Source of the DNA: Chloroflexota bacterium
GTDB lineage: Bacteria > Chloroflexota > Chloroflexia > Chloroflexales > Roseiflexaceae
Direction: 5' to 3'
Assembly: GCA_013388755.1 (NCBI GenBank)
Contig: JACAEQ010000112.1
Location: 1-64,000, forward strand
DNA: 64,000 nucleotides
Shown one piece after another: positions 1 to 64,000 of this stretch. A program made the translations under genes and the position numbers. The first letter of the stretch is position 1. Each line of letters opens with the position of its first letter. A model generated the notes under the pieces. That model searched no databases and was not told the DNA's origin. It saw only the letters and a program-made list of their open reading frames with translations.

Positions 1-2
1 CG

Positions 3-137
3 AATCATTTTGCCAGCACGACAGCGCTGGAACAGGCGATTGCTGCGTTTATCACCTATCACAATGCACAGGCCCGCCCAATCACCTGGACGTACACCAG
101 CGACAAGCTCGAAAAGAAAATCGGATCGCACTTATGA
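3..137 (+). CDS. IS630-family transposase, C-terminal fragment (cut by window edge)
   Basis: An open frame enters from the left edge and stops with TGA at 135-137, giving 44 residues. The end has the usual IS630/Tc1-like transposase tail: a helix containing FITYHNAQARP followed by ITWTYTSDKLEKKIG, which in this family comes after the last acidic residue of the DDE catalytic triad. The catalytic residues lie outside the window, so I cannot tell whether the element is intact. No terminal inverted repeat could be delimited after the stop, because a palindromic repeat begins 13 bases later. The family call rests on the tail motif alone. Confidence 0.7.
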   Translation, partial: NHFASTTALEQAIAAFITYHNAQARPITWTYTSDKLEKKIGSHL

Positions 138-150
138 TAGCCTGTACTAA

Positions 151-254
151 GTGTTCACATGTCTCCCGGGAGCGCGGGCATCTTGCCCGCGTAGACGCGC
201 CGAGGGCGTTCCGCCCTCGCTCCCGGGCGCATGTGTTACCCCAGGCGTGAACAC
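151..254 (+). repeat. 104-bp palindromic REP-like element, copy A
   Basis: The ends are GTGTTCAC and GTGAACAC. Inside are two hairpins, GCGGGCA-TCT-TGCCCGC and GAGGGCG-TTC-CGCCCTC, enclosed by a longer pairing CCCGGGAGCG/CGCTCCCGGG. A second copy of exactly the same length lies at 16724-16827 in the opposite orientation. This copy sits between the IS630 remnant and the glycosyltransferase gene. It is not coding, although a frame runs through it into the next gene. Confidence 0.9.
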
Positions 255-279
255 GTACGACTTCGAGTATACTGGGGGC

Positions 280-1323
280 ATGCCAAAGCGCATTCTCGTC
301 TGTACTGCCCAGGTGCCCTTCGCGCGCGGCGGCGCCGAACTTCTGGCCGAAGGCCTGTGTGACGCACTCCGCGCGCGCGGCCACAGTGCCGACATGGTCG
401 CGTTGCCATATGCCTGGCAACCCCACGACCGCCTGGCCACGTCGGCGCTCGCGTGGCGCCTGCTCGACCTGACCCATGTGGACGGCGCGCCGGTTGACCA
501 GATTATCTGTACGAAGTTTCCCTCGTATGCCGCGCGCCACCCGCGCAAGGTCGTCTGGCTGGTCCATCAACATCGCCAGGCATACGACTGGTATGGCACG
601 CCGCTTTCCGATTTCGCCAACACTCCTGAGGATCGCGCAATTCGCGACCAGTTGCTGCGTATCGATCGGGCGATGCTTGGCGAGGCGCAACGACGATATG
701 CCATCTCCCGCAACGTCGCTGCGCGGTTACGGCGCTTTACCGGCCTGGATGCCATGCCGCTCCATCCGCCCAGCCGGTATGCCGGGCGACTGCATGCCGG
801 CCCGTATGGCGACTACCTGCTTTCCGACGCGCGGCTTGACGCCGCCAAGCGACTCGATCTGCTACTGCGTGCGCTGGCGCGAACCAGCATGCCGATCCGG
901 TGCGTCCTGATCGGCGCCGGGGCCGATCGCGAGCGCCTGGAACGTCTGGCGGCCGAGCTTGGCCTTGGCGCGCGAGCCGAGTTTCGCGGCTTCGTGCCCG
1001 ACGAAGAACTGATCGCTTTGTATGCTGCCGCACGCGCCGTCTACTACGCCCCCTACGATGAAGACTACGGCTTTACGTCGATCCAGGCGCTTGCGGCGGC
1101 GCGCCCGGTGATTACCACAGAAGATGCCGGCGGGGTGCTGGAGTTCGTCACCGACGGCGTGACCGGCCTGGTGGCCCCGCCCGACCCGGTGGCGATTGCA
1201 GCCCGGCTTGACCTGCTCTTCGCCGATCAGGGACTGGCCGCTCGCCTTGGTGCAGCCGGGCCGGCGCGGGTGGCCGGTATCACATGGGATCGCGTGATCG
1301 ACGCGTTGATCCTCGAACGCTAA
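280..1323 (+). CDS. GT4-family glycosyltransferase
   Basis: A 347-residue GT-B glycosyltransferase, probably transferring a sugar from a nucleotide-sugar donor to a cell-surface or storage glycan; the acceptor cannot be told. The N-terminal half begins MPKRILVCTAQVPFARGGAE, a donor/acceptor-domain opening with a glycine-rich loop. The C-terminal half has the GT4 nucleotide-binding pattern: a YAPYDEDYGFTSIQALAAARPVI stretch near residue 265 carries the spaced acidic residues, followed by GGVLEFV. I chose ATG 280 because the longer frame from 151 is only repeat sequence. A TATACT box at 268-273 lies six bases before this ATG, so the transcript might be leaderless; GGGGG just before the ATG could alternatively act as a weak ribosome-binding site. 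The gene converges on the PFK gene and their stop codons overlap by three bases. Confidence 0.85.
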   Translation: MPKRILVCTAQVPFARGGAELLAEGLCDALRARGHSADMVALPYAWQPHDRLATSALAWRLLDLTHVDGAPVDQIICTKFPSYAARHPRKVVWLVHQHRQAYDWYGTPLSDFANTPEDRAIRDQLLRIDRAMLGEAQRRYAISRNVAARLRRFTGLDAMPLHPPSRYAGRLHAGPYGDYLLSDARLDAAKRLDLLLRALARTSMPIRCVLIGAGADRERLERLAAELGLGARAEFRGFVPDEELIALYAAARAVYYAPYDEDYGFTSIQALAAARPVITTEDAGGVLEFVTDGVTGLVAPPDPVAIAARLDLLFADQGLAARLGAAGPARVAGITWDRVIDALILER

Positions 1324-2438
1324 TCGCCAAAGACGATTCCCAGGTCGCGTGCCGTCAGCATCGTATCTGAGTCAAGCGGTACGGTCTTCATACGACGTGT
1401 GGCGTCTTCAAGCGGCACATAGCGCACCGTTGGCGGATCGAGCGCAACCATCACCCCCGACTGGCCCTCATCAAGTGCGCGCACTGCAGCGGCCCCGAAC
1501 CGTAACGCCAGCAATCGGTCAAATGTGGTCGGCGTACCGCCGCGCAGCAGATGGCCCAGGACCACAACCCGTGTCTCCTTGCCAGTCAATGTCTGAAGTT
1601 CACGGGCCACGCGTTCGCCGATACCGCCGAGACGCTCGGCGCGTCCCGCTTCCTTCGGCGCGATCACTGAGACAGCGCCTTCGATCGGGCGGGCGCCCTC
1701 AGCAACCACAACGATCGAATATGGGCGGCCCTCGGCCTCGCGCGTCTTGATTTTGTTGGCAATCCTGTGAATATCGTATGGGATTTCGGGAATGAGGATC
1801 GCATTCGCGGTTCCGGAGACGCCGGAATTGAGGGCGATCCAGCCGGCATAGCGTCCCATCACCTCAACGACCATCACCCGCTGGTGAGCCTCAGCGGTCG
1901 AATGTAACCGGTCGAGTGCCTCGGTTGCGAAGGCGACTGCCGTATCAAACCCGAAGGTTGCAACCGTGCCATCCAGGTCGTTGTCGATCGTCTTCGGCAC
2001 ACCGATCACACGAACGCCTTTCCGCGCCAGCGCGGCTGCGATCTCCATCGAGCCGTCGCCACCCACCGAGATGAGGGCATCGATCCCGTAGGCCGCAAGA
2101 CCATTGACCAGTTCATCGGTACGATCGCGTTCGCCAACGGTGCCGTCTGGCATGGGCGTTGGATAGCGCAGTGGATTGCCGCGGTTGGTTGTGCCGATGA
2201 TGGTGCCGCCAAGCGACGTGATACCGCGCACCATTTCGCGCGTCAGTGGAATGACCCCGCCGCGTGGATAGCTCTTGGGCGAGAGGATGCCGCTGAAGCC
2301 ATCGCGTATGCCATAACACTCCCATCCACGATGAATCGCACCAAGGACCACGGCGCGAATGACGGCATTGAGTCCCGGAGCGTCACCTCCGCCGGTGCAG
2401 ATCGCAATACGTAGTCGTGAGGCGGGATCGCCGGTCAT
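1320..2438 (-). CDS. pfkA: 6-phosphofructokinase, predicted ATP-type (G104/K124 signature)
   Basis: A 372-residue group-A phosphofructokinase that phosphorylates fructose 6-phosphate to the 1,6-bisphosphate. Visible motifs are GGGDAPGLN (phosphate-binding loop), GGDGS near residue 128 and PKTIDND near residue 150, with the catalytic aspartate in TIDND. The position equivalent to E. coli Gly104 is glycine and the one equivalent to Gly124 is lysine. This mixed signature is known from actinobacterial PFKs that use ATP, so ATP is the predicted donor. I start at ATG 2438 because GGAGAGGAG lies about eight bases upstream; a frame extending to 2471 has no such site. It is the last gene of a leftward three-gene cluster, 90 bases after the aldolase. 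Nucleotide preference is inferred only. Confidence 0.9.
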   Translation of the reverse strand: MTGDPASRLRIAICTGGGDAPGLNAVIRAVVLGAIHRGWECYGIRDGFSGILSPKSYPRGGVIPLTREMVRGITSLGGTIIGTTNRGNPLRYPTPMPDGTVGERDRTDELVNGLAAYGIDALISVGGDGSMEIAAALARKGVRVIGVPKTIDNDLDGTVATFGFDTAVAFATEALDRLHSTAEAHQRVMVVEVMGRYAGWIALNSGVSGTANAILIPEIPYDIHRIANKIKTREAEGRPYSIVVVAEGARPIEGAVSVIAPKEAGRAERLGGIGERVARELQTLTGKETRVVVLGHLLRGGTPTTFDRLLALRFGAAAVRALDEGQSGVMVALDPPTVRYVPLEDATRRMKTVPLDSDTMLTARDLGIVFGD

Positions 2439-2528
2439 AGGGGGGTTCTCCTCTCCTGCAGGAATCGCCACGCGCTGCCGCCGATGGAACGCGACAGCGC
2501 GTGGTCACGCATGTGATAGGACCGTGGG

Positions 2529-3569
2529 TTACGCCGGAAGGTCAACCACCTTGATTGCATCCTTGCCGCCGAAGAAATCCCACCAGGCTTTTGCGCCATG
2601 ATCGAGCACTTCGTTGAGCGCCATAATATTCTGTACGCCACGATCGCTCAACCAGGCCTCAAGCGCATCGTACCCTTCCTTTGCGAAGACCGGAATGCCA
2701 TCCTGCCAGGTGGCGCGACCACAGAGGACGCCGGCGAAGCGCGAGCCGGCCTCGGCAGCCATTTCCAGCGACTCGCGGAAGACCTCATCGGTAACGCCGG
2801 CGCTGAGGTAAATAAACGGCTTGGTGGCGGCATCTGACGCTTCGCGGAACAGCCTGAGCGCCTCAGCGCGCGTATATGCTTCCTGGCCACCAAAGGCCTT
2901 CGTGCCCGACACAAACTTCATGTTGATCGGCACTTCGACCTTGAGCACATCAACGCCGTACTGAGGTTTGGAAAGCTCTTCCATGTAGGCTGCGACATAC
3001 TTTGGCTTAACCTTTGCAAACTCGAAGCTCTTCTCATCGCCAATATTGTCATCGTAGGCCAGCGGCTCGAGGAAGAACGGCACGTCAAGCCCTTTGCACT
3101 CGGCGCCGACTCGCTCGAGGAAGGCATTCTTGCGCGCCAGGATATCGGGATCGTCGAACGGATTGTAGTACACCAGGATCTTGATGGCATCGGCACCTGC
3201 CTTGATCAGGCTGTGCACGCTCCAGTTGTCGAGCAAGTCGGGCAGGCGCCCTTTGATGCTCGCATCATAGCCGGTCTTCTCGTACGACATCAGGACGCCC
3301 GCATTCGGCGCCTTGTGTTGCAGTGCCGGCAAGCCATACTCCGGGTCCATCAGGATCGCCGAAGCATGCCTGGTCAGCACCTTTGTGACCGCCGTCTTGA
3401 ACGCAGTCAGATCGTCATTTGTGGCCGTTCCGCCTTCGCCGCGCCCCTTGGCGATCGCCTTTTTCAGCGAGCCGCGCTGATCCATCGCCGCCGCAGCAAT
3501 CACCCCACGCTCGTTGGCGCACTTATTGATGCCGTTGAACTTGCCGCGCGTCATCGTGACCGTGGCCAT
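2529..3569 (-). CDS. LacD-type class I tagatose/fructose-bisphosphate aldolase
   Basis: 346 residues matching the LacD family of class I aldolases, which cleave tagatose 1,6-bisphosphate and, with relaxed stereochemistry, fructose 1,6-bisphosphate to triose phosphates. Lys210 in VDVLKVEVP is the expected Schiff-base lysine (Lys205 in Staphylococcus LacD). Asp30 in AMDQRGSL and Lys130 in DAIKIL are other conserved active-site positions. It starts 27 bases after the upstream PFK stop and lies between two phosphofructokinase genes, with no other lac/tag genes nearby. I therefore infer that it is the glycolytic fructose-bisphosphate aldolase here rather than part of galactose catabolism. It is slightly longer than typical LacD (about 326 residues). 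Confidence 0.9.
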   Translation of the reverse strand: MATVTMTRGKFNGINKCANERGVIAAAAMDQRGSLKKAIAKGRGEGGTATNDDLTAFKTAVTKVLTRHASAILMDPEYGLPALQHKAPNAGVLMSYEKTGYDASIKGRLPDLLDNWSVHSLIKAGADAIKILVYYNPFDDPDILARKNAFLERVGAECKGLDVPFFLEPLAYDDNIGDEKSFEFAKVKPKYVAAYMEELSKPQYGVDVLKVEVPINMKFVSGTKAFGGQEAYTRAEALRLFREASDAATKPFIYLSAGVTDEVFRESLEMAAEAGSRFAGVLCGRATWQDGIPVFAKEGYDALEAWLSDRGVQNIMALNEVLDHGAKAWWDFFGGKDAIKVVDLPA

Positions 3570-3596
3570 AATGGAACCTCCTCTAACCCTTACTCC

Positions 3597-4754
3597 CTAA
3601 TACAGGAACATCGGCTTACCCAGCGGGTGTTTGACCCGCGGCCGGTAGTTTTCCACGTCGTAGAGCTCCTCGACATCAACGCGCTTGACACCCTGGACAC
3701 ACGTATCAGCCGGAACGGTGGTGTACTGGCCGTTCTGCAGTGCCACCATGCGACCACTGTGCCCTTGCAGCAACTGGTCGACCGCCAGGTTGCCGTAGCA
3801 GATTGCCACCATGCGATCAAGCGAGTCGGGGGCACCGGCGCGCATCAGATACGAAAGCTGCTGCTGGACAATATCAACGCCGGTGATCTTCTTGATCGCT
3901 TCGCCGGCGATCATGCCGATGCCGCCAAGCTTCTTGTGACCATAGGCGTCTTCCTGACCATACTCGACCACCTGGCCACCGATCATCGAGGCGCCTTCCG
4001 AGATGACGCAGATGGCATAATTGCTCGGGTTATGCTTCCGATCTTCGACCAGGAAGTGCGCCAGTTTCTCAACATCAAACGGCACCTCGGAAATGACCGC
4101 CCGATCGACATCGGCCAGATATGCCGAGATCAGCGCGGTTTCCCCCGAATTGCGCCCGAACAACTCGATGACGGCAATGCGCTCATGCGAACCGGTAGGC
4201 GTGCGCAGCGAATTCAGAAAATCGACGCTGCGCGTGACGGCCGTTGAGAAACCGATGCAGTAATCCGTGCCAAACACGTCATTGTCCATCGTCTTCGGAA
4301 TGGCAATGACACGAACCCCTTCCTGGTGCATACGCACCGCATAGGAGAGCGTATCGTCACCGCCAATTGGAACCAGCGTGTCAATACCAAGGTACTCCAG
4401 CACCCGCAGGACATGCGGGGTACAGTCGGCGATCTTCTTCTCGCCCTTGAACTCGAACTTACCCTTCAGAAACTCGGGTATATCCTTCTCACGCACCTTC
4501 TGCGGGTTTGTGCGCGACGTATGCAGGTGCGTCCCGCCGTACCGATCGATAGTGCGCACATCCGCCTTTGTAAGCGGCTGCACCCATTCGCTCGCACTGT
4601 CCGGATCGTCCGGATTGTAATGGAGGAGGCCAGCCCAGCCGCGCCGGATACCGATCACATCGATGCCGGCGTCGTTGGCGCGGTTCACCACGGCCTTGAT
4701 GCAAGGGTTCAGGCCGGGAACATCGCCGCCACCAGTGAGAATGCCAATCCGCAT
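3597..4754 (-). CDS. Phosphofructokinase, predicted pyrophosphate-dependent (D104/K124 signature)
   Basis: 385 residues, first gene of the leftward cluster. It has GGGDVPGLN at the N-terminus, GGDDT at residues 131-135 and IPKTMDND near residue 154. Aspartate at the E. coli 104 position together with lysine at 124 is the established signature of PPi-dependent enzymes, because the aspartate blocks the ATP alpha-phosphate. The predicted reaction is fructose 6-phosphate plus PPi to fructose 1,6-bisphosphate plus Pi, reversible in vivo. GGGGAG sits nine bases before the ATG. The partner PFK downstream has glycine at this position, so the cluster encodes two differently tuned enzymes. PPi use is inferred from the residues, not proven. 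Confidence 0.88.
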
Positions 4755-5285
4755 AGTGTCAATCTCCCCGCTAGCTTTCAGAAGACTCGAGCAGGTACCG
4801 GAGAGCAGCGCCTGATCCTGCGGGATGCGACGCCCGCTCTCTCATATCGGAAGTGTTCGATGATCTGCCAGGAAGATGCACGCGCGTGCCGCTGCGGCCT
4901 GCGGCACCACCGCGTCCTGGAACCCCAGGGATGGGCACAGTATTACTTCCTGAATGTGTGCGTGAAACTAGTGCCATTTTATACAGGTTTTACCTCTACA
5001 CGGTTATGGGGTCAGACACCATACGTAAACATGTCACAACCCTTGTTTCGGTTCCTTCCGCCACTGCTATAATGGTCCGGATGCCGTAAGCTGACTGGAG
5101 TGACGCGGTCACGCGCGCAATCGGCCAGCCGGGCGAATGCCAATGCCTGTCCGCCGGCGGGACGGCGTTCTTTTCCGCGGTGCGACGGCCTTCCCGCCGC
5201 CGGATGATGGACTCTGGCGGGCGGCACGCCCGCCAGGCCACCCTGCTGGTATGCCACCGCATACGTCGTGTAAGCTGAGACGACA
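4755..5285. other. Divergent intergenic region (531 bp)
   Basis: No gene is supported here. The left end must carry the promoter of the leftward PFK cluster, but I found no convincing -35/-10 pair. On the plus strand an extended -10 box lies at 5065-5073. A perfect hairpin, TGGCGGGCG-GCA-CGCCCGCCA, occupies 5215-5235, in the putative leader of the DUF4129 gene. Short frames in this region have no recognisable products. Confidence 0.7.
5065..5073 (+). promoter_or_regulatory. Extended -10 promoter candidate (TGCTATAAT)
   Basis: A consensus TATAAT at 5068-5073 is preceded by TGC, the extended -10 motif. A TTGTTT hexamer at 5043-5048 is 19 bases upstream, longer than optimal. It would drive the DUF4129-DUF4350-membrane protein cluster with a leader of about 200 bases. 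Confidence 0.55.
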
Positions 5286-6263
5286 ATGCTGCAGCTATTA
5301 TACATGCGCCGCCAGACATTACGATCGTTGCTCGTGCTGGCGCTCTACGCCCTGGCACTTGCTGCATGGTTGGCCCCGGCCACGGCTGCACAGGATCGTA
5401 CACCGGACGCGGCAACATACGAGGCCTGGCTCCGTGAAGCATTCGCCGCAGCGCGCCGCGGTGATCGTCTCGGGCTGGAGGCGGTCGCTGCACGTCTGGC
5501 GACCACGCGCGAGGTGCGCCTTGACGATGGGACCACGGTCGCAGTCGAAAACCACTGGTTGAGCGATGCACTTGCCGTACCGGACCCTGACCTCAATACC
5601 ATTGCAGCGCGTCTCGGAGCGATCATTGATGCCCTGGCACTGCCGCCATCATCGGCGCCTGCTGATGCTGTGGCACGCCTGGAGCAGATTCTGGATGCGC
5701 CGCCGTTCAACCGACCGCCGCCTGCCCCGCCGCCACAGTGGCTCGTTGATGCTCTTGACTGGCTGGTGCGGGTGATCGAGAGTGTCCTCCGCCCGGTGGG
5801 CGTTGTGCCGCCAGCAGCCGCCAATACGGTCGCCTGGTTCATCGCGCTGGCCGGTATCGTCGCGCTGGCGAGTGTTATCATCTATCTGCTGATCGGGGTG
5901 CGCCGCGGCATCATTCGCGACGCGCACCCTGTCGTGGATGGCTCGGAAGAACGGATCAGCGCCGCGGCAGCGCGTGATCAGGCCGGTGACCTGGCGCGCA
6001 GCGGCGATTATCGCACTGCTGTGCGGTTGCTTTACCTTTCGGCGTTGCTCTGGCTCGATGAGCAGGGCCTCCTGCGTTATGATCGGGCGTTGACCAACCG
6101 CGAATACCTGGAGCGTGTGCGGGATGCTCCAGAATTGCATACGCGCCTTGCTCCCGTGGTCGAAACGTTCGATCGGGTCTGGTATGGTCACCTGGGAATT
6201 GATAGGGCCGCTTTCGAGGCGTATCGCGACCAGATCGAGACCCTGCGTCGCGATCTGGCGTAA
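5286..6263 (+). CDS. Membrane-anchored DUF4129 domain protein
   Basis: 325 residues. A hydrophobic N-terminal signal or anchor (residues 12-35, SLLVLALYALALAAWLAPATAA) is followed by an extracytoplasmic region, a transmembrane helix near residue 185-207 (WFIALAGIVALASVIIYLLIG), and a C-terminal DUF4129 domain containing SGDYRTAVRLLYLSALLWLDEQGLL. DUF4129 proteins commonly lie beside MoxR ATPases, DUF58 proteins or transglutaminase-like proteins; the exact function is unknown. Here the neighbours are a DUF4350 protein (17 bases downstream) and a polytopic membrane protein, so the three probably form one membrane-associated unit. A second ATG at 5304 is also possible as the start. No MoxR or DUF58 gene is in the window. 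Confidence 0.8.
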   Translation: MLQLLYMRRQTLRSLLVLALYALALAAWLAPATAAQDRTPDAATYEAWLREAFAAARRGDRLGLEAVAARLATTREVRLDDGTTVAVENHWLSDALAVPDPDLNTIAARLGAIIDALALPPSSAPADAVARLEQILDAPPFNRPPPAPPPQWLVDALDWLVRVIESVLRPVGVVPPAAANTVAWFIALAGIVALASVIIYLLIGVRRGIIRDAHPVVDGSEERISAAAARDQAGDLARSGDYRTAVRLLYLSALLWLDEQGLLRYDRALTNREYLERVRDAPELHTRLAPVVETFDRVWYGHLGIDRAAFEAYRDQIETLRRDLA

Positions 6264-6280
6264 TACCCGGCAGGAACATC

Positions 6281-7438
6281 ATGTCCCGCATGCGCGACAT
6301 CCTGGTGATCACTGGCCTTTTCGGCGCACTGATCGCGTTTATTGCGTCTGGCCCCGGACGCGAGCCGCCTCAGGCGCCGGATGCCCCGACAACCTATTCG
6401 AGCGCCGGCACAGGTGCGCTGGCGTTGTATGAGTGGACGCGCGCGATGGGATACGACTCCCGGCGCCTCGAATATCGCCCGTTCGTACTGGCAGACGAAG
6501 ATGATGTGCTGGTTATGCTCAATCCCGGCGAGCCCGTGACCCGATCCCAGGCGCGCGATACTCTGGCATGGGTCGAACGCGGCGGGATGCTCATCCTTGC
6601 CGATGATACCCCGGCGCTTTTTGGCGCGCCGAATACATTGCTGGAAGAGCTTCGGTTTCAGGTTGCCGTCATCACCGGCACCCAGGTGATTGAACGCGTG
6701 GTCGCGCTCCAACCCGCCTTTGACGAGCCGCCGGTCGGTGCGGTGGACGTGCGCGCCGGACGCGCCCTGCTGCCGCTGCGCAACGACTACGCTCCGCTGC
6801 TCGGCGCACAGGATGCGCTTCTGATTGCCGGGGTGCGGCACGGGCGCGGATATGTCTATCTCAGCGCGGCCACGCGCCCCTTCACCAACGATGGCCTGCG
6901 CGATCCACAGAGTGCCGCGCTGGTGTTGAACATGTTGCGCCGTGTTCCGCCCGGCGGTCGTATTCTGTTTGACGAGTATCACCATGGCCTGACCGCGCCG
7001 CCGGCGCCTGCCGATGGCCTGCTACGCACACCCTGGGGATGGGCCGGTGTGTACGCCGCGATCATCACGGCGCTCTTCGTGGGGCTGAATGGGCGACGTT
7101 TCGGGCGTGCCGTGCCGCTGCGCGAGGAGAGTGCGCGCCGCAGCAGCGCTGAGTATGTCGAGAGTATGGCAGATCTGTTTCAGCGCGGCGGCAAGCGCCA
7201 GTATATGCAGCGCCATTACCATGCCAGCGTCAAGCGACGTCTGGCCCGGCCATATGGCTTGAACCCGCACCTCGACGATGCCGAGTTCGTGTACGAACTT
7301 GGTCGCATGTGCTCGATTGATGAAGCAGCGCTGCTGGTGTTACTCGGCCGGTTACGCAGGCCGCCGCGCTCCGACAGCGAGCTGTTGCACGCTGTCGTTG
7401 CAGCTGATGCCTTCATCGCGGCACAATTCCGACGTTGA
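6281..7438 (+). CDS. DUF4350 domain membrane protein
   Basis: 385 residues with an N-terminal transmembrane anchor (ILVITGLFGALIAFIASG), then a DUF4350 domain: GTGALALYEWTRAMGY and a WVERGGMLILADD segment typical of the GATase1-like fold of this family. A second membrane helix near residue 250 (GWAGVYAAIITALFVGLNG) leads to a cytoplasmic tail rich in Arg. DUF4350 proteins regularly accompany DUF4129 proteins, as here, in clusters thought to act on envelope protein maturation or gliding, but the activity is not known. It begins 17 bases after the DUF4129 stop and abuts the next gene. Confidence 0.78.
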   Translation: MSRMRDILVITGLFGALIAFIASGPGREPPQAPDAPTTYSSAGTGALALYEWTRAMGYDSRRLEYRPFVLADEDDVLVMLNPGEPVTRSQARDTLAWVERGGMLILADDTPALFGAPNTLLEELRFQVAVITGTQVIERVVALQPAFDEPPVGAVDVRAGRALLPLRNDYAPLLGAQDALLIAGVRHGRGYVYLSAATRPFTNDGLRDPQSAALVLNMLRRVPPGGRILFDEYHHGLTAPPAPADGLLRTPWGWAGVYAAIITALFVGLNGRRFGRAVPLREESARRSSAEYVESMADLFQRGGKRQYMQRHYHASVKRRLARPYGLNPHLDDAEFVYELGRMCSIDEAALLVLLGRLRRPPRSDSELLHAVVAADAFIAAQFRR

Positions 7439-8407
7439 ATGAAATCGTTGCACCACATCATCCGGCTTCATACGGCTCTCGACCTGCTTGATGAAGGTCT
7501 TGCCCTGTATCGGCGCGACTTTGCCGGCTTTGTCTTGATTGCTGCAACCTGGTTGACGCCGCTGGCGATCGCGCTGGGGCTCTTCATCGGGTTTGCCGAC
7601 CGGCTTGGCGACCTGTTGATTGGACTGTTGCTCCTGGTTGGGGCATTCCTGGCACTGCCGTTAACGGTCTACCTGATCGGCGGTCTCTCACGTGGCGCGT
7701 CGGCAGCGATCGACGGTCGCCCGGTACGGTTGCGCGAAGCGCTTGCCATCGGGCCGGGGCGTGTACTGAGCGCCGGGTGTTTTACCCTCGTGTACAGTCT
7801 GATTGTCCAGATCGCATCAGCAGCATTGAGTTTTATCTGCATCTGCCCGCTCTATGTCATTGGCATTGCAGTCTCAGCGATCCTGGCGACGGCCGCAAAC
7901 GGTGCCGGCGGTGGGGCGATACTGCTGGCGCTGGTTGGCCTGCTCTTCGGCGGCGTCTATCTGCTGGCACTGATCGTTGGTGGTGCCGGCTATGGCAGCC
8001 TCTTCTATGCGCTCCAGCCATGGGTGCAGGAGCGCCTTACCTTCGCGCAAGCCATGGAACGTAGCGTGGACATGGTCGTCTTTCGCTTCCGCAGTAACCT
8101 GGTTGCGTGGGCGCTGAGCGCGCTGCTGGTTGCCGCGGCAGGTGTGTCAGTCAGCCTGGCCGTCGGGTTGCTGGCGCCACTCCCCGCACTACTCTTACTA
8201 GGGGCGGAGTCGCCGGTCGCACAGGCGATCGCCAGCGGCGCGTGGCTGCTTGGTCTGGTGCTGGTACTGCCGCCGCTGCCGATCTGGATGACACTCTTGT
8301 ACCGGCGCAATCTGGCGGCGCGCAACGGAGCGGATCTGGAACAGCGGGTCGTGGTGTGGGCGCGGGAGATGGGAATTGAGAATAGTGCAGCAGGCAGCGG
8401 GGACTAA
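7439..8407 (+). CDS. Polytopic membrane protein of unknown function
   Basis: 322 residues, start codon directly after the DUF4350 stop (TGA then ATG, no gap), so translation is probably coupled. The sequence has about six long hydrophobic stretches, among them FVLIAATWLTPLAIALGLFI, LLIGLLLLVGAFLALPLTVYL and AILLALVGLLFGGVYLLALIV, with short charged loops. The layout resembles the membrane domain seen in glycerophosphodiesterase-associated and DUF7847-type proteins, but I cannot assign a reaction. The context points to the same unit as the DUF4129/DUF4350 pair. Confidence 0.65.
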   Translation: MKSLHHIIRLHTALDLLDEGLALYRRDFAGFVLIAATWLTPLAIALGLFIGFADRLGDLLIGLLLLVGAFLALPLTVYLIGGLSRGASAAIDGRPVRLREALAIGPGRVLSAGCFTLVYSLIVQIASAALSFICICPLYVIGIAVSAILATAANGAGGGAILLALVGLLFGGVYLLALIVGGAGYGSLFYALQPWVQERLTFAQAMERSVDMVVFRFRSNLVAWALSALLVAAAGVSVSLAVGLLAPLPALLLLGAESPVAQAIASGAWLLGLVLVLPPLPIWMTLLYRRNLAARNGADLEQRVVVWAREMGIENSAAGSGD

Positions 8408-8420
8408 GCGAATAACGCAT

Positions 8421-8512
8421 TGGGTGTCATTGCGAGCGAAGCGAAGCAATCTCAGGCTTGATGCTGAGACTGCTTCAGCCACGCGTCGCTTGCTGCAGTT
8501 CGGACAGGCTCG
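8421..8512 (+). repeat. Dispersed repeat of the TGTCATTGCGAG family (degenerate copy)
   Basis: The segment begins GTGTCATTGCGAGCGAAGC and shares the core TGTCATTGCGAG...GAAGCAATCT and the GCAGCCACGC-like right part with the elements at 28966-29180 and 50544-50670. It lacks the terminal CCTNTCCGAAAACC inverted repeats seen there, so it is a diverged or truncated copy. It fills the spacer between the convergent membrane protein gene and rpmE. Confidence 0.65.
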
Positions 8513-8517
8513 TGGTA

Positions 8518-8820
8518 TTACTCCTCTTCGCCATAGATTTCTTTCAACAGGCTCGGCTTCTTCGGCGCAGGTTTTTCGCGTTCTGCGCGTCGGCGTGCAA
8601 TTTCTGCCTGCTGATCCTGGCTCGTGCGCAGGCGGCGCATGAAGCGATCCACCTGGCCGGCGGTATCGACGATACGCTGTTCGCCCGTGTAGAACGGATG
8701 GCAACGCGAACAGACATCAACGCGCATACCTTCGCGTGTGCCAACAACTGGCCATACCGTGCCACACGTGGTGCAGACGATCTGCGTCTGATAGGTTTTC
8801 GGGTGAATGCCCTTCTTCAC
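8518..8820 (-). CDS. rpmE: 50S ribosomal protein bL31, zinc-binding type with C-terminal extension
   Basis: 100 residues starting [11 protein letters not shown], a component of the large ribosomal subunit that bridges to the small subunit. Four cysteines (16, 19, 37, 40) form the zinc site of the C+ form. The conserved HPFYTG follows. Family members are usually about 66-72 residues; here roughly 30 extra residues, rich in Arg, Glu, Lys and Pro and ending [10 protein letters not shown], extend the C-terminus. It is the last gene of rplU-rpmA-rpmE, nine bases after rpmA. Confidence 0.96.
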
Positions 8821-8829
8821 AGCGTGCTC

Positions 8830-9087
8830 CTACTCGGCGGCATACACACTGACGCGCTTCTGGGTGCGCGAGTGGTGCTCGAAGGTCACCACCCCCTCGA
8901 TCAACGAGTAAATCGTGTAGTCGCGCCCTATCCCGACATTCGCGCCCGGCTTAATCTTCGTGCCGCGCTGGCGAACGATAATCACTCCTGGCTGCACACG
9001 CTCACCGCCATAGCGTTTGACGCCCAGCATTTTCGGGTTGCTGTCACGGCCATTGCGCGAACTGCCGACACCTTTCTTATGCGCCAT
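8830..9087 (-). CDS. rpmA: 50S ribosomal protein bL27
   Basis: 85 residues beginning [19 protein letters not shown], the highly conserved N-terminal tail that reaches the peptidyl-transferase centre. [18 protein letters not shown] and [15 protein letters not shown] are family-specific. The length is normal, and there is no N-terminal prepeptide of the kind cleaved in Firmicutes. It lies 17 bases after rplU. Confidence 0.98.
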
Positions 9088-9104
9088 AATCTCATGCTCC
9101 TCAG

Positions 9105-9440
9105 CTACGCCTCATCGCGCGGTGCGCCAGTGGCTGCGATAATCTTATGCACCGAGATGCGGGTATACGCCTGGCGATGGCCAGTGCGTCGCCGGTAGCG
9201 CTTCTTGCTCTTGTACCGAAAGACAACAATCTTGTCGCCCTTCTCCGGCCCGATGACCGTTGCCAGCACGCGCGCGCCAGCCACGGTCGGCGTACCGACC
9301 AGCATCTCTTCGCCACCTATCAACAGGACTTCACCCAGTTCGATTTCGCTGCCCGGCTCGGCATCCAGCAGCGCGACATTGAGCGCCTGCCCTTCTTCAA
9401 CGCGGTATTGCATGCCGCGATCACGCACAATAGCGTACAC
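9105..9440 (-). CDS. rplU: 50S ribosomal protein bL21
   Basis: 111 residues from a GTG start at 9440: (M)[17 protein letters not shown] at the N-terminus and [21 protein letters not shown], the rRNA-binding region, at the C-terminus. GAGGAG lies five to ten bases before this GTG. A longer frame from a TTG at 9494 would translate the leader hairpin region and is rejected. It is the first gene of the rplU-rpmA-rpmE operon, preceded by a consensus promoter (9546-9574) and a leader hairpin. Confidence 0.95.
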
Positions 9441-9499
9441 AACTCTGCTCCTCAACCGACCGATGCGCCTGCAAGCGACCGGGTTGCCAGACAAGAGAA

Positions 9500-9522
9500 A
9501 GAGAGTGGCGATACCACTCTCT
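9500..9522 (-). promoter_or_regulatory. Hairpin in the rplU leader
   Basis: A perfect 9-bp stem (AGAGAGTGG/CCACTCTCT) with a five-base loop lies about 60 bases upstream of the rplU start and about 20 bases inside the predicted transcript. Leader structures controlling rplU operons by ribosomal-protein feedback are known in Firmicutes. Whether this hairpin plays that role here is inference. Confidence 0.55.
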
Positions 9523-9545
9523 CAAATCGGTGCGTTGCCACGGGG

Positions 9546-9574
9546 ATTATAACAGAGCGCCGCTGCACTGTCAA
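9546..9574 (-). promoter_or_regulatory. Consensus housekeeping promoter of rplU-rpmA-rpmE
   Basis: On the minus strand TTGACA (9569-9574), a 17-base spacer and TATAAT (9546-9551) match the sigma-70-type consensus perfectly, as expected for a ribosomal operon. The predicted start lies near 9539, giving a leader of about 100 bases. Confidence 0.9.
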
Positions 9575-9772
9575 ACAGGTTCCACCTGGAACGCATGTTG
9601 TTTTGCGTCGGCGGGGCGACGTGACATGGCGCGTGCGGAAGCTCTACCGCTGCCGATTCTGTATCGTGGGCTTTCCCCAGACCCTCGATCGTGAACAGTT
9701 ACCCTACCTGGTGAACGACTCACTGTGAACGGTAACTACTATCTGCAATGCTGTCGCCTGCCTACCAGCGGG

Positions 9773-9801
9773 TTGCATAACTGAGCCTGGCGATCTACAA
9801 T
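9773..9801 (+). promoter_or_regulatory. Promoter candidate for the receiver-GAF-cyclase gene
   Basis: TTGCAT (9773-9778), a 17-base spacer and TACAAT (9796-9801) on the plus strand. Transcription would begin near 9808, about 47 bases before ATG 9855. The rest of the 9575-9772 spacer shows only a loose direct repeat containing GTGAAC and GGTAAC; no gene is supported. Confidence 0.6.
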
Positions 9802-9854
9802 GCAACCATTCTGTCTGGTTGCGCCTACTGCTTCTCTTGCCCCAGATTGCTGTA

Positions 9855-12782
9855 ATGACCGAGCCGGCACACATTCTCGCTGTGGACGATGATGCTACCA
9901 TCCGCAGGATGTTGCAGATTCTTCTGACTGATGCCGGGTATCGCGTTTCACTTGCGAGCAGTGGTGAAGAGGCGCTTGCGTACCTTGAACTGGTCACTCC
10001 CGACCTTATTTTGATGGACGTGGTCATGCCCGGTCTGAGTGGGCGTGAGGTGATGCGGCGCATCAAGGAGGACTCCGAGCGGCCGTTTATTCCGGTCATC
10101 CTCATAACTGGACGCGGCGATCAGGAATCGAAGGTGGATGCGCTGGATGCTGGCGCGGACGATTTCCTGGTAAAACCGGTCGATCTGACGGAGTTGCTTG
10201 CACGGGTACGTTCGATGCTGCGTCTACAGCGCAGCCAGCGCTCGTTACGTGCCGAACAGCGTAAAACAGAGCTGTTACTGCACCTGACGCGCGAGCTTGG
10301 CACCACGCTCGACCTGGATCAGTTGTTGACCCATTTCCTGAACCGGCTGGCCGATGCCGTCGGGGCGGTGCGCGCCAGTATTATTCTGTTGACCAGCGAT
10401 CAGACGCGCCTCTTCTCCAACACACGCAACCGCCCGACGATCCCGCTCGCCGACATTCTTGCCCATGGAGTTGCCGGCTGGGTGTTGCGCGAGCGCACAC
10501 CGGTCATCATCGAAGACACGCGCACTGATCCGCGCTGGATGGCGGTCACGGCGCAGCAGCGCGCTGTGCGTAGCGTTGCGGCGGCGCCGATTGTGCGTGA
10601 GGGGCACGCGCTTGCAGCCATTACGCTGGTGCATCATACTCCCGGCTACTTCACCAGCGAACACCTTGATCTGCTCAACTCGGTTGCTGCCCAGAGCGCT
10701 ATCGCGCTGGAGAATGCTGAACTGTTCCGCCTGACACGCAGCCAGCGCGACTTGCTCGAGCGTCGCGCCGAGGAATTGCAGCGCATTAATCAGGTGAGCC
10801 GGTATCTTGCCGAATTGATGAGCCCTGACCAGTTGTTGCGCCTGGTGGTTCACCTGATCCACCACACCTTTGGCTACCCGATCGTCACGATTGTATTGCG
10901 CGAAGGCGAGCGCCTGGTGTTGCGCGCTGCCGCTGGCGGCCCGGTGGTGGAACAGGCAATCGGCGCCTCGCTCCCGGCCGGCGCCAGTGTTGCCGGCTGG
11001 GCGATTGCTCATCAGGAGCCGCTGAACGTTCCTGATGTGCGTCAGGACGAGCGGTATGCCTCGTTTGGCGCTGAGGCCAGTGTCCGCGCTGAACTTGCTG
11101 TGCCGATCCAGACGGCGCGCGAAGTGTTTGGCGCGCTGTCGGTGATGGCCTATGCGCCTGGCGCATTCGGCGAGCCCGATATTCGTTTGCTCTCGACACT
11201 CTCCAGCCAGCTGGGTGTCGCTCTCGATAATGCCCGCCTGTTCGATACCGAACAACGCCGGGTGCGGCAACTGGGCCTCGTGAACAACCTGTCACTCGCT
11301 GTCACGGCGCGGCTCGATTCTCCTGAAAACCTGGCGACTGCCGCTGACGCTGTGGCAACCATTTTCGATGTCGCGTTGTGCGGTATCGTCCTTGCAGGCT
11401 CTGGTGCGCGTAATGCGTTCCAGGAGACCGTATACGCCACGCAGGGGATGGGTGATGCGCTACCGCTGCGCCAGATCGCCGAGCGGCTTGAGTTGCCCGC
11501 GCCACGGATCATCACCTCATTCGAGAGTGATGATTGCCTGCGTGAGTTTGCGCCACAGCTTGCCGCTGCCGGCGTGACATCGCTGGCGCTTGCGCCATTA
11601 CTTGCAGGCGGATCCCAGATCGGGCTGGTGGCGCTGGATATCAGCAGCCCCGCGCGCCCGTTCCAGGTCGCCGACCTGGCGTTACTTGAGACAGTGGCGA
11701 GCCTGCTGGCTCAGGTGGTTCAGAATGCGCGTCTCTACCGCGAAGTCGAGGATGAACGCTCGACGCTCGGCGCCGTGTTGCGCGGCGCGGCCGATCCGAT
11801 CCTGCTGATCGATCCACACGATCGACTGCTGCTGGCAAATCCGGCGGCTGAGCGGCGGCTCGATCTTGGCGCCAATGGTGGCCGCCCGATCGATCAGTTG
11901 CTCAACAATCGCGATGTGCTGCGCGCCCTCGACGGTACGCGCAACGGCGGCCTGCCGCTGGCAGCCGAGGTGGCATTGCCCGATGGCGCGACATTCAACG
12001 TCAGCGTTGCGCCGGTGCGCAGCGCTGATGGCGCGCTGATTGGCCGGGTGGCGGTGATGCAGGATATTACTGCTATCAAAGAGCTTGAACGCGCCGAGCA
12101 GGAACGGCTGCGCGCCGTCTTCCGCCGCTATGTCTCACCACAGGTGGTGGAGGAAGTGCTGGCGGGCGGTGCGGATTTCGGTGCGCCTGAGGAACGCAAC
12201 GTGGTGGTGCTGTTTGCTGATATGCGCGGCTATACGACGCTGGCCGAAGGTCTCGAGCCGCACATCCTCGTTGGGCAGATCCTGAACCGGTACTTCACGG
12301 CGATGACGGAGGTGCTCTATCGCCACGGCGGCACAATCGACAAATTCATGGGCGATGGGTTGATTGGCGTGTTTGGTGTGCCGATTGCGCGCGCCGATGA
12401 TGTGCAGCGCTCGTTGCTTGCCGCCGTTGATCTGCAACTGGCGTTTGCTGAGTTACGCGAGACCTGGCGCCGTGAACTTGGCCTGAACCTCGGCATGGGT
12501 GTCGGTGTCGGTTATGGCCCGGCACTGGTCGGTAATATCGGCTCACCGCAGCGCCTTGATTACACGGTGATTGGCGACGTTGTCAATACGGCCAATCGTC
12601 TCAGCGGGCTGGCACACGCCGACCAGATCATTGTGTCGCATCGCCTGGTCGACGCGCTCCCGCGCGACTGGCAGGCGCCGTGGCAGTTGCGCCCGATTGG
12701 CCCGGTCTTGCTCAAAGGTAAACACGATCCGCATAGTGTGTATGAGATCGTGTATCAGGTCGCCCTGCACAGCGATGCTTGA
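9855..12782 (+). CDS. Response regulator-GAF-GAF-GAF-PAS-adenylate/guanylate cyclase
   Basis: 975 residues from ATG 9855 (MTEPAHILAVDDD); an in-frame ATG at 9819 would add a non-conserved leader. Domain order: receiver (about 5-120, phosphoacceptor in LILMDVVMPG, Lys in FLVKPVD), three GAF domains (about 145-295, 315-480, 495-640), a PAS domain (about 650-760), and a class III nucleotide cyclase (about 785-955). In the cyclase, FADMRGYT and KFMGDGLIGVFG supply the two metal-binding aspartates, Lys in DKFMGD and the TVIGD region contact the base, and NTANRLS carries the transition-state Asn and Arg. All catalytic residues are present, so cAMP (or cGMP) synthesis is predicted, controlled by phosphorylation and by ligands of the GAF/PAS domains. 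There is no membrane segment. No partner kinase is adjacent. Confidence 0.92.
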   Translation: MTEPAHILAVDDDATIRRMLQILLTDAGYRVSLASSGEEALAYLELVTPDLILMDVVMPGLSGREVMRRIKEDSERPFIPVILITGRGDQESKVDALDAGADDFLVKPVDLTELLARVRSMLRLQRSQRSLRAEQRKTELLLHLTRELGTTLDLDQLLTHFLNRLADAVGAVRASIILLTSDQTRLFSNTRNRPTIPLADILAHGVAGWVLRERTPVIIEDTRTDPRWMAVTAQQRAVRSVAAAPIVREGHALAAITLVHHTPGYFTSEHLDLLNSVAAQSAIALENAELFRLTRSQRDLLERRAEELQRINQVSRYLAELMSPDQLLRLVVHLIHHTFGYPIVTIVLREGERLVLRAAAGGPVVEQAIGASLPAGASVAGWAIAHQEPLNVPDVRQDERYASFGAEASVRAELAVPIQTAREVFGALSVMAYAPGAFGEPDIRLLSTLSSQLGVALDNARLFDTEQRRVRQLGLVNNLSLAVTARLDSPENLATAADAVATIFDVALCGIVLAGSGARNAFQETVYATQGMGDALPLRQIAERLELPAPRIITSFESDDCLREFAPQLAAAGVTSLALAPLLAGGSQIGLVALDISSPARPFQVADLALLETVASLLAQVVQNARLYREVEDERSTLGAVLRGAADPILLIDPHDRLLLANPAAERRLDLGANGGRPIDQLLNNRDVLRALDGTRNGGLPLAAEVALPDGATFNVSVAPVRSADGALIGRVAVMQDITAIKELERAEQERLRAVFRRYVSPQVVEEVLAGGADFGAPEERNVVVLFADMRGYTTLAEGLEPHILVGQILNRYFTAMTEVLYRHGGTIDKFMGDGLIGVFGVPIARADDVQRSLLAAVDLQLAFAELRETWRRELGLNLGMGVGVGYGPALVGNIGSPQRLDYTVIGDVVNTANRLSGLAHADQIIVSHRLVDALPRDWQAPWQLRPIGPVLLKGKHDPHSVYEIVYQVALHSDA

Positions 12783-12918
12783 GTCGTCTCGGGTTGCACG
12801 ATGGCGCGGCACAGCACGGTGGGGCAGGCGGTGGCTGGCATCTCGACCGGCGGAGACGACACAGTGACCGCAGGGTTGTGGCATGGCGGCGCGCTGCGGT
12901 TGTTACATCTGTCACTGG
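12783..12918. other. Spacer between convergent cyclase and purN genes
   Basis: 136 bases between two stop codons. I see no gene and no clear terminator hairpin with a T tract. Confidence 0.5.
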
Positions 12919-13584
12919 TCATCCGTTGAGGCGCGCCAGTCGCGCGACGACCTCGATGATCAGGCGGTGTTCCACGGCCTTGATACGTTCGTGGAGCGCC
13001 GTTTCATCATCTGCCGGTAAAACTGGTACTTCTGCGCGCGCCAGCACCGGCCCGTCGTCCACTGCCGGCGTGACACGATGAATGGTGCACCCCGTGACCG
13101 GCAGGCCGAGGCGCAGCGCATCGGCGACGACGTGCGCGCCACGCAGCGCCGGGATGACGATGCCGCGCGAGGTGACGAACGTGTCGCCGCCATCGTCGGG
13201 GAGCAGCGCCGGGTGCTGGTTGATGACCCGGTTGGGGAAGCGATCGAGGAACAGTGATGACAGCACGCGCATAAACCCGGCGAGAACGATCAGATCAGGC
13301 GTGAATGCCGCCGTCACATCTGCCAGGCGGCGTTCCCATTCAGCGCGCACAGCGGGATCACGCGGGTGGCGTAGTGGCACGAAGGCGGTTGCGATGCCGT
13401 GTCGCAGCGCGCGTTGCAGGCCGTAGGCGTCGGCGCGGTCGCCGGCAACCAGCACGATCTCTGCGCCCAGCATCCCTTCCGCCTGCGCATCCAGCAGCGC
13501 CTGAAGGTTCGAGCCGCTGCCAGAGAGCAGTACTGCGACGCGGTACGGTTCCGTGCGTCCCGGCTGTGACCCTGGCGCGTTCAC
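12919..13584 (-). CDS. purN: Phosphoribosylglycinamide formyltransferase (GAR transformylase)
   Basis: 221 residues from a GTG start. The enzyme transfers a formyl group from 10-formyltetrahydrofolate to GAR in purine synthesis. Motifs: VLLSGSGSNLQALLDA (phosphate loop), Asn122 and His124 in VINQHPALLP, and Asp177 in VDDGPVL, equivalent to the E. coli Asn106-His108-Asp144 triad. Between ALLP and RGAHVVADAL the protein carries about 15 extra residues (131-146), a loop insertion compared with E. coli PurN. The start overlaps the purD stop in the motif GTGA, so the two are translationally coupled. Confidence 0.93.
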   Translation of the reverse strand: MNAPGSQPGRTEPYRVAVLLSGSGSNLQALLDAQAEGMLGAEIVLVAGDRADAYGLQRALRHGIATAFVPLRHPRDPAVRAEWERRLADVTAAFTPDLIVLAGFMRVLSSLFLDRFPNRVINQHPALLPDDGGDTFVTSRGIVIPALRGAHVVADALRLGLPVTGCTIHRVTPAVDDGPVLARAEVPVLPADDETALHERIKAVEHRLIIEVVARLARLNG

Positions 13585-14846
13585 CGGCGTGTTGCCCTGG
13601 CGCCGATGTCGCGGCGGTACTGCATGCCACGAAAATGGATCATCTCGACAGCGCGATACGCTCGCGCCAGGGTCGCCTGTAGATCAGGCCCCGTACCTGT
13701 TACGCCAAGAACCCGCCCGCCGGCGGTCACGAACTGGCCGTTCTCCCATGCGGTGCCTGCGTGGAAGACCAGCACCGCGGGATCATCGATCAGTTCCAGG
13801 CCCTCGATCGGGTCGCCGCGGTGCGGCGTTTCGGGGTAGCCTTCCGCCGCCAGCACCACACACGCTGCCGCCCCTTTCGACCAGCCCAGCATATCTGGCT
13901 GGAGTGGCGCCTGCCCGGCGCACGCCAGCAACGCCGCCAGTAGATCGCCCTCGAGCAGCGGCAGGATCGCCTGTGTCTCCGGGTCGCCGAATCGCGCGTT
14001 GAATTCGAGCACGCGCGCCCCGTGCTCGGTCAACATGAGGCCGGCATACAGCGCCCCGCGAAAGGGCGTGCCGGTGGCTGCCAGCGCCTGCACCGCCGGG
14101 AGCATCACCTGCCTGCTGAGCGCGGCGACATCAGCGGCATCGAGATGCGGCGCAGGCGCATAGGCGCCCATACCGCCGGTATTGGGGCCGGCGTCACCAT
14201 CGCGTAGTCGCTTGTGGTCCTGCGCCGGTATGAGCGGCAGAACACGCTCGCCGTCACAGAGTGCGATGAGCGAGATCTCCGGGCCACTGAGGCGCTCTTC
14301 GAGGAGCAAACGTCTGCCAGCAAGGGTCGCGCCAAGCGCCTGGATGGCATCCAGCGTTTCGGCGAGTGTTTCGCTGACCACGACCCCTTTGCCTGCGGCG
14401 AGGCCATCCGCCTTGACGACCCAGGCGCGCCCGCTGGCGCGCGCGAACGCCGCTGCGGCTGTGGGGTCATCGAACGTATGCGCCTCGGCAGTCGGGATTC
14501 CGGCGCTGATCATCAGTGTCTTGGCGAAGGCCTTGCTGCTTTCGATTCGTGCCGCCGCTGCTGTCGGGCCGAACACCGGAATGCCTGCCGCCAGGCAGGC
14601 GTCGGCCAGACCGGCAGCGAGCGGCGCCTCGGGCCCGACCACCACCAGGCCGATGTGTTCGCGGCGCGCAATGTCGAGCAGCAGGGTCATGTTGCTGGCC
14701 TCAATCGGAACGTTGTGACCGAGGCGCGCCATACCAGGGTTACCGGGAGCGAAAAAGAGCGCATTGAGTAATGGCGACTGTGCCAGCTTCCATGCCAGCG
14801 CGTGTTCACGGCCACCCGATCCGACCAGCAGTACATTCAGGGCCAT
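13581..14846 (-). CDS. purD: Phosphoribosylamine-glycine ligase (GAR synthetase)
   Basis: 421 residues beginning MALNVLLVGSGGREHALAWKL, the diagnostic N-terminus of PurD. It makes GAR from phosphoribosylamine, glycine and ATP, the step just before PurN. The ATP-grasp region is seen in RAWVVKADGLAAGKGVVV and LEERLSGPEISLIALCDG, and FNARFGDPETQAILPLL is the conserved metal-binding segment. The frame extends much further upstream, but that part overlaps the ABC ATPase gene and has no homology to PurD, so ATG 14846 is chosen. It lies 71 bases after the ATPase stop and overlaps purN by four bases. Confidence 0.96.
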   Translation of the reverse strand: MALNVLLVGSGGREHALAWKLAQSPLLNALFFAPGNPGMARLGHNVPIEASNMTLLLDIARREHIGLVVVGPEAPLAAGLADACLAAGIPVFGPTAAAARIESSKAFAKTLMISAGIPTAEAHTFDDPTAAAAFARASGRAWVVKADGLAAGKGVVVSETLAETLDAIQALGATLAGRRLLLEERLSGPEISLIALCDGERVLPLIPAQDHKRLRDGDAGPNTGGMGAYAPAPHLDAADVAALSRQVMLPAVQALAATGTPFRGALYAGLMLTEHGARVLEFNARFGDPETQAILPLLEGDLLAALLACAGQAPLQPDMLGWSKGAAACVVLAAEGYPETPHRGDPIEGLELIDDPAVLVFHAGTAWENGQFVTAGGRVLGVTGTGPDLQATLARAYRAVEMIHFRGMQYRRDIGARATRR

Positions 14847-14917
14847 GCGATTTTCCTGGCGGCAGAGCAGAGGTGCATGGGAACAGAGCCGGCGTCGCAG
14901 CAGCGTGCCCGGGTTGA

Positions 14918-15634
14918 TTATAGCACTCCTTCGCCATGCCCGGTGATGGCGCCATCGCGCAGGTAATAGATATCGGTCGCGAACTCGGCTGCCGTCGGGT
15001 CGTGCGAGGCCATGAGTAGCGTGACACCCTCCTGGTCGCACAGGGCGCGCAGCAGTGCCAGCACCTGCCGCCCGGTACGGCTGTCGAGATCGCCAGTGGG
15101 TTCGTCGGCCAGAATGATGCGGGGTCGCGTGACCAGCGCCCGCGCGATGGCAACCCGTTGTTGCTGGCCGCCACTCAGTTCGTATGGACGATGATCCATC
15201 CAGCCGGTAAGGCCGACGGCAGCCAGGCAACGCCGCACACGCGCATCCCACAACCGGCGTGGGGTGTTCCACGCGAGGCGCAACCCGAGTTCGACATTTT
15301 CATAGGCCGATGCAGTCGGCAGCAGCGCGAAGCTCTGGAAGACGTAGCCAATGCGGCGACGCAGCGCCGACAGTTCGCCAGCGCGCATTTGATCGACGCG
15401 GCGCCCTTCCACGATGACACTTCCGCTGGTTGGCGCATCCAGCCCGCCGACCAGGTTGAGCAGCGTTGTTTTGCCGCTGCCGCTTGGCCCCATGAGCACA
15501 ACGAAAGCGCCCTTTGTGACATCCAGGTCAACGCCGCGCAGGGCATGCACCGCGCTCCCGCCTGCACCGAAGGTGCGGGTGGCAGCAGTAAGCCGGATGA
15601 TCGGTTCGGCATGATCGAAGGTTGTTGCGGTCAT
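14918..15634 (-). CDS. ABC transporter ATP-binding protein (MacB/LolD type)
   Basis: 238 residues with all ATPase motifs: Walker [14 protein letters not shown]-loop VFQSFALLP, signature [15 protein letters not shown], Walker [13 protein letters not shown] and switch histidine in ASHDPTAAE. It belongs to the LolD/MacB/FtsE subgroup, which drives FtsX-like permeases that export or extract lipophilic substrates by a mechanotransmission mechanism. It starts six bases after the stop of a second, longer ATPase, and the permease and adaptor genes lie upstream. The two ATPases may form a heterodimer. Confidence 0.92.
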
Positions 15635-15640
15635 AGGCTC

Positions 15641-16690
15641 TCACCCATCCGCAGTCGAGCGTCGTCGCAGGCGCCACGGCCAGCGCCAGCGCGACGGGCG
15701 CACCGCGCCAGCCGGCGGCGTGTCGTCGTACAGGCGATGGTGCGAGCTGCCATCCGGCTCTTCTGCTGGCGCTTCAATCCGGTCGTCATCAACGGCTCGA
15801 ATGAGGACACCGCCGTCAACCAGTTCGACGCGCGCGCGCCGCCCGATCCCTGCCAGCGCACGTTGCTCGCCGGGGATCTGCAACCGCCCCGCGCGATCAA
15901 CAACCACCAGTTCTTCGGCGGCGCGCGCGCGTGTGGGGAGCACGGCCGGTGCAGCATGCGCCACTTCACCCTGAAGCATGGCCTCATCGCCGCGCCGTGT
16001 TTCACTGCTGGTGCGGCCGTCGCGAATGGCGATCACACGGTCGGCCTGTTCGGCGACGCGCGGGTCGTGCGTGACCAGTACCACGGTGAGGCCGTAACGT
16101 TCCCGCAGGTCGCGCAGCAGGGCAAGGATACGTTGCGCCGTCTCCCAGTCGACTTCGCCGGTTGGCTCGTCGCCAAGGAGAATGCGCGGCTGATGCGCCA
16201 GGGCGCACGCGATCGCCACGCGCTGTTGCTGGCCACCGGAAAGCCGGGTCACGGGGCTGCTCGCTTTCTCGGCAATACCAACCGCCTTGAGCAATTCATC
16301 GATCCAGGCACGGCGCTCCCGACCCCTGCGCCCGCCCAGCGCCATCAAGATCTCGATGTTCTCGCGCACGTTGAGGTAGGGTAACAGGTTGCGTGCGGTC
16401 TGCTGCCAGACAAAGCCGACCCGCTCACGGCGGTAGGCGCTGAGTTCCGCAGGCGACAACGCCGTCAGGTCGAGCCCGTCAACTTTCAATTGCCCGGCAG
16501 ACGGCCGATCCAGCCCGCCAATGGCGCTGAGCAGTGTTGACTTGCCTGAACCTGACGGGCCGACCAGGGCCAGGAACTCACCACGCGTCACTTCCAGGTC
16601 GAGCCCTTGCAGCGCCACGACTTCCAGTTCAGCAACCTTGTAAATCTTAACCAGGCCGCTGGCTTGAATGATATGATCGGTTTCGCTCAT
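15641..16690 (-). CDS. ABC transporter ATP-binding protein with C-terminal AbrB-like domain
   Basis: 349 residues from ATG 16690 (MSETDHIIQ). Residues 1-235 are a MacB/LolD-type ATPase: Walker A GPSGSGKSTLLS, signature [15 protein letters not shown], Walker B ILLGDEPTGEVD and His in VTHDPR. Residues 259-300 (ELVVVDRAGRLQIPGE... through ARVELVDGGVLIRAV) match the looped-hinge AbrB/SpoVT/MraZ fold, normally a DNA-binding antitoxin or regulator domain. A basic Trp/Arg-rich tail ends the protein. ATPases of this subgroup are usually about 230 residues, so the extension is unusual. It could be a dimerisation or regulatory module. A longer frame to 16747 reads into the palindromic repeat and is rejected. 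Confidence 0.88.
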   Translation of the reverse strand: MSETDHIIQASGLVKIYKVAELEVVALQGLDLEVTRGEFLALVGPSGSGKSTLLSAIGGLDRPSAGQLKVDGLDLTALSPAELSAYRRERVGFVWQQTARNLLPYLNVRENIEILMALGGRRGRERRAWIDELLKAVGIAEKASSPVTRLSGGQQQRVAIACALAHQPRILLGDEPTGEVDWETAQRILALLRDLRERYGLTVVLVTHDPRVAEQADRVIAIRDGRTSSETRRGDEAMLQGEVAHAAPAVLPTRARAAEELVVVDRAGRLQIPGEQRALAGIGRRARVELVDGGVLIRAVDDDRIEAPAEEPDGSSHHRLYDDTPPAGAVRPSRWRWPWRLRRRSTADG

Positions 16691-16723
16691 CGTCTGGTCA
16701 CGGCCCACGCTACAATCACGTAA

Positions 16724-16827
16724 GTGTTCACACCTGGGTTCACACACGCGCCTGGGAGCGAGGGCGTCCCGCCCTCGGTGCGTCTACGCGGGCAAGATGC
16801 CCGCGCTCCCAGGAGACATGTGAACAC
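16724..16827 (-). repeat. 104-bp palindromic REP-like element, copy B
   Basis: This is the reverse complement of the element at 151-254, same length and same hairpins. Relative to copy A the outer stem reads CCTGGGAGCG/CGCTCCCAGG: one base changed on each side so that pairing is kept. The inner loop GGA replaces TTC while its stem is unchanged. It lies between the permease stop and the ATPase start, inside what otherwise looks like one operon. Confidence 0.9.
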
Positions 16828-16840
16828 CTACACAATCACG

Positions 16841-19684
16841 TCAGTTTGCATCTCCCAGCTTCACCGCCTGGAACAGCCGGATCCGCGCCAGACTTGCGCC
16901 AAGCGCCAGGAGCGCCAGGAGCAATGCGCCGCCGTAAGCAACATAGATGCCGGCCATGCTCTCCCACGCCAGTTGTGGCGCAACGGGGGGTGTACCGGGA
17001 TATGGCCCCACGCCAACCTGCATGAACGGCACGACGAGCGTGGCGGCCAGCGCGCCAATCGCTGTGCCGGCCACCATACCCGCGCCGATGAGGAGTGTCT
17101 GCTCCAGCGCCAGCGCAACCGCAACTCCCGTGCCGCTCAGCCCCAGCGCGCGCAACATGCCCAGTTCAATCGCCCTGCGCCGCGCCGTGATCAATCCGGC
17201 GACCAGGAATCCCAGCAGCGTCAGTGCCCCGGCTGTCAGGAAGCCGATTGTCAGCAATCCGAAGAGTCCCTGGCGTTGCGGGCGACTCTGCTCGCGTGCC
17301 GTCAGCGTTGCGACATCCAGTGCGTCAACCACGGGAATGCCGAGCGCGCGCACACTCGCGACAATCGCATCCGCCGGAACCTCCAGGTCGCGCGCGATCC
17401 AGACATCGTATGGATATTGCCCGCCCATCTGGTCGAAAATATAGTTGAGGTTGGCCACCACGATCGGGCCGTCCTGCGGATACAATCCCGGCCAGAGGTC
17501 AATGGCAGCAATGATCCGGAAGCGCACCTCGCGTTGATCGCCGTATAACTGGAGCGTCATCGGCAGCGCATCGCCCACGCGCAGTCCGTTGGTGAGCAGG
17601 TCGCGACTGACGATGGCGCCGTCGGTGTGGCGCGCCAGCATGTTCATCAATCCGCCAAGCGACTCGCCTCCGCCCCAGGCGCGTTCGAACCGCGTGATAA
17701 CCGTGGGGAAGTCACTACGGTCGATCCCCACCAGCTGGACACGTTTTCCGGCGGTGCCCACGCTGGCGATGGCTTCATAGCGCCCGACGCGCGTGGCGGC
17801 GCGAATACCCGGCGCCAGCAGGTGTTCACTGACCGGGACGAACAGGAAACGCGCCTCCTCACGGATATCCCGCCGCTGCGGTGGTTGCGCGCCAGGTTGC
17901 CCCGCAACCGGTCGCTCCGTGCTCGCGCCGGTTTCTATGAACTGCATTGGCGCGCCGACACGGTAGCCAATCTCGGCATGCATCGCGCCGTCAAGGGTGG
18001 TCGCCATGGCTGAACTGAAGGTTGCCAGGCTCAGGGTAAGCATGAGCAACAATAACGCGCCACGGTAGGTATCGGTCTGGCGCGCCAGCGCGCGCAGCGT
18101 AACCAGCGGTGCAACCCATGGTGGGGCGGCGGCCAGGCGTGCCAGTAGTTCAAGTGCCAGCGGGATCAGGCGCAGCGCGAGCAACCCGAGCGCGAAACAG
18201 AGCAACGCCGGCGCCAGGATGAGCAGTGGGTTGGCGAACGGATCCGCCGCCGATGTGCCGCGAAACAGACCGCCGCCTGTGCGGAGCAGGTAGATGCCGT
18301 AGCCTGCCGGGATCAACAGGAGCAAGTCGAGATAGGCACGCTGCCAGAGCGGTGGGCGCGCGGCACGTGCCGCTTGCTGTTGTTCGTCCACCAGCGTGCG
18401 GCGCGTAGCGACCAGTGCCGGCAGAAACGCGGCAATCATCGTTGCGGCCAGCACCCCAAGCGCATATGTCAGGCTCTGCCCTCCAGGCGAACGTGCAGCG
18501 ATACCTGCCGTGAGATCGATATCGAGAAATGAGCGTGTCTGACTCATGACGTCGGCGAACAACAACCCCAGCGGCAGGCCAGACGCCAGCGCCGCTGCAC
18601 CGATGATGAGCCATTCGACCAGGTAGACGCCAAGAATCTGGGCGCTGCCGACACCGCGGGTCTTCAGCAGCGCGATCTCGCCGCGCTGGCGATGCACCAG
18701 CAGTGCAGCGACCATGGCGGCGAAGTAGAGCACCAGCGCCAGGATCGGCACGCTGAAGGTAAATAACTGCAGCGATAGCGCTGCAACGCGTGACTGGTAG
18801 ATCCCGAGCGCCTCAGCCGGCCCCTGTTCGAGGCGGAGCCCCGGCACGATGCCGCTGATCCGGGCGCGGACCGCTTCGACCCGGCCGAGAAGCGGCCCCG
18901 CCTGCGCGCCGCTGACGTTTTCGCCGCTCAACCGCACGAACCAGAGGGTCTGGTCAACTTCGTTGCGCAAGGTGGTGGCGACAGCACCGGTAAAACTCGA
19001 CTCCGGGACGAGCAGGACATCACTCAGGGTCTCAGGCGGAAAGAACCAGGCCGGGTCGGCACGGTTCACCGGTTCCCAGATCGCCGCCACGCGCGCCTGG
19101 AGCGTGGCCGGCCGGCTGCCGGATGCCACCAGTGTCAGGCGGTCACCCACGTTCAGGCCGGTCTCATCGGCCAGGGCGCGCGCAATCATGATCTCCAGCG
19201 GCTCGGATTCGCGTGCCGGGCGGGGCATCTGGCCATCCACGATGTGTATCCGGTCATCAATGCCGCTGATGAACCCCAGGGCTGCATTTTTGAGAAACAG
19301 TGTGTCACCGCCGGTGGTAAGGAAGAGACGCATCGGGGCAGTGCGCGTATGACGGGCGAAGCTATCAATCGCCAGGTCGAGCCCGGGAATTCCCTCCTGG
19401 CGCAGGTATTCGTCGGCGGGTGCAACGCGTTCCCACTCGAGCGGGCCGTTCCAGGCGCCGACATAACGGAACAGCAGGGCAAACGGCGAACGCCCCTGGC
19501 GCGCCTCCTGCTGGCGGATCTCGTCACGCAACAGGCGCAGGCTGGCCACTTCGGCATAGGCCGGCGCTGCCGCGGCCAGCGCGACGGCAGATGTGGCGGC
19601 CGCCAGGGCGCACAGTGTCAGGCCCAGGTTAGCCCGCAGGCGCTTGAGAGCCGTGATGACGATTGAGAGAATGGTGATGGTCAT
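16841..19684 (-). CDS. ABC3/MacB-like transporter permease (two FtsX domains)
   Basis: 947 residues. An N-terminal membrane helix (LGLTLCALAAATSAVALAAA) is followed by a large extracytoplasmic domain (about 45-300), three helices of the first FtsX unit (FSVPILALVLYFAAMVAALLV, YLVEWLIIGAAALASGLPLG and a third), a middle hydrophobic section with several helices, a second extracytoplasmic domain (about 580-770) and a final FtsX helix bundle including FGLLTIGFLTAGALTLLGFL. This is the long double-FtsX permease type that works with a LolD-like ATPase. The start lies one base after the adaptor stop, so coupling is likely. The substrate is unknown. Confidence 0.88.
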   Translation of the reverse strand: MTITILSIVITALKRLRANLGLTLCALAAATSAVALAAAAPAYAEVASLRLLRDEIRQQEARQGRSPFALLFRYVGAWNGPLEWERVAPADEYLRQEGIPGLDLAIDSFARHTRTAPMRLFLTTGGDTLFLKNAALGFISGIDDRIHIVDGQMPRPARESEPLEIMIARALADETGLNVGDRLTLVASGSRPATLQARVAAIWEPVNRADPAWFFPPETLSDVLLVPESSFTGAVATTLRNEVDQTLWFVRLSGENVSGAQAGPLLGRVEAVRARISGIVPGLRLEQGPAEALGIYQSRVAALSLQLFTFSVPILALVLYFAAMVAALLVHRQRGEIALLKTRGVGSAQILGVYLVEWLIIGAAALASGLPLGLLFADVMSQTRSFLDIDLTAGIAARSPGGQSLTYALGVLAATMIAAFLPALVATRRTLVDEQQQAARAARPPLWQRAYLDLLLLIPAGYGIYLLRTGGGLFRGTSAADPFANPLLILAPALLCFALGLLALRLIPLALELLARLAAAPPWVAPLVTLRALARQTDTYRGALLLLMLTLSLATFSSAMATTLDGAMHAEIGYRVGAPMQFIETGASTERPVAGQPGAQPPQRRDIREEARFLFVPVSEHLLAPGIRAATRVGRYEAIASVGTAGKRVQLVGIDRSDFPTVITRFERAWGGGESLGGLMNMLARHTDGAIVSRDLLTNGLRVGDALPMTLQLYGDQREVRFRIIAAIDLWPGLYPQDGPIVVANLNYIFDQMGGQYPYDVWIARDLEVPADAIVASVRALGIPVVDALDVATLTAREQSRPQRQGLFGLLTIGFLTAGALTLLGFLVAGLITARRRAIELGMLRALGLSGTGVAVALALEQTLLIGAGMVAGTAIGALAATLVVPFMQVGVGPYPGTPPVAPQLAWESMAGIYVAYGGALLLALLALGASLARIRLFQAVKLGDAN

Positions 19685-19685
19685 A

Positions 19686-21347
19686 CTATGGCCCGACGAC
19701 CACGTCCCCTTCCTTCAGGCCCGTGACAATTTCTACGCGCTCATCGGTTTCGATGCCGATGGTGACCGGAACGCGGCGTTCGCGTTCGCCCTCGCGGACG
19801 ATGACGAAGCGCCGGCCTTCGAATGAACGCACCGCGTCAGGCGGTAGCCAGAGCACATGCTCCTTGCGCTCCAGCACAATGCTGATCCGCCCGACGCTAA
19901 TGCCGGCTTCGAGTTTCTGGCCGCGCGTGTCAATAATCTGGAAGCGCGTCGTCGAGTCGCGATCCTGCACCGTACCGCTGCCGCCTGAGCCATACGGCGC
20001 AGGCAACCGCCGGATCACCGCCGGAATCACCAGGTCGGGACGCGAGAGCAGCCGGATCTCAGCGCCCTGCCCTTCGGCGAGCTGGCGCATCTGCTGGCTG
20101 TTCAGGGTTGCGGCAAACTCGAGTTGTGATGGATCGGCGACTTCGATGACCGGGTCGAATGCACTGACGGTCATTCCCGGCTCGATGGCGATGGCAATCA
20201 CGGTGCCGTCCTGTGCGGCGATGATCTGGCCGTCCTCCACACGGCGACGCGCCTTTTCAACCGCGCGTTCAGCATTCTCAACCGCTCGCAGTGCTGCATT
20301 GAGCGTCTCGGCGCGCGCTTCCTCCAGTGCGAGTTGCGCCTGCTCCAGCGTGCGGCGGGCATCGGCCAGCGCTCTGGTATCACGACCCTGGAGCAGATTG
20401 TCGAGGGCGCGTTGCGCCTCAGCCGCTTTCTTCTCGGCTTCGCCGGTCTTGACGATCTCGTCCTCGACGGCGCGATCGCGGGCGCGTTGCGCCTGTTCAA
20501 CCGTGCGTTCGGCGTCGCGGAGCGCGCGCTCGGCCTGCGTGAGCTTATTGCGGTACTCCTCCTTCTGTTTGTCGGTCAGCCGGTTTGGCACCCTGACCCC
20601 ATTGGGGTCAATGATGGTCGGGTTTTCGGGGTCGGTGCCGTATTTCTGTACCCAGTCCCAGTTCCACCAGGCCGTGCTGTACGCTTTCTGCGAGTCGTTC
20701 AAGGCTTCGGCGCTGTCGCGCAAAGCCTCTTCCGCAGTTGTTTTTGCCCAGGATGCATCATCACGCGCATTGCGCAGGTCGCGCAGGGCAGTGTCGAGTT
20801 GTTGCTGCGCCTCGCTGAACACATCGGCCTCGCCGCCAGGTAGCAGGCGCGCCAGTTCCTGGCGGGCACGTTCTACGTCGAGTTCGCGCTCCTTGATCCG
20901 CTTCGCCTGCGCCTGGCGCGCACTCTCAAGGTCGCGTCGTGCCTGAACCACATCCACCTCGGCGCGGCGTAATTCCTCGAGTGCCTCATCCTGCTGTAAC
21001 TCGGCCAGGACATCGCCGGCTTTTACAACGTCGCCGCGTTGCACGCCGACGGTGTTCACCCGCCCTTCGCGGCGAAACGACAGACGCGCCAGGTCCACCG
21101 GTGTCGCACGCCCGGTGACGGTCAATACGCGTTCGAGGGTTCCGCGCGCAACGATGTAGGTTGGTCGCTCCAGCGCAGGATCAGGCGGCAGGGGCGTCGG
21201 GGTTGGCGGTTCCTGCGCCGCCTGTGTCGTACTGCAGGCCGCGAGCAGAATCGCGCACAATGCTGCGGCAAGGATCACAACGCCGGGATGCCCGGGTATC
21301 TTGCGTGGCCGCCGCAACCGGTAGCCGTGATTGTCAATCATGAGCAT
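19686..21347 (-). CDS. MacA/HlyD-like adaptor lipoprotein with long coiled coil
   Basis: 553 residues. A signal segment ends in the lipobox LLAAC, predicting a lipid-anchored protein facing outward. The order is: first beta-barrel half, lipoyl half-motif (NTVGVQRGDVVKAGDVLAEL), a very long alpha-helical hairpin (about residues 120-360, heptad-like Glu/Arg/Ala-rich), second lipoyl half (IIAAQDGTVIAIAIEPGMTV), beta-barrel and membrane-proximal domain ending TGLKEGDVVVGP. This is the periplasmic-adaptor architecture of MacA. Mid-hairpin there is an unusual Trp-rich insert (AWWNWDWVQKYG). In an organism probably lacking a standard outer membrane the adaptor may act with the permease alone. The permease follows after one base. 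Confidence 0.88.
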   Translation of the reverse strand: MLMIDNHGYRLRRPRKIPGHPGVVILAAALCAILLAACSTTQAAQEPPTPTPLPPDPALERPTYIVARGTLERVLTVTGRATPVDLARLSFRREGRVNTVGVQRGDVVKAGDVLAELQQDEALEELRRAEVDVVQARRDLESARQAQAKRIKERELDVERARQELARLLPGGEADVFSEAQQQLDTALRDLRNARDDASWAKTTAEEALRDSAEALNDSQKAYSTAWWNWDWVQKYGTDPENPTIIDPNGVRVPNRLTDKQKEEYRNKLTQAERALRDAERTVEQAQRARDRAVEDEIVKTGEAEKKAAEAQRALDNLLQGRDTRALADARRTLEQAQLALEEARAETLNAALRAVENAERAVEKARRRVEDGQIIAAQDGTVIAIAIEPGMTVSAFDPVIEVADPSQLEFAATLNSQQMRQLAEGQGAEIRLLSRPDLVIPAVIRRLPAPYGSGGSGTVQDRDSTTRFQIIDTRGQKLEAGISVGRISIVLERKEHVLWLPPDAVRSFEGRRFVIVREGERERRVPVTIGIETDERVEIVTGLKEGDVVVGP

Positions 21348-21472
21348 ATCGTGTTGTGTGTCGTGATGAAACCGGCCTGGAACGCTGCGACTGGCGCAAC
21401 GTATCCCGGGCGTTCCCGGAAGCGCTGGCGCCGCGCTTGCGTGCAGCGGGCGCTCCCGGGTGGTGTGCCGGC

Positions 21473-24259
21473 TTATCGAACCATTCCTGCCGGCAGAGGG
21501 GCGCCTTCAACATCATCAACGTTGAACCCCATATACGTCGGATCGACCTCCCGGGCGCACGCCGCCGGGCGCGTGCCCTCGCGGTTCAGACACTCGGCGA
21601 AAGCCGTTGCCAGGCGCTGCGCTTCGGCCAGCCCCTGCTCAAGACTGGCCCCCTTCTGTGCCGTCTCGCTGATTGCCTTGAAGAGCCAGTACGGGTCAGA
21701 GTAGAAGCCGTAGAGGGCGTTCGGGTCATCGCCCGGTTCGCCAGGGTTCGCCAGTGTCTCGCTCAAAGCCGTGAGTGCTTCGAGACGCTCCGGTGGCTGC
21801 TGGTTGAGGAACGCATCAGAGCGCGCAACCGATCGCCGTGCCGGGAGATCGCCATACACCAGTGTCGTGTCGGTTGAGAAATACTTGATCCACTCCCAGC
21901 ATGCCTGGGGCTGGCGGGCCATTGCGGAGATCAGCAACCCGCGCACATACAGATCGCTGCCACGTGCACCGGCACCGCCCACCGGTAATGGCGCGACGCC
22001 AACCTCGATCGGAGGTGCCTCCTGGTTCGGCGGCACCAGATCGCTGGTGGGCGCGCCGCCGACGACCGTTGCGCCGTAATCGAACCACATCCCGGCACGA
22101 CCTGACTGGATCAATTCGTACGACTGGTCGCTGCCCGGATCATCACGGCGATAGCCGATGTTCAGCGGCGGCATGACCCTGTGCACCATGCTGAGGTCAA
22201 GATACCAGCGGATCGCGGCCACTGTCTTCGGATCAGTATAGTTTGGCCGGAGATCCTTCCCCGAGCCGGTGGTCAATCGCGCGCCCTGCTGCCCGATGAA
22301 GAACAACAGGTCGGCCTGGGCGCCGCCAAGCGGCACGTATCCCCACTGCCGCTGAGTGCCTTCACCTTTTGTCAGCGCCTGCGCAGCTGCCAGGAAGTCG
22401 GCAGGCGTCCAGGCGGCGCCGGGCGCCTGTAAACCAGCAGCGTCGAAGGCACTGCGATTGTAGACCAGGTTCCGCATATTCACCGCATATGGCATGCCGT
22501 AGATCCGCCCCTCCCTGGTGTAGTATGCCAGGGCTGCCGGCAGGACATCATCGCGCGGGAAGTCGGCGTCGGCCTCGAACAGCGGGCGCAGGTCGAGCAG
22601 GGCGGCATAGTCGCTCTCTTGCAGCGGGCCATTCCAGCTGAAACAGTCGTACTGCTGCGCCAGTTCGGCGGCACTGGTCATGAAGGTTCCCGGGGACGGC
22701 TCAACGTTCTTCAGTTCAACGAAGATATCCGGGCGGATCGCGCGGAAGGCGCGCGCGATCCGGCGTACCTCCGTCGGGTTATAACCGAAGAGGCCGAACG
22801 TGATGGTGGTTGCACCGTCAGGGGCCATCTGTGGTTCAGGTGTCGCGACAATCACCGGATTGAGATCGGGCTTCGGGGTTGGTGTCAACGCCATCTGCTC
22901 GATGGCATCGCGCATCTGGCGCTGCGCTTCGGCAAGCGCAGCGCGGACATCGGCCTTTGGATCGGACATGACCGTGGCAAGTGCCTGGCTCAACGCGCCA
23001 GCGAGGCTGTAATCCGGCTGGCGTTCCGGCAATGGCGCGCCATTGGCCATCGTCCAGCGGTACGCTTCGGCTGTCTGCGTATCAAGCTGTTCCCAGAAGC
23101 CGCTCTGTGTGGCCAGCGACTGGCGCGCCGGTATGCGACCCGGTGAATCGCCATTCTGCTGGTCGATCGGCTGGCGCGAAAGCCACTCGATCCAGCGCCA
23201 TGCCGCGTCTGGATGGGCAGTGCCGCCACTGATGATGAACCCCTCGCTGCCGCCGCCGAAGAGGATGCTGCTATCCTTACTTACCGGATAGGGGACGCGC
23301 CCGACCGGGAAATCGGGTTTCCACGGTGTACCATCGGGGTTGTTAAGGTACAGCTCGCCCCAGAGCGCCACCCGTCCCTCGCGCACCAGATCGGTCGGAT
23401 CGGCAGGAGGATTGTCGTTGCCGCCCGTTGGAACGGAGTGGAAGACGGCCGGTTCGATCAGGACGCCGTCACGTCGCCAGGCGCGAATCTGCTCGATTGC
23501 GTTGACATAGGCCGGCTCGGTGATATCCGTCTCGAGCGCCGGTGTGGAGAGTGGACGGATCCCCTCGGCTTCAAGCAACGCCAGCAAGGGGAGGAATCCG
23601 CCACTGGGTTCCATCAGGCCGTGCGTTACGACCGTCAGGCCGTTGCGCTCGGTGAGGCGCTCGGCGGTTGCCATGACGTCGGCCCAGGTCCAGCCTGGTT
23701 GTGGCTCCGGGATGCCGGCGCGCTCGAACACCTCGCGGTTATAGCTCAGGAGTTGCAGGTAATGGTAGCGTGGCAGCGCCCAGATGCCGCCCCTGGCCGA
23801 GTAGCGTTCGAGCGCGCCCGGGTAAAAATCGTCGCGCGCGAACGTCGCGTCGGCTTCCATCAGTGGCTTCAGGTCGAGGAGCAGTGGCGTACCGAAGGCT
23901 TCAGGAACCAGCGCGAACGCTGGCGCCGTATCGGCGATCGAGACAATGCGGCGCAACGCATCCACCTGACTTGACGGGCCATCGCCCGACATGCCCATCA
24001 TGGCATCTTCAAGCGGCACGAGCACAACGTTGATGCCGGGATGTTCGGCGGCGAATCGTTCGACCAGCGACTGGTACAGGGCACGCTCGTACTCCCATAT
24101 GCCGAACGTGATGGTGACCGCCTCACCACTGCCGGGTGGCGGCGTGACGCCCGGAAGAGCCGTCACCTGCGGCGTGCCTCCCGACGGAGCCGGTTGCGGC
24201 AGGCCACATGCCGTGAGCGCCATCATCAGGACCATCAGGAGCAGAATCACGCGTTGCAT
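21473..24259 (-). CDS. Lipoprotein with two fused family-1 extracellular solute-binding domains
   Basis: 928 residues from ATG 24259; the signal MQRVILLLMVLMMALTAC ends in a lipobox. Two copies of an SBP family-1 (sugar-type) binding protein follow: the first opens VTITFGIWEYERALYQSLVERF near residue 48, the second opens TTITFGLFGYNPTEVRRIARAF near residue 490, each with the usual AFxxxHPxI helix-strand start and tryptophan-rich middle. They are joined by a Pro/Thr-rich linker. Normal members have one domain of about 430 residues. No sugar permease (MalF/MalG type) is adjacent. The next gene on the same strand, 125 bases away, is the MacA-like adaptor. Function is inferred as ligand capture or sensing. 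Confidence 0.85.
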   Translation of the reverse strand: MQRVILLLMVLMMALTACGLPQPAPSGGTPQVTALPGVTPPPGSGEAVTITFGIWEYERALYQSLVERFAAEHPGINVVLVPLEDAMMGMSGDGPSSQVDALRRIVSIADTAPAFALVPEAFGTPLLLDLKPLMEADATFARDDFYPGALERYSARGGIWALPRYHYLQLLSYNREVFERAGIPEPQPGWTWADVMATAERLTERNGLTVVTHGLMEPSGGFLPLLALLEAEGIRPLSTPALETDITEPAYVNAIEQIRAWRRDGVLIEPAVFHSVPTGGNDNPPADPTDLVREGRVALWGELYLNNPDGTPWKPDFPVGRVPYPVSKDSSILFGGGSEGFIISGGTAHPDAAWRWIEWLSRQPIDQQNGDSPGRIPARQSLATQSGFWEQLDTQTAEAYRWTMANGAPLPERQPDYSLAGALSQALATVMSDPKADVRAALAEAQRQMRDAIEQMALTPTPKPDLNPVIVATPEPQMAPDGATTITFGLFGYNPTEVRRIARAFRAIRPDIFVELKNVEPSPGTFMTSAAELAQQYDCFSWNGPLQESDYAALLDLRPLFEADADFPRDDVLPAALAYYTREGRIYGMPYAVNMRNLVYNRSAFDAAGLQAPGAAWTPADFLAAAQALTKGEGTQRQWGYVPLGGAQADLLFFIGQQGARLTTGSGKDLRPNYTDPKTVAAIRWYLDLSMVHRVMPPLNIGYRRDDPGSDQSYELIQSGRAGMWFDYGATVVGGAPTSDLVPPNQEAPPIEVGVAPLPVGGAGARGSDLYVRGLLISAMARQPQACWEWIKYFSTDTTLVYGDLPARRSVARSDAFLNQQPPERLEALTALSETLANPGEPGDDPNALYGFYSDPYWLFKAISETAQKGASLEQGLAEAQRLATAFAECLNREGTRPAACAREVDPTYMGFNVDDVEGAPLPAGMVR

Positions 24260-24626
24260 ATATCCCCTTTCACGATTCTGATTACAATACGTGCGGCATT
24301 GTGCCTTCCACGGCGATACGCTGCCAGCCAGTAGTATAGCCTGCCTGAGACGCATGATCCATGCTCAAGGGCAGGGAACTGTGTATTACACTGGCAACGA
24401 TGTTTTCTTGCCAATCGCCGGGGCGTTGCACGGCAGGTATCACAACAGCTTCCGGGAAGCTTACTACTTTCATCCATCGTACACGCTCAACAGCGGCGAG
24501 ACCATGAAACATGACGCACAGACAGCTGAGGACGTTCCAATAGCAGCGCCGGTGCTTGCCCAGCTTGCGACTCGCTCATATAATAGCCCATCGTACGATG
24601 CGCTGTCAGACTATTGAGGATCGCCC
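24260..24626. other. Divergent intergenic region between SBP and tricorn genes (367 bp)
   Basis: Holds the plus-strand promoter at 24556-24584 and, on the minus strand, a TATACT -10-like box at 24333-24338 without a good -35. The small frames across it are not conserved-looking and lack ribosome-binding sites. Confidence 0.6.
24556..24584 (+). promoter_or_regulatory. Promoter of the tricorn-like gene
   Basis: TTGCCC (24556-24561), a 17-base spacer and TATAAT (24579-24584). The predicted start is near 24591, 36 bases before the ATG. Confidence 0.75.
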
Positions 24627-27600
24627 ATGACCGACGATCGACGCCGCGCTCGACCTTATTTCCGCACACCGTCCGTGTCTCCTCTGGGTGACCGCATTGC
24701 GTTTGTCTATGCCGGCGATATCTGGCTTGTCGCCGCTACCGGGGGGCGCGCCGAACGCCTGACGGCGCATCCGGCCAATCATTCGGCGCCGCGCTGGTCG
24801 CCGGATGGTGCGGCGCTGGCATACACGTCGAACCGCGCCGGTCAGGGAGATGTGTATGTATTGCCGCTCGATGGCGGCGAAGTGCGTCGCCTGACCTTTC
24901 ACGAGAGCCTGAACAGCGCCGAATGCTGGTCGCCTGATGGGACGGCGATCTATTTCAGTTCGCCACGCGAGCGCCAGGGTACGGCCATTTACCGTGTCGC
25001 CACGACCGGTGGCACGCCGGTACGCTGGGTGGCACAGCCCTATGAGCGTCTCGGTGCAGCAACCGTGTCGCCATGCGGTCGCTGGCTGGCATTCAGCCTG
25101 ATGCGCGATCCATGGTGGCGGCGCGGCCCGAACCCGTATGGCGGCGCGGAAGTGTGGCTGGTGTCGAATGAGCCAGGCGCCGATGACTTTCGTCGCCTCA
25201 GCGATGCGCCGGGACTGAACTGCTACCCCCTCTGGACGCCTGATGGCCAGGCGCTCTATTTTGTATCCGACCGCGATGGGTGCGAGAACCTGTGGATCAT
25301 GGCGCGCGACGGCGGCAATGCCGAGCGTGTGACATCATTTATCGATGAGCGACTGTTCTGGCCGTCGATCAGCGCTGATGGCGCAATCATCGCCTTCGAG
25401 CGTGATTTCAGCATCTGGACGTTTGACGTTGCGGCGGGCGAGGCCGCGCCGCTACCGATTGCCGTGCGGCAAGATGTCAAGCAGACGCCGGTGCGCGTCC
25501 AGACCTATACTCGCGATCTGAGCGAACTGGCGCTGTCGCCCGATGGGAAGAAGATTGCGTTTGTGGTACGTGGTAAGGTCTTCGCCGACTTCGCCGACAA
25601 GGAATCGGAGCGTGAGCAGCGCCAGGGTCTGGCATTTCGTATCTCACAGACGCCGTTCCGTGATGGCGAGATTAGCTGGACGCCGGATAGCCGGAGCCTG
25701 GTATATGTCTCCGATCGCCACGGTGATGAGGAGGTCTACCGGTACGATTTCGTCACCCGTGCTGAGCAACGCCTGACCGATGCGCCAGGTCGCAAAAGCG
25801 CTCCATGTTCTTCCCCCGATGGCCGCTGGCTGGCATATGCGCGTGGTGATGATGAGATCCGGCTGATTGATGTGGCAAGTGGCGCTGACCGGCCGTTTGT
25901 GCGGGCGCGTTTCCTGTTCGGCGCATCGTTTGCATGGTCGCCCGACAGTTGCTGGCTGGCGTTTTGTGCCCAGGACGAGCGTTTTTTCAGCAATCTGTAT
26001 GTTCAGCATATTGACGAGCAACGCCCGCATCAGATCTCGTTCCTCAGCAATCTCCAGGCTGCCGGGCCGATCTGGGCGCCAAATGGAAGTTTCATCCTGT
26101 TCACCACCGGCCAGTACCGTGCCGAGTCGCAGATTGTACGCATTGACCTGCGTCCGCAGCCGCCAGTATTTCGTGAAGCGGAGTTTGACCGGCTGTTTGA
26201 ACCGCGCAATGGTGAGGCGCGCAGTGGGCGCGGCGAGATGCGCACCGGCGCAATGGCGCGTGCTGGCTCCTTGTCAGTCGAGGCGGATCGCGACCCGGTG
26301 TTTCCCCTGCCTGCGATCGAACCCGACGAGCCGCCTGATGTCGCGCCGGTCCGAATCGATGACGAACCGTTGCCTGCCAGGTCGGCACTGGCCACGACCA
26401 GCGTGACGATTGTCTTCAGCGGGATCGAGCGCCGGCTGCGTCTACTGACGCCGCTTCAAATGGATGCGACAGCGCTCTGTATCAGCCCGGACAGTCGCGA
26501 CCTGATTTGCAGCGCGATGGTGGCCGGGCGGCAGAACCTCTGGAGCCTGCCACTTGATGAGCCGCGCGCCGAGCTCGGGCCACGGCAGCTTACCAGCACG
26601 ACCGGCGCCAAATCGCATGCCTCCTTCGCGCCGGATGGAAAGAGCGTATACTTCCTTGATGGCGGTACCGTCGCAGTGCGTAAGTTCCCCAGGGGCGAAC
26701 AGGCTGCCCTGCCGGTCACGGCAGAGGTGATGATTGATTTTGCCGAGGAAAAGCGCCAGATCTTTGAGGAATGCTGGCGGTTGTTGCGCGATTATTTCTA
26801 TGATCCGACCTTCCGCGGCCTGGACTGGCCCACGGTGCGCCAGCACTATGCCCCACTGGTAGCCGGCGCACAGACGGTATCCGAACTCTACCTGATCCTG
26901 AACCTGATGGCCGGCGAGCTACGCGCTTCGCACCTGGGCGCATACGCAGGCGGAAGTTCGACGGGGCAGGATGGATATACTGGCCTGATCTTCGATCCAG
27001 TCGAGTATATGCGCAGTGGAACGCTCCGCGTAGCCCGGGTCGTGCCCGACAGCCCGGCCGCGCTGGCCGGTAACGGTGCGATTCAGCCGGGTAATCGGGT
27101 GCTGGCGCTCAATGGCACGGCACCTGGCCGGGAGGTATCCCTTGACGCATTGTTGCAGCGGACGGCCGGCCGGCGTGTGACGCTGCGTGTCGCCGGTGCT
27201 GATGGAGAACCGCGTGACGTGGAGTTGCGCCCGGTTTCCGCCGACCAGTACGAATGGCTCTGTTATCGCGCCTGGGTGCTGGAGAACGAGGAGCTGGTGC
27301 ATCGTATCAGCGGCGGGCGGCTGGGATATGTCCATGTTCGCAAAATGAGTTACGATGCCTACCAGCAGTTTCTTGCCGATCTCGACGTTGAAACCCATAG
27401 CAAGGCAGGCGTGGTCGTGGATGTGCGGTTCAATTCGGGGGGGCACACCGCGACGTTCATTCTGGACGTACTGGCGCGGCGGAGTGTGTTGACGAGCGCG
27501 TTCCGCGATCGCTCGGCAGCCGATTCTTCGCACATTTTCGGCAATCGTGTGCTGAATAAGCCAACCGTGCTGGTGACTAACGAACTTTCGCTCTCGAATA

Positions 27601-27911
27601 CCGAGACGTTCAGTGAAGCGTACCGCCGCCAGGGTCTGGGTGCGGTCGTCGGGCGGCCCACGGGCGGCGCGGTGATTGGCACGTTCAACCGGCGCCTGAT
27701 TGATGGTTCGTATTTCAGGTTGCCGCAGTTACGGGTAACAACGCCTGAGGGTGAAGAGCTGGAAGGATATGGGCGCCCGGTTGATATTGATGTGCGCCTT
27801 GGCCTGGGCGAATGGATGCGGGGCCGCGACGCGCAACTTGAGGCGGCGGTACGCGTATTGCTGGCTACGATTGATGGCGCGTCAAAGGCGCAACAGAATG
27901 GAGCCGCCTGA
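24627..27911 (+). CDS. Tricorn-like protease (beta-propeller, PDZ, S41 core), divergent copy
   Basis: 1094 residues. The N-terminal 600 or so are two TolB/WD40-like beta-propellers with repeated SPDG and WSPD motifs. A helical C1 region (QIFEECWRLLRDYFYDP), a PDZ domain (RVVPDSPAALAGNGAIQPGNRVLALNG) and an S41 tail-protease core follow. Histidine in GELRASHLGAY matches tricorn His746 and the serine in NELSLSNTE matches Ser965. The tricorn Glu1023 region (VEPDIEV in the paralogue at 46347) reads RPVDIDV here, so that glutamate appears replaced. It is probably a cytosolic oligopeptide-degrading protease with altered specificity. GAGGA precedes the ATG. Its stop overlaps the galM start by one base. 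Confidence 0.9.
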   Translation: MTDDRRRARPYFRTPSVSPLGDRIAFVYAGDIWLVAATGGRAERLTAHPANHSAPRWSPDGAALAYTSNRAGQGDVYVLPLDGGEVRRLTFHESLNSAECWSPDGTAIYFSSPRERQGTAIYRVATTGGTPVRWVAQPYERLGAATVSPCGRWLAFSLMRDPWWRRGPNPYGGAEVWLVSNEPGADDFRRLSDAPGLNCYPLWTPDGQALYFVSDRDGCENLWIMARDGGNAERVTSFIDERLFWPSISADGAIIAFERDFSIWTFDVAAGEAAPLPIAVRQDVKQTPVRVQTYTRDLSELALSPDGKKIAFVVRGKVFADFADKESEREQRQGLAFRISQTPFRDGEISWTPDSRSLVYVSDRHGDEEVYRYDFVTRAEQRLTDAPGRKSAPCSSPDGRWLAYARGDDEIRLIDVASGADRPFVRARFLFGASFAWSPDSCWLAFCAQDERFFSNLYVQHIDEQRPHQISFLSNLQAAGPIWAPNGSFILFTTGQYRAESQIVRIDLRPQPPVFREAEFDRLFEPRNGEARSGRGEMRTGAMARAGSLSVEADRDPVFPLPAIEPDEPPDVAPVRIDDEPLPARSALATTSVTIVFSGIERRLRLLTPLQMDATALCISPDSRDLICSAMVAGRQNLWSLPLDEPRAELGPRQLTSTTGAKSHASFAPDGKSVYFLDGGTVAVRKFPRGEQAALPVTAEVMIDFAEEKRQIFEECWRLLRDYFYDPTFRGLDWPTVRQHYAPLVAGAQTVSELYLILNLMAGELRASHLGAYAGGSSTGQDGYTGLIFDPVEYMRSGTLRVARVVPDSPAALAGNGAIQPGNRVLALNGTAPGREVSLDALLQRTAGRRVTLRVAGADGEPRDVELRPVSADQYEWLCYRAWVLENEELVHRISGGRLGYVHVRKMSYDAYQQFLADLDVETHSKAGVVVDVRFNSGGHTATFILDVLARRSVLTSAFRDRSAADSSHIFGNRVLNKPTVLVTNELSLSNTETFSEAYRRQGLGAVVGRPTGGAVIGTFNRRLIDGSYFRLPQLRVTTPEGEELEGYGRPVDIDVRLGLGEWMRGRDAQLEAAVRVLLATIDGASKAQQNGAA

Positions 27912-28963
27912 TGAGCATCGTTCGTGAATCCTTTGGGGCTGCTGGCGGTGAGACGGTTGAGTTGTATACATTGCGCGGCGCCAGCGGGATTGAGGCGCGG
28001 GTCATGACCTATGGCGGGACGTTGATATCCCTGCGCGCGCCGGATCGCACCGGGCGTCAGGGCGACATCGTGCTCGGTTTCGATACGCTGGAGCCGTACC
28101 TGGGCAACCAGCCGTATCTCGGCTCGCTGATAGGGCGCTACGCCAACCGCATTGCCTTCGGGCGTTTCAGTCTGGCTGGAACGGTCTACCAGCTGGCGTG
28201 CAATGATGGGCCTCACCATCTCCATGGTGGCAGGGTCGGTTTCGATAAGGTGATCTGGCAGGCACAGGAACGACCCGACGCGCGAGAGCCGGCGCTGGAG
28301 TTGCGCTACGTGAGCCGTGATGGTGAGGAAGGCTACCCGGGGAACCTGGCGGTGACCGTGACGTATACCCTGACCGGCGACGGCGCCTTGCGGCTCGATT
28401 ACCAGGCAACGACCGATTGGGAAACCGTGGTCAACCTGACAAATCATGCGTATGTTAACCTGGCCGGTGGCGGCGATATTCTGGGGCATGAGGTGCAACT
28501 CTTTGCGGGGCGCTTTCTGCCGATTGATGCGACGCTGATACCTACTGGCGAGTTTCGCCCGGTAGGTGGTACGGTGATGGACTTTACCACGCCGACGGCG
28601 ATCGGGGCGCGCATGTTCGCCGACGACGAACAGATCCGTTGTGGTCACGGGGGGTATGACCACACCTGGGTGATTGATGGCCCGGCGCATACACTCCGCC
28701 TCGCAGCGCGCGTCTACGATCCGGTGAGTGGTCGTGTGCTGGAGGTGTTGACGACACAGCCCGGCATGCATCTGTACACCGGCAACTTCCTTGATGGGAC
28801 ATTGACCGGTCGCGGCGGTCATCTCTATGCCAGGCACGCCGCGCTCTGCCTCGAAACGCAGCATTTCCCCGATTCGCCGAACCAGCCGGCCTTTCCTTCC
28901 ACCGTCGTGCGCCCCGGAACGATCTACCGCGAGACGACTCTGTTTCGCCTGTCGGTGCGCTAA
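27911..28963 (+). CDS. galM: Aldose 1-epimerase (galactose mutarotase)
   Basis: 350 residues. It interconverts alpha and beta anomers of galactose and glucose. Family motifs include GRYANRIAFGRF, NDGPHHLHGG (substrate-binding His), TNHAYVNLAG (catalytic His) and CLETQHFPDSPNQPAFPS (catalytic Glu). The length is typical. The ATG shares its A with the TGA stop of the tricorn-like gene (TGATG), so translation is coupled to a protease, an unexpected partner. No other gal genes are present. A MITE-like repeat begins three bases after its stop. Confidence 0.95.
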   Translation: MSIVRESFGAAGGETVELYTLRGASGIEARVMTYGGTLISLRAPDRTGRQGDIVLGFDTLEPYLGNQPYLGSLIGRYANRIAFGRFSLAGTVYQLACNDGPHHLHGGRVGFDKVIWQAQERPDAREPALELRYVSRDGEEGYPGNLAVTVTYTLTGDGALRLDYQATTDWETVVNLTNHAYVNLAGGGDILGHEVQLFAGRFLPIDATLIPTGEFRPVGGTVMDFTTPTAIGARMFADDEQIRCGHGGYDHTWVIDGPAHTLRLAARVYDPVSGRVLEVLTTQPGMHLYTGNFLDGTLTGRGGHLYARHAALCLETQHFPDSPNQPAFPSTVVRPGTIYRETTLFRLSVR

Positions 28964-28965
28964 GT

Positions 28966-29093
28966 GCCTCTCCGAGAACCCATGGGCATGCTGTCATTGG
29001 GAGGAGCGCCAGCGACGAAGCAATCGACCGGTGCGAGACGAGATTGCTTCGCTTCACTCGCAATGACAGTGACCATCTGGTTTTCGGAGAGGC
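28966..29093 (+). repeat. MITE-like element, copy 1, with 15-bp terminal inverted repeats
   Basis: The ends are GCCTCTCCGAGAACC and GGTTTTCGGAGAGGC (one mismatch). The interior contains CCATGGGCATGCTGTCATT, GCGACGAAGCAATC and its inverted counterpart GATTGCTTCG...CGCAATGACA. The near-identical copy at 50544-50670 has CCTATCCGAAAACC/GGTTTTCGGATAGG ends. It directly follows the galM stop. Confidence 0.88.
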
Positions 29094-29098
29094 TCTAA

Positions 29099-29180
29099 GA
29101 ACCTCTCCGAAGAACGGATGGTTGGATGTCATTCGACCGGTGCGAGACGAGATTGCTGCAGCCACGCTTCGCTCGCTGCC
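29099..29180 (+). repeat. Partial MITE-like element, copy 2 (right end missing)
   Basis: Starts GAACCTCTCCGAAGAAC, then TGTCATT, CGACCGGTGCGAGACGAGAT identical to the interior of copy 1, and ends GCAGCCACGCTTCGCTCGCTGCC. The right terminal repeat is absent. It lies in tandem six bases after copy 1, suggesting nested insertion or duplication. Confidence 0.75.
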
Positions 29181-29338
29181 AGATGAAACATGAGTCAGTC
29201 ATAAACGGCAAAACCATGGTACTATACAGGTACACCGACCCACGATAGTATCGGTTCTGCCGCGAGATCGATCTCGTTGTGACGGCGTCCACGTTTCGAC
29301 GCTGTTGGCAGGATGTCCGCGTAGACAGGAGGCTGATC

Positions 29339-29536
29339 ATGGAAACGCTGACTTCCACCGAGCAAGAGATCCTCGATGGCCTCTTCGTCAAATCGCAGCT
29401 GCCAGGGTACGATCCGGCGCTCGACACGACGGATGAGGAGCGCCGGATTGCGGCGAAGTACATTGTGATCTGCTTGCGCCAGCTTGCCGCGCTGGGCGTG
29501 CGTTCACAGATTGTTGTCGCACACGCCGACGAGTAG
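29339..29536 (+). CDS. Small acidic protein of unknown function
   Basis: 65 residues from ATG 29339 (METLTSTEQEILDGLF), with CAGGAGG seven bases upstream. A frame extending to 29279 is less likely. The protein is mostly helical with TDEERRIAAKYIVICLRQLAALG and no membrane segment or signal. I do not recognise the family. A TACTAT box preceded by TGG at 29218-29225 could be its promoter. It precedes a larger unknown protein gene by about 12-60 bases, depending on that start, so the pair may be co-transcribed. Confidence 0.6.
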   Translation: METLTSTEQEILDGLFVKSQLPGYDPALDTTDEERRIAAKYIVICLRQLAALGVRSQIVVAHADE

Positions 29537-29548
29537 CGCTTCAGGGCG

Positions 29549-30595
29549 GTGCCTGGTACCAGTCACTGCCTGCCCTGGGGCGCCGTGTATCGTGATATGC
29601 TCGACTTCTTGCGGCGTCTGCTGGGCATTGCGCCAGTGGCAACCAGCAGGGCCGGTCCGGCACCAGTGCGTGTGCAGGCGCCCTCGCTCGAACCGGTCGC
29701 GCCACGCGTCCTCATGATTGTCCACAATCCGCCGGTCGCTTCCGAGGGTGGTCGTCGTCTGACCGAGATCTTCGGCTGGAACGATCCATTGCGTCTGGCC
29801 TTGCAGTACGCCGCCGACCTGGAGCATGCCAGTGGCGGTTACCTGCGCTATCGTATCGTCGAACGGATTGACGCCGACTGGTTCCCGCCAAAGATTGATG
29901 GCTTCCGCTACAGTGGTGAGAGTTATGTTGCGGCATGGCGCGCGCGCCGGATGCATGAACCGGATCGGATAGACTACGAGGCGCAGGTGGCAGCGTTCGA
30001 CCTGCTTGGTCGCTACGATCGCGGCGAGATTGACGAAGTCTGGTTCTTCGCGTTCCCCTACGCCGGCGACTATGAATCGACAATGGTCGGGCGTGGCGCA
30101 TTCTGGTGCAATTCGCCGCCGGTGCCGAATACGGGCTGGTGCAGCGGACGCTTTGTGATGATGTGCTTCAATTATGAGCGCGATGTTGACTGTATGCTGG
30201 AAAACTTCGGTCATCGGGTCGAGTCGATCATCAGTCGTGTGTTCGCAAACCACGCGCCGGAACAGAATCTGTGGGAGCTGTTTACGCGCCACGACCGGAC
30301 ACATCCTGGCCGGGCGCAGTGTGGTAATGTGCATTTTGCGCCCAACTCTGAGCGCGACTACGACTGGGGTAATCCGCGGCCTGTCCTGAGTTACTGTGAC
30401 GACTGGTTGACCTTCCCTGACGTGCCCGGTCATGCGCGCATGGTTGATTGCCGTGAGTGGGGTGGCGGCGACATGCGCCTGCACCATCTGTGGTGGCTCA
30501 GCCACCTGCCGAAAGTGGGTGGCGAAACGTTCGGGGTGAGCAACAACTGGTGGTCGTATGTCGTCAATCCAATGCTGGTGTCAGTTGATGAGTGA
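29549..30595 (+). CDS. Conserved-looking protein of unknown function, rich in Trp, Cys and His
   Basis: 348 residues from a GTG at 29549; ATG 29597 (MLDFLRRLLG) is an alternative start and neither has a strong ribosome-binding site. After a short hydrophobic or amphipathic N-terminus the body has striking motifs: YSGESYVAAWRARRMHEPD, IDEVWFFAFPYAGDYESTMVG, GAFWCNSPPVPNTGWCSGRF, CFNYERDVDCMLENFGHR and MRLHHLWWLSHLPKV. The density of invariant-type residues (W, C, H, D, E) suggests an enzyme, possibly a secreted hydrolase or metal-dependent protein, but I assign no activity. It overlaps the GTG alternative start of the downstream protease gene. Confidence 0.7.
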   Translation: MPGTSHCLPWGAVYRDMLDFLRRLLGIAPVATSRAGPAPVRVQAPSLEPVAPRVLMIVHNPPVASEGGRRLTEIFGWNDPLRLALQYAADLEHASGGYLRYRIVERIDADWFPPKIDGFRYSGESYVAAWRARRMHEPDRIDYEAQVAAFDLLGRYDRGEIDEVWFFAFPYAGDYESTMVGRGAFWCNSPPVPNTGWCSGRFVMMCFNYERDVDCMLENFGHRVESIISRVFANHAPEQNLWELFTRHDRTHPGRAQCGNVHFAPNSERDYDWGNPRPVLSYCDDWLTFPDVPGHARMVDCREWGGGDMRLHHLWWLSHLPKVGGETFGVSNNWWSYVVNPMLVSVDE

Positions 30596-30621
30596 AGATT
30601 GCAGAAAGAGAGCAGAGAGGC

Positions 30622-31776
30622 ATGGGATGGTCATTTCCGGTTGCACGGGTTGCAGGAATTGATATCAAGATCCATATTACGTTCTTTTTGATCGTCATCC
30701 TTGGTGCGATTGGCGGGGGAACGGTGTATGGCGCTGCGGGCGCCGTATTCGGCGCAGTGCTGGTGCTCTTGCTGTTTCTGTGCGTGACCTTGCATGAACT
30801 GGGGCACGGTATTGCGGCGCGAGCATTTGGTATTCCGGTGCGCGAAATCATCCTGCTGCCGCTGGGGGGCCTGGCATTGCTTGGCCGTAATCCGTCGAAG
30901 GCATGGCACGAACTGGTGATTGCCGCAGCCGGCCCGCTGGTCAATGTACTGATCGCCGGTATGCTGTTGCTCGTGACCGGAACGGCGCTGGCGTTCGGCG
31001 TGTTTGACATGGATGCCCTGCAAATGGAGGCCGGGGCGTTTCCCGCGCCATCGCTCCAGGGGTTGCTGGTGTGGCTGCTCCAGGCCAATATCATGCTGGT
31101 GCTGTTCAATCTGATCCCGGCCTTTCCGCTCGACGGCGGCCGGATCTTCCGTGCCACACTGGCCATGCTGATTGGCCAGCGGCGCGCGACGCGTATCGCC
31201 ACGCTGCTTGGCCAGGGTATTGCGATCCTGCTCGGTATCTTCGGCATTGTGAGTGGCAACTTCCTGCTGGCGCTGGTTGCTGTGTTCATCTTCCTTGGAG
31301 CCGGCCAGGAGAATGCCGAGGGCCAGGCACGCACCATGCTGGTGACCATGCGCGTTGGCGATGCCTACAATCGTCACGCGCTCACCCTGCAGATCGGCGA
31401 CCGCGTCAGCAAAGTGGTGGATTACATTCTCACGAGTTACCAGCCGGATTTCGCCGTCATGCAGGGTGGCCGCCCGATCGGTATCGTGACGCGCGATGAT
31501 GTGCTGCGCGCGCTGGCGTCTGACCCGCGCGACCTGTATGTGACCGGCGTCATGCAGCGTGACATTGTGCAGGTGCCGTCATCGGCGACGCTGGATGAAG
31601 TTCGCCAGTTGATGAACGAGCGTAGTACGCGGGTGGTGGCCGTGTATGAGGGCGATGTCTACCTTGGCCTGGTCAGTATTGAGGATATCGCCGAGGCATA
31701 TGCGGTGCTGGCGTTCTTGCAGCGCCAGCAGGAGGCGCGCCGCATGGTTGAAAAAGCATCGCCCGGTGAGCCGTGA
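30622..31776 (+). CDS. Site-2 protease (M50) with paired CBS domains
   Basis: 384 residues from ATG 30622 (MGWSFPVARVAGIDIKIH), with AGAGAGG just upstream; a GTG at 30592 is the alternative. It is an intramembrane zinc metalloprotease with HELGH at residues 58-62 in the second helix and the second metal ligand in FPLDGGRIFRATLA. Five or six membrane helices are visible, followed by a soluble C-terminal pair of CBS domains (about residues 235-370; YQPDFAVMQGGRPIGIVTRDDVL and VVAVYEGDVYLGLVSIEDI). CBS pairs usually bind adenine nucleotides and regulate the protease. Substrates, typically membrane-bound anti-sigma factors, are not identifiable nearby. Confidence 0.93.
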   Translation: MGWSFPVARVAGIDIKIHITFFLIVILGAIGGGTVYGAAGAVFGAVLVLLLFLCVTLHELGHGIAARAFGIPVREIILLPLGGLALLGRNPSKAWHELVIAAAGPLVNVLIAGMLLLVTGTALAFGVFDMDALQMEAGAFPAPSLQGLLVWLLQANIMLVLFNLIPAFPLDGGRIFRATLAMLIGQRRATRIATLLGQGIAILLGIFGIVSGNFLLALVAVFIFLGAGQENAEGQARTMLVTMRVGDAYNRHALTLQIGDRVSKVVDYILTSYQPDFAVMQGGRPIGIVTRDDVLRALASDPRDLYVTGVMQRDIVQVPSSATLDEVRQLMNERSTRVVAVYEGDVYLGLVSIEDIAEAYAVLAFLQRQQEARRMVEKASPGEP

Positions 31777-31864
31777 TGCACCCGGGCACGGAATCGATTC
31801 TGCCAGAGGCACGATGAGCCGGTATGCGTGTCGTCTGCGAGACGATCACGTACTACCAGTCAAT

Positions 31865-33184
31865 TCAGGCACGGTTACGCGTGCGATGCAGCGCCTCCAG
31901 CGCGGCGCGCAGGCTGCTCTGGGCGGATAACTGTGCCAGGTTGACGCCGAGTTGCACAATGGTCTGCGCCACCTCGGGCGACATGCCGGCCAGTGTCACC
32001 CGCGCGCCCAGCAGGTTGGCCGCCTGTGCCGTTTGCACCAGATGATTGGCGACGCCGGTATCTATCACGGCAATGCCGGTAATGTCAATGATCACTGCGT
32101 CGGCATGATAATCGCTAATCGCCTGAAGGATGGTCTGCGTCATCTGGGTGGCGCGGACGCTGTCAATGGCGCCGATCAGCGGGACGATCAGGGTGCGATC
32201 ATCAATCGGAATGATCGGCGTCGAAAGCTCGCGAATGGTTGACTGCTGCGCGGCGATGATTTCGTCCTGGAGTTGCTGGCGCTGGGTGTTGCTCTCCACC
32301 AGGTCGTGCATGATGCCAGGGAGCAGGTCGAGCGCCTTGAGCGCGGCCTCCGTGACGTTCTCGCGGGTGATCAGTGTGCCGGGTGTATAGACGTGACGCT
32401 CGCTCGCTTCGCCGCGCAGGGCGCGTAGGGCAAGGTCAATCGCCACACTCCCGATCTGCAGCGGCTCCTGATCAACCGTGGCGAGCAGGCGCCCGGCGTG
32501 GATGGCGCGAAATGCCTCGGGCAGGCCGTCGTACCCGACGACGGTGATCCGGTCTGATAACCCGGCCGCTTCAAGGGCGTCAATCACGCCAAGCGCCATG
32601 GCATCGTTGGCGGCGAATATGGCATCAATCGTGTCGCCGCCGTGCAGAAACCTGGCAGTGCACATCCGGCCACCCTCACGCGTCCAGTCGCCGATAGCCG
32701 TTCCTACAATACGTATGCCCGGCCAGCGCTGCAACGTGTCGATCATCAGATCGACACGCCGGTTCTGCGGCCCGGCAATCAGCGCCATGCGAAACCGGTC
32801 GCCCAGGTGTTCCACGAGGAGTTCGGCGAGTCGCAGCAGTCCGTGGTGTTCATCGGAGCGCACCGTTGTACTGACGTATCCTTCCAGAATACCGCCGTCA
32901 ACTTCGATTACCGGCACACGGGCAGCGCGCGCCAGTTCCAGGTAGGCGGCGAAACTGCGCGTTTCGTGGGCCGGCCCGACGAGCAATGCGTTCACACGTC
33001 GCCGGAGCAGATCGGAGATCATGTCGGCCTGGACCTCAACGCTGCCGGCGGCGTAATCGAGTAATACGACTCCATGGTCGGTGGCGCGTAAACGCGCACC
33101 ATGGCGCAGGATTGACCAGAAGGTGAACCGCGGGTCGTTCAGTACGCAGCCGATCGTCGGCTTGGCGCTGGATGTCACGATCAC
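31865..33184 (-). CDS. Sugar-binding-type sensor fused to a STAS domain
   Basis: 439 residues from GTG 33184, chosen because GGAG lies five bases upstream; a frame to 33436 adds non-conserved sequence. Residues 1-275 form a type-1 periplasmic-binding fold as in LacI/RbsB (TIGCVLNDPRFTFWSILRHG, DAIFAANDAMALGVIDALEAAG, ITVVGYDGLPEA), without helix-turn-helix, signal peptide or membrane helix, so it should be cytosolic. A helical linker (about 295-325) leads to an RsbR/SpoIIAA-like STAS domain: TLIVPLIGAIDSVRATQMTQ, ADAVIIDITGIAVIDTGVANHL. In that family the D-(T/S)-G position is a phosphorylation site. The likely role is partner-switching or stressosome-like signalling in response to a small ligand. 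Confidence 0.87.
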   Translation of the reverse strand: MIVTSSAKPTIGCVLNDPRFTFWSILRHGARLRATDHGVVLLDYAAGSVEVQADMISDLLRRRVNALLVGPAHETRSFAAYLELARAARVPVIEVDGGILEGYVSTTVRSDEHHGLLRLAELLVEHLGDRFRMALIAGPQNRRVDLMIDTLQRWPGIRIVGTAIGDWTREGGRMCTARFLHGGDTIDAIFAANDAMALGVIDALEAAGLSDRITVVGYDGLPEAFRAIHAGRLLATVDQEPLQIGSVAIDLALRALRGEASERHVYTPGTLITRENVTEAALKALDLLPGIMHDLVESNTQRQQLQDEIIAAQQSTIRELSTPIIPIDDRTLIVPLIGAIDSVRATQMTQTILQAISDYHADAVIIDITGIAVIDTGVANHLVQTAQAANLLGARVTLAGMSPEVAQTIVQLGVNLAQLSAQSSLRAALEALHRTRNRA

Positions 33185-33281
33185 TTCTCCATCCTCGTCA
33201 GAACCTACTGTCGCTGTGGCCGCCTGGTGTCGTGAAGCGCTGTAGATACTGTGTGTCGCGCGGCCAGTGATGACACCCATC

Positions 33282-33851
33282 TTATGGTGGGGGCGAGAGC
33301 AGGGTTGCGGAGGCCCAGCCCTCGGTGCCGGAAGCAACGCCTTCGCCGGCGCGATTGGCAGCAGGCTGGACAACACGGATGCGAAGCCAGAGTTGCCCGC
33401 CAACCGTGCGCCGTTCCAGAAACGTGATCGTGTCACCTGGATAGATCAGGCCGACCACCGTTTCCGGCGCGATGCGCGGCTCCGAGCGCAGATTACCGCC
33501 ATTCACAACCTGGCCGCTACCGATGCCCGGTTCGGGCGTGCCAGTGGGATTGGCGGCCGCCTCGGCGGTTGCTGTGCGCATGGCGAAGCGGGTGGCGGTG
33601 CGCAGGGCCTCAGCCGTCTGAACGGCAGCGGCGGTGCTGGTAAGCTGCGGCGCAACCGTCCCGCTGAAGGCGGTGGCCGTGGCGACCAGGCTTTCTGTCT
33701 GTTGCTGGCGATAGCTGAGCGCGAACGCCCCGCCACCGACAAGCACCGCGATCAGGGTCGCGGCCAGCAGCAGATTGAACAGCGCGCGCAGTGGGCCGCC
33801 GCGCCTGGGAGCGTTCGGCGCGAAGAGGCGATCCCAATCGCCAGGGTTCAT
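33282..33851 (-). CDS. Membrane-anchored bacterial SH3-domain protein
   Basis: 189 residues from ATG 33851 (MNPGDWDRLFAP); a TTG at 33863 is an alternative start. A short cytoplasmic segment, one membrane helix (LRALFNLLLAATLIAVLVGGGAFAL), a Thr/Ala-rich stalk (about 45-110) and a C-terminal SH3b domain (NGGNLRSEPRIAPETVVGLI, GDTITFLER, WLRIRV, GTEGWASATLL). SH3b domains outside the membrane often bind peptidoglycan. It is probably an envelope protein; the partner is unknown. Confidence 0.8.
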   Translation of the reverse strand: MNPGDWDRLFAPNAPRRGGPLRALFNLLLAATLIAVLVGGGAFALSYRQQQTESLVATATAFSGTVAPQLTSTAAAVQTAEALRTATRFAMRTATAEAAANPTGTPEPGIGSGQVVNGGNLRSEPRIAPETVVGLIYPGDTITFLERRTVGGQLWLRIRVVQPAANRAGEGVASGTEGWASATLLSPPP

Positions 33852-33908
33852 GTTGCTCGACAAACGCCATCCTCCGCAGTGTGCTCAGCCGCCACGCAGT
33901 ATAGCATA

Positions 33909-34712
33909 TCAGGCATATTCGCCAAACGTGTGCGGGTTGACCAGGCGGTACCCGACGCCGCGCACATTGACGATATATGCGGGATCGATCTTGCGCCGCA
34001 AGTTGTGCACATGGGTCTTGATCAATTGATGCGATTCATCATCGTTCAACGCATGGGCATTGGCATACGTGCGGCAGGCAATGTCGTGAAATGACAACGT
34101 CATCTCTTTCGCTTCAGCCAGGCAGCACAACAGGTCGTATTCAGTCGGCGTCAGTTGCACGATCCTGCCTTTGAAGGTGACCTGGTTGCTCAACCGGTCG
34201 ATCGATAGTTCGCCGACACGGAGGTACCGCGCCTGCGGCAGAATGACATCGCTTCCCTGAAGCTGTGCCAGTTCGTACGTTATCTCATCGAGCATCATGT
34301 TACGCAGTGCCAGGTCGCGCCGGCGTTGCAGCGCGCCTGCAATGGCGCGCAGCAGTTCGCCGGGTTTGCATGGCTTGAGCAGGTAGTCATAAACACCGGC
34401 GCGCAGCGCCGCCAGAGCAGTTTCCAGCGTACCGCGGCCGGTGAGCAACACAACTTCGGGCGGATCGGCACAGTCGCGCGCGCTGCGCAACACTTCTATG
34501 CCATCAGTTGCACGTAGCGCCAGATCGGTCAGCACAACATCATAGGCATGATTGTCGCTCTGTAACAGCCGACATGCCGACTCGCCGTCAGAGACGGACG
34601 TGACGCAGTAACCGGCATCCTCGAGGATCTGCTGCCATGATACGCGCGCGGCATAATCGTCTTCTACCAGCAGGATGCGGGCTTGTGTGAAATTGCCGGG
34701 CTGCATGGTCAT
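33909..34712 (-). CDS. Two-component response regulator, winged-helix output
   Basis: 267 residues. A receiver (about 12-125) has the acidic pocket VEDD, phosphoacceptor Asp in DVVLTDLALRATDG and Lys in DYLLKPCKPG. The C-terminus is an OmpR/PhoB-type winged helix (LTPTEYDLLCCLAEA, KTHVHNLRRKIDPAYIVNVRGVGYRLV). A helical linker of about 35 residues and a short beta segment separate them. Its ATG overlaps the stop of the upstream PAS kinase by four bases (ATGA), which pairs the two. A paralogue lies at 52238-53032. Confidence 0.93.
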   Translation of the reverse strand: MTMQPGNFTQARILLVEDDYAARVSWQQILEDAGYCVTSVSDGESACRLLQSDNHAYDVVLTDLALRATDGIEVLRSARDCADPPEVVLLTGRGTLETALAALRAGVYDYLLKPCKPGELLRAIAGALQRRRDLALRNMMLDEITYELAQLQGSDVILPQARYLRVGELSIDRLSNQVTFKGRIVQLTPTEYDLLCCLAEAKEMTLSFHDIACRTYANAHALNDDESHQLIKTHVHNLRRKIDPAYIVNVRGVGYRLVNPHTFGEYA

Positions 34713-37327
34713 CTTCTGATATAGGATTCGTCATACCATGACGGCGGTGGCACGTCAATAACTGGAAGGGTAATGATAAAGGTGGCGCCGGTGCCGGGCG
34801 CGCTGCGCACATCAATGCGCCCGCCTTGCTGGGTGATGATCTGCTGGCTGATCGCCAGGCCCAGCCCTGAACCATGTGTCTTTGTCGTAAAGAACGGCTC
34901 AAAGATATGCGGCTGCAGATCAGGAGGTATCCCGGCACCCGTATCTTCGATCAGCACCTGGACATAGCGGTCAGCAGGTGTGCCGTCGCTTTCCACCCGG
35001 CTGGCGGAGAACAGGCGCGTGGTCAGGCGTAGCACGCCACCGTGCGGCATGGCATCGATCGCATTCGTGACCAGATTGAGCAGCACCTGGGTCAATTTGT
35101 CGCGTTCGCCGCGAAACACCGGCAGATCGGGAGCCAGGTCCCGCTCAATACAGATATTGTTGCGCGCCAGCGCGCTGCCGAGCAACAGCAGCACACGTTC
35201 GATCACAGCGTTGCAGTCGGTTGACCCAAGCGCACTGCCATCCGGGCGCTGCACATCGAGCAAGCGGCGTATCAAGGTCGAGACACGATCAAGCTCATCA
35301 CTGACCAGGGCGAAGTAGCTAGCCTGGCGTACAGAGTCGGTTGTTTGCGCCAGGTACAGATAGTTCTGGATCGATTGCAGTGGCGTATTCACTTCGTGCG
35401 CCACAATCGCGGCCAGGCGGCCGATCGCAGCCAGTCGCTCGTTCTGCAGCATGATCTCCTCAAGTTGCAACCGCTCGGTGATGTCAACAATGCGGAGCAC
35501 GACCTGACGCACGTCGTTCCCTTCCAGTAATGGCATACTATGGATGTAGAGCATCATTGTTGCACCTGATGCGCTGCTGTAGCGTAGCTGTTCTGTGGTC
35601 GTCGACCGCTCAGACAGGGTGCGAGCGACAACTGGTGCCATGAGCGGGCAGACAGCCGTACACGTCTGGCCAACGAGCGCAGCAGGGGTAGCCTGGAGGA
35701 GTTCGGCGAACCGCTGATTGGCAATCAGCAATGTACCATTGCGATCGATGAGCGCCAGCGCATCGTCCAGGCCATCGAAGATGGTACGCAGCAGATCACG
35801 GCTCTGTTGCAGATCGGCGTTGAGCGCACGCAGGCGCTCATTGGCTTCCGCGAGCGCCTGTTTGACCCGCTGGCGTTCGGTGATGTCGCTGATCACGCCG
35901 ATCATCCCGGCGAGCTGCGCATGCTCATCGTAGATAGGTGCGATGGTCGTGTATGCCGGAAACAGAGTGCCATCGCGGCGCCACATGGTGAGCTCGCCTT
36001 CCCAGTTCCGTTTACTGGCGATGGTGGCTCTGATCGCATCCTGTGTCACCTGGTCGAGCTGGCTATCAACAAGGAAATCGGAGTTGCGGCGACCTATCTC
36101 AGTTGCATTCCAGCCAAACATCCGTGTTGCGGAATCGCTCCAGTAGATGATTTCGCGGCTGGTGTTAATCGCGATCACTGCCTGGCCAACCGCAGCGAGT
36201 AGTTTTGCCTGGAAGCGCAACTGTGCTTCGGCAGTCTTGCGTTCAGCGATCTCGCAGGCAAGCATGTCGTTTGCCCGGCGCAGATCAGCGGTTCGCTGCT
36301 GGACACGGCTCTCAAGTTCTGTGTTTAGCTGGCGATACTCCGCCTCACTCCGCCGCAGCGCCTCCGTAATACGTTTCTGCTCGGTGATGTCGGTAGCGAT
36401 GATAACAACGAACGCGATTGCGCCCTGATCGTTGTAGAAAAGCCGGCCACTGGCGAGAACCGGAACCTCGCTGCCGTCCTTACGGGTCAACGCCAGTTCA
36501 GCGCTCCAGCAACCGTCCTGAATGATCCTGGCGATGATATCGAGAACATTGATCGATCCACCGAGCGTTTCTTCGAGGCGCACGACCGAGGCGCCGAGCG
36601 CTTCCGCTCTGCTCCAGCCGAAGGTGGCGACCGCGGCCTGGTTCCAGTAAACGATTGTTCCACCTGGTTCGATAGCAATAACCGCCTGGCCAATGGCATC
36701 GAGCAGACTGCCGTGAAAGCGCAGCAACGCTTCGGCAGTATAGCGCCGGGTGATGTCGCTCGTGAGCCCGACGAGTTCAATCGGATCGCCGTGAGCATCG
36801 CGGAGCGGATGCATGCGCGTCTGCACGTGGCGCACACTGCCATGTTTGTGAATGATACGGTATTCGATCTCGACGCCGCTGGTCAGGCTGGCTCGCAATG
36901 CCGCGAGGACAGCGGCTACATCGTCGGGGTGCGTAATGCGCAGCCAGATGTTCGGATCGGCGTAGACTTCCGCAGCAGTGTACCCTGTGATCGTTTCGAC
37001 GGCCCGGCTGGCAAAGGTGACCGTGAAGCTTGGCTCGATCGCGGTCCACGACAGATGGGCGATCCAGAAGATATCCTGCATATCGTCGGTCACACGCTGA
37101 AGCAGCAGATCACGGTCGTACTCCGCGCCAGCGGACAGGCGCCGTTCGGGATCGGACGACGCGCGCCCGTGTCGCGCGGCAAGTTGTGCCGTGGCGTCGG
37201 CCAGTTCGCGCTCCAGCCGGGCATTCTGGCGTTGTAGTTCCTCGATTTGCCGGATCAGCCCCTCAGGCCCGGTTGTGGCAGTTGCGTCCGGCGCAGGATG
37301 TGATGAGGCAGATGTCATAGGCGTCAT
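34709..37327 (-). CDS. PAS-rich sensor histidine kinase
   Basis: 872 residues without membrane segments, so probably cytosolic. After a coiled-coil start there are four PAS domains (about 75-200, 208-320, 375-490, 510-630), e.g. ITGYTAAEVYADPNIWLRITHPDD, then a HisKA dimerisation domain with the phospho-acceptor in IVAHEVNTPLQSI and a HATPase domain (N box VLLNLVTNAIDAM, G1 DTGAGIPPD, G2 GSGLGLAIS). All catalytic boxes are intact. The four-base overlap with the response-regulator gene indicates a cognate pair. What the PAS domains bind cannot be read from the sequence. Confidence 0.94.
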   Translation of the reverse strand: MTPMTSASSHPAPDATATTGPEGLIRQIEELQRQNARLERELADATAQLAARHGRASSDPERRLSAGAEYDRDLLLQRVTDDMQDIFWIAHLSWTAIEPSFTVTFASRAVETITGYTAAEVYADPNIWLRITHPDDVAAVLAALRASLTSGVEIEYRIIHKHGSVRHVQTRMHPLRDAHGDPIELVGLTSDITRRYTAEALLRFHGSLLDAIGQAVIAIEPGGTIVYWNQAAVATFGWSRAEALGASVVRLEETLGGSINVLDIIARIIQDGCWSAELALTRKDGSEVPVLASGRLFYNDQGAIAFVVIIATDITEQKRITEALRRSEAEYRQLNTELESRVQQRTADLRRANDMLACEIAERKTAEAQLRFQAKLLAAVGQAVIAINTSREIIYWSDSATRMFGWNATEIGRRNSDFLVDSQLDQVTQDAIRATIASKRNWEGELTMWRRDGTLFPAYTTIAPIYDEHAQLAGMIGVISDITERQRVKQALAEANERLRALNADLQQSRDLLRTIFDGLDDALALIDRNGTLLIANQRFAELLQATPAALVGQTCTAVCPLMAPVVARTLSERSTTTEQLRYSSASGATMMLYIHSMPLLEGNDVRQVVLRIVDITERLQLEEIMLQNERLAAIGRLAAIVAHEVNTPLQSIQNYLYLAQTTDSVRQASYFALVSDELDRVSTLIRRLLDVQRPDGSALGSTDCNAVIERVLLLLGSALARNNICIERDLAPDLPVFRGERDKLTQVLLNLVTNAIDAMPHGGVLRLTTRLFSASRVESDGTPADRYVQVLIEDTGAGIPPDLQPHIFEPFFTTKTHGSGLGLAISQQIITQQGGRIDVRSAPGTGATFIITLPVIDVPPPSWYDESYIRR

Positions 37328-37403
37328 GATACTACAAGTGTGGGCATATGCGCAGGTTGTTATGTTGTGGCAATTCTGAAAGGTGACGCGTTCTGGCGCC
37401 TAT

Positions 37404-37411
37404 GCTATAAT
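37404..37411 (+). promoter_or_regulatory. Extended -10 promoter candidate upstream of GT4 gene
   Basis: GCTATAAT preceded by TAT: an extended -10 (TGCTATAAT from 37403) about 130 bases before ATG 37543. The -35 region is weak (GGTGAC near 37382). The 215-base divergent spacer contains no other clear element. Confidence 0.5.
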
Positions 37412-37542
37412 TACTTAATAAATCGATCCGCCACGACGCGATGATCGTTCCGGCCGCTGGTCCTCATTGCGTGATGTTGCGCACCCGAATGCGCAGGATC
37501 GTGCGCGATAGATCAGCGGCCGATTCTGTGTCTTGAGGGCCT

Positions 37543-38733
37543 ATGCGTATCCTGATGCTGTCCTGGGAATACCCGCCGCACATTGTTGGTGGGTTGGGGC
37601 GGCATGTCACCGATCTTACCGCTGCGCTGTCGCAACTCGGTATCGACGTGCATGTCGTGACGCCACAGTTGAACCAGGGTGATCGGTATGAAGTGACCGC
37701 TATGGGTGTTACGGTGCACCGGGTGGCCGCTCCACCGCTGGCGGACCAGACCTTTGTCGGGTTTGTGCAGGAAATGAACCGCGGCCTGGCGGCGGCGGCG
37801 CTCGATGCGCGGCGCAGATCCGGCGACTTTGATGTCATTCATGCGCACGACTGGCTGGTGGCACAGGCGGCGATAATGCTCAAGCAGGCCTGGCATCGCC
37901 CATTGATCACAACCATTCATGCGACCGAGCGTGGCCGGCAGCAGGGGCACGTCGCTGGTGATCATTCAGCGCAGATCGACCGGCTGGAGCGGTTGCTGAC
38001 CGGTGAGGCGTGGCGGGTTATTACGTGCTCACGCTATATGGCGCAAGAAGTGCAGAGCTATTTTGGTACTGCAGGCGAGAAAATTGATGTTGTGCCGAAT
38101 GGTGTGGTTGTGCGCGGTTGCCCGTTCGAAAGCGATCGTGAGCGCCGCGAGTTCCGCCGTCGTTTCGCGGCTGACGATCAGCCGCTGGTTTTCTATGTCG
38201 GGCGGATCGTGTACGAAAAGGGGCTGCACATTCTGCTCGATGCCTGGCCACGCGTGCTGCTCCACATGCCGCAGGCACGCCTGATCATCGCCGGCGCCGG
38301 CGCATATCTCGACGCGCTGCGCCAGCGCGCGTGGGATCTGGGGATCATCGAGCGCGTGTTCTTTCCGGGCTATGTCTCTGATGAGGAGCGCGACAGGCTG
38401 TATCACGTGACCGATGCCGCCGTGTTCCCCTCGCTGTATGAGCCGTTCGGTATCGTGGCGCTGGAGGCGATGGCTGCCGGCTGCCCGGTGATTGTAGCGC
38501 AAACAGGCGGCCTCGGTGAAGTCGTGTCGCTCCACGAGACTGGCCTGACCATCTATCCCAATAATGTTGAGTCGCTGGTGTGGGGTATTCTCCATACCCT
38601 CGCCCATCCACGCTGGTCGCAGGAACGCGCGACGAACGCGTTGCGCGAGGTACGTGAGCGCTACAGCTGGCACACGATCGCCCGGACGACGGCAGAGATC
38701 TATCGCCGGGCGTGCGTGGAGTGGCAGGTGTAG
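37543..38733 (+). CDS. GT4-family glycosyltransferase (glycogen-synthase-like start)
   Basis: 396 residues. The N-terminus MRILMLSWEYPPHIVGGLGR carries the KxGGL-like loop of starch/glycogen-synthase-related enzymes. The C-terminal domain shows VVPNGV, VGRIVYEKGLHILLDA, and FPSLYEPFGIVALEAMAAGCPVI, the E-x7-E motif with donor-binding residues, followed by GGLGEVV. It is a retaining GT-B enzyme using a nucleotide sugar. The acceptor is unknown; a role in glucan or glycolipid synthesis is inferred. It is monocistronic, between a divergent kinase gene and a convergent ppdK. Confidence 0.9.
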   Translation: MRILMLSWEYPPHIVGGLGRHVTDLTAALSQLGIDVHVVTPQLNQGDRYEVTAMGVTVHRVAAPPLADQTFVGFVQEMNRGLAAAALDARRRSGDFDVIHAHDWLVAQAAIMLKQAWHRPLITTIHATERGRQQGHVAGDHSAQIDRLERLLTGEAWRVITCSRYMAQEVQSYFGTAGEKIDVVPNGVVVRGCPFESDRERREFRRRFAADDQPLVFYVGRIVYEKGLHILLDAWPRVLLHMPQARLIIAGAGAYLDALRQRAWDLGIIERVFFPGYVSDEERDRLYHVTDAAVFPSLYEPFGIVALEAMAAGCPVIVAQTGGLGEVVSLHETGLTIYPNNVESLVWGILHTLAHPRWSQERATNALREVRERYSWHTIARTTAEIYRRACVEWQV

Positions 38734-38852
38734 GGGAGACCGTCACAGACGGGGGTTCGCAGGCGGCCCCGACATGGGGAAGTGGCGGCGGAATGGCTTC
38801 CGCAGGAAACGGTTTACCTCGTCTCGCCGATCGAACACATCATTTCCAGGTG

Positions 38853-38874
38853 AAAAAACTGTCACGAATGACAG
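38853..38874 (-). terminator. Rho-independent terminator of ppdK
   Basis: Read on the minus strand: CTGTCA-TTCG-TGACAG followed by TTTTTT. A six-base-pair stem capped by a UUCG tetraloop with a T tract is a canonical intrinsic terminator. It lies about 45 bases after the ppdK stop, just beyond a larger hairpin. Confidence 0.85.
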
Positions 38875-38908
38875 ATGGAGAGGCGCAGCCGCCACTGCGC
38901 CTCTCCAT
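38875..38908. terminator. 14-bp perfect hairpin between convergent GT4 and ppdK genes
   Basis: ATGGAGAGGCGCAG and CTGCGCCTCTCCAT enclose a six-base loop. It directly adjoins the T-tailed hairpin at 38853-38874. For plus-strand transcription there is no T tract. It may strengthen termination or protect mRNA 3' ends. Confidence 0.7.
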
Positions 38909-38918
38909 GCGCGGTCCG

Positions 38919-41588
<2,670 letters not shown>

Positions 41589-41692
41589 GATGTTTGCCCC
41601 CTTGAGGAACTAGCGTTTTGCAACAACAGGCCGCGACCACCTGCATCAAAGCCTGGCGGAGGAGTGGCGCGCAGCCGCCTGGAACCTGAAGG

Positions 41693-41721
41693 ATATTACA
41701 TCAGTCGCGGGAATTGTGCAA
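41693..41721 (-). promoter_or_regulatory. Promoter candidate of ppdK
   Basis: Minus strand: TTGCAC (41716-41721), 17-base spacer, TAATAT (41693-41698). The leader would be about 95 bases. Confidence 0.6.
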
Positions 41722-41735
41722 CGTGACCATGTGAC

Positions 41736-41985
41736 GAGGCGCGAGGAGGGCGGGAAAGGGGGAGCGGGAGAGGGGGAGAGCAGGAGAGCAGGAGAGCGGG
41801 AGAGGGGGAGCGGGGGAGGGCGGGAGAGGGGGAGCGGGGGAGCGCGGGAGAGGAGACGTAGATGAAGGCTATACATAGGAATGTAAAGCTGTCACACATC
41901 AAAAGCTCTCCTCCTCTCCCCTTCTCCTCCTCTCCTCTCCTGTTCTCCTCCTCTCCTCTTCTCGGTGTCTCCCATTCCTCCCTTC
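41736..41985. repeat. Polypurine tract followed by polypyrimidine tract
   Basis: About 120 bases (41738-41858) are almost pure G/A built from GGGAGAGGGGGAGC-like units. After a roughly 48-base non-repetitive segment come about 75 bases (41909-41983) of almost pure C/T built from CTCCTCTC-like units. The arms are complementary in composition, so the whole could fold into an imperfect giant hairpin or form triplex DNA. It fills the oppC-ppdK spacer. No gene is supported. Confidence 0.9.
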
Positions 41986-42004
41986 GCAATATCTCCCGGC
42001 CGCG

Positions 42005-42907
42005 TCACTTCCGCAAACGCGGGTCAAGCGCATCGCGCAGGCCATCGCCAACGAAGGAAAAGCTTAACATAATAAGGGCGATCAACAAGGTTGGCAGCAA
42101 TCCCATGTGCCAGTACACACGGATATATGCCGATGATGCGCCGACCATCTTACCCAGGCTGGCAGTTGGTTCATTGATACCGAGGCCGAGGAAGCTGAGG
42201 CCGGCTTCGGTAAAGATCGCAATCGGCACACCCAGTGTGACCGCAATGATCAAGGGAGTGAGCGCATTGGGCAGCAGGTGCCGCCAGGCGATCTGCAACG
42301 GCGGTACGCCGACGGTGCGCGCCGCTTCAATGAACTCCTTTTCGCGCAGTGAGAAGAGCTGCGCGCGTGTAAGGCGACAGATATCCACCCAGCCAATCAA
42401 CCCGATCGCCAGGATGACGTTGAACAATCCACCGCCAAAGATCGAGATCAAGAACAGCGCGAACAGCAACTGCGGAATGGCTGTGAACAGCTCGACGACC
42501 CGCATCACAAAGAAATCCACCCAGCCACCAAGGAAACCGGCGCTCAATCCGAGGATCGCCCCGATCACCAGCGCGATTGCCTGAACCGAGAGGCCTACGA
42601 TCAGCGACGTGCGGGTACCGTGGACGAGGCGCTTGAGCATATCACGCCCCACATCATCGGTACCCAGCACATAGCCCGCCTCACCGGGGAACTTGCGTGC
42701 ATCAATCGGCCTGGCGAGGTTCGGATTGGGCGCGATGACATCAGCGAAGATACTGATGCACACCAGTAACGCCACGATGACCAGGGCACCCATCGCCAGT
42801 TTATTCTTGGAGAAGCGGATCGCAGCGTCGCGCCAGAGATTGCTTGGCGGGCGCGCACTGATCGGATCGGTCTTGACGAGGGTTTCTTTTCTCGCAACTA
42901 CACTCAT
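42005..42907 (-). CDS. oppC: Peptide/oligopeptide ABC transporter permease (OppC/DppC type)
   Basis: 300 residues. An N-terminal cytoplasmic tail with a first helix (LAMGALVIVALLVCISIFADVIAPNP), then the BPD_transp_1 core with TGRDM-like GTDDVGRDMLKRLVHGTRTSL and the EAA loop REKEFIEAARTVGVPPLQIAWRH, which contacts the ATPase. The C-terminus SFVGDGLRDALDPRLRK is typical of DppC. AGGGAG precedes the ATG. It is the last gene of the oppA-oppB-oppC set; no oppD/oppF ATPases follow, so the ATPase must be encoded elsewhere. Confidence 0.93.
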   Translation of the reverse strand: MSVVARKETLVKTDPISARPPSNLWRDAAIRFSKNKLAMGALVIVALLVCISIFADVIAPNPNLARPIDARKFPGEAGYVLGTDDVGRDMLKRLVHGTRTSLIVGLSVQAIALVIGAILGLSAGFLGGWVDFFVMRVVELFTAIPQLLFALFLISIFGGGLFNVILAIGLIGWVDICRLTRAQLFSLREKEFIEAARTVGVPPLQIAWRHLLPNALTPLIIAVTLGVPIAIFTEAGLSFLGLGINEPTASLGKMVGASSAYIRVYWHMGLLPTLLIALIMLSFSFVGDGLRDALDPRLRK

Positions 42908-42917
42908 GGTGCTCCCT

Positions 42918-42953
42918 GTGAACGTTGGACGTTAAACGTTGAACGTTGAACGG
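42918..42953. repeat. AACGTT short tandem repeat between oppB and oppC
   Basis: Five GACGTT/AACGTT units spaced 7-8 bases apart (TGAACGTTGGACGTTAAACG and onward). Each unit is self-complementary. It occupies most of the 48-base spacer, leaving only the oppC ribosome-binding site. Confidence 0.85.
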
Positions 42954-42955
42954 AC

Positions 42956-43879
42956 TCACGTCAACTTCACGCGCGGGTCGATCCAGGTATACAGCAGATC
43001 GGTCAGCAAATAGACAAGGCCCCACAGCGCAGCAATCAGCAACATGAGCGCCATGATCATGGGGTAGTCGCGGTCGAGCACACTCTCAACAAAAAACTTG
43101 CCCAGGCCAGGTACACGGAACATCGTCTCGACAAAGACCGTACCGGTGATCAGGTCGGGAATGCGTGGGCCGAGCACCGTAATAATCGGGATCAACGCAT
43201 TCTTGACCGCGTGGCGCATGACGACCATCTGTTCTGCCAGCCCTTTGGCGCGCGCGGTACGGATGTAATCCGAGGTAAAGACATCTGCCAGGCTGGCGCG
43301 CGTATAGCGTGCAGCGATGCCCAGCGGCCCCATGCCAAGCGCGACCATTGGCATAATGATCTGGCGCCAGTCATCGCCCCAGCCGCCAAGCGGCAGCCAC
43401 TTGAGTTGCACCGCAAAAATGAGAATCAGCCACAACGCGATGACGAAATTCGGAACGGTCAGGCCAAGCGTGGCAAGAAAGGTGACCACATAATCTACCG
43501 GGCTATTCTGGCGCACGGCGGCAAGGATGCCCAGCAGGATGCCGCTGCCAAGTGCGACAACGACCGTAATGCCACCCAGGGCAATACTGATCGGCCAGGT
43601 ACGTCCGATAACCTGCGCCACTGTTTCGGTCGGGCTAGAAAACGAATACCCAAAATCGCCGCGCAGGGCGTTCGCCATGTAGTTGATGTACTGGATATGC
43701 AACGGCTGGTCAAGGCCATACTTGGCGAGAATATTCGCCTTGGCGGCCGGGGGCAGCGGCATGTTTGGTTCATCGAACGGGCCGCCTGGCGTTGCGTGCA
43801 TCAGCAAGAAGGCGACGATGGATACCAGAATGAAGACGAATGCCAGCCCGCCTAGACGTTGGGCAATGTATGCGACCAT
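42956..43879 (-). CDS. oppB: Peptide/oligopeptide ABC transporter permease (OppB/DppB type)
   Basis: 307 residues with six membrane helices. [20 protein letters not shown] is the family N-terminus; the extracellular loop [20 protein letters not shown] and the EAA loop [26 protein letters not shown] follow, then [21 protein letters not shown]. It forms the channel with OppC. CGGAG precedes the ATG. It is separated from oppA by 93 bases holding an inverted simple repeat. Confidence 0.95.
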
Positions 43880-43892
43880 GATTGGCTCCGTG

Positions 43893-43968
43893 AAGGGTTA
43901 AGGGTTAAGGGTTAGATTCATTGATACCGTTGAGCTCAATACGTTAACCCCTAACCCCTGACCCTTAA
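43893..43968. repeat. Inverted GGGTTA/TAACCC simple repeat between oppA and oppB
   Basis: Left arm AAGGGTTAAGGGTTAAGGGT (43893 onward), right arm GTTAACCCCTAACCCCTGAC to 43968, with about 27 bases between. The arms can pair over about 20 bases with a few mismatches. Position after oppA and before oppB suggests an mRNA stem-loop. Confidence 0.85.
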
Positions 43969-43972
43969 TCTC

Positions 43973-45871
43973 CTACGCCGGCGGCTTGTCGCGGAACTTC
44001 GTGATCTCATTGCTCATATAGAGCGTCTGCATCGAATCGCTCATCGAGCTGAACCCGGGCCACTGCAGGCCGGCAAAGCCCGCGACATTCGGCTCAAAGC
44101 ACTCGCCAACCACGTAGGGCTTGTAGATATCGGCCACCGTGCGGTGGTAAATGAACACTGCCGGCGCTTCCTCGACCAGCATCCGTTCTGCATCCTGGAA
44201 CACCTTGATCCGGCCTTCCTGGTCAGTGCTCTCCGCCGCCGAGTTGACCATGTCGTCGAAGGTCTTGTTAAACCAGTTGTGGCGGCCAGTGCTGAGCCAT
44301 ACGCCAAGCATATTCGACGGGTCAAGGAAGTCGATGCCATAGGATACCATCCCGAACTGGATCTGGGTTGGTTTGGCATTGATCGCGTCCATAAAGGTCT
44401 TGAATTCTTTGTTCGAGACCTCGACCTCAATGCCGTATTCCTGAGTAATCTCGGCTGCGATCGCCGTCGCCAGGGCGACGCGGATCTGCGGCTCATTGCG
44501 CAACCAGAGGGTCAGCTTCGGAAAGCCCTTGCCCCCCTCGTAGCCGGCCTCTTTCAGCAGCGCGCGCCCCTTCTCCGGGTCATAGTTCTGGATATCCTTC
44601 AGCCCTTCGCTGTTCGACGCCGGGAAGCCCGGCATCAGGAAGGAATAGGCTGGAATACCCTGTGTCGGCGTGATAATCGTCTTGATCAACGTATCGCGGT
44701 CGACGATATGGCTGAACGCCTGGCGCACGCGCACATCGTTAAATGGCGGGTTCTGGCAGTCGAAGAACAGGTAGTCGGTGCGGAAGTCGGCAGCAGTCAG
44801 GCGGATCTGTTTCTGGAGCTCCGGATCCCGGGCGATGATCTCATTGTCGGCCGTCTGCAACTGCTCGCCGGTGACGCGATCAACTTCACCGGCCTGGTAG
44901 CCGGCGAAGAATGCCTCGGGCCGGGCGGCAATCTGGATGACCTTCTGGATGCGTGGGCGATTGGTGCCCTTGTAGGTCGGGTTAGCTTCGTACACAACCC
45001 GCTGGCCGGGCTTGAATTCCTTCAGGATGTATGGCCCACACGAGATCGTCTTGTCAGGTTCGGCAGTGTACAGGCCGCTGCCGTACTCTTTCAGTTTTGC
45101 CGCACTTAAGACTTCGCTATAGACGAGTTTGGCCGGCAAGAAGGGCGCGGGCGTTTCGGTTTCGACGACCAGGGTATGTGCATCTCTGGCCGTCACACCG
45201 AGCTGGTCGAGTGGCAACTCGCCGGCGACGCACTTGTCCCAGTTCTTGATTGCGCCCGGCGCGCTGTAATACCAGGCGAAGTCCCATGCGTGCGTCGGAT
45301 CGGCGGCATAGCGGAAGGTTGCGACGAAATCGTCTGCCGTCACCGGTGTACCGTCGCTCCAGACCAGATTCGGGTCGAGCTTGAACGTCCAGGCCTTGCC
45401 CGTTTCATCGGCTTCCCAGGACAGTGCGGCAGCCGGCTGCACCTGGAAGTTCTTGTCCAGCCGGGTCAGAGTGTCTCCGGTGACGTTGGTGATGCTACCA
45501 AACCCACCCGACTTATAGATCGTTTCCATCTGGTTCGGGCTGGTCCAGTCGGCGCTGATGTCGAAGTAGGTCACAAACGTCTGATACTCGGGTGGAGCGG
45601 CGTCAGCAGGCAGCGTTACACCGTTGATCGTCTCGGCGCTGGCTGCAGGAGGTGCGGTAGGCGCCGCAGTAGGCGCGGGAACCGCTGTGGCCGGGATGAC
45701 CGGTGCCAGCGTTGGCGCCGTTGTCGGTGGGACGAGGGTGGCGGGCGGAGCGGTGGGCGCCGTGGTTGCGCCGCCGCCGCCACAGGCCGCAATCACTGCC
45801 GATCCGGCGCCGATTGCGGCGGCGCGCAGGAACGTTCGCCGGTTCAACCGTACCTTCTTGTCGGACTTCAT
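43973..45871 (-). CDS. oppA: Oligopeptide ABC transporter substrate-binding lipoprotein, Tat-exported
   Basis: 632 residues of SBP family 5. The N-terminus has the twin-arginine motif NRRTFLRAA followed by a lipobox (AVIAACG), so it should be exported folded through Tat and lipid-anchored. A Pro/Thr/Ala linker (about 38-80) precedes the binding domain: LSWEADETGKAWTFKLDPNLVWSDGTPVTADDFV is the family signature region. It captures peptides for OppB/OppC. A strong minus-strand promoter (46130-46158) gives a leader of about 250 bases. The family also includes nickel and sugar binders, but peptides fit best. Confidence 0.93.
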   Translation of the reverse strand: MKSDKKVRLNRRTFLRAAAIGAGSAVIAACGGGGATTAPTAPPATLVPPTTAPTLAPVIPATAVPAPTAAPTAPPAASAETINGVTLPADAAPPEYQTFVTYFDISADWTSPNQMETIYKSGGFGSITNVTGDTLTRLDKNFQVQPAAALSWEADETGKAWTFKLDPNLVWSDGTPVTADDFVATFRYAADPTHAWDFAWYYSAPGAIKNWDKCVAGELPLDQLGVTARDAHTLVVETETPAPFLPAKLVYSEVLSAAKLKEYGSGLYTAEPDKTISCGPYILKEFKPGQRVVYEANPTYKGTNRPRIQKVIQIAARPEAFFAGYQAGEVDRVTGEQLQTADNEIIARDPELQKQIRLTAADFRTDYLFFDCQNPPFNDVRVRQAFSHIVDRDTLIKTIITPTQGIPAYSFLMPGFPASNSEGLKDIQNYDPEKGRALLKEAGYEGGKGFPKLTLWLRNEPQIRVALATAIAAEITQEYGIEVEVSNKEFKTFMDAINAKPTQIQFGMVSYGIDFLDPSNMLGVWLSTGRHNWFNKTFDDMVNSAAESTDQEGRIKVFQDAERMLVEEAPAVFIYHRTVADIYKPYVVGECFEPNVAGFAGLQWPGFSSMSDSMQTLYMSNEITKFRDKPPA

Positions 45872-45950
45872 GCGTTTCTGTTCCTTTCCTGTGAGTTTCT
45901 TTCGGGGAATCTACTGCGCGACGACTGGCGTCGCATATCCTTTACACGGT

Positions 45951-46066
45951 GCCACAGCCTGGCTGTGGCCCGGCTCGGGAACAACAGTGCAACCCGGTTG
46001 CGCTGTGAGCGATCACGAATATGCCAGCGCTGCGTCTGCAGCGCGTTGGTGACTTCCTGGTCACCA
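45951..46066 (-). promoter_or_regulatory. Hairpins in the long oppA leader
   Basis: Within the predicted 250-base 5' leader two perfect hairpins occur: GCCACAGC-CTG-GCTGTGGC (45951-45969) and TGGTGAC-6nt-GTCACCA (46047-46066). Neither is followed by a T tract. No known riboswitch was recognised. They may regulate translation or mRNA stability. Confidence 0.45.
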
Positions 46067-46129
46067 GCCAGTGATACCTATGATGACAACCCGGGCCGGG
46101 AACATATGCCTGAAGCGCAGAGCAACGGA

Positions 46130-46158
46130 ATCATAACATTACACGAATCGCTTGTCAA
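46130..46158 (-). promoter_or_regulatory. Strong promoter of oppA
   Basis: Minus strand: TTGACA (46153-46158), 17-base spacer, TATGAT (46130-46135). Only one mismatch to the housekeeping consensus. Confidence 0.85.
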
Positions 46159-46224
46159 CGGCAGGTTAACTATCAGTAGTCCAACTGTCAGGATCGTGTA
46201 CTTGTATTAGATATCCAATTACGC

Positions 46225-46284
46225 GACGTTGCCACGTTGCCACGTTCCCACCCTCCCACGTTCCCACCCTCCCACGTTCAACGC
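46225..46284. repeat. CCACGTT / CCCACCCT tandem repeat
   Basis: Units of CCACGTTGCCACGTTCCCAC type: five ACGTT words at 7- and 15-base spacing with two CCCACCCT interruptions. It lies between the divergent oppA promoter and the tricorn promoter. The rest of the 45872-46346 spacer holds the two promoters and the leader hairpins; no gene is seen. Confidence 0.85.
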
Positions 46285-46291
46285 CATCGTA

Positions 46292-46300
46292 TGCTACACT
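46292..46300 (+). promoter_or_regulatory. Extended -10 promoter candidate of the tricorn gene
   Basis: TGCTACACT, an extended -10, ends 46 bases before ATG 46347. The -35 region falls inside the ACGTT repeat and is poor. Confidence 0.45.
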
Positions 46301-46346
46301 GCAATGGTGCCCGGCAGGGTGACCGGTGACCGCTGAAGAGGTTGCT

Positions 46347-49300
46347 ATGAGTAGTCAGGGATATTACCGCTGGCCAACGATCCATGGCGATACCGTGGTC
46401 TTCGTGTGTGAAGATGATCTCTGGTCGGTTCCGGTATCAGGCGGCATCGCGCGACGGCTGACAGCCAACCCCGGCAGCGTCCACTCGCCCGCGCTGTCGC
46501 CCGATGGCGCGCTACTGGCGTTTGTCGGGCGCGACGAGGGGCCGGGCGAGGTGTTCGTCATGCCGGCGGCCGGCGGCGAAGCGCGCCGCCTGACGTTTCT
46601 TGGCGCCAGCACGCGGGTCTGTGGCTGGAGCCGCGACGGGCGCGATATTCTGTTTGCCAGTTCGGCCGGCCTGCCGTTTCCGCGTACCTCGGCGCTGTAC
46701 GCGATCGCCGCTGAGGGTGGTGAGCCACGCCCGCTCCCGACCGGTCTGGCGGTCAGTATTTCGTATGGCCCCGAAGGAGGCGTCGTCATTGGCCGCAACA
46801 CGAATGATACCGCGCGCTGGAAACGCTATCGCGGCGGTCTCACCGGTGATGTCTGGATCGACCCGGAGGGCACGGGAGCATGGCGTCACCTGATAGCCCT
46901 CCCCGGCAATATCGCTCTGCCACTCTGGGTTGGCGAGCGTATCTACTTTGTCGCCGATCATGAGGGTGTCGGCAATCTCTATTCGTGTTTGCCGACTGGT
47001 GAGGATTTCCAGCGGCATACTCGCCACACGGCGTACTATGCCCGCTTTCCCGCCACAGATGGCCGGCGAATCGTGTACCATGCCGGTGCCGACCTGTACC
47101 TCTTCGACCCGGCGACGGACCAGTCGCACATGATCGAGATCGATTTTCGAAGCCCACGCACGCAACGTAAGCGGCGGTTCGTTGAGGCTGCACGCTTCGT
47201 GCAGGGAATCAACCTGCATCCCGAAGGTCATTCGCTTGCTGCCATTGTGCGAGGTAAGCCATTCACGTTTGGTAACTGGGAGGGTGCCGTGCTGCAACAC
47301 GGCGATCCCGGCGCCGTGCGCTACCGTCTGGCAGCATGGTTGCCCGACGGCAAACGGATCGTGGTGGTGAGTGATGCTGCCGGTGAAGAAGCGCTTGAGA
47401 TTCATACGATCGCCCATGCCAATGGCGTGCCGAAAGAAGATCAGTGGCCGGGGGTGCGCGATCTGAACACCACCGCAGCGCAGGATGTGCCGTGCGACGG
47501 CTGTACGCGCCTCGACGGCCTCGATATCGGGCGCCCATCAACGCTGGTCGTGTCGCCAAAGGCGCCGCTTGTCGCGATTGCCAACAATCGTAACGAGCTG
47601 TTGCTGGTTGACCTGGAAGCGCGAACGGTGCGTGTGCTTGATCGCAGCCGTCACGCGCCCATGCCCGGCATTGCCTGGTCGCCCGATGGACGCTGGCTGG
47701 CATACGGCTTTGTTGAGACGCAGCAGACCTCGATGATCAAGCTCTGTGAGGTCGCGACTGGCCAGGTAACACCGGCAACGCGCCCGGTGCTGTATGATGA
47801 AGCACCGGCGTTTGACCCGGACGGCAAATATCTCTACTTTATCTCGTACCGCGACTTCGAGCCGGTGCGCGACGAGATGCATTTCGAGTACAGTTTTCCG
47901 CGCGGCGCCCGGCCATTCCTGGTGACCCTGCGCGCCGATCTGCGCTCGCCGTTCGTGCCCGGGCCGCATGCGCTGGAGAAGCCGGCCGGTAAGCCGGCGA
48001 CCAGTGAGGCGAAGCCTGAACAGGAGGGTTCGCCGGAGGCCGGACCGAAGGGTGCAGAGGGCGCACCAGCGCCAGCGGCAAAACCTGAGCCGGCGCTCAC
48101 GATCGATCTTGAGGGGATTACGGATCGGGTGGTCGCCTTCCCGCTGCCGGTCGGGCGCTATGGCCAGGTCGCCGGTATTGCCGGCAAGGCGCTGTTCACT
48201 GTCTTCCCGATTGAAGCGTTGCCCGGCAGTTCCTCGGCCCCCGGCGACGGTGCGCCGGCACGCGGGCGCCTCGATGTGTATGATTTTGAGACCTTGAGCA
48301 GTGAGACGCTGATTGATGGCGTTTCGCGCTTCTGGCTTGCCAATGATGCCAGGACGATGGCGTACCGCGCCGGCAACCGGGTGCGTGTGATCAAGGCAGG
48401 TGAGAAACCGAAAGACAATGGTGAGCCAGGGCGCAAGAGCGGCTGGGTTGATCTCTCGCGGGTCAAACTGCTGGTGTCGCCACCTGCCGAGTGGCTCCAG
48501 ATGTACCGCGAAGCCTGGCGCCTGCAGCGTGACCACTTCTGGACACCGGACATGTCGGGTGTGGACTGGCTGGCTGTCTACCAGCGCTACCTGCCATTGC
48601 TGGAACGGGTCGCGACTCGCGGCGAGTTTTCCGACCTGGTATGGGAGATGCAGGGTGAACTGGGCACATCGCACGCCTACGAGTTCGGCGGCGACTACCG
48701 GCCGGAGCCGCACTACAGCCAGGGGAAGCTTGGCGCCGATCTGCGCTACGATGCGGCCACCGACTCCTACCTCGTCGAACGGATCGTACGCGGCGACATC
48801 TGGGATGAGCGTGCCAGTTCACCGCTGGCACGGCCCGGGATTACCATCAAGCCAGGCGACCGGTTGATCGCCGTTAACGGGCGACGTGTCGGGCGCGATC
48901 GTTCACCGCATGCATTACTGATGAACCAGGGCAATAGCGATGTGCTGCTGAGCTTCGCCTGCGCTGACGGCGTCACGCGCGTTGTGACGGTCAGGGCACT
49001 GCAAGATGATACTCAGGCGCGCTATCGCGCGTGGGTGGAGCAGAACCGCCAGGCTGTGCATGCAGCAACGGGTGGGCGCGTCGGGTACATTCATATTCCG
49101 GACATGCAGGCGCGCGGGTATGCAGAGTTTCATCGCGGTTTTCTCGCCGAGGTGACGCGTGAGGGCCTGATTGTTGACGTGCGGTATAATGCCGGCGGGC
49201 TTGTGTCGCCGCTGATTGTCGAGAAACTGGCGCGTAAGCGCCTGGGCTACGATGTGTCGCGCTGGGGCGAACCGGTGCCCTACCCGCCGGAGTCGGTGAT

Positions 49301-49682
49301 GGGGCCGATGGTGGCGATCATCAACGAAGCGGCCGGTTCAGATGGTGATATCATCAGCCACGTATTCAAGCTGATGAAACTCGGCCCATTGATCGGCAAG
49401 CGCACCTGGGGCGGCGTGATTGGCATCAGCCCGCGTGACACTCTGATGGACGGCGGCATCACGACCCAGCCGGAATACTCGTTCTGGTCGGCGGAGGCTG
49501 GCTGGCAGATCGAGAACCGCGGCGTCGAGCCTGATATCGAAGTCGAGATCCGGCCGCAGGATTATGTGGCCGGCCAGGATCCGCAACTCGATCGCGCGAT
49601 CGCGGAGGTATTACGCCTGCTGGAGGATAACCCGCCGGTCCTGCCACAGTTCGGCGACCGGCCACGGTTGCCGTTGCCGTGA
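46347..49682 (+). CDS. Tricorn protease, canonical active site
   Basis: 1111 residues from ATG 46347 (MSSQGYYRWPTIHGDT); AGAGG is six bases upstream, and a GTG at 46326 is rejected. Two beta-propellers (about 1-330 and 330-640) channel peptides; a Pro/Ala/Glu-rich linker (about 545-585) interrupts the second. C1 (LQMYREAWRLQRDHFWTPDM), PDZ (ARPGITIKPGDRLIAVNGRRV) and the S41 core follow. The tetrad of Thermoplasma tricorn is present: Ser-His in ELGTSHAYEF, Ser in NEAAGSDGDI and Glu in NRGVEPDIEVE. It degrades oligopeptides from the proteasome or other ATP-dependent proteases to 2-4-residue products in the cytosol. It is paralogous to the copy at 24627. Confidence 0.96.
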   Translation: MSSQGYYRWPTIHGDTVVFVCEDDLWSVPVSGGIARRLTANPGSVHSPALSPDGALLAFVGRDEGPGEVFVMPAAGGEARRLTFLGASTRVCGWSRDGRDILFASSAGLPFPRTSALYAIAAEGGEPRPLPTGLAVSISYGPEGGVVIGRNTNDTARWKRYRGGLTGDVWIDPEGTGAWRHLIALPGNIALPLWVGERIYFVADHEGVGNLYSCLPTGEDFQRHTRHTAYYARFPATDGRRIVYHAGADLYLFDPATDQSHMIEIDFRSPRTQRKRRFVEAARFVQGINLHPEGHSLAAIVRGKPFTFGNWEGAVLQHGDPGAVRYRLAAWLPDGKRIVVVSDAAGEEALEIHTIAHANGVPKEDQWPGVRDLNTTAAQDVPCDGCTRLDGLDIGRPSTLVVSPKAPLVAIANNRNELLLVDLEARTVRVLDRSRHAPMPGIAWSPDGRWLAYGFVETQQTSMIKLCEVATGQVTPATRPVLYDEAPAFDPDGKYLYFISYRDFEPVRDEMHFEYSFPRGARPFLVTLRADLRSPFVPGPHALEKPAGKPATSEAKPEQEGSPEAGPKGAEGAPAPAAKPEPALTIDLEGITDRVVAFPLPVGRYGQVAGIAGKALFTVFPIEALPGSSSAPGDGAPARGRLDVYDFETLSSETLIDGVSRFWLANDARTMAYRAGNRVRVIKAGEKPKDNGEPGRKSGWVDLSRVKLLVSPPAEWLQMYREAWRLQRDHFWTPDMSGVDWLAVYQRYLPLLERVATRGEFSDLVWEMQGELGTSHAYEFGGDYRPEPHYSQGKLGADLRYDAATDSYLVERIVRGDIWDERASSPLARPGITIKPGDRLIAVNGRRVGRDRSPHALLMNQGNSDVLLSFACADGVTRVVTVRALQDDTQARYRAWVEQNRQAVHAATGGRVGYIHIPDMQARGYAEFHRGFLAEVTREGLIVDVRYNAGGLVSPLIVEKLARKRLGYDVSRWGEPVPYPPESVMGPMVAIINEAAGSDGDIISHVFKLMKLGPLIGKRTWGGVIGISPRDTLMDGGITTQPEYSFWSAEAGWQIENRGVEPDIEVEIRPQDYVAGQDPQLDRAIAEVLRLLEDNPPVLPQFGDRPRLPLP

Positions 49683-49715
49683 CATCAGGCGCAAAGTAAG
49701 AGAACAGGAACCGCA

Positions 49716-50531
49716 ATGCCAGGCATATCCTTCGACCGGGCGGTCGAATACTATGATGAAACGCGTGGTTACCCTCCAGGCATTGATGAGCAATTGCGCG
49801 ACTCGATCATCGCGCACCTGGGCCTGGGGCGCGACGCGCGGCTCCTGGAGCCGGGCATCGGCACCGGGCGCATTGCACTGCCCTTCATTCGCGCCGGTTA
49901 TACCTACGTCGGCGTTGATCTCTCGCGTGGCATGATGCGGAAATTGCGGCACAAACTCACCGATCGCGCGCAACCGGTATGCCTGGTTTGCGGCGATGTG
50001 ATGCACCTGCCATTTGCCGATGCCTCGTTCGACGCAGCTGTGCTGGTGCATGTGTTGCACCTGGTGGACGACTGGCGCCAGGTGCTGCGCGAGACGCGGC
50101 GCGCGCTCCGCGAAGGTGGGTGCATGGTGCTTGCCAGTGATGAGCGTGGCGGCGAAGGTGATGCGTTACCGCGCGCCCGGGTTCATGCGGCGTGGTCGGC
50201 CATTCTTGATGAACTGCGCGTGCCACCGGAGCAACGGCGCGACGGTGCGCCGCATGGTCTGGACGATCGGTTTCCGCCGTTTCTCGAGGAACTGGGGGCC
50301 GAGGTACGGCGCACAACACTGGTCGCATACCGCCATGTGGCGCGCACAGCGCGCGAGGTGGCGCATCAGTACCAGGCGCGACTGTATAGTAGTTGCTGGG
50401 CGCTTCCCGACGCGGTGCACACCGAGGCGGCGCGTCGCCTGCAGCGCTGGATTGACGAGGAGTGCGCCGATCCGGACACGGCGCACGAGGCGCCGGCCCG
50501 GATTGACGCGTACGTGGCCCGCTGGCCGTAG
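49716..50531 (+). CDS. Class I SAM-dependent methyltransferase
   Basis: 271 residues. Motif I LLEPGIGTGRIALPF, motif II YVGVDLSRGMM, motif III VCGDVMHLPFADASFDAAV and the following HVLHLVDDWRQVLRETRRALREGG define a UbiE/Methyltransf_11-type fold binding S-adenosylmethionine. The C-terminal 110 residues are less typical and may hold the substrate site, which I cannot identify. It begins 33 bases after the tricorn stop and could be co-transcribed. A MITE-like element follows 12 bases after its stop. Confidence 0.9.
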   Translation: MPGISFDRAVEYYDETRGYPPGIDEQLRDSIIAHLGLGRDARLLEPGIGTGRIALPFIRAGYTYVGVDLSRGMMRKLRHKLTDRAQPVCLVCGDVMHLPFADASFDAAVLVHVLHLVDDWRQVLRETRRALREGGCMVLASDERGGEGDALPRARVHAAWSAILDELRVPPEQRRDGAPHGLDDRFPPFLEELGAEVRRTTLVAYRHVARTAREVAHQYQARLYSSCWALPDAVHTEAARRLQRWIDEECADPDTAHEAPARIDAYVARWP

Positions 50532-50543
50532 CCAGGCTTAGAG

Positions 50544-50670
50544 CCTATCCGAAAACCCATGGGCATGCTGTCATTGCGAGGAGCGCCAGCGACGAAGCAA
50601 TCTACCGGCGCGAGCGGAGATTGCTTCGCTCGCGCTCGCAATGACATTGACCATCTGGTTTTCGGATAGG
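50544..50670 (+). repeat. MITE-like element, copy 3, with perfect 14-bp terminal inverted repeats
   Basis: CCTATCCGAAAACC and GGTTTTCGGATAGG flank an interior with CATGGGCATGCTGTCATTGC and GATTGCTTCGCTCGCGCTCG. It aligns along its whole length with 28966-29093, but the ends differ by paired changes (CTCTCC/GGAGAG against CTATCC/GGATAG). It lies directly downstream of a stop codon, as copy 1 does. Confidence 0.9.
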
Positions 50671-50732
50671 TACTTACGACATCGTGATTACCTTCCGGCA
50701 AGGTTCTTCCGGGAAGATACGGGAGGCGCCAT

Positions 50733-51029
50733 TCACTCGCCGTTCCTCTCACCGGCAGCAGTGTTGACACGCAAGATTGTGTAGAGTGGGCAAAATCCGG
50801 TGGCGGCGGTTACGATGAGAATCAGCCCGACGATGCTCAAGATCATCTGCCACATGCCGGCCATACCAAAGAAACCGAACAGAAACATAAGCAGGCCGAT
50901 ACCAAGCCGGACATCGCGATCGGTGATACTTTCGTTGACAGGTAGCACAACATCCCCCTGTGGTTCCATCAGTTGACGAAAGACCTTGTGCGGTTCGTCA
51001 CAGAGAATTGGCATACCAAGTATACGCAT
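50733..51029 (-). CDS. DUF2892 small membrane protein
   Basis: 98 residues. The C-terminal half is a DUF2892 (YgaP transmembrane-type) domain: NESITDRDVRLGIGLLMFLFG, a second helix MWQMILSIVGLILIVTAATG, and the conserved FCPLYTILRVNT with its cysteine. The N-terminal 35 residues (MRILGMPILCDEPHKVF) are extra; ATG 50969 would give a protein closer to the family length. No clear ribosome-binding site decides. The function is unknown; relatives can be fused to rhodanese domains. Confidence 0.75.
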   Translation of the reverse strand: MRILGMPILCDEPHKVFRQLMEPQGDVVLPVNESITDRDVRLGIGLLMFLFGFFGMAGMWQMILSIVGLILIVTAATGFCPLYTILRVNTAAGERNGE

Positions 51030-51110
51030 TGGGCGGGGCGTGTTGTAGAATCCTTCGTAACGCAGCGTGGCGTTCTCTTAACCGACAGGACCTGACAGGA
51101 CAGAGAAACG

Positions 51111-52199
51111 ATGAACGATACCATTGTATTCACCCGTGGCGTGCCGCCGCCCGAGGCGTTCCCGGTCGCGCAGCTTGCCGAATGCGTGGCAGCGGCGATC
51201 CAGTCCGATCCGGCGGTTGTGCTGCAGTATGGTCAGCAACAGGGGTACGCGCCGCTGCGGGCATTACTGGCCGCCGAATACGGCGTGCCGGAGAACGAAG
51301 TGATGGTCGCCAATGGCTCGCTTCAACTACAAGATCTCCTGGCGGCCCACCTGGTACGGCCGGGGATGACGGTGCTGACCGAGCAACCCGGCTATGATCG
51401 CGCCATCATGACCTTCCGCCGCCGTGGTGCTCGCGTGGTCGGTGTGCCGCTCGAGGCGGATGGCGTTGACGTCGCGCGGCTGGAGGCCGAAGTCAGGCGC
51501 CAGACCCCGGCGTTTCTGTACCTGGTGCCGGATTTCCAGAACCCGGCAGGCGTTACGACGTCGGCGGAGAAGCGACGCGCCATTCTGGCGCTCGCTGAGC
51601 GCTATGGCTTCTGGGTCGTGGAGGACATACCATACCGGCGGCTACGGTATCGCGGCGAGCCCGTGCCGATGCTGCGCGAGATCAATCCGCAGCGAGTTGT
51701 AACGATGACCTCGTTCAGCAAGCTGCTCAGCCCGGGCATGCGGGTCGGGTACATGGTTGCGCCGGCGCAACTGGTGGCAGCGATCACGAAGGAAGGCGAA
51801 CATACGTATCTTTCGCCGGTACTGCCGACGCAGGCTGCCGTCGCGGAGTTCATCCGGCGCGGCTGGCTCCAGCCGAACATTGAGCGGCTGAAACAACTGT
51901 ATCGCCCGCGCTGGGACGCCATGCTCGGTGCGGTGCGGCGCCATCTGGAGGGTGTGACAGCCTCAGAACCGGATGGGGGGTTCTTCGTCAGCGTTACCCT
52001 ACCGGCGGAGGCCAATACTCGTGGGCTGGTTGAGCGAGCAAAAGCGATCGGCCTGGTGCTGACGGAGGGGCAGGCGTTTTTTGCCGATCCGGATGAAGGC
52101 CCACCCCCCGACGGCGAGCGGTTTGTCCGGCTACCGTTCTGCGCCGTTACCCCGCAACAGATTGATGAAGGCGTGCGACGGCTGGCGTCGCTGCTGTAA
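51111..52199 (+). CDS. PLP-dependent aminotransferase (class I/II, LysN/MocR-like fold)
   Basis: 362 residues, fold type I. Lys204 in TMTSFSKLLSPGMRVGY binds pyridoxal phosphate; Asn144 in DFQNPAGVT, Asp172 in VVEDIPYRRLRY and NGSLQLQDLL are the other cofactor contacts. The closest described groups are 2-aminoadipate/aromatic aminotransferases and the C-terminal domains of MocR regulators. The protein has no N-terminal DNA-binding domain, so it is an enzyme. Substrates cannot be fixed. It appears monocistronic. Confidence 0.92.
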   Translation: MNDTIVFTRGVPPPEAFPVAQLAECVAAAIQSDPAVVLQYGQQQGYAPLRALLAAEYGVPENEVMVANGSLQLQDLLAAHLVRPGMTVLTEQPGYDRAIMTFRRRGARVVGVPLEADGVDVARLEAEVRRQTPAFLYLVPDFQNPAGVTTSAEKRRAILALAERYGFWVVEDIPYRRLRYRGEPVPMLREINPQRVVTMTSFSKLLSPGMRVGYMVAPAQLVAAITKEGEHTYLSPVLPTQAAVAEFIRRGWLQPNIERLKQLYRPRWDAMLGAVRRHLEGVTASEPDGGFFVSVTLPAEANTRGLVERAKAIGLVLTEGQAFFADPDEGPPPDGERFVRLPFCAVTPQQIDEGVRRLASLL

Positions 52200-52237
52200 T
52201 GCGGCATGCACGAGTGGCGCCGCGCTATGTAGCGGCG

Positions 52238-53032
52238 CTACTCATTGTTGACCGCGAGAAGATACCCTTTGCCACGTACATTCAGAATATAGCGCGGTGA
52301 GCTTGGATCAGGCTCCAGCTTCTGGCGCAAGTGGTGGATATGTGGCTTGATCAGCTCGCCAGCTTCGAGGTCGCTGGCCTCGTATCCCTGGGCACATTTG
52401 ACCAGCTGGCCGTAGGAGAGCATCGTGCCGGCATGCTCCGCCAGGCACAGGAGCACACGGAATTCGGTGGGCGTGAGCGAGAGGGTGCGCCCCCCCAGGG
52501 TGGCGACCTGGCGCCAGGTGTCGAGTTGCAGTTGCCCGATGATAATGGTACGTTCGGCCTGCGCTGCCCCGGCGGCCTCGGTGGTCGCCGCTACCGAACC
52601 GCGAAGCTCCTGGACCGCAGCGTCAACGGCATTCAGCAACGCCCGGCGGCGTTGTTCGGTGGCGTGTGCATGGAGCGCCGCCTGGACGCGTTCGACGACC
52701 TTTGCCGGCTCGGTATTCTTCAATAGATAGTCAAAGATACCGTAACGTAACCCTTCGACGGCTGTCTCCAGCGAACCATGGCCGGTCAACACAATCACCG
52801 CAAGGTCCGGCTGGCGCGCCCGCGCTGCCGCCACCACCTGCATCCCGTCAATGCCGGGCATCTTCAGGTCAACCAGCAGCAGGTCATACTGCTGCTCGTC
52901 GAGCAGGGCAATCGCTTCCACCCCACCGGAAGCCGTTGTGACCTCGTAGCCGGCGCGCGTCAGCATGGCGCCCAGTGTCAGCCGGATGTTGGCTTCGTCG
53001 TCGACCAGCAATACCCGCTCTGGCTGGCTCAT
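52238..53032 (-). CDS. Orphan response regulator, winged-helix output
   Basis: 264 residues with the same layout as the regulator at 33909: receiver (VDDE; Asp in DLLLVDLKMPGIDG; Lys in DYLLKNTEP), a helical linker of about 40 residues with an Ala-rich stretch, then an OmpR-type winged helix (LSLTPTEFRVLLCLAEHAG, KPHIHHLRQKLEPD, YILNVRGKGYLL). No histidine kinase is adjacent. A minus-strand promoter lies 70 bases upstream. Confidence 0.92.
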   Translation of the reverse strand: MSQPERVLLVDDEANIRLTLGAMLTRAGYEVTTASGGVEAIALLDEQQYDLLLVDLKMPGIDGMQVVAAARARQPDLAVIVLTGHGSLETAVEGLRYGIFDYLLKNTEPAKVVERVQAALHAHATEQRRRALLNAVDAAVQELRGSVAATTEAAGAAQAERTIIIGQLQLDTWRQVATLGGRTLSLTPTEFRVLLCLAEHAGTMLSYGQLVKCAQGYEASDLEAGELIKPHIHHLRQKLEPDPSSPRYILNVRGKGYLLAVNNE

Positions 53033-53390
53033 TCCGCGTCTCCCGCGCAGTCAACCCTGCGAATCGTTCCAGCGAACAAATGCACCACTGCGATGTCAGA
53101 GATGGTAGCATCAAGTGTGGATGGATGTCAACTATTCATCACGCTTCACAAAGTCGTGTCCGCATGGATCTAGTAAATGCCCACCTTTTGTAGTATACTC
53201 ATGACAACTTACTCATCACCTTGTGAGAGAAGGTACAGGCTCGCGTCGCGCCCGTCGCGTGCAGTCTCCCACACGACCTGGTAGGGCTCCTCCCACGCAC
53301 GCAGGAAGCCATTGTCGGTGGCAACAGTTCTGTTTCGACACCGGCCATCCGTTGTGCGGGTCGATGGCGACCCTGGAAGGAGGACGGTCA
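53033..53390. other. Divergent intergenic region (358 bp)
   Basis: Contains the minus-strand promoter at 53102-53131, a plus-strand TATACT box at 53194-53199 without a good -35, and a purine-rich ribosome-binding site (GGAAGGAGG, 53375-53383) for the gene at 53391. The frame from 53223 runs in phase with that gene but lacks a start signal. Confidence 0.6.
53102..53131 (-). promoter_or_regulatory. Promoter of the orphan response regulator
   Basis: Minus strand: TTGACA (53126-53131), 18-base spacer ending TGC, TACCAT (53102-53107). Confidence 0.65.
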
Positions 53391-53783
53391 ATGATCGACC
53401 AGAGTGTGCGTCGTCTGCTTGAAAGCGCAATTGATACGCCGATCAAGCTGCAACTGGTGCTGATGTTCCATGAGAATCAGCAGTTGCGTGTAACTGCCGG
53501 TCAGGTGGCGGATCGGATGTATCGCGATATCTGGAGCATCCGCGAGGCACTCCGCGAGCTGGCGGAGAGTGGTGTTCTTGTTGAGACGATGGCGAAAGAC
53601 GGTCCCGCGTATCATTTCCGCCCAGCATACGAACTGGCCGAGCCGATCCGTCGGCTGGTGCAATGCTATAATGAACCGCTTGAGCGTGATCGCTTGCACC
53701 ACATTCTGCGCCAGATCGCCGGTGATGCGCAATATCGGCGGGCCATGCGCGTCGGCGTGGCGTTCGAGACGATCAGTTTCTAG
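53391..53783 (+). CDS. Small winged-helix transcriptional regulator
   Basis: 130 residues from ATG 53391, with GGAAGGAGG eight bases upstream. The core LVLMFHENQQLRVTAGQVADRMYRDIWSIREALRELAESGVLVE is a winged helix-turn-helix with a recognition helix and beta-wing (AYHFRPAYE), as in MarR/TrmB/ArsR-type or BlaI-like regulators. The C-terminal 45 residues are helical and could dimerise. The sulfite-oxidase-like gene follows after 13 bases, so local control is plausible. Confidence 0.75.
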   Translation: MIDQSVRRLLESAIDTPIKLQLVLMFHENQQLRVTAGQVADRMYRDIWSIREALRELAESGVLVETMAKDGPAYHFRPAYELAEPIRRLVQCYNEPLERDRLHHILRQIAGDAQYRRAMRVGVAFETISF

Positions 53784-53796
53784 TTGCCAGTAAGCT

Positions 53797-54414
53797 ATGT
53801 TCGAATCGTTCAAGAAGAAGTACGACCGTACGCCCCCCGAGAAACGCAATCGTGTGCCGCCTGGCCAGTATGTGACTGAGAAGTTCCCGGTACTGCATTA
53901 CGGCGATGTGCCGAATTATCGCAACGTCGAACAGACGTGGGATCTGCGCGTGTGGGGCGAAATCGCTGAACCTGCGCGGTTCAGTTTCGCCGAGTTTCGC
54001 GCCCTGCCGACGATCACCGTGACGACCGATATTCACTGCGTGACGCGCTGGAGCAAGCTTGATACCCACTGGGAAGGTGTGCAGTTCAAGGAATTTCTCA
54101 AACATCTCCCGCCGCTGAAAGCGACGGCCACGCACGTCATGGCGCATTGTGAGCAGGGTTTTACGACAAATGTGCCACTTGAGGTGTTGCTGGAGGATGA
54201 CGCGCTGCTGGCGTACAGGTATGAAGGTGAAGAACTGACGCCGGAGCATGGCTATCCGCTACGCTTACTGACGCCGCGCAGGTATTTCTGGAAAAGCGCG
54301 AAATGGTTGCGCGGCCTTGAGTTTCTTGCTGTGGATCGCCCCGGTTTCTGGGAGCGCTACGGCTATCATAACGACGCCGACCCCTGGAAGGAACAACGCT
54401 ACGCGGAAGAGTGA
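53797..54414 (+). CDS. Sulfite-oxidase-like molybdopterin oxidoreductase
   Basis: 205 residues of the oxidoreductase molybdopterin-binding (SUOX/YedY) family. Cys81 in [14 protein letters not shown] is the expected molybdenum ligand; [21 protein letters not shown] and [23 protein letters not shown] are conserved cofactor-binding segments. There is no Tat signal or membrane helix, unlike YedY (MsrP), so a cytosolic enzyme is predicted. No heme or Mo-dimerisation domain is present. The substrate is unknown; sulfite is only one possibility. It shares a putative operon with the winged-helix gene. Confidence 0.9.
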
Positions 54415-54529
54415 CCGTCGTTCCATTGTGGCGGTTGTCGCTGGCAAAGCTGGTAACAACCGCCACGTTGATCCTGGCGTGCGACGCTGCTGCAGGCGAT
54501 CACGAGGGCCTGCCTGAAAAAGATCGGCC

Positions 54530-55447
54530 TTAGATCAGGTATGGCCGCAACACGTTACGTGCCAGCAGAAACCCCCGCTTGACCAGTTCTTCCGTCCCTT
54601 CGAATTTGCGGTCCTCGTGCTCGATGCTCAGCACAAAGTCGTACCCGACGGCGTAGAGTGCCGCGATGAACCGATCCCAGCGCACTTCGCCGAGGCCCGG
54701 CAGCCGCGGGATCTGCCAGCCGATCCCCGTCGCCATCACACCGTGGGCATACAGGCCATCACGGTTGATCTCGAGATCCTTGGCGTGGACATGGAACAGG
54801 CGATCGCCGAATTCGTACACAGCGCGCTCATAATCGATCATCTGCCAGATCAGGTGTGATGGGTCCAGATTCAGGCCAAAGTTCGCATCCGGAATGATCC
54901 GGAACATCTCACGCCAGATCGCCGGCGAATAGGCCAGGTTGGCTCCGCCCGGCCACTCGTCATAACTGAAGATCATCGGGCAGTTTTCGATGGCAATCTT
55001 GACGTTGCGTTCGGCGGCATAGTGCACCAGCGGCGGCCAGACCTCGGCGAACTGTTTGAGGTTGTCGGGCACGTTCTTCGCCGGGTCGCGCCCGATGAAG
55101 GTGCCGACGACGCCGACACCAAGCATGTGCGCTGCGTCAATCACCTGTTTCAGGTGTGCATTGACGCGGGCGCGATGGTCAGGGTCGGGGTGCAGGTTGT
55201 TTGGGTAATAGCCGAGCGACGATATGACGAGACCGGTGCGTGCCATGAGTTTGCGGATTTCCGTCGCTCGTGCATCGGTTAGCGTGGCGACGTCGATGTG
55301 ACAGATGCCGGCATAGCGGCGCTCCTTGCCGGAACTGGCCGGCCAGCAGGCGATCTCGATCGCCTCGAATCCGCTGGCGGCGCCCCACTCGGCGCATTCC
55401 TCCAGCGAAAGCTGCGGTAACGCGGCAGTGAAGAATCCAAGTTTCAT
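54530..55447 (-). CDS. Sugar phosphate isomerase/epimerase (xylose-isomerase-like TIM barrel)
   Basis: 305 residues from ATG 55447 (MKLGFFTAALPQLSLEECAEW); GGGAGG lies six bases upstream, so a frame to 55483 is rejected. AP-endonuclease-2 fold motifs: GFEAIEIACWP, VISSLGYYPNN, IAIENCPM (metal-binding Glu), NLDPSHLIWQ (Asp and His), FHVHAKDLEI (His, Asp) and LSIEHED (last Glu). Relatives act on inositol, tagatose or other ketoses. It lies 259 bases downstream of a Gfo/Idh oxidoreductase on the same strand, a pairing usual in polyol and inositol catabolism. Confidence 0.9.
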   Translation of the reverse strand: MKLGFFTAALPQLSLEECAEWGAASGFEAIEIACWPASSGKERRYAGICHIDVATLTDARATEIRKLMARTGLVISSLGYYPNNLHPDPDHRARVNAHLKQVIDAAHMLGVGVVGTFIGRDPAKNVPDNLKQFAEVWPPLVHYAAERNVKIAIENCPMIFSYDEWPGGANLAYSPAIWREMFRIIPDANFGLNLDPSHLIWQMIDYERAVYEFGDRLFHVHAKDLEINRDGLYAHGVMATGIGWQIPRLPGLGEVRWDRFIAALYAVGYDFVLSIEHEDRKFEGTEELVKRGFLLARNVLRPYLI

Positions 55448-55504
55448 AATCGGCCTCCCGTGCTTTATAGCAACATGCAACAACCTTGCTCCCCGATTGG
55501 GTGC

Positions 55505-55556
55505 GCGGCGAGCAGGAATGGCGGCGCGTCCGCGGATCGCGGTTGCTGCTCGCCGC
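55505..55556. repeat. Inverted repeat in the spacer between the oxidoreductase and epimerase genes
   Basis: GCGGCGAGCAG and CTGCTCGCCGC (11 bp, perfect) enclose 30 GC-rich bases. A second small inverted repeat GGCGGC-GTATGA-GCCGCC lies near 55662. The 259-base spacer has no supported gene. Confidence 0.6.
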
Positions 55557-55706
55557 TGTGGTCCTACGAGTTGTGCGGTCGCCCTGATGGGCGATGCTCG
55601 CAGTCTGATTCCTCCTGCCCCTTCGACGCGCGCGGGGCACGGGTCGGCGGCGTGGTGCTCCGTGGGGCGGCGTATGAGCCGCCCTTGTGTGGGAGAGCCC
55701 TGCTGC

Positions 55707-56855
55707 CTACCGTTCGATCTGCACCCAGCGGCCCTCGCGTGCGCTGCGCAGGATGGCTTCGCCCAGGATCAGTTCTTCGTGCCCGTCGGCGAAGGTCGGG
55801 TAGTCGGGTGCGGCGGGTGGCGCACCGGCGGCGACGGCGCGATAGACTGCCTTGTAGAGTTGTTTGAACGTGTCGGGAAAACCTTCGGCATGGCCACCGG
55901 GATAGTCGGTGGCGCCGCGCGCGGCGGGCAATAACAATGCCGGGTCGCGCAGCAGTATGCCGCTTGGCACTTCACGCCGGCCCAGCCACAGTTCTTCCGG
56001 TCGTTCCGAGTCCCATGCCAGCGCGGCGCGTTCGCCGTCAATCTCATAGCTGAGCCGGTTCTTGCGCCCCGGGCTGACCTGTGAGACGGTCAGGACACCA
56101 CGCGCACCACTGGCGAAACGGAGCAGGATGCTGGCGTAGTCTTCGGTATGGATCGGTTGTTCGACGGTATCGGCTGCCGTCACCTCTTTGCCGGTGAAGG
56201 TATCGATCGGTTTTGTCGGTTTGCGGCGCACGGGAATGAACGTCGCCATATCGGTCATGACCGCGCTCACCCGGTCGCCGCTGATGAAGGTCATCAGATC
56301 GAGCCAGTGCGAACCGATGTCGGCGACGGCGCGCAATTCGCCGCCCAGTTCGGGTTCAAGCCGCCAGTTCCAGTCCGTCGGCAGCATGAGCCAGTCCTGC
56401 AGATATGACCCCTGGATGACACGTGGCGCGCCGATCTCGCCGGACTGTACCAGCGCGCGGGCGTGCTGGCACAATGGGTAGAAGCGAATATTGAAGTTCA
56501 CCGCGTGGACGACTCCGGCACTGCCGGCCAGGCGCACCAGTTCCGCCGATTCGGCGGATGTCAGGGCCAGAGGCTTTTCACAGACGACATGCTTTCCAGC
56601 GGCGATTGCCGCGCGGACCTGCGGAAAGTGGAGATGATTGGGCGTCGTGATATGCACGACCGTGACGCGCGGATCAGCCAGCATCGCCTCGAAATCGGGA
56701 TACACCGGCAGGCGGAGCGCGTCTGCCTTGGCATGGGCGCGTTCGGGGCTCGAACCGACGACGCCAAGCACGGGAATACCGAGGCGGCGCAGCGCCTCGA
56801 CGTGGACGACCCCGATGAAGCCGGTGCCGACGACGGCTGCGGAGATCTCTGCCAT
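55707..56855 (-). CDS. Gfo/Idh/MocA-family oxidoreductase
   Basis: 382 residues. The Rossmann nucleotide-binding loop [26 protein letters not shown], and the catalytic-region lysine Lys94 in [11 protein letters not shown] define the N-terminal domain. The C-terminal domain has [15 protein letters not shown] with the conserved His. It oxidises or reduces a sugar or cyclitol with NAD(P). Together with the downstream isomerase it suggests a two-step sugar-conversion pathway, substrate unknown. Confidence 0.92.
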
Positions 56856-56963
56856 AGAGCACCTCGCGATAGCAGGTAGGTAGATGGTTGATGGCGTTGA
56901 TTGTCGCCCGATTGGCCCATGCTGTCAAATGCCGCAGGAATGCCCCCGCAGTCGTGCCGGGAG

Positions 56964-56972
56964 TGGTACAAT
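56964..56972 (+). promoter_or_regulatory. Extended -10 promoter candidate of deoC
   Basis: TGGTACAAT, an extended -10 box 72 bases before the deoC ATG. No good -35. Confidence 0.45.
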
Positions 56973-57043
56973 CCGGTGTGCGGCGCCGGCAGGATGATCC
57001 GGACGGCGCCGCACCGGTTCCTCATATGGTTGAGAGGCCACAG

Positions 57044-57790
57044 ATGTCTGACATAACAATTGAGAATCTGACCTATGAGCAGGTGGCAAAGACGATCGAT
57101 CATTCGTTGTTGCGCCCTGAATTGACCACGCAGGAGGTTGCGGCGGGATGTGAACTGGCGTTGCGGTACCACACGGCATCGGTATGCGTCAAGCCGTGTG
57201 ATGTGCCGCTTGCGGCGCGCATCCTGGCCGGAACCGATGTGGCGGTTGGCTCGGTCGTCGGTTTCCCGCACGGTAGCCACGCAACGGCGACCAAGGTGTT
57301 CGAGTCGCGCCTGGCGCTTGATCAGGGCGCCGTTGAACTTGATATGGTGATCAACATCGGCTGGATGCGCTCCGGCCATGAGGACGATGTGCTGGCCGAT
57401 ATTCGCGCCGTCGTCGAGGCCGCCAGGGGCCGGGCGCTGGTCAAGGTTATCCTGGAAAATGCATATCTCAGCGATCGGGAGAAGGAACGCGCCTCGCGGC
57501 TTGTCGAGGCTGCCGGCGCCGATTTTGTGAAGACGTCAACCGGCTTCGCTCCGTCTGGTGCAACCATCCCCGACCTGCAACTGATGCGGCGCACGGTTTC
57601 GCCTGCCGTGCAGGTGAAGGCCGCGGGAGGTGTGCGTACGCTCGATGCGCTGATTGATGTGCTGCGCGTGGGTGTAACGCGCGTCGGCGCCACCGCGACC
57701 GCCGCCATGCTTGATGAGTTTTGCCGGCGCAAGGGGTTGCCTGTTGTCGGTGCCGGAGAGCAGGCGCCTGTTGCTCCGGGAACATACTGA
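57044..57790 (+). CDS. deoC: Deoxyribose-phosphate aldolase
   Basis: 248 residues from ATG 57044, with GAGAGG seven bases upstream; the longer frame from 56888 has no support. It splits 2-deoxyribose 5-phosphate into acetaldehyde and glyceraldehyde 3-phosphate. Lys163 in DFVKTSTGF forms the Schiff base, Lys192 in VKAAGGVRT and Asp100 in VELDMVINIG complete the proton relay. It precedes gmhA by 38 bases. Confidence 0.96.
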   Translation: MSDITIENLTYEQVAKTIDHSLLRPELTTQEVAAGCELALRYHTASVCVKPCDVPLAARILAGTDVAVGSVVGFPHGSHATATKVFESRLALDQGAVELDMVINIGWMRSGHEDDVLADIRAVVEAARGRALVKVILENAYLSDREKERASRLVEAAGADFVKTSTGFAPSGATIPDLQLMRRTVSPAVQVKAAGGVRTLDALIDVLRVGVTRVGATATAAMLDEFCRRKGLPVVGAGEQAPVAPGTY

Positions 57791-57828
57791 TATGCCGGGC
57801 GGAACCGCCTTGCGAGTAGTTCACACCA

Positions 57829-58431
57829 ATGATGTCCGATAGCGAAGCGTACATCCTGCTGGCGACCAGCGAGATCGAAGCCAGCATTGCGGTCAAGCGC
57901 CGCGTCATCGAGGCTCATCTGCCGGTCGTCGCTGCCATCGCGGGGCTGGTCGTTGAAACGTTGCGTCGCGGCAACAAGCTGCTCCTGTGCGGCAATGGCG
58001 GCAGCGCCGCAGATGCCCAGCATATCGCCGCCGAGTTTGTCAGTCGCTTTCGCCGTGAACGCCAGGGCCTGCCGGCCATCGCCCTGACGACCGATACCTC
58101 AATCCTGACGGCGATCGGCAACGATTATGGGTATGAACGCGTCTTTGCGCGCCAGATCGAGGCGCTTGGCCGGCCCGGCGATCTGGCAATCGGGATCAGC
58201 ACCAGTGGCGAGTCGGCCAGCGTGATTGCGGCGATGCGCGCGGCACGGGCGGGCGGGTTGGCAACGGCCGGGTTGTCCGGCGCGACCGGCGGGGCATTGC
58301 GCGATCAGGTTGATCTCTGCCTGTGTGTTCCATCGCAGAACACGGCGCGCATCCAGGAAACCCATATCACCGTGGCGCATGTCGTCTGCGAAATCGCCGA
58401 GCGCGAATTATGCAGCGATCCGATTCTATAA
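57829..58431 (+). CDS. gmhA: Phosphoheptose isomerase (SIS domain)
   Basis: 200 residues. GmhA converts sedoheptulose 7-phosphate to D-glycero-manno-heptose 7-phosphate. LLCGNGGSAADAQHIAAEFVSRF, LTTDTSILTAIGNDYGYE, IGISTSGES and ARIQETHITVAHVVCEIAE are hallmark GmhA segments, including the zinc/active-site His, Glu and Gln. A DiaA-like non-enzymatic SIS protein is the main alternative. In a lineage generally thought to lack lipopolysaccharide, heptose could serve a glycoprotein or capsule. No ribosome-binding site is obvious. Confidence 0.9.
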   Translation: MMSDSEAYILLATSEIEASIAVKRRVIEAHLPVVAAIAGLVVETLRRGNKLLLCGNGGSAADAQHIAAEFVSRFRRERQGLPAIALTTDTSILTAIGNDYGYERVFARQIEALGRPGDLAIGISTSGESASVIAAMRAARAGGLATAGLSGATGGALRDQVDLCLCVPSQNTARIQETHITVAHVVCEIAERELCSDPIL

Positions 58432-58566
58432 TGCGTCGATTCTGTAACATCTGGCGCTTGTGGAGCGTCACCCCGACCGGCTACCATCACTGGCAGTATA
58501 TTCGCCACTGTTCCCCGACGCATGTTCCATAGTGGCGCATCATACGCTGATGAGGATGGATAACTG

Positions 58567-60552
58567 ATGATAGCATTGCCTGCATTGCATCCATGGTTGA
58601 GGGGCATTGCTGCTCTGTGCCTGTTTGCGACCCTGGCGATGGCACCGGACCGGGCGAGCCGTGCGCAGGAACCTGTCGCTGCGCCAGGCGCACCGCCCGC
58701 GGCATGCGCCGCGCCGATCGCGCCGGTGACGCTCGTCAATCCGGTGGTGATCACCAGTTGCACCGAGGCGGCGGTACGGACGGCGCTGGCAGCCGGTGGG
58801 CATATCACCTTCGATTGCGGGCCGAACCCGGTGATTATTCCGATCACTGCACCGCTGGTCACCTCGGCCACGCGCGATATTGTGCTCGACGGCAAGGGCC
58901 TGGTGACACTCGATGGCGGTGGTACGAGCCGGATCATCGAGAAACCGTTCACCCCCGGCTCGGAAACGAACAAGACGTCCGGCAATGACCTGGTGCTACA
59001 GAACATCCGCCTCATCGGCGGTCGCGCCCCGGCGGCGACGAAGCGTCAGGACGACCGGGCGCGTGGTGGCGCCGTCTGGGTAACGAGCCCCGGGACGCGG
59101 CTGCATGTCATCAATGCAGTGTTCGAGAATAATCGCACCACCAGTGTCACCGACGAAGATAATCAGGGCGGCGCGGTTTTTGCAGGGAACATATATGAGA
59201 CGGTGATTGTCGGCTCAGTGTTCAGCAATAACGAAGCCGGCAGCGGCGGCGCCTTCGGCGGCATTGCGACCGGGTTGCAGATCTACAATTCACGCTTCGA
59301 CAACAACCGCGCGGCTGATGCCTCGCCGGGCGGTATCGTTCGCGGCCACGGCGGCGCGATCCATCTCGATGGCGTCAGCAACGGATTCAATCCGATCACC
59401 AGCAATACAGTAGATATCTGTGGCAGTGTCTTCGACGGTAACACCGCAACCCGTGGCGGCGGGGCGCTCAAGGTGACGATTTCCGACAACCTGGGCACCA
59501 GGGCGATCTATGCCCGATCGACGTTCAACAACAATCGTGTGCTTGATGCCCCGCCCGCCGAAGGGCACGGCGGCGCGATCTATCATATTGAAGACGATCG
59601 CGCCGGCGGATCGGGCGAGGACAATATCGAGGTTCGCGAATCGACGTTTAGCGGCAACTATGCGCCCCGCCAGGGCGGCGGTGTCTGGTTCACGATCCTG
59701 GGGCGCGGCAGGGTGATCAATGCTACGTTTTACAACAACCGCGTCGCGACCGCCGGCACAAATATCGTCGGGCAGGGTGGGGGCATGGTGATCAGCGATG
59801 GGACAATTGATGTCAGCCATACAACGTTTGCCAACAATTTCGCAACGTATCAGGGCGGCGCAATCTTCGCCGGAGGTTCGGCCTCGGTCACATTGACCGG
59901 TTCGATCTTCTACGATAATCGGCTCGACCCGACGCATACCAATCCTTCAACTACCGAGTATCAGGGGTATCATACGAACCGCCCGCTGACAAACGGCGGG
60001 GGCAACATCCAGTACCCGCGTACCAGGGCGCCCGACTTCAATCATGATATCAACAACCTGATTACCTCGCCCGCGTCTGCCATTCTGTTTCAGAACCCGC
60101 AACTGGGGCCACTGGTTGACAATGGCGGCCCGTCGCCGACCATGGCGATCCCGGCCGCAAGCCCGGCATTCAATGCCGCCGTGGCAGCTTCCTGCCCGGC
60201 GACCGACCAGCGGGGTATTGGCCGGCCCCAGGGTGGCGCATGCGATGTCGGCGCGTACGAGCTTGTTGTAAGGTTGACCCTCAGCCCGCCATTCGTCGGT
60301 GTCGGTGAGGTGGGAACGGTTGTTACGGTCCATGGCGCAGGATTTGATTCTGGGAGCAAGATTGTCATCGGTGGGACTGAACGCGCGACGGTGTTTGTAA
60401 GCGCGACCGAATTGCGCACGGCGCTCGTCGCGGCTGATGTGGCGAGCGTGAGAGATCTGGCTGTGAGCGTCAGTAATTCGGCGCTGCCATTTGAGACGCT
60501 CAGTGTGGTGTCGCAGGTGTACCGGGTGCGACTGCCGCTGATCAGGCGCTAG
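58567..60552 (+). CDS. Secreted right-handed beta-helix protein with IPT/TIG domain
   Basis: 661 residues. A signal peptide (WLRGIAALCLFATLAMAPDRASRAQ) precedes an opening region and many 20-25-residue beta-helix coils with repeated NN, GGA and GGAI(F/Y) turns (e.g. FSNNEAGSGGAFGG, FANNFATYQGGAIFAGG). Near residue 535 DQRGIGRPQGGACDVGAYE is the choice-of-anchor-Q-type motif. An IPT/TIG beta-sandwich (about 570-645) and the short tail VYRVRLPLIRR close the protein. It is probably exported and surface-attached, perhaps binding or cleaving polysaccharide; no catalytic residues are recognisable. Confidence 0.85.
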   Translation: MIALPALHPWLRGIAALCLFATLAMAPDRASRAQEPVAAPGAPPAACAAPIAPVTLVNPVVITSCTEAAVRTALAAGGHITFDCGPNPVIIPITAPLVTSATRDIVLDGKGLVTLDGGGTSRIIEKPFTPGSETNKTSGNDLVLQNIRLIGGRAPAATKRQDDRARGGAVWVTSPGTRLHVINAVFENNRTTSVTDEDNQGGAVFAGNIYETVIVGSVFSNNEAGSGGAFGGIATGLQIYNSRFDNNRAADASPGGIVRGHGGAIHLDGVSNGFNPITSNTVDICGSVFDGNTATRGGGALKVTISDNLGTRAIYARSTFNNNRVLDAPPAEGHGGAIYHIEDDRAGGSGEDNIEVRESTFSGNYAPRQGGGVWFTILGRGRVINATFYNNRVATAGTNIVGQGGGMVISDGTIDVSHTTFANNFATYQGGAIFAGGSASVTLTGSIFYDNRLDPTHTNPSTTEYQGYHTNRPLTNGGGNIQYPRTRAPDFNHDINNLITSPASAILFQNPQLGPLVDNGGPSPTMAIPAASPAFNAAVAASCPATDQRGIGRPQGGACDVGAYELVVRLTLSPPFVGVGEVGTVVTVHGAGFDSGSKIVIGGTERATVFVSATELRTALVAADVASVRDLAVSVSNSALPFETLSVVSQVYRVRLPLIRR

Positions 60553-60574
60553 TACCAATACTTTTCAAATAGGC

Positions 60575-60860
60575 CCGTCACTCCCACCCCAGCCCTCTCC
60601 CTCCGGGGGAGGGAGCCCGCCTCCTCTCCCCCCAGCGGTGGTTGGGCGCGGGGCTGTGCGGTGCGGAAAGCCGTATGTGAAGGGTATTGGCGCCAGTACA
60701 CCACTGGCGTACATCCTCGCCCGGCGGTTGAAACCGCGCCTGGAGGCGCTGCGTGCCGGGCGTCGGTCTGCGCCGACGCTTTCCCATCTGCGACGGCGGG
60801 TGGTTGGCCGAAGGCTCAGAGGCGCGACTGACGCAAGAACACACATACCTGATAACGAGG
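60575..60860. repeat. Repeat-rich intergenic region with terminator-like hairpin
   Basis: 60597-60615 forms the hairpin CTCCCTCC-GGG-GGAGGGAG. Further on, CGGCGGTTGAAACCGCGCCTG and a following inverted-repeat-rich stretch resemble dispersed palindromic repeats of filamentous phototrophs and cyanobacteria (from memory). No gene is supported in the 320-base gap; ATG 60873 of sppA has its own GAGGGAGAG ribosome-binding site. Confidence 0.6.
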
Positions 60861-60872
60861 GAGAGAACACCC

Positions 60873-61922
60873 ATGACCGAAGGAACCTCGGCGCCTGCGC
60901 CGCTGCCACAGCCGGCGCAGACGCCACCACGCAAGGATCGCACGTGGCTCATTGTGGTGGCCATTGTGCTGGGTATTGTACTGGCGTGCGCCATACTGCC
61001 GCTTGGCGGCATGGCGCTCCTCCTGGCATCTGCCGGCCAGGGCGCGACAACGACTGCTGCCAGCGGCACATGGCAGGAACAGGTGATCTCCGGACGCGGC
61101 AATGATCGTGTGGTGGTGATTACCGTCAGCGGCGTGATTGGTGCCGGCAGTAGTGATGGCGTGTTTTCCACTGGCCTGAGCCACGAGCAACTGATCTCAC
61201 AGATCCGTACCGCCGCCGGCGACTCGCGCGTCAGAGCGGTGGTGTTGCGGGTTGATAGCCCGGGCGGATCGGTGGTCGCCAGCAACGAGTTGTATGGTGA
61301 GCTTCTGAAGCTGCGCGAGCGCGGCAAGCGACTGGTTATATCCATGGGAACCACCGCCGCCAGTGGTGGGTACTATATCTCAATGGCGGGTGAACAGGTG
61401 TATGCCAACCCGGATACGCTCACCGGCAGCCTCGGCGTGATCGTCTCGCTGCTCAACTATGACGAAGCGTTCAGCCGGCTGGGGCTGCAGGAGTATGTGT
61501 ATAAGAGCGGCGAGTTCAAGGATATTGGTTCGCCGTTGCGACCGCCACGGCCCGAAGAGGAAGCGATCTGGAACGCGCTGGTGGATGAGGCCTACCAGGG
61601 GTTCGTGGACGTGATTGTTGAAGGCCGTGGTATGGCTCGTGACGATGTGTTGCGCGTTGCCGACGGGCGCGTGTACACCGGGCGGCAGGCGCTGGCGCTG
61701 GGCCTGGTGGATGAACTTGGCAACCTGGACGATGCGATTGAGGGCGCGAAAGCGCTTGCCGGCCTGGATGAGGCGCTTGTCGTTCGCTACCGATCGTTCA
61801 ACTCGTTGCGTGAGTTGCTGCAAGCCAGCCTCGAACGCAGCGCGCAGCCTGCCGATCCGCTCGGTCTGCGCGCGATCGCTCAGCCACAGACGCCGCGCCT
61901 GGAGTATCGTTTTGTGCCCTGA
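60873..61922 (+). CDS. sppA: Signal peptide peptidase SppA (S49 family, short form)
   Basis: 349 residues. One membrane helix (residues 24-53) anchors an extracytoplasmic serine-lysine protease that cleaves leftover signal peptides. Ser164 in TTAASGGYYIS is the nucleophile and Lys216 in KSGEFKDIGSP the general base; their 52-residue spacing equals that of Bacillus SppA (147/199). DSPGGSVVAS and TGSLGVI are further hallmarks. This is the single-domain form. Confidence 0.95.
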   Translation: MTEGTSAPAPLPQPAQTPPRKDRTWLIVVAIVLGIVLACAILPLGGMALLLASAGQGATTTAASGTWQEQVISGRGNDRVVVITVSGVIGAGSSDGVFSTGLSHEQLISQIRTAAGDSRVRAVVLRVDSPGGSVVASNELYGELLKLRERGKRLVISMGTTAASGGYYISMAGEQVYANPDTLTGSLGVIVSLLNYDEAFSRLGLQEYVYKSGEFKDIGSPLRPPRPEEEAIWNALVDEAYQGFVDVIVEGRGMARDDVLRVADGRVYTGRQALALGLVDELGNLDDAIEGAKALAGLDEALVVRYRSFNSLRELLQASLERSAQPADPLGLRAIAQPQTPRLEYRFVP

Positions 61923-62005
61923 TGTGCCGTGGGGGAGCGCGGCACTATGTCACGCAACACGTTGAGGTGAGACCATGCGGGCCGTCGTGTGAAAAAGGGG
62001 GGGCC

Positions 62006-62941
62006 ATGGCGCGTGTGCTGGTGACCGGCGGCGCCGGTTTCATTGGTTCGCACCTTGTTGAGGCTCTGTTGCGCCGTGGCGACATGGTGCGTGTGCTCGA
62101 CAATCTCTCGACCGGCCGGGCCGAGAACCTGGCTGCGGTGCGCGATGATATTGAATTGATCATTGGTGACCTCCGCGACGAAGCGACGGTGCGCCGCGCG
62201 GTTGCCGGCGTCGAGGCGGTGATGCACCAGGGCGCACTGGCATCCGTGCAGCGTTCGGTGGATGATCCGTTGACGACCAATGCCGTGAATGTGACCGGGA
62301 CGCTGCACGTGCTGATGGCTGCGCGCGACGCACGGGTGCAGCGAGTGGTCTTTGCCTCGTCGTCATCGGTCTATGGCGATACGCCGACACTCCCCAAGAT
62401 TGAGACCATGCCGCCGCGCCCACGCTCGCCCTATGCCGTCTCGAAGCTGGCCGGCGAGCAGTATTGCCTGGCGTTCAGCGCGGTGTACGGCCTGCCGGCG
62501 ATTGCGTTACGCTATTTCAACGTGTTTGGCCCGCGCCAGGACCCGCGTTCCGAGTATGCTGCCGTGATCCCGCGCTTTCTCGATCGCATGGTGCGTGGTC
62601 TTGCGCCGGTGATCTATGGTGACGGAGAACAATCGCGCGACTTTACCTACGTTGAGAATGTTGTGGCAGCCAACCTCGCTGCCCTGGATGCTCCTGCCGA
62701 TTGCTCGGCGGTGTTCAATGTCGGCGCCGGGGAGCGCACCTCGTTGCTGCAACTGGCGGCGCAGATCAACCGGTTGCTTGGCAGCGATCTTGTGCCCGAG
62801 CACCACCCGCCGCGCGCGGGTGATGTGCGCCACTCGCTCGCAAGTATTACCGCCATCGGTGAGACGCTCGGTTATGCGCCGCGTGTAACCCTTGCCGATG
62901 GCCTGGCGCACACTGTCACCTGGTTCCGTGAAACTGTATGA
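62006..62941 (+). CDS. NAD-dependent sugar epimerase/dehydratase (UDP-glucose 4-epimerase-like)
   Basis: 311 residues from ATG 62006, with an AAAAAGGGGGGG ribosome-binding tract. Extended SDR: GGAGFIGSHLVEALL (NAD loop), Ser in FASSSSVYGD, and catalytic YAVSK in PYAVSKLAGEQY. RYFNVFGPRQDP and DGEQSRDFTYVENVV are typical of GalE/WbpP enzymes acting on UDP-glucose or UDP-GlcNAc. The next gene is a UDP-sugar dehydrogenase, 16 bases on, pointing to polysaccharide precursor synthesis. Confidence 0.92.
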   Translation: MARVLVTGGAGFIGSHLVEALLRRGDMVRVLDNLSTGRAENLAAVRDDIELIIGDLRDEATVRRAVAGVEAVMHQGALASVQRSVDDPLTTNAVNVTGTLHVLMAARDARVQRVVFASSSSVYGDTPTLPKIETMPPRPRSPYAVSKLAGEQYCLAFSAVYGLPAIALRYFNVFGPRQDPRSEYAAVIPRFLDRMVRGLAPVIYGDGEQSRDFTYVENVVAANLAALDAPADCSAVFNVGAGERTSLLQLAAQINRLLGSDLVPEHHPPRAGDVRHSLASITAIGETLGYAPRVTLADGLAHTVTWFRETV

Positions 62942-62957
62942 ACAAAGGATGAACCGC

Positions 62958-64000
62958 ATGGCCCTGTTGTCCGCAGCGAAGGAACGATTACTCGAGCGGA
63001 TCGCCCGGCGAACGGTGCGCGTCGGCATTATCGGCGTCGGCTACGTCGGTTTGCCGCTCGCGACCGTGTTTGGCAGCGCCGGGCTGCGCGTCACCGCTAT
63101 TGACATGAGTACCGAGCGGGTTGCCGCCATCAATGCCGGGCACAGCTATATTGAAGATGTTCCCTCCAGTCTTGTGGCGCATCTGCGTGCCGATGGCCTG
63201 CTCGATGCCACGTGCGATGTCAGCGTGCTGGCCGAACTCGATGCGATCAGCATCTGCGTGCCGACGCCGTTGCGCAAAACACGCGACCCGGATATTTCGG
63301 CGATCATCAATGTAACGGAACAGATCGCACGCTATCTGCGGCCCGGCCAGGTGATCATTCTGGAAAGCACAACCTACCCTGGCACCACGCGCGAGATCAT
63401 TCTGCCACGGCTGGAGGCCGGCGGGCTGCGTGTCGGGGTGGACTATTTCCTGGCGTTTTCGCCTGAACGCGTCGATCCTGGCCGTACTGACTGGACGACG
63501 CGTAACACGCCGAAGGTCATGGGTGGGGTGACACCGGCCTGCCTGGAGACGGCACGCGCGCTTTATGAGACGGCGATTGAACGGGTCGTTCCGGTGAGCA
63601 GCCCGGAGGCGGCCGAAATGGTCAAGTTGCTCGAGAACACCTTCCGTGCCGTCAATATCGGCCTGGTGAACGAAGTGCTGCTGATGTGCGACAAGCTCGG
63701 CCTTGATGTGTGGGAAGTGATTGACGCTGCGGCCAGCAAACCGTTCGGCTTTATGAAGTTTACGCCGGGGCCTGGCCTGGGAGGGCACTGCATCCCGATC
63801 GATCCGCTCTACCTGTCGTGGAAGCTGAAGACGCTCAACTATACGGCGCGCTTCATTGACCTGGCGAGCGAGGTCAATACCGACATGCCGCGCTACTGGG
63901 TGCAGAAGGTGCAGGATGCCCTGAACGAAGATGGTCGGGCGCTGAAGGGCAGCCGCGTCCTGGTGCTGGGTGCTGCGTACAAACGCGACATTGATGATGT
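62958..64000 (+). CDS. UDP-sugar 6-dehydrogenase (WbpA/UDP-GlcNAc dehydrogenase type), 3' end cut by window
   Basis: 347 residues visible of about 430. ATG 62958 has AAAGGA eight bases upstream; ATG 62949 in the same frame has none. Rossmann loop VGIIGVGYVGLPLA, VPTPLRKTRDPDIS, STTYPGTT, FSPERVDPGR, and the catalytic cysteine region GPGLGGHCIPIDP mark the UDP-Glc/GDP-Man dehydrogenase family, closest to WbpA/WecC-like members. It oxidises C6 of a UDP-sugar to the uronic acid using two NAD. The final NAD-sensing domain runs off the edge (LGAAYKRDIDDV). Confidence 0.93.
   Translation, partial: MALLSAAKERLLERIARRTVRVGIIGVGYVGLPLATVFGSAGLRVTAIDMSTERVAAINAGHSYIEDVPSSLVAHLRADGLLDATCDVSVLAELDAISICVPTPLRKTRDPDISAIINVTEQIARYLRPGQVIILESTTYPGTTREIILPRLEAGGLRVGVDYFLAFSPERVDPGRTDWTTRNTPKVMGGVTPACLETARALYETAIERVVPVSSPEAAEMVKLLENTFRAVNIGLVNEVLLMCDKLGLDVWEVIDAAASKPFGFMKFTPGPGLGGHCIPIDPLYLSWKLKTLNYTARFIDLASEVNTDMPRYWVQKVQDALNEDGRALKGSRVLVLGAAYKRDIDD

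Follow-up and report, generated by a model that had tools for sequence, protein, structure and literature searches.

An RbsB-like binding-protein domain joined to an RsbR-type STAS domain in a cytosolic protein of a Chloroflexota bacterium

Introduction

In the RsbRST stressosomes of Bacillus subtilis, Listeria and Vibrio, RsbR proteins carry a STAS domain with 2 Ser/Thr phosphorylation sites, connected by a helical linker to an N-terminal sensor, which is already known to be variable (PMC4976288, PMC9237128) and can be a non-heme globin, a sensor globin, or a LOV or PAS domain. The Listeria stressosome is activated and tuned through phosphorylation of RsbR at T175 and T209 (PMC12154155, PMC9237128), and a ligand on RsbR changes RsbT activity in Vibrio (PMC4976288). 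Only 2 stressosome signals have been identified, namely, blue light, perceived by YtvA, and oxygen, perceived by the globin RsbR of Vibrio (PMC9237128, PMC4976288).

Sugar-binding proteins of the RbsB/ABC type (Peripla_BP_4) have a two-lobed, clamshell-like fold, which also serves as a built-in sensor in hybrid two-component systems of the BT1754 type (PDB 2x7x, fructose-binding), where it is periplasmic. Here, we analyze a gene from a 64,000-nucleotide stretch of Roseiflexaceae DNA (hereafter, the window), the product of which places such a fold in the cytosol, on an RsbR-type protein (Table 1). The protein shares with the RsbR of RsbRST stressosomes the STAS type, the helical linker and both Ser/Thr sites, and differs in having an RbsB-type clamshell as the sensor. 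RsbS and RsbT are encoded in its genome, as in the RsbRST genomes, but the gene itself is located away from rsbS-rsbT. The apparently new part is the combination of a binding-protein sensor with RsbR, both elements being known separately: no report of a sugar-binding RsbR was found in the part of the open-access literature covered, nor did a search there on stressosomes, Chloroflexi and STAS yield one.

Results

A single reading frame with two domains

Two Pfam families were recognized in the same unbroken frame, Peripla_BP_4 over residues 14-259 (E = 2.5e-41) and STAS over residues 324-415 (E = 9.3e-15), and a GGAG-like site precedes the 2 candidate GTG start codons. The frame remains open upstream to position 33436, which would add 84 residues; this extension matched no Pfam family, overlaps the upstream SH3_3 gene, which uses another frame, and is unlike the extensions of the orthologues, 2 of which start right at the first strand of the binding domain (L006 at VTSALTLG and L007 at MHIGYAT). 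Neither the extension, as judged by Pfam, nor these orthologue starts leave a helix-turn-helix upstream of the binding domain, and inspection by eye together with Pfam revealed no apparent signal peptide, lipobox or transmembrane segment in the protein (N-terminus VIVTSSAKPTIGCV) and no signal peptide or lipobox in its orthologues. Hence, the central claim of the initial annotation, a binding domain devoid of DNA-binding helices, secretion signal and membrane anchor fused to STAS, is borne out, and the true start upstream with a helix-turn-helix, which it had named as a refuting outcome, was not found. A LacI repressor with an overlooked helix-turn-helix is ruled out by the Pfam analysis of the extension, the orthologue starts and the phylogeny described below. 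Because 6 orthologues share the same fusion, an artefact of frame or assembly is also rejected.

The structure prediction proposed in the initial annotation, an AlphaFold model built on a 14-row alignment (mean pLDDT 85.9), displays a two-lobed binding-protein fold, a long helix bridging both domains and a STAS fold. The 31865-33184 product is thus a cytosolic protein composed of an RbsB-type fold, a long helix and STAS.

Table 1. Coordinates of the fusion gene, its parts, its neighbors and stressosome-related genes of the same genome (window positions, unless a contig is named)
Feature	Position	Strand	Remarks
Whole gene	31865..33184	(-)	Cytosolic RbsB-like binding domain + RsbR-type STAS; 437-439 aa; start GTG 33184 or 33178
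RbsB-type periplasmic-binding-protein sensor domain	32339..33163	(-)	Residues 8-282; Pfam, PDB matches, pocket mapping
Linker helix	32222..32323	(-)	Residues 288-321 (286-319 in the model); single helix running into RsbR-like RELSTPIIPI; AlphaFold, Listeria RsbR alignment
RsbR-type STAS domain	31880..32218	(-)	Residues 323-435; Pfam, PDB, phosphosite alignment
Ser342 codon	32159..32161	(-)	Aligned to Listeria RsbR phosphosite T175 (PMC12154155)
Thr376 codon	32057..32059	(-)	Aligned to Listeria RsbR phosphosite T209 (PMC12154155, PMC9237128)
SH3_3 protein	33282..33863	(-)	One apparent transmembrane helix; upstream, co-directional; order kept in five Roseiflexus-like genomes
OmpR-type response regulator	33909..34712	(-)	Upstream, co-directional; Pfam, synteny
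Multi-PAS histidine kinase	34709..37327	(-)	Upstream, co-directional; overlaps response regulator by 4 bases
Aldose 1-epimerase	27911-28963		Conserved neighborhood
RsbS-like gene	C7:102458-102862		2.7e-39 to Listeria RsbS; DSF phosphosite motif
RsbT-like gene	C7:102846-103250		Overlaps the adjacent RsbS-like gene by a few bases
Consecutive genes for a second RsbT-like ATPase, an RsbX-like PP2C phosphatase and a GAF/PAS histidine kinase	L087 1325-5133, contig C74

The signaling half is of the RsbR type

In searches against PDB sequences, the C-terminal half (residues 307-435) matched the Listeria stressosome RsbR at 7.4e-27 and RsbS at only 5e-12, with the linker being included in the RsbR alignment. 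The STAS half is 39% identical to Listeria RsbR over 119 residues, and Ser/Thr residues, S342 and T376, occupy both RsbT phosphorylation positions of the alignment. By contrast, the protein missed the cut-off of the SpoIIAA family (TIGR02886, 19.4 bits versus 114.75 needed) and that of the generic antagonists (TIGR00377, 27.4 versus 53.45 bits), so that of the originally proposed "RsbR/SpoIIAA-like" assignment only the RsbR part stands, and a SpoIIAA/RsbV-type antagonist is ruled out on the scores. We are therefore highly confident that the protein is of the RsbR type; with respect to signaling, it falls within a known family and shows nothing out of the ordinary, the choice of sensor being what is unusual.

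The sensor belongs with ABC binding proteins and has a usable-looking pocket

Among PDB sequences, the N-terminal half (residues 10-278) matched the Thermoanaerobacter ribose-binding protein 2ioy (1.8e-31), and the best Foldseek matches of the model among PDB structures were binders of ribose, allose, galactofuranose and arabinose. The fold is common to RbsB/ABC sugar-binding proteins (TM-score about 0.8 by target length), which are 25-30% identical to the sensor and appear to share most of its pocket positions. The fusion protein differs from them in lacking a signal peptide and adjoining transporter genes and in being joined to STAS. In a 33-row tree of the sensor domain, which included 3 LacI-type repressors of the same genome, the sensor fell on the side of the ABC binding proteins, with the LacI repressors split off by a 100/100 branch, whereas branching within the binding-protein side was mostly without resolution. 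The earlier description of the domain as LacI/RbsB-like is thus narrowed down to RbsB-type binding proteins, to the exclusion of LacI regulators.

We mapped the 10 ribose contacts of Escherichia coli RbsB (PMC2630998) onto the sensor. Past the alignment gaps, where the residue numbers of 2ioy no longer run in step with those of E. coli, positions were assigned from motifs. Eight of the 10 contacts are identical (6) or aromatic-for-aromatic (2), although 1 of the identical ones, R143 for R141, is an uncertain match because of alignment gaps. The other identical residues are F22 (F15), D96 (D89), N193 (N190), D219 (D215) and Q239 (Q235), and the aromatic replacements are W23 (for F16) and W167 (for F164). 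The remaining 2 contacts, F20 (for N13) and G97 (for R90), are changed, and D96 is not conserved in the distant orthologue L007, both of which count against a ligand-sensing role. From these residues, the pocket looks usable yet differs from the one that holds ribose in RbsB.

Stressosome partners and paralogues in the genome

The genome (5.08 Mb, 100% complete) encodes adjacent RsbS-like and RsbT-like proteins on contig C7. The RsbT-like protein had no match among PDB sequences; it is 60% identical over 123 residues to a sequence that we take to be, approximately, B. subtilis RsbT. The absence of a partner-switching kinase, an outcome that would have spoken against the proposal, was therefore not observed, and of the 3 kinds of partner genes that the initial annotation suggested looking for, those for RsbS and RsbT are present, whereas RsbU_N, the domain of the sigma-cascade phosphatase, had no match in the genome. 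The lack of an RsbU_N match makes a histidine kinase as plausible an output as a sigma factor; consistently, the row of RsbT-like, RsbX-like and kinase genes on contig C74 suggests that a histidine kinase may be the stressosome output, and a kinase output has been proposed for the Vibrio D1-D2 module (PMC9237108).

The genome also encodes about 15 further RsbR-type STAS proteins with other N-termini, including PAS, double PAS, dCache-HAMP, HAMP, 7TM-PAS and a short coiled coil, as well as, in several cases, membrane regions without an assigned family. Most of these paralogues have kept both phosphosites, the exceptions being L040, L041, L044 and L045. Judging from the sequences, such a set of diverse sensors is as would be expected for a mixed hub. 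RsbV/RsbW/SpoIIE-like modules are present as well. Several of the RsbR-type proteins look membrane-anchored, in contrast to the cytosolic classical RsbR; among them, a dCache_1-HAMP-STAS protein with a STAS domain of the RsbR type (L037, 205-1917, contig C121) apparently has an extracellular sensor wired to a stressosome-type domain.

Distribution and gene neighborhood

The full fusion was found in 7 of the 82 genomes of the order, that is, in the genome of the window and as 6 orthologues, all conserved along their entire length: 5 with 68-70% identity from 1 other Roseiflexus-like genus of the family, and a more divergent one with 37% identity. No further fusion was detected in phylum samples of 400 and 250 genomes, in which distant cases may be missed because just 4-8 candidates were scored per genome. 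An origin from viruses or plasmids is rejected: no relative was found among viruses, and no plasmid match extended over 80% or more of the query (the maximum was about 79%), those with an annotation beneath being ABC-transporter proteins.

In 5 of 5 Roseiflexus-like genomes, the fusion gene comes after the genes for the histidine kinase, the response regulator and the SH3_3 protein, in this sequence, and is followed by a convergent M50 protease gene, an uncharacterized gene and the aldose 1-epimerase gene. A gene at window positions 29549-30595 is conserved, with about 81% identity in Roseiflexus-like genomes, and its product had no Pfam match at E 0.001. The distant orthologue on a short contig (L084) has none of the conserved neighbors, which suggests that the fusion protein probably functions independently of them. 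This orthologue is followed by genes for an HbpS-like (haem-degrading) and a HAD protein.

Discussion

We consider it reasonably probable that the protein is an RsbR paralogue in which a cytosolic, monosaccharide-like ligand tunes the RsbT kinase within a mixed stressosome. The C-terminal STAS domain would assemble with RsbS and other RsbR paralogues into a cytosolic stressosome holding RsbT, with the RbsB-like domain projecting outward as a sensory turret. The ligand of this turret would be a small molecule of the cytosol, probably a metabolite resembling a monosaccharide. Closure of the clamshell, transmitted through the linker helix to STAS, would alter RsbT-dependent phosphorylation at Ser342/Thr376 and on RsbS, with RsbT being held back or set free to act on its output partner. 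Besides the changed pocket contacts and the lack of an RsbU_N match, 2 observations count against this reading. The gene (contig C60) lies outside any rsbRST operon; Listeria RsbR paralogues, too, occur outside the sigB operon, placement within rsbRST being usual but not required (PMC9237128). Furthermore, the sensor, at about 30 kDa, is larger than globin-type turrets. A more specific picture, in which the clamshell lets the stressosome sense an intracellular sugar or sugar-like metabolite as one of about 16 inputs to a single RsbT hub with a histidine-kinase output, is offered tentatively, and we hold it to be somewhat doubtful as a whole.

The nature of the ligand is where the most serious alternative arises. 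A nucleoside, a polyol, an autoinducer-like compound or another protein could be sensed through the same stressosome mechanism, given that the RbsB fold accommodates many ligands, that the positions of R90 and N13 are unlike those of ribose binders and that the HbpS-like and HAD genes follow the distant orthologue. The closest neighbors in structure and sequence, however, bind ribose, allose, galactofuranose and arabinose, and the conserved aldose 1-epimerase gene provides a weak hint in the same direction; we regard a non-sugar ligand as unlikely. The changed contacts, together with a gap of 5 residues that adjoins the R141 position in the comparison with L007 and the L094/L124 proteins described below, could also mean that the domain of this RsbR paralogue no longer binds any ligand and acts as a mere dimerization or spacer turret, akin to the turrets of B. 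subtilis RsbR, which are non-heme globins that have lost their heme (PMC7522486, PMC4976288). Retention of the aromatic stack and of the Asp/Asn/Asp/Gln pocket positions among the orthologues with about 68-70% identity argues against such decay and renders it improbable.

The protein might, furthermore, switch partners outside a stressosome, as an RsbV-like antagonist of an RsbW-like kinase or as a partner of the upstream histidine kinase and response regulator. The RsbV/RsbW/SpoIIE-like modules could supply the former, and the co-directional, syntenic kinase, regulator and SH3 genes of the 5 Roseiflexus-like genomes would suit the latter. But SpoIIAA/RsbV is a much more distant match to the STAS domain than RsbR is, neither the linker nor either of the 2 RsbR phosphosites has been lost, and L084 lacks kinase and regulator neighbors, making this possibility quite remote compared with the stressosome reading.

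With respect to the history of the fusion, related cytosolic binding domains occur on GAF, PAS and kinase proteins, so that a cytosolic sensor module appears, from the sequence comparisons, likely to have been re-used with RsbR as its output. A protein from an Oxalobacteraceae MAG (L094) has a binding domain-GAF-PAS architecture up to the contig end and aligns through the linker at 33% identity, and one from a Betaproteobacteria MAG (L124, N-terminus missing) has a binding domain-PAS-kinase architecture with a related linker helix. As in the fusion protein, the RbsB-like domain of L094 and of L085, a protein of the same genome, is without an apparent signal peptide, whereas the output of L124 and L085 is a histidine kinase rather than STAS. 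Unlike in the BT1754-type sensors, which are periplasmic and belong to hybrid two-component systems, the binding-protein fold of the fusion is cytosolic and of RsbR-type output.

Ligands of binding-protein folds are easy to screen, and their open-to-closed motion is well understood; therefore, ligand-to-kinase signaling in a stressosome could be directly tested with the fusion protein. The genome as a whole indicates that a single RsbS-RsbT core may read many soluble and membrane sensors.

L085 (1473-4079, contig C16) comprises 868 residues with a cytosolic RbsB-like domain, GAF, a histidine kinase core and, at the C-terminus, a DNA-binding domain of the AraC type, thereby uniting sensor, kinase and transcription factor within a single chain. 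Other Chloroflexota MAGs (L125, L134 and L167) encode apparently secreted, tandem-duplicated sugar-binding proteins that hold 2 binding domains in a chain of about 610-670 residues.
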